Shown here: piece after piece, positions 1 to 9,804 of the stretch
Numbering within the stretch: the stretch's first letter is position 1
How the letters are laid out: the number at the start of each line of letters is the position of its first letter
From: Deltaproteobacteria bacterium
GTDB taxonomy: Bacteria > UBA10199 > 2-02-FULL-44-16
Reading direction: 5' to 3'
Length of the DNA stretch: 9,804 nucleotides
Assembly: GCA_016203825.1 (NCBI GenBank)
Contig: JACQMA010000005.1
Location: 1-9,804 of the forward strand
The notes under the pieces: model-generated
The model's database searches: none
The model's input: only the letters and a program-made list of their open reading frames with translations
Told to the model about the DNA's origin: nothing
Program-made: the position numbers and the translations under genes

Positions 1-2
1 AT

Positions 3-1709
3 GGTGAGCACCGCACGATCCGTCGCGGCACTTCCAACGCCGGCCACATCACCTTGAGATCCTTGCAAATCGCGAGGCTGATAAACGATCAAAATATACG
101 CCGTTGTCTCTCGAACGCCCGGCTGAAATGGCGGCAGCGTCAAGGGGAGGGCAGTAGGTTCCGCTGCTGCCACCGTGGCGAGCGAATCGGCCAACGTGAT
201 GCCCCCTTCAGGGATCTGAAATTCACCATGATCAATCGACACCGATTCAATGACCAGATCCGTGACACCGCGATTTCGAAGGGCCATGACTTTTCGTCCG
301 CCCGGGATCGTCATGGCCGCGGTGCCCTGAAGATCAATGGTAAAAAGAGGAATATCATCAGGGCGAAGGAGTGCACACTGGGCATCGACTTCCCCAAATG
401 GTTTTCCGGAATTCGCGAGCGGAAGCAATTCACAGGCTTCTGTGGTGGGATCGGAACATGGCGTGCATCCCGTGAAGGTGTCATGATTGCCACACATCAC
501 TTTTTGGCAGGAGAAAAATCCTCGCTCCATGGTGGCAGCAACACCCATCTCTCCCATGTCGACAGTATCAACATCTCCTGCGGCAATCGAACCGTCATCC
601 GCAACGACATCAACTTCTGCCGTCCCACCAGCCTCGCGGGCGATGCTCGTCAGTTCAAAGAGGTCCTGGCCGATCATGATCGACTCGTGGACTTCCCCGG
701 GTTCAACTACGCCCGCCCGAGGCCGAAACGTAACTTTCAGCAGAAAGGACTGTTGAGGTTCGAGTGTTCGCGTCAGCGGGTCCAGTGAATCGAGAAAAAA
801 GGAGCCAACTTGCGGAGAAAGTTTCAACGCGATGGACTTTGAACTTGTATTGGTGACGCGGAAAGTGGTTGTTGCTTCATACGAAGGACCAACGTCGTCA
901 GGTGTGTCAGCGATATACGTTCCATTGGAGACCTCCATCCGTTTTCCTTCCGGGATTGAGGTTTCTGTTTGGGCACCATTCGTATCGATTGCGATTTTCG
1001 TGACCTCAACGGAGCGTTCCCCTTGGGATCCACTACAGGACGAAAGCGTCGGTTCAATCGCACCCGTAAAACTTGCCGTGAGAGACGCCCCCATGAGGAC
1101 CTCGTCAGCGGCTTCAAAAAGCGATCCGAGGACGGTTCCCGTGACCAGCGTCATGGCCCCTGAGGGATCGGGGACTTTTCCGGTGAGTGCGGGAAGATCT
1201 GGGAGTTCGGAAGTTGTTCCCGTGGTGAGCGTAAGGTCAGGAATTTCCGCCGACAGGCTCAGGGCATTGATAAAAATCGAAAAGTTTTCGATCGCAATAT
1301 TTCCAGCGCCATCAATGGTACCCGAACCAACGTTCTCTTTTCCCGTTCCCTCGCCCTTACCATTGATCATGATGGGAGCGGGCAGCCCGTGTCCTTCAAA
1401 TGGAACATCGGGAAATTCTGAACCGTCCATCGTGATGGTCGTTCCCGAAATGTGAAGGGGAAACGGATCGACTTCGACGCACAACGGATCTTCGGGGTTT
1501 GTTCCGACATCGACGTTGTCACCCTTGAGCATCACACAGAGTTGCGACGTGAAGATGATGGTGCATGCCGCGCGTTCTGCCCCAATCGACGGCTGTGCCG
1601 GAGTGTCCGTGGCTTCGGGCGGAGGCGGAAAATAGACGAGGGCGTGATCTGCCCCTCCACAACCAAAGACAGAGATCAGACTTATGATGGTGAGCCATTT
1701 TTTCATCAT
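3..1709 (-). CDS. Partial lipoprotein with two ASH-like (choice-of-anchor D-like) domains
   Basis: The frame is open from the start to the left window edge (569 codons, no stop), so the C-terminus is missing. The N-terminus MMKKWLTIISLISVFGCGG is a lipoprotein signal with lipidated Cys at residue 17; Phe at -2 makes the lipobox imperfect. An acidic/Pro-rich linker and a Gly/Thr-rich beta region follow. Residues ~277-346 match the ASH/choice-of-anchor D pattern (FRVTNTSSKSIALKL, then LEPQQSFLLKVTFRP). Residues ~401-445 hold six Cys (401, 406, 415, 418, 426, 445), perhaps three disulfides. A second ASH-like domain starts near 468 (ALRNRGVTDLVIESV, later ILIVYQP). Predicted location is the periplasm or cell surface; the function is unknown, and such domains usually bind other proteins. 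Start choice: ATG 1709 gives the best signal peptide. An in-frame ATG at 1727 and GTG at 1715 are alternatives; the only SD-like GAGG (1729-1732) fits none of the three well. Coding status is firm; the domain names are from pattern recognition. Confidence 0.88.
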   Translation of the reverse strand, partial: MMKKWLTIISLISVFGCGGADHALVYFPPPPEATDTPAQPSIGAERAACTIIFTSQLCVMLKGDNVDVGTNPEDPLCVEVDPFPLHISGTTITMDGSEFPDVPFEGHGLPAPIMINGKGEGTGKENVGSGTIDGAGNIAIENFSIFINALSLSAEIPDLTLTTGTTSELPDLPALTGKVPDPSGAMTLVTGTVLGSLFEAADEVLMGASLTASFTGAIEPTLSSCSGSQGERSVEVTKIAIDTNGAQTETSIPEGKRMEVSNGTYIADTPDDVGPSYEATTTFRVTNTSSKSIALKLSPQVGSFFLDSLDPLTRTLEPQQSFLLKVTFRPRAGVVEPGEVHESIMIGQDLFELTSIAREAGGTAEVDVVADDGSIAAGDVDTVDMGEMGVAATMERGFFSCQKVMCGNHDTFTGCTPCSDPTTEACELLPLANSGKPFGEVDAQCALLRPDDIPLFTIDLQGTAAMTIPGGRKVMALRNRGVTDLVIESVSIDHGEFQIPEGGITLADSLATVAAAEPTALPLTLPPFQPGVRETTAYILIVYQPRDLQGSQGDVAGVGSAATDRAVLT

Positions 1710-1733
1710 CGACACGTTATCGGTCATTCCTCA

Positions 1734-1743
1734 AAAAAGTTGC
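1734..1743 (-). repeat. GCAACTTTTT motif, left arm (minus-strand copy)
   Basis: On the minus strand this reads GCAACTTTTT, immediately upstream of GAGG and the start of the leftward lipoprotein gene. It is the exact reverse complement of 1808-1817. The same motif recurs in the other divergent promoter region at 7301-7310. It could be an operator half-site or part of a lineage-specific promoter element. Confidence 0.55.
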
Positions 1744-1752
1744 TATGGCCAT

Positions 1753-1804
1753 ACGCACCGCTTTGGCGTGGTGCGTCATCGTCTGACGGGGTGCGCCTTT
1801 TTTT
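1753..1804 (+). promoter_or_regulatory. GC-rich hairpins followed by a T7 tract (attenuator-like)
   Basis: ACGCACC (1753-1759) pairs perfectly with GGTGCGT (1770-1776) around a short loop. A second hairpin CGTCA/TGACG (1774-1778 and 1784-1788) overlaps the first, and GGCG/CGCC (1765-1768 and 1794-1797) can close around it directly before seven T residues (1798-1804). The first and second structures exclude each other, as in attenuators, and the second resembles an intrinsic terminator on the plus strand. No gene ends just upstream on that strand, so an ordinary terminator is not expected; if TATGCT at 1817 is the real -10, this hairpin would not even be transcribed with the downstream gene. 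A DNA-level regulatory palindrome or a chance structure are alternatives. Confidence 0.3.
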
Positions 1805-1807
1805 CGC

Positions 1808-1822
1808 GCAACTTTTTATGCT
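1808..1822 (+). promoter_or_regulatory. GCAACTTTTT motif joined to candidate -10 TATGCT
   Basis: GCAACTTTTT (1808-1817) runs directly into TATGCT (1817-1822). The arrangement is matched in the other divergent region, where GCAACTTTTT at 7301-7310 runs into TATACG at 7311-7316. The shared layout ahead of both rightward genes suggests a common promoter element. There is no recognisable TTGACA-type -35 at the usual spacing. Confidence 0.35.
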
Positions 1823-1836
1823 AACTGCCGAAACCC

Positions 1837-4695
1837 ATGCAGATGAGAAACCATCAGGCCTACGTGTGTGTCTTTTTCCTGCTCATCGTGTGCACTCCTG
1901 TTCACGCGGAAGAGGCGACCGGCATGTGTCGCACACCCGCGGAACCAGAGGTGATTCGCTGTGAAGCGAGCAGTGGGTCGTTGTGCGTCGACACCCCGCT
2001 GGGAAGCGTGGTTGGCCAGTCGGTCGTGATCACCGGAAAAATCGATCCTGAAGTGTGGGAGGCGAGCGCGCTGTCGCTCACGATTCAGCATGAGTACACG
2101 CACCGTCTCGCAACGGTTCCGACAGATCATCCACGCAGCAACTGTGATGAACCCCTCACCATCCAAGAACCTTTGTGTCTTGAAGAAGATGGTGTGTTTG
2201 CGGCCCGTTTTCCGCTGTTTGAAGAAGGGCCGCACACGATCCTCGTGACGGCGGGTGGTGGCGGGAGTGGTGCGACACAACAGGTGATCAAGACGAGTCG
2301 TGTGAAACCGCTCACCATTTCGGCAGATGACGTTCACCACGAAGAAGCGAATCATGTTTCAACCGTGACCGTTTCGCTTTTGGATGATTGTTCCTTTTGT
2401 GATGTCATCGGGGCTTCCACGCACGGCGTGACGGTAACGGTGACCAATGTGATCCGTGAGGCAAATGCCGCGGAACGTTCCATTGCGTGTGTGACGACGA
2501 CAGAAGAGGGAGGAGCGGGGACATTTACCGTCGGTGTTCCGCTTGTGCCGGGAGAAAATCATCTTACCGTCACCGCCTGTAATGCGGCGACAGAAGGCAA
2601 CTGTCCCGCCGTGAGGGACATTGTTGTTCGGGAAGGCGGTGAACGCCGCTCGCTCGAGATCCTGACTCCTCCACCTGCGCCGGCGTATGAGTCCTCGGCT
2701 ACGACGACCATTCCTTTCAGTTTCCGCATGTCAGGGAGCGATCCGGGTGCATGTGTGGATGTGATCATCAATCGTCTTCTCCCCGAAGAGGTGTGCTCCG
2801 ATGCCTCGGGGGTTTATCGCAAGACGATCACGCCCCAGGTAGGGATTAATGTCGTGACGGTGAAGAGAGAAGGTATTGAATTTCCGTGGGCGTTTGGCTG
2901 GGGTCATATTGAAACGACTTCGGTTGGCACCGCCGGTATTGTCCTTCCCGCACGTACTGCGACGGATGTCCTGCAACCGCTGCTTTCGAATTTTCTGCGT
3001 TCCGATGAATTTGGGGAAATGGTCGAACGTGTGATGGATGACAGAAGTGTCATTGCGAGAAGCGAAGCGACGCGGCAATCTCCTTCGCCACCTCCATTCC
3101 CCTTTTGCCAGTCCGGTGGCATGGGTCAGGATTTTATCATCGGTATCCGCGGCGTTCCTGCGATCGGCGAGGCGCGCATGGAAGGGATGGCCTTCACGGA
3201 TAATCGCTGGAGCTTTACGATGAACGCCGATGAGGTCGAGGCGGGTATCAATCTCTTCAAAGATGAAAACCACGATGGTCAACCTGATGGTGAGCCCTTG
3301 CCACTCACGATTGGTTTTAAGAAGATGCTCGCTGATCTGGTGATTCAAGTAGAGTCTGACAAGATTCTTTTAACGAGTCCCCACACCGACTGTGATTATA
3401 AAAGTGCTGCCTATTGCCAAGGGTTTCCGGCTCCCCTCATTCCGGCGAATTTTATGGGCAATGCAGGTCGCCTCGGCCATTTTGTCGCCTGTGATGTCGA
3501 TGAAGTGAGTCCCGATCTCGAAGACGTGTGTCGCGCCCTCAATACGGTCAATGCGCAAACGGGGATCATCAGTGAAAAGGTTTTGGATGCCATCAACACC
3601 ACCCTTGTCTGCAAGGGATCGGCTGCCCTCACGGCGATGATGCGTGAAGGGATCGATGATGTGAGCATCGATGCACGCGGCATCGGTGTTGCTGCGAACC
3701 TTCCGCTCGATGTGGACGGCCAACCCGCTGGTGTCGGTGTGATCAGCGATCCGAGCGCTCCAACTGTAACGTCATTAGACCTTGTCTCGCGTGACGGTCA
3801 CCTTCTTGACGTGTCGCTGACGTCATCCTTTGTGAATGGTCTGCTTTTTACCATGACGCAACAGGGGAAGGCCGATATCGATTTCTCGGAAGAGATCATC
3901 AAAGAAAAATTTGGCTTCGATTTTGTGAAACAGTGTGATGAAGCCGAAGAAGCCCACACGTTATGTAATGTTCGCCCTCGGGTTGGTGAACTCTTGGGAA
4001 CGGCACTCACGACCTATGGGTATTATCCGGCGAAGCAGCCCCTGCTCATGCAGATTCATGGAAACAGGGCGCTGACACCGCGCATCTCGATTGCAAAACC
4101 GGAAGAACTCCCCGTGGTGACCGAGGCCACCATGGAGACCGAAGAGGAAACGTCCGTTGTTCCACCAAGCGGAACGCTTTTTGATATCCAGGTGGGTGGT
4201 CTTGAAATGACATTCTTAACGCTCCCAGAAAAGCAACCGATCATCACGTTTGATCTCTCGCTGCTGCTGGCCCTTGAAGTCAGTGGACCGGTTGCCGATT
4301 CAAATGACCCGACGCGCGCTGTCCTCGTTGTCAGGCCTCTTGCCGATCGCTCGCGCCTGAGTCTCGTTGCCCTTGATGCGACGAATGCGACAACGGTCCC
4401 GTCAGAGAGTCTCGTCGCGACGCTTCGGGATAAATTACGTCTCGCACTCTCCGGATACGCGCAACCGGAAAAAGCGATTCGTATTCCGATTCCGAAACAG
4501 GTCGATCTCGCCGATCTCATTGATGACGATTCACTCGTGTCCCTTTTTGGTGTGAAGGAACTCGCCTTGGCTCCCGAAGGATTGTCTTTGACCACCGATC
4601 CCGTGCGGGAACTCATGGTGCTTGGACTCAACGGCTGGTTCACCCAAGTGCTGCACGAGGCAGGAACCGAAATCTCATTTCAATTGCCGCATTAA
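1837..4695 (+). CDS. Large secreted Cys-containing protein with Ig-like repeats; C-terminal half unassigned
   Basis: The product is 952 residues. The N-terminus has a Sec signal (hydrophobic VCVFFLLIVC, then TPVHA with likely cleavage after Ala24), so it is periplasmic, surface-bound or secreted. Three beta-sandwich repeats at ~31-160, ~161-275 and ~276-365 each end in a similar last strand (GPHTILVTA at 131, GENHLTVTA at 239, GINVVTV at 336), typical of bacterial Ig-like domains. Cysteines are frequent, suggesting disulfides. Residues ~476-486 (DENHDGQPDGE) look like a Ca-binding DxNxDG loop. The C-terminal half (~420-952) is beta-rich, with segments such as SLTSSFVNGLLFTM (~661) and IRIPIPKQVDLADLI (~880) that loosely recall BPI/TULIP-type lipid-binding folds; this is weak. 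A dispersed repeat is inserted in frame at ~405-415. ATG 1837 was taken; ATG 1843 (MRNHQ) is equally possible, and neither has an SD. The stop overlaps the convergent VWA gene. Confidence 0.9.
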   Translation: MQMRNHQAYVCVFFLLIVCTPVHAEEATGMCRTPAEPEVIRCEASSGSLCVDTPLGSVVGQSVVITGKIDPEVWEASALSLTIQHEYTHRLATVPTDHPRSNCDEPLTIQEPLCLEEDGVFAARFPLFEEGPHTILVTAGGGGSGATQQVIKTSRVKPLTISADDVHHEEANHVSTVTVSLLDDCSFCDVIGASTHGVTVTVTNVIREANAAERSIACVTTTEEGGAGTFTVGVPLVPGENHLTVTACNAATEGNCPAVRDIVVREGGERRSLEILTPPPAPAYESSATTTIPFSFRMSGSDPGACVDVIINRLLPEEVCSDASGVYRKTITPQVGINVVTVKREGIEFPWAFGWGHIETTSVGTAGIVLPARTATDVLQPLLSNFLRSDEFGEMVERVMDDRSVIARSEATRQSPSPPPFPFCQSGGMGQDFIIGIRGVPAIGEARMEGMAFTDNRWSFTMNADEVEAGINLFKDENHDGQPDGEPLPLTIGFKKMLADLVIQVESDKILLTSPHTDCDYKSAAYCQGFPAPLIPANFMGNAGRLGHFVACDVDEVSPDLEDVCRALNTVNAQTGIISEKVLDAINTTLVCKGSAALTAMMREGIDDVSIDARGIGVAANLPLDVDGQPAGVGVISDPSAPTVTSLDLVSRDGHLLDVSLTSSFVNGLLFTMTQQGKADIDFSEEIIKEKFGFDFVKQCDEAEEAHTLCNVRPRVGELLGTALTTYGYYPAKQPLLMQIHGNRALTPRISIAKPEELPVVTEATMETEEETSVVPPSGTLFDIQVGGLEMTFLTLPEKQPIITFDLSLLLALEVSGPVADSNDPTRAVLVVRPLADRSRLSLVALDATNATTVPSESLVATLRDKLRLALSGYAQPEKAIRIPIPKQVDLADLIDDDSLVSLFGVKELALAPEGLSLTTDPVRELMVLGLNGWFTQVLHEAGTEISFQLPH
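3049..3083 (+). repeat. REP-like dispersed element inserted in frame in the secreted protein gene
   Basis: The element begins GTCATTGCGAG and ends GGCAATCTCC, with GAAGCGACG between; ATTGC and GCAAT form the outer inverted arms. It is translated as VIARSEATRQSP (from residue 405), followed by a low-complexity stretch (SPPPFPF) before a normal beta-rich sequence resumes. Elements of this general form (CATTGCGAG...GCGAAGC...GCAATCTC) are familiar to me as dispersed palindromes in many unrelated bacterial genomes, usually intergenic. Here the reading frame is preserved. Identification as a dispersed repeat rests on recall, since only one copy is present in this window. Confidence 0.75.
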
Positions 4696-7247
4696 AACCG
4701 CAAGACTTGCTCGACGATTTGGTTGTCGCCGATGTTGACGGTGATCCACTTCTTCAAGAGCTGCGGACCCTCGGGGTCGAGGTAGGATGCCTCGAGGTAG
4801 TATTTGCCGGGATTGATTTCGTACGTGACCCAGTCATCAGACGTGGTTCCGTTAATGAGTTCTCGGTCGGCGCCGTATTGGAAAATTTTGAATTTGCACG
4901 TGATGATCCGATTGTTGGCCGTTCGGCCAATGAGTCGAATTCTTCCTGCCGTAAAGATGGCCTCGTGACTCACGGTCTTTGCATCTTCGACCGGGATATC
5001 CCGCAGCCATAACGTAACTCGTTCCTTACCCTCAGCAGGCGTGACGGACATGTTGTCAGCTTTAATATCGTAGTGACCCGGGGCGATATCAAACGCGATC
5101 CAATCGGCGGTGGCGGGTGACTCCAGAATCATGCGGTCCGTCCCCGCCGTATACACGGTGAATGTCGACGTGATGGCATTTTCTTTCGAGTCGCGACTCC
5201 GCAGACGCAATTTTCCTAAGTTGAAGGTTGCGATCGTTTCGGTTGGTTTGTCGGCCGTTACCACGACACCTGGAAGCGGAACGGTCGGCTTGGGACCAAC
5301 TTCAATCTTTTGGAGTTCTGCAATGACATCGTACGTCCCCGGCGGCACGGAGAGTTCTTTCGGTTTTCCACCTTCGTACGATGTGCGCGCAATTTCATCT
5401 TGCGTCTTCTGATCGCGAATCACAAAATCAGCGGCGAGCGGTTTCTTTTCTCCATCGCGCGCGGAGAGCCTCACCATTCCCATTTCAAATTGGACTTCGA
5501 GGGGTGTCGTCTCGGCGGCCTTGACGATGACATTGGTGGCCTTTGTCCGCGGATTCACCGGCATGGCGGGATCTTGGCCGATGAGGAGGAGATCATATGT
5601 TCCCGGTGTCAGCGGGATCGATCCTCCGTCTGTGGGAAACGCGCCACTCGCGACAATCGGTTCTTCTTTGCCCGCACGAAAGACCTGAAACGAAAAAGGG
5701 ATCGCGGTTTTTTGCGTCGTCTTTCCCGTGACCGCAATAAACCCGCGCTGGAAACGGAAGGTGAGGGTTTTCGCTTCACCGGTCGTGACGGCAATACCTT
5801 TTTCGGTCAGCTCCGGTTGATCGGCTCCTTCTCCCGTTCTCGTTGCAACAACATCGTATTGCCCGGGCGTGACGAACGTCGTCGTGACACCGGCTTCACC
5901 GCTGACGGTCGCGGTAGCCCCCATCCCTCCAACGGGAATCAACTGGTAACGCGCGCTGATGTTTTTGTTGTCATCGTCGATGGCGGAAAGGGCGATTGCG
6001 CCGAGCTCAAAGGTAAGGGTTTGCTCGATTTTTGTTTCTGCGAGGACTTCGACGCCCTTGACGATCTTGGACGGTCTTTTTGTTTCTGCGGAGTCGGTGA
6101 ATTCGACGAGGACGTCATAGGTGCCGGGTTCGAGTTTCAAAAACTTCGTTCCGAAACTTTTATCGCGACGTACGACGGATTGTGTCCCGGCCTTGAAGAT
6201 CGTGAGCTCCGTCGGGAGCGGAACGCTTCCAGCCGTCACGATGAGTTTTAAATTGTACGGAACGCTTGCATTGATTGCTTCATCGAGCGAGGCGCGCAGC
6301 TCATTTTCGGTGCGGGCGAGAAAGAACCGGCCGCCCGTTGTGTCGGCGATGCAGCGGAGTTTTGCTTCGTCTTCAGTGGTGACGTCGAAGCCGACGACGT
6401 GCACGGTCGTCTTCTGAGTGGCGCGCTCGAAACCTCCGGCGACGACGCATGGATCTTCGTTGCAATTGTCCGCACCGTCCGCAACGAGGACGATGATGCG
6501 GTCAGCTTGACTTACGACGGGGAAATCGCCCTCAGCCGCACGAAGGGTCGCGGCCAGCGGACTCATGCCCTTCGCGGTGATCGGGTCGAGGCCCTTTTGA
6601 AATGTCGCCCCACTCGGTTCGCCTATGGGTGCGATGTTTTCTGTGTCTTCACAATTATTTTCAGTCGTTGGCGACGTGGAACCGAAAACACGCAGTCCCA
6701 CATTTCGTGGCGTATCCGTTGGTGCGGTCACGGACGCCAAAACGTCGAGGACAGATGTGCGCAAGAGCGAAAATTTATCCGTGGCCGTCGTCGAGAACGG
6801 TGCGCTCATACTTCCCGAGGCATCGATGAGGATATTGATATTCGATTGGGATTCGAGGAGCTTTGGTGTCGCCGCGACGGGCTTCGGTTCTATCGCCGGT
6901 GTTTCCGTTGGTGGGGGAATGGCAGGTGCGGCGAGCGACTGAACCCCTTCGGGCTTGCCCGCCGTAGCTTCAGCGGAGGCGGATGGTGTGCCGGGGAGCT
7001 GGGTTACAGCAGGGACTTGGTTTTGGTCTGACACGTCAGACTTGTCAGACAGGTCCGACTGGCCAGCTGCCTCAAGCGTCGGAGAAGGCACCTGCTGGAC
7101 TGCGCGGGCAACGGGTTGTGTGGTTTGTTCAGGCTTGTCCGACGTGTCTGACTGGTCCGACAGGTCGGACTTCTTTCCACAAGAAATGAGGAAAAGGACC
7201 GCTAAGACCACCAAGGGGGTTCTGAGTCGTAGGTGCCTCAAAAGCAT
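4692..7247 (-). CDS. VWA-domain lipoprotein with six tandem PGxYD beta modules
   Basis: The product is 851 residues from ATG 7247. The signal (RHLRLR, then TPLVVLAVLFLISC) is a classic lipoprotein signal with Cys23. A disordered linker (24-135) carries two SD-repeat arrays and a palindromic repeat. The VWA domain spans ~136-330: MIDAS DASGS at 142-146, GMSPLA near 227-231 (Ser where Thr is common) and Asp257 in VADGAD, so metal binding is likely intact; Cys 199, 262, 267 and 299 may form disulfides. Six modules of ~83-90 residues follow (331-414, 416-500, 501-589, 590-677, 678-767, 768-851). Each has a central PG-x-Y-D/Y turn (at 374, 461, 548, 636, 723, 813), resembling carboxypeptidase-regulatory/PEGA-like folds. 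Likely role: metal-dependent ligand binding in the periplasm or at the surface. A GTG at 7286 would add 13 residues before the signal, which is less likely. No SD is evident. The 3' end overlaps the convergent neighbour by four bases. Confidence 0.93.
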   Translation of the reverse strand: MLLRHLRLRTPLVVLAVLFLISCGKKSDLSDQSDTSDKPEQTTQPVARAVQQVPSPTLEAAGQSDLSDKSDVSDQNQVPAVTQLPGTPSASAEATAGKPEGVQSLAAPAIPPPTETPAIEPKPVAATPKLLESQSNINILIDASGSMSAPFSTTATDKFSLLRTSVLDVLASVTAPTDTPRNVGLRVFGSTSPTTENNCEDTENIAPIGEPSGATFQKGLDPITAKGMSPLAATLRAAEGDFPVVSQADRIIVLVADGADNCNEDPCVVAGGFERATQKTTVHVVGFDVTTEDEAKLRCIADTTGGRFFLARTENELRASLDEAINASVPYNLKLIVTAGSVPLPTELTIFKAGTQSVVRRDKSFGTKFLKLEPGTYDVLVEFTDSAETKRPSKIVKGVEVLAETKIEQTLTFELGAIALSAIDDDNKNISARYQLIPVGGMGATATVSGEAGVTTTFVTPGQYDVVATRTGEGADQPELTEKGIAVTTGEAKTLTFRFQRGFIAVTGKTTQKTAIPFSFQVFRAGKEEPIVASGAFPTDGGSIPLTPGTYDLLLIGQDPAMPVNPRTKATNVIVKAAETTPLEVQFEMGMVRLSARDGEKKPLAADFVIRDQKTQDEIARTSYEGGKPKELSVPPGTYDVIAELQKIEVGPKPTVPLPGVVVTADKPTETIATFNLGKLRLRSRDSKENAITSTFTVYTAGTDRMILESPATADWIAFDIAPGHYDIKADNMSVTPAEGKERVTLWLRDIPVEDAKTVSHEAIFTAGRIRLIGRTANNRIITCKFKIFQYGADRELINGTTSDDWVTYEINPGKYYLEASYLDPEGPQLLKKWITVNIGDNQIVEQVLRF
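6951..6982 (-). repeat. 32-bp palindromic repeat, copy 1 (in VWA lipoprotein linker)
   Basis: On the coding (minus) strand it reads CCGCCTCCGCTGAAGCT followed by ACGGCGGGCAAGCCC. The outer arms CCGCC/GGCGG and the inner GCT/AGC are symmetric. It matches 7965-7996 on the other strand at 29 of 32 positions, while the flanks do not match. It is translated as SAEATAGKP in the Ala/Pro/Ser linker between the lipidated Cys and the VWA domain. Confidence 0.8.
7026..7061 (-). repeat. GTCNGACNN array, four units, in VWA lipoprotein linker
   Basis: Four consecutive 9-nt units each consist of the palindromic heptamer GTCNGAC (7026, 7035, 7044, 7053) plus two variable bases. The array encodes SDLSDKSDVSDQ (residues ~64-75). 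The varying middle base and spacers show that the heptamer, not a fixed 9-mer, is conserved. Related arrays lie at 7137-7170 and 9616-9631. Confidence 0.85.
7137..7170 (-). repeat. GTCNGACNN array, four units, just after the lipidated Cys
   Basis: Heptamers GTCCGAC, GTCTGAC, GTCCGAC and GTCGGAC start at 7137, 7146, 7155 and 7164, with two-base spacers. They encode SDLSDQSDTSDK three residues after Cys23 of the VWA lipoprotein. The Ser-Asp content would give a flexible acidic tether close to the membrane anchor. Confidence 0.85.
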
Positions 7248-7287
7248 AAAACGACCAGTACCATGGCATTGAGCATTTGAAAACACT

Positions 7288-7310
7288 CAACTTTTTGTTA
7301 GCAACTTTTT
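7288..7310 (+). repeat. Tandem CAACTTTTT motif pair
   Basis: CAACTTTTT occurs at 7288-7296 and again at 7302-7310 (as GCAACTTTTT from 7301), 14 bases apart. The motif matches both arms of the inverted repeat in the other divergent region (1734-1743 and 1808-1817). Occurrence in both shared promoter regions makes it a candidate operator or promoter element. Confidence 0.5.
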
Positions 7311-7346
7311 TATACGACAGACGATAAGAGGGGGGTGGGTGACCAT

Positions 7347-7350
7347 GAGG
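7347..7350 (+). promoter_or_regulatory. Shine-Dalgarno sequence of the TPR protein gene
   Basis: GAGG lies seven bases before ATG 7358, the only in-frame ATG after the upstream stop TGA (7346-7348). It is the only well-placed SD in the window and fixes the start of this gene. Confidence 0.75.
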
Positions 7351-7357
7351 TTCTACG

Positions 7358-9804
7358 ATGACAAGCGGTGGTAAGGATCTGACATTGCGGGAGAAGTGTT
7401 TCAGTCTGACGGGCGAAGACCTGGTCAATACATGTCTTTCGTTGGCGGAGGAGTGCGACCATCAGCAGGAAGAAGGGGTAACGAGTTTTTCCCTGACGCT
7501 CCCGGGTGCATCGGCATCTGTCGCCTATGATTCCTATGAAACGTGTGGTCAGGCGGCGACTGGTGTTTCGGCGGCGTTTGATGCGGGCAGGCTTACGAAG
7601 ATCAATGAAAAACAAGTGGCGGCGAAAGTTTTTTACGATGCAGCAACGCAATTCTACGATAAGGGAAAATTTCAAGATGCAGTTGGGCAGCTCGAAATTG
7701 CCTATGATTTATTCCCAAAGCCAGCCATTCGAGAAAATATAGCGACGACGTATCGAAAAATTGCAGAGACAGAGACGGACCCTCGTGAAAAAGCGAAAGC
7801 CTACTATAAAGCCGCACACCTCTGGAGTCAGGGTGGCAACTATACCGAGGCCCTTGTCGACGCGCGGCGGGCAGATGCCCTGGTTCCCAATGAGAAAGTC
7901 AAAGCTCGCATCGCAGAACTCGAGGGACTCGCAGCGGGCACAGCTCCCGCATCTGCCGTCGCTCCCGCCGCCGCTGAAGCTCCGGCGGGCGAGCCCGCTG
8001 CGGCAGATCCCACGCAACGTGTCGTCAAGGTAACAACGGTTGAAGATCTCCCCCGGATGACGGCAGCGACACCATCGCGATCAATCGTCATCGTGATGAT
8101 GCCACGGTCATTTGAGAATGCTCAAAAGCTTCAGGAGAAAGCAGCAGATATGGCGTCCGACGCTGATATCTACGTCATCGATCTGGACGATGCCACAACG
8201 ACGACGCAGCTCATGGCTGGCCTCACGTCACTCGGTGTTTCCCAGGGCGACACGCCAACGTCCATCCGATTTTTTAAACGCACTCCCGATCAAGCCCAGT
8301 ATGTCCTCGTCGATGGGCAACTTGAACCAAAGGCCGATTACGCCTTCACCCCGATCAACTTCGGGAATATCAAGGCCGCCGGAGATGGTACGACATCGGT
8401 TGTTCTTCTTGTGGGTGACCCTCTTACAACATATTCAGAACAGAAAAAAATTCGCAAAGCCATTGGAGCGGATGTTCGTTATTTCATTCTTGATCCACAA
8501 CAAGGGGGATTGGTCAAGATGGCCGAACAAAATCCGCCGCGTGGTTTTGGTATTACTGTGCAAAAAGCAAACGAAGCCTCTCGCATTTATGCTCGAGCCA
8601 AAGGTGAAGGGCAAACGTGGCAATGGTTCGACTTCGATGAAGGGACGGGAAAGCTCAAGCCCGTTGATGACCTGACCTTGCAAGTGGCACAGCTGAGGGA
8701 AGATGAAATACGACGGGCAGAACGTTCGCGTGCAAGTCTTCTTTACAGTGAAGCCAAACGGTTATGTGATCGTGGGGACTTTGAAACCGCCGCACAAAAA
8801 TACATCGAGGCCCATAACATCGCACCTGATTCTCTTTATCCCTGGAAGATTGGTGAATGTTATGCTCGTGGTGGGAGTCTTTTTCAAGCCATCGCCTTTC
8901 TGCGATATCATCGTGATCACTATCCGCGTGCTGGCGAGCGTGCAGTTGTTGACCAAAAACTTGCAGAGCTTGAGGCAAGACTTCCCAAGAATCCACCGCC
9001 GGGTCCTCAGTTAGAAAAAACAATGCTTCAGGTGACAAGAGACCTCGAACGACGACAGCGTGAGGAAGCGGCAAAGCGCGCGTTAGCTGCGGGTGGTGTC
9101 GAACTTCAGCGTGACATCCTGGGACCTGAGGCTGTCGCTGGAACAAAGGTAAAATCCGTCCCTGCAGCGGCCTCCACAGTTGCTGGCGATGAGGCACAAA
9201 GAATTGTCGAGGAAGCGCTGAGGCCAGCGCCTGCAGGCCCAGAAACAGCTGCTGAAATCGACCGCACGCTGCAAGCCTCGGCGGCCATGAAGGAAGCCGA
9301 TGACCTCTTCAATCGAAAGCGATATGATGATGCCCTTGCACAGTATGATCATGCCCACAACCTCGATCAACGTCCCGCGGCACTCCTTGGCAAGGCGCGA
9401 TGCCATCAGGCGCTCAACCGTCGCGCTGAGGCGATTGCGGCTTATCGGGCCTATCTGACCGCCAGTCCGAGCGTGGGAAACAAGGCGGATATTGAGGCCG
9501 TGATTTCTGCCCTTGAGCTTCCTGATCAATCGCCGCCCCCGCCATCCGGAGCTGAGGCTGTTGCTGAGCAGTCGGGTCCACCAAAACCTGCACCGCCCGC
9601 CACATCATCTGGCGCGTCGGACGCGTCCGACCCCGTCGCCGAATTGGTAAAACGACACACATCGACGCCCGATCGTTTTCAATTTACCTACCTTGATGAT
9701 GCCAATGTAGCGACCGCGGGGGATCTCGAGGGTGCGATTGTGGTGGTCGGTGAACCGGATCATTTTTGGGTTGAGGAGGTGCAGCAACAACTTCGCGACG
9801 AGCG
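7358..9804 (+). CDS. Partial TPR protein with cysteine-less thioredoxin-like-looking modules
   Basis: The frame is open from ATG 7358 to the right edge (815 complete codons, no stop), so the C-terminus is missing. No signal peptide or membrane segment is seen, so it is probably cytoplasmic. Order: an unassigned N-terminus with four Cys (1-80); TPR-like helices (~88-190; FYDKGKFQDAVGQLEIAYDL at 99-118, and GNYTEALVDARRADALVP); an Ala/Pro linker (~190-214); an alpha/beta module (~241-322); a second (~345-430); a charged helix (~441-463); TPR (~464-540; DRGDFETAAQKYIEAHNIAP); a linker with repeats; TPR (~645-703); an acidic/Pro linker; and the start of a third module (IVVVGEPDHFW, ~794). The alpha/beta modules follow a thioredoxin-like order (strand, helix, IYVIDLDD strand, then DTPTSIRFFK with possible cis-Pro) but lack CxxC, so a redox role is unlikely. 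A scaffold or protein-interaction role is inferred. The SD GAGG fixes the start. Alternative: the modules are unrelated Rossmann-like folds. Confidence 0.9.
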   Translation, partial: MTSGGKDLTLREKCFSLTGEDLVNTCLSLAEECDHQQEEGVTSFSLTLPGASASVAYDSYETCGQAATGVSAAFDAGRLTKINEKQVAAKVFYDAATQFYDKGKFQDAVGQLEIAYDLFPKPAIRENIATTYRKIAETETDPREKAKAYYKAAHLWSQGGNYTEALVDARRADALVPNEKVKARIAELEGLAAGTAPASAVAPAAAEAPAGEPAAADPTQRVVKVTTVEDLPRMTAATPSRSIVIVMMPRSFENAQKLQEKAADMASDADIYVIDLDDATTTTQLMAGLTSLGVSQGDTPTSIRFFKRTPDQAQYVLVDGQLEPKADYAFTPINFGNIKAAGDGTTSVVLLVGDPLTTYSEQKKIRKAIGADVRYFILDPQQGGLVKMAEQNPPRGFGITVQKANEASRIYARAKGEGQTWQWFDFDEGTGKLKPVDDLTLQVAQLREDEIRRAERSRASLLYSEAKRLCDRGDFETAAQKYIEAHNIAPDSLYPWKIGECYARGGSLFQAIAFLRYHRDHYPRAGERAVVDQKLAELEARLPKNPPPGPQLEKTMLQVTRDLERRQREEAAKRALAAGGVELQRDILGPEAVAGTKVKSVPAAASTVAGDEAQRIVEEALRPAPAGPETAAEIDRTLQASAAMKEADDLFNRKRYDDALAQYDHAHNLDQRPAALLGKARCHQALNRRAEAIAAYRAYLTASPSVGNKADIEAVISALELPDQSPPPPSGAEAVAEQSGPPKPAPPATSSGASDASDPVAELVKRHTSTPDRFQFTYLDDANVATAGDLEGAIVVVGEPDHFWVEEVQQQLRDE
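7965..7996 (+). repeat. 32-bp palindromic repeat, copy 2 (in TPR protein linker)
   Basis: It reads CCGCCGCCGCTGAAGCT followed by CCGGCGGGCGAGCCC on the coding strand and differs from copy 1 (6951-6982, opposite strand) at three positions. It encodes AAAEAPAGEP within the Ala/Pro linker between the first TPR region and the first alpha/beta module. Copy 1 is read in the same frame (SAEATAGKP). Confidence 0.75.
9616..9631 (+). repeat. GTCNGACNN pair in TPR protein linker
   Basis: GTCGGAC (9616-9622) and GTCCGAC (9625-9631) are separated by GC, giving the same 9-nt period as the arrays at 7026 and 7137. They encode SDASD in an Ala/Pro/Ser linker before the third alpha/beta module. With only two units, chance is less easily excluded here. 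Confidence 0.6.

Follow-up and report, generated by a model that had tools for sequence, protein, structure and literature searches.

Arrays of the GTCNGAC motif analysed here have a partner in many bacteria, the gene for a four-helix-bundle 'suffix' protein (NCBIfam TIGR04258). We read the arrays as 9-base repeats that sit inside or beside TIGR04258 genes in many phyla, and we consider it somewhat probable (roughly 55%) that the protein recognises the repeat that belongs to it and would cause further copies to be made elsewhere in the genome. Constraint acts on the DNA itself, arrays are found in every reading frame as well as in non-coding DNA, gene and array adjoin or overlap, related genes carry other 9-nt words and in some genomes these words are scattered. 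The cause of the spread would then be the TIGR04258 protein. More tentatively, TIGR04258 proteins could in general write, in a sequence-specific manner, a class of selfish DNA that has so far gone unrecognised. Each would have a lineage-specific word of 9 or 10 bases which surrounds and invades its own gene and is scattered genome-wide, in any frame or in non-coding DNA, GTCNGAC being one such word.

Window arrays and constraint on the DNA

The window, that is, the whole stretch of 9,804 nucleotides that was analysed, carries three arrays with a 9-nt period. Arrays 1 and 2 lie in the linker of a predicted lipoprotein with a VWA domain (864 aa, positions 4692..7286 on the minus strand; PF00092, E = 2.9e-6). 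Both comprise four GTCNGAC units, which are exact at 7026, 7035, 7044 and 7053 (array 1, 7026..7059) and at 7137, 7146, 7155 and 7164 (array 2, 7137..7170). They are translated as SDLSDKSDVSD and SDLSDQSDTSD, the latter three residues past the Cys of a predicted lipobox which was read by eye from the sequence. Array 3 (9616..9631) has two exact units, at 9616 and 9625, is translated as SDASD and belongs to a TPR-repeat open reading frame on the plus strand (7358..9802, 815 aa, PF07719) which continues beyond the window. Since the core is palindromic, the arrays themselves are strand-neutral. The window contains 14 GTCNGAC heptamers where 3.63 are expected, and none of 200 shuffles contained 14 or more. 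The arrays which the sequence-only reading had described, two of four units and one of two, are borne out, as is its statement that the two-unit form lies in a gene on the other strand; both genes read the arrays as Ser-Asp-X.

The same reading had held the wobble position of Asp and the Ser codon to be constant. For Asp this is correct, with GAC in eight of eight array codons against a GAC share of 34% among the Asp codons of four open reading frames; for Ser only the TC is fixed and the third base, which is the N of GTCNGAC, is free. The X codon ahead of each array Ser ends in G (8/8). Given the amino acids, the observed codons of all nine Ser-Asp pairs of the lipoprotein frame, including one pair outside the arrays which ends in GAT, have a probability of 10^-8.8. 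A genome-wide count of the motif had also been proposed. In the window's own genome, an assembly of 1.11 Mb in 230 contigs which is 84% complete, the two-unit pattern is confined to this window (seven sites) and the reversed pattern gives no match. The SDxSD repeat was not seen in the stretch examined before the VWA domain in 29 homologues, two of which (P0012 and P0014) begin just ahead of that domain. The lipoprotein and the TPR frame are mere hosts of the arrays and stand outside the repeat system.

A scan of GTDB contigs gave at least 114 stretches. Among the matches listed, GTCNGAC arrays are found in many phyla, a breadth that is a lower bound and from which no rates were derived, and they occur in all three coding frames as well as in non-coding DNA. 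We sorted the 85 variable-centre arrays of at least four units among these matches with simple home-made rules for open reading frames: 19 lie in confident frames, 19 are non-coding-like and 47 are ambiguous. The 19 confident cases divide into 13 in the Ser-Asp frame and three in each of the other two. In 360 kb of Prevotella ihumii, where the gene caller was likewise home-made, we counted 24 arrays, of which 19 lie between genes and five within short low-score frames. It could be argued that the protein is selected for Ser-Asp-X linkers and that codon bias yields the DNA pattern, and the 13 of 19 arrays and both window frames agree with this. Copies in two other frames and in non-coding DNA speak against it, however, as does the codon test above. 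Because non-coding copies exist, selection on the protein is refuted as a full account, and we regard it as hardly tenable. Selection or copying at the DNA level, as the sequence-only reading had claimed, is upheld by the codon test, the other frames and the non-coding copies; that reading would have been abandoned for a motif restricted to Ser-Asp frames and without non-coding copies, which is not what we found.

Neighbouring units differ at 46–52% of the N and spacer sites and at 1–11% of the core sites, in agreement with the earlier description of a fixed GTC and GAC around a varying centre base and varying spacers. Core mismatch of inner units is 0.7% in P. ihumii (846 sites) and 2.7% at other loci (2418 sites), in arrays which were seeded with three exact units and are therefore biased toward a clean core. 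As neighbouring units vary at the N and spacer sites and little at the core, the earlier idea of a plain spreading microsatellite is not supported. More generally, a 9-nt seed that expanded by the slippage usual in tandem repeats, and was retained where harmless, would suit some near-homogeneous arrays such as that of locus L042, with 31 units and one centre base. However, each unit has three freely varying sites beside a core that varies little, and the same word appears at unrelated sites in many phyla; we consider slippage very unlikely. It had further been proposed that the 9-nt period serves to preserve the frame. This too is unsupported, since the period is also nine in non-coding DNA and ten in some relative classes.

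A motif scan over 64 trimers, four loop lengths and seven gaps gave at least five runs in 119 loci, themselves selected by the GTCNGAC motif, only for the GTCNGAC pattern and its register twin. The reversed-pattern control gave 0 matches in the window's phylum and, in P. ihumii, 5 against 927 and 2 against 734 for the motif.

Two further observations concern the units. In mixed-centre arrays purine centres stand ahead of pyrimidine centres in 20 of 21 cases in P. ihumii, and in 32 versus 15 elsewhere. Hairpin energy was rejected as a constraint: the arrays fold no better than versions with centre bases and spacers exchanged between units (n = 16, p = 0.82; n = 15, p = 0.19), a negative outcome that counts against protein-driven copying.

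The partner gene and its repeat words

With a profile built from 14 members, six of these taken from the array loci themselves, a TIGR04258-type gene was found in 10 of the 113 GTDB array loci among the matches listed, each time 0–24 bp from the array; one match is weak (E = 1e-6). The background density is about one gene per 10 Mb, from 10 genes in 46 genomes of the window's phylum and rounded genome sizes. Conversely, GTCNGAC arrays of at least two units are present in 17 of 51 TIGR04258 loci fetched, so the word of the window arrays is that of known TIGR04258 genes. In these 17 loci arrays are located inside the gene (12), up to 300 bp upstream (10) or downstream (4). When loci are compared in pairs (L073, L087, L132 and L135 are examples), DNA similarity of at least 150 bp spans about the gene only.

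Gene and arrays also occur together across genomes. In the window's phylum, either of two tested words forms arrays in 5/5 genomes with the gene versus 2/41 without it (p = 1.5e-5), the second word having been picked after the TIGR04258 gene of the window's own genome had been read; for the GTCNGAC word alone the numbers are 4/5 versus 1/41 (p = 1.5e-4). On a wider scale the gene is present in 35 of 42 array genomes, hand-picked from the remaining loci with one locus per genome and L100 left out, versus none of seven coding-coincidence genomes, which were chosen before the gene search and are five actinomycetes and two collagen-like cases by reading. Part of this co-occurrence may reflect shared taxonomy, because in the genus of P. 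ihumii 57 of 100 genomes have the gene and only three have GTCNGAC arrays. In the window's own genome, with its 84% completeness, no TIGR04258 gene of the GTCNGAC type was found; the sole gene is split over two contigs and bears the other word, CCTATANGA, which counts against our reading.

Other genes of the family are accompanied by other words. In the flanks of 34 TIGR04258 loci without GTCNGAC arrays the self-match at lag 9 is 0.376 upstream (33 loci) and 0.351 downstream (34 loci) versus 0.25–0.30 at other lags, with a lag-9 z above 3 in only 15 of the 34. Words at these loci include CCNATAAGN and CTCCCAGAA, and ten control loci gave one 9-nt row only, of 2.0 copies. Among 100 genomes of the P. 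ihumii genus, 14 contain CCNATAAGN, with up to 214 matches in a single genome, and 13 of these 14 have the TIGR04258 gene; the reversed control of this word matches in two of the 100. Genome G035 of the window's phylum, which we take as a sign of specificity, carries a pair of TIGR04258 genes, neither with Ser-Asp arrays; CCNATANGN occurs at four places on contigs other than theirs, and a search there for GTCNGAC arrays of three units found none. Against our reading, CCNATANGN sites were not found in G030, which has a TIGR04258 gene of the second type.

The TIGR04258 protein and how the repeats may spread

All five TIGR04258 proteins scanned exceed the curated cut-off of TIGR04258 and four that of TIGR02436. 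Four match PF05635, all below its cut-off, and one contains PF01396, a topoisomerase-type DNA-binding zinc ribbon. The predicted structure (pLDDT 91.7) is a four-helix bundle of the S23/IVP type. Its top Foldseek matches are 2gsc and 2rld (probability 1.00 for both, TM-score by target 0.77 and 0.76, E-values 0.03 and 0.11), with no match at E ≤ 0.001. Its fold is similar to that of the S23 (PF05635) 23S rRNA intervening-sequence proteins and of Avd. In contrast to these, the TIGR04258 protein has an extra C-terminal suffix domain, and its gene has arrays beside or inside it. PF05635 itself is likened to Avd of diversity-generating retroelements in the consulted part of the source (PMC10053308).

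The scan of the five proteins revealed no catalytic domain. This favours an alternative in which the gene is a passenger: host recombination, or an enzyme such as a reverse transcriptase or transposase, makes and spreads the arrays, and the gene homes into them or bears them as its own low-complexity parts. Arrays without the gene point in the same direction; it was not found in 7 of the 42 array genomes, in G019 and G040 of the window's phylum, both with arrays, or in any of 69 viral array stretches. On the other side, the word differs between TIGR04258 genes, arrays adjoin or invade the gene and no other partner was found, though array loci share further stretches, such as L084–L132 and L042–L065, which may hold one. 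We judge a passenger role to be rather unlikely.

Concerning the viral stretches, we rejected the view that all their matches are genuine arrays: 41 of the 69 have a single constant centre base, and 46 of 100 viral arrays of at least three units are in frame 2. Judged by their letters, many of these constant-centre or frame-2 arrays resemble sequence that codes for collagen-like Gly-Pro-Thr (GGT CCG ACN).

A Y1 transposase could move the repeats as RAYTs move REP elements, for which a similar layout of gene-linked dispersed palindromic repeats is described in the consulted part of PMC3116915. The Y1 domain PF01797 is present in 38 of 46 genomes of the phylum, G025, G030 and G043 included, but was not found in the array-bearing G000 and G019. 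We have rejected it as the driver and consider such a mechanism extremely improbable.

For the preferred reading, copying driven by the TIGR04258 protein, we suggest the following steps. The protein would bind its cognate array, in DNA or in RNA form. Together with a putative polymerase or recombination step of the host or of a partner, it could then add units and seed new arrays. Coding copies would persist best in the Ser-Asp-X frame within flexible linkers, because nine nucleotides keep the frame. The window arrays would be dispersed copies from a GTCNGAC-type gene that has since been lost or belongs to the 16% of the genome that the assembly lacks.

Relation to known repeat systems

The palindromic elements of Rickettsia are palindromic DNA inserted in frame within coding sequence; they are longer and single, and we know of no 9-nt arrays among them. 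REP/REPIN sequences and RAYTs are, in the consulted part of the source, short palindromic repeats beside a gene, with one class per gene lineage, dispersed through the genome (PMC3116915). Here too short palindromic repeats are linked to a gene, lineage-specific and scattered. The partner, however, is a four-helix-bundle protein where REP elements have a Y1 transposase, 9-mers in tandem take the place of an extragenic palindrome of 20–40 nt, and copies are also intragenic, in the TIGR04258 gene among others. The PARCEL repeats, by their summary, are tandem palindromic DNA repeats read as protein in units of 25 residues and likely spread by horizontal transfer (PMC2996958). They share with our arrays that such repeats are translated, but the repeat here has three residues, and that summary mentions no four-helix-bundle partner. 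A literature search which covered few subscription papers gave no paper with GTCNGAC, TIGR04258 or 'four helix bundle suffix', and in the literature on 9-nt or nonanucleotide repeats, repeat-linked four-helix-bundle proteins and the heptamers we recognised nothing as this system.

The claim can be put to a direct test in any collection of genomes, by comparing array words with gene subtypes. If it is true, the unusual low-complexity tracts seen in proteins of many bacterial phyla (SDxSDx, TGQTSQT and other words) would be explained as invasions at the DNA level. The TIGR04258 family, known here by name alone (four helix bundle suffix), would gain a testable function, and the known mechanisms by which short DNA spreads would be extended by a non-transposase protein.

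Arrays of the window and their constraint at the DNA level

The sequence-only reading had described GTCNGAC arrays of 9-nt period which encode Ser-Asp, and the arrays are indeed real, with exact units at all three sites. Two arrays of four units each (7026-7059 and 7137-7170) lie in the linker of a predicted VWA-domain lipoprotein, whose open reading frame occupies positions 4692-7286 of the minus strand, and an array of two units (9616-9631) lies in a TPR open reading frame on the plus strand. All three are read as Ser-Asp-X. The window contains 14 heptamers versus 3.63 expected, a number reached by none of 200 shuffles, and the two-unit pattern is confined to the window within the own genome, an assembly of 1.11 Mb in 230 contigs that is 84% complete. 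When the stretch ahead of the VWA domain was compared by eye, SDxSD repeats were present in the window protein versus none of 29 homologues, two of which (P0012 and P0014) begin only just ahead of the domain; over the whole proteins one homologue, P0022, has the motif. The long open reading frames beside the array genes (3-1727 and 1837-4695) gave no Pfam match at E <= 0.001.

The constraint on the arrays acts on DNA, as had been proposed from the sequence; the codon test, the variation of core and spacers, and the frames together with non-coding copies bear this out. GAC is used for all eight Asp codons of the arrays versus 34% of the Asp codons in four window open reading frames, the X codon preceding each array Ser always ends in G, and Ser is drawn only from TCN codons, whose third base is free. 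With the amino acids taken as fixed, the codons of the nine Ser-Asp pairs in the lipoprotein open reading frame together have a probability of 10^-8.8. Longer arrays in other genomes keep to this pattern. Neighbouring units in Prevotella ihumii (163 pairs) differ at 47-52% of the centre and spacer sites versus 1-10% at the six core sites, and in the other GTDB loci (474 pairs) the values are 46-49% versus 1-11%. Core mismatches in inner units amount to 0.7% and 2.7% of sites, respectively. Seeding by three exact units makes a clean core more likely in these arrays, yet core and spacer still differ by a wide margin. When 64 trimers were combined with loops of 0-3 bases and gaps of 0-6 bases, at least five runs in 119 array loci were reached by GTC-N-GAC at a gap of 2 nt and by its register twin, and by no other combination; these loci had been picked by GTCNGAC itself.

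An occurrence in Ser-Asp frames only, with no non-coding copies, would have been the contrary outcome for the sequence-only reading. We found arrays in other frames and in non-coding DNA, which supports a DNA-level cause. Among the GTDB matches listed, 85 variable-centre arrays of at least four units, a set without constant-centre arrays and arrays less than 150 bp from the locus edge, comprise 19 in confident open reading frames, 19 non-coding-like and 47 ambiguous ones; for random positions in the same loci the shares are 47%, 8% and 45%. The 19 arrays in confident open reading frames use the Ser-Asp frame in 13 cases and the other two frames in three cases each. Within 360 kb of P. ihumii, 19 of 24 arrays with at least three units are intergenic and five lie within short, low-scoring open reading frames. 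Mixed P. ihumii arrays (loci L148-L165) have purine centre bases ahead of pyrimidines in 20 of 21 cases (p = 2e-5), and this order prevails by 32 versus 15 in other loci (p = 0.02); it is strand-symmetric. Such a dyad order would suit hairpins, but the energy test for these was negative.

Distribution of the arrays and their partner gene

At least 114 stretches in GTDB contigs carry four-unit arrays, and those listed come from Lentisphaerae, Verrucomicrobia, Prevotella and other Bacteroidales, Deltaproteobacteria, Myxococcota, WOR-3, Hydrogenedentes and others. Their distribution is patchy. In the phylum of the window, three-unit arrays occur in five of 46 genomes (the own genome G000, G019, G025, G030 and G043) and the control pattern in none. 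The longest array found in the phylum has 25 units and lies inside a 662-aa open reading frame (G043, contig C347, 5527-5749). In the genus of P. ihumii three of 100 genomes have four-unit arrays, with 734 matches in P. ihumii (reversed control 2) and two and three in the others. All 19 three-unit matches of Victivallis vadensis (5.2 Mb) fall within about 17 kb (178822-195480), a prophage with tail, adaptor, head or terminase families in five of ten proteins scanned there and just beside; this region (L166-L167) also carries a TIGR04258 gene. Viral loci such as L170, L173, L185 and L217 hold constant-centre GTCCGAC arrays in frame 2, which look like collagen-like Gly-Pro-Thr coding and are a trap for motif counts.

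DNA comparison of the array loci with masked arrays revealed a stretch of 160-570 bp between or beside the arrays that is common to loci of unrelated groups (L054, L063, L073, L087, L116, L132 and L135), along with other common stretches, for example between L084 and L132. The product of the 160-570 bp stretch matches the NCBIfam four-helix-bundle suffix protein TIGR04258 in five of five proteins scanned and TIGR02436 in four. With a profile of 14 members, six of them from the array loci themselves, a gene of this type was found in ten of 113 GTDB array loci listed (weakly in L112), always with an array 0-24 bp away, and in none of 69 viral array stretches. Among 51 fetched TIGR04258 loci, 17 have GTCNGAC arrays of at least two units, in the gene (12 loci), up to 300 bp upstream (10) or up to 300 bp downstream (4). 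Arrays in the gene are in frame and lie near its start, at its end or in the loop ahead of the suffix domain. The link between the arrays and this gene is well supported.

Repeat words at TIGR04258 genes

The word appears to differ from one gene lineage to the next. Where TIGR04258 genes are without GTCNGAC, 9-nt arrays of another word often adjoin the gene or lie within it (CCNATAAGN, CTCCCAGAA, CCCATAAGA, AAAGGGACA, GACCTTAAC, CCAATTAGA and others); some of these genes have a 10-nt word (CCTAGAANNN, GTCCGTGTTC) and that of L285 a 7-nt word. The flank arrays of four TIGR04258 loci (L248, L250, L257 and L258) have a 10-nt period with a CCTAG or TAGG word. A single 9-nt row, of 2.0 copies, came from the ten loci around PF01797 genes that served as controls. 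Averaged over 34 TIGR04258 loci that lack GTCNGAC arrays, the self-match at lag 9 in the 160 bp adjoining the gene is 0.376 upstream and 0.351 downstream versus 0.25-0.30 at other lags, and z exceeds 3 in at least one flank of 15 loci. The words disperse through genomes: CCNATAAGN occurs in 14 of 100 genomes of the P. ihumii genus (reversed control in two), with 214, 136 and 36 matches in the three richest, and the gene is present in 13 of these 14 versus 44 of the 86 others (p = 0.0026).

In the phylum of the window five of 46 genomes have TIGR04258 (G000, G025, G030, G035 and G043), four of which also have GTCNGAC arrays (p = 1.5e-4); the exception, G035, has two such genes, both without Ser-Asp arrays. 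A second word, CCNATANGN, chosen only after the gene of the own genome had been read, is present in G000, G035, G040 and G043 and absent from G030, although G030 has a gene of that type. Arrays of either word occur in all five genomes with the gene versus two of 41 without (p = 1.5e-5). The gene is likewise found in 35 of 42 array genomes from the GTDB matches listed versus none of seven coding-coincidence genomes. Taxonomy may account for part of this co-occurrence: actinomycetes make up five of these seven controls, and in the P. ihumii genus the gene is present in 57 of 100 genomes, whether or not these have arrays.

The TIGR04258 gene of the own genome is split over two contig ends and carries the word CCTATANGA, not GTCNGAC; therefore the window arrays are without a cognate gene in this 84% complete assembly. 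A dispersed array of the second word, which is the word of this TIGR04258 gene, is likewise present in the own genome (C172, 2924-2956). The absent cognate gene, whether missing, lost or never resident, is the weakest point when the window arrays are read as gene-linked.

Fold of the partner protein and a possible replication of the words

The model of one family member (mean pLDDT 91.7) has long helices followed by further suffix helices, and the modelled long helices are consistent with a four-helix bundle. The top structural matches are 2gsc (XCC0516) and 2rld (BT_0352, S23 family), both at probability 1.00, with TM-scores by target of 0.77 and 0.76 and E-values of 0.03 and 0.11; no structural match reached E <= 0.001. 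At the sequence level, a profile searched against solved chains returned 2gsc alone (E = 0.83). The S23 family (PF05635) is likened in PMC10053308 to Avd of diversity-generating retroelements. No catalytic domain was found in the five proteins scanned, one of which has a topoisomerase-type zinc ribbon. If the TIGR04258 protein drives copying, it would likely act as a nucleic-acid-binding partner.

These results are best read as a repeat system that is linked to a gene and has one word per gene lineage; its causal step and copying engine are inferred, and the arrays of the window would be dispersed copies of such a word.
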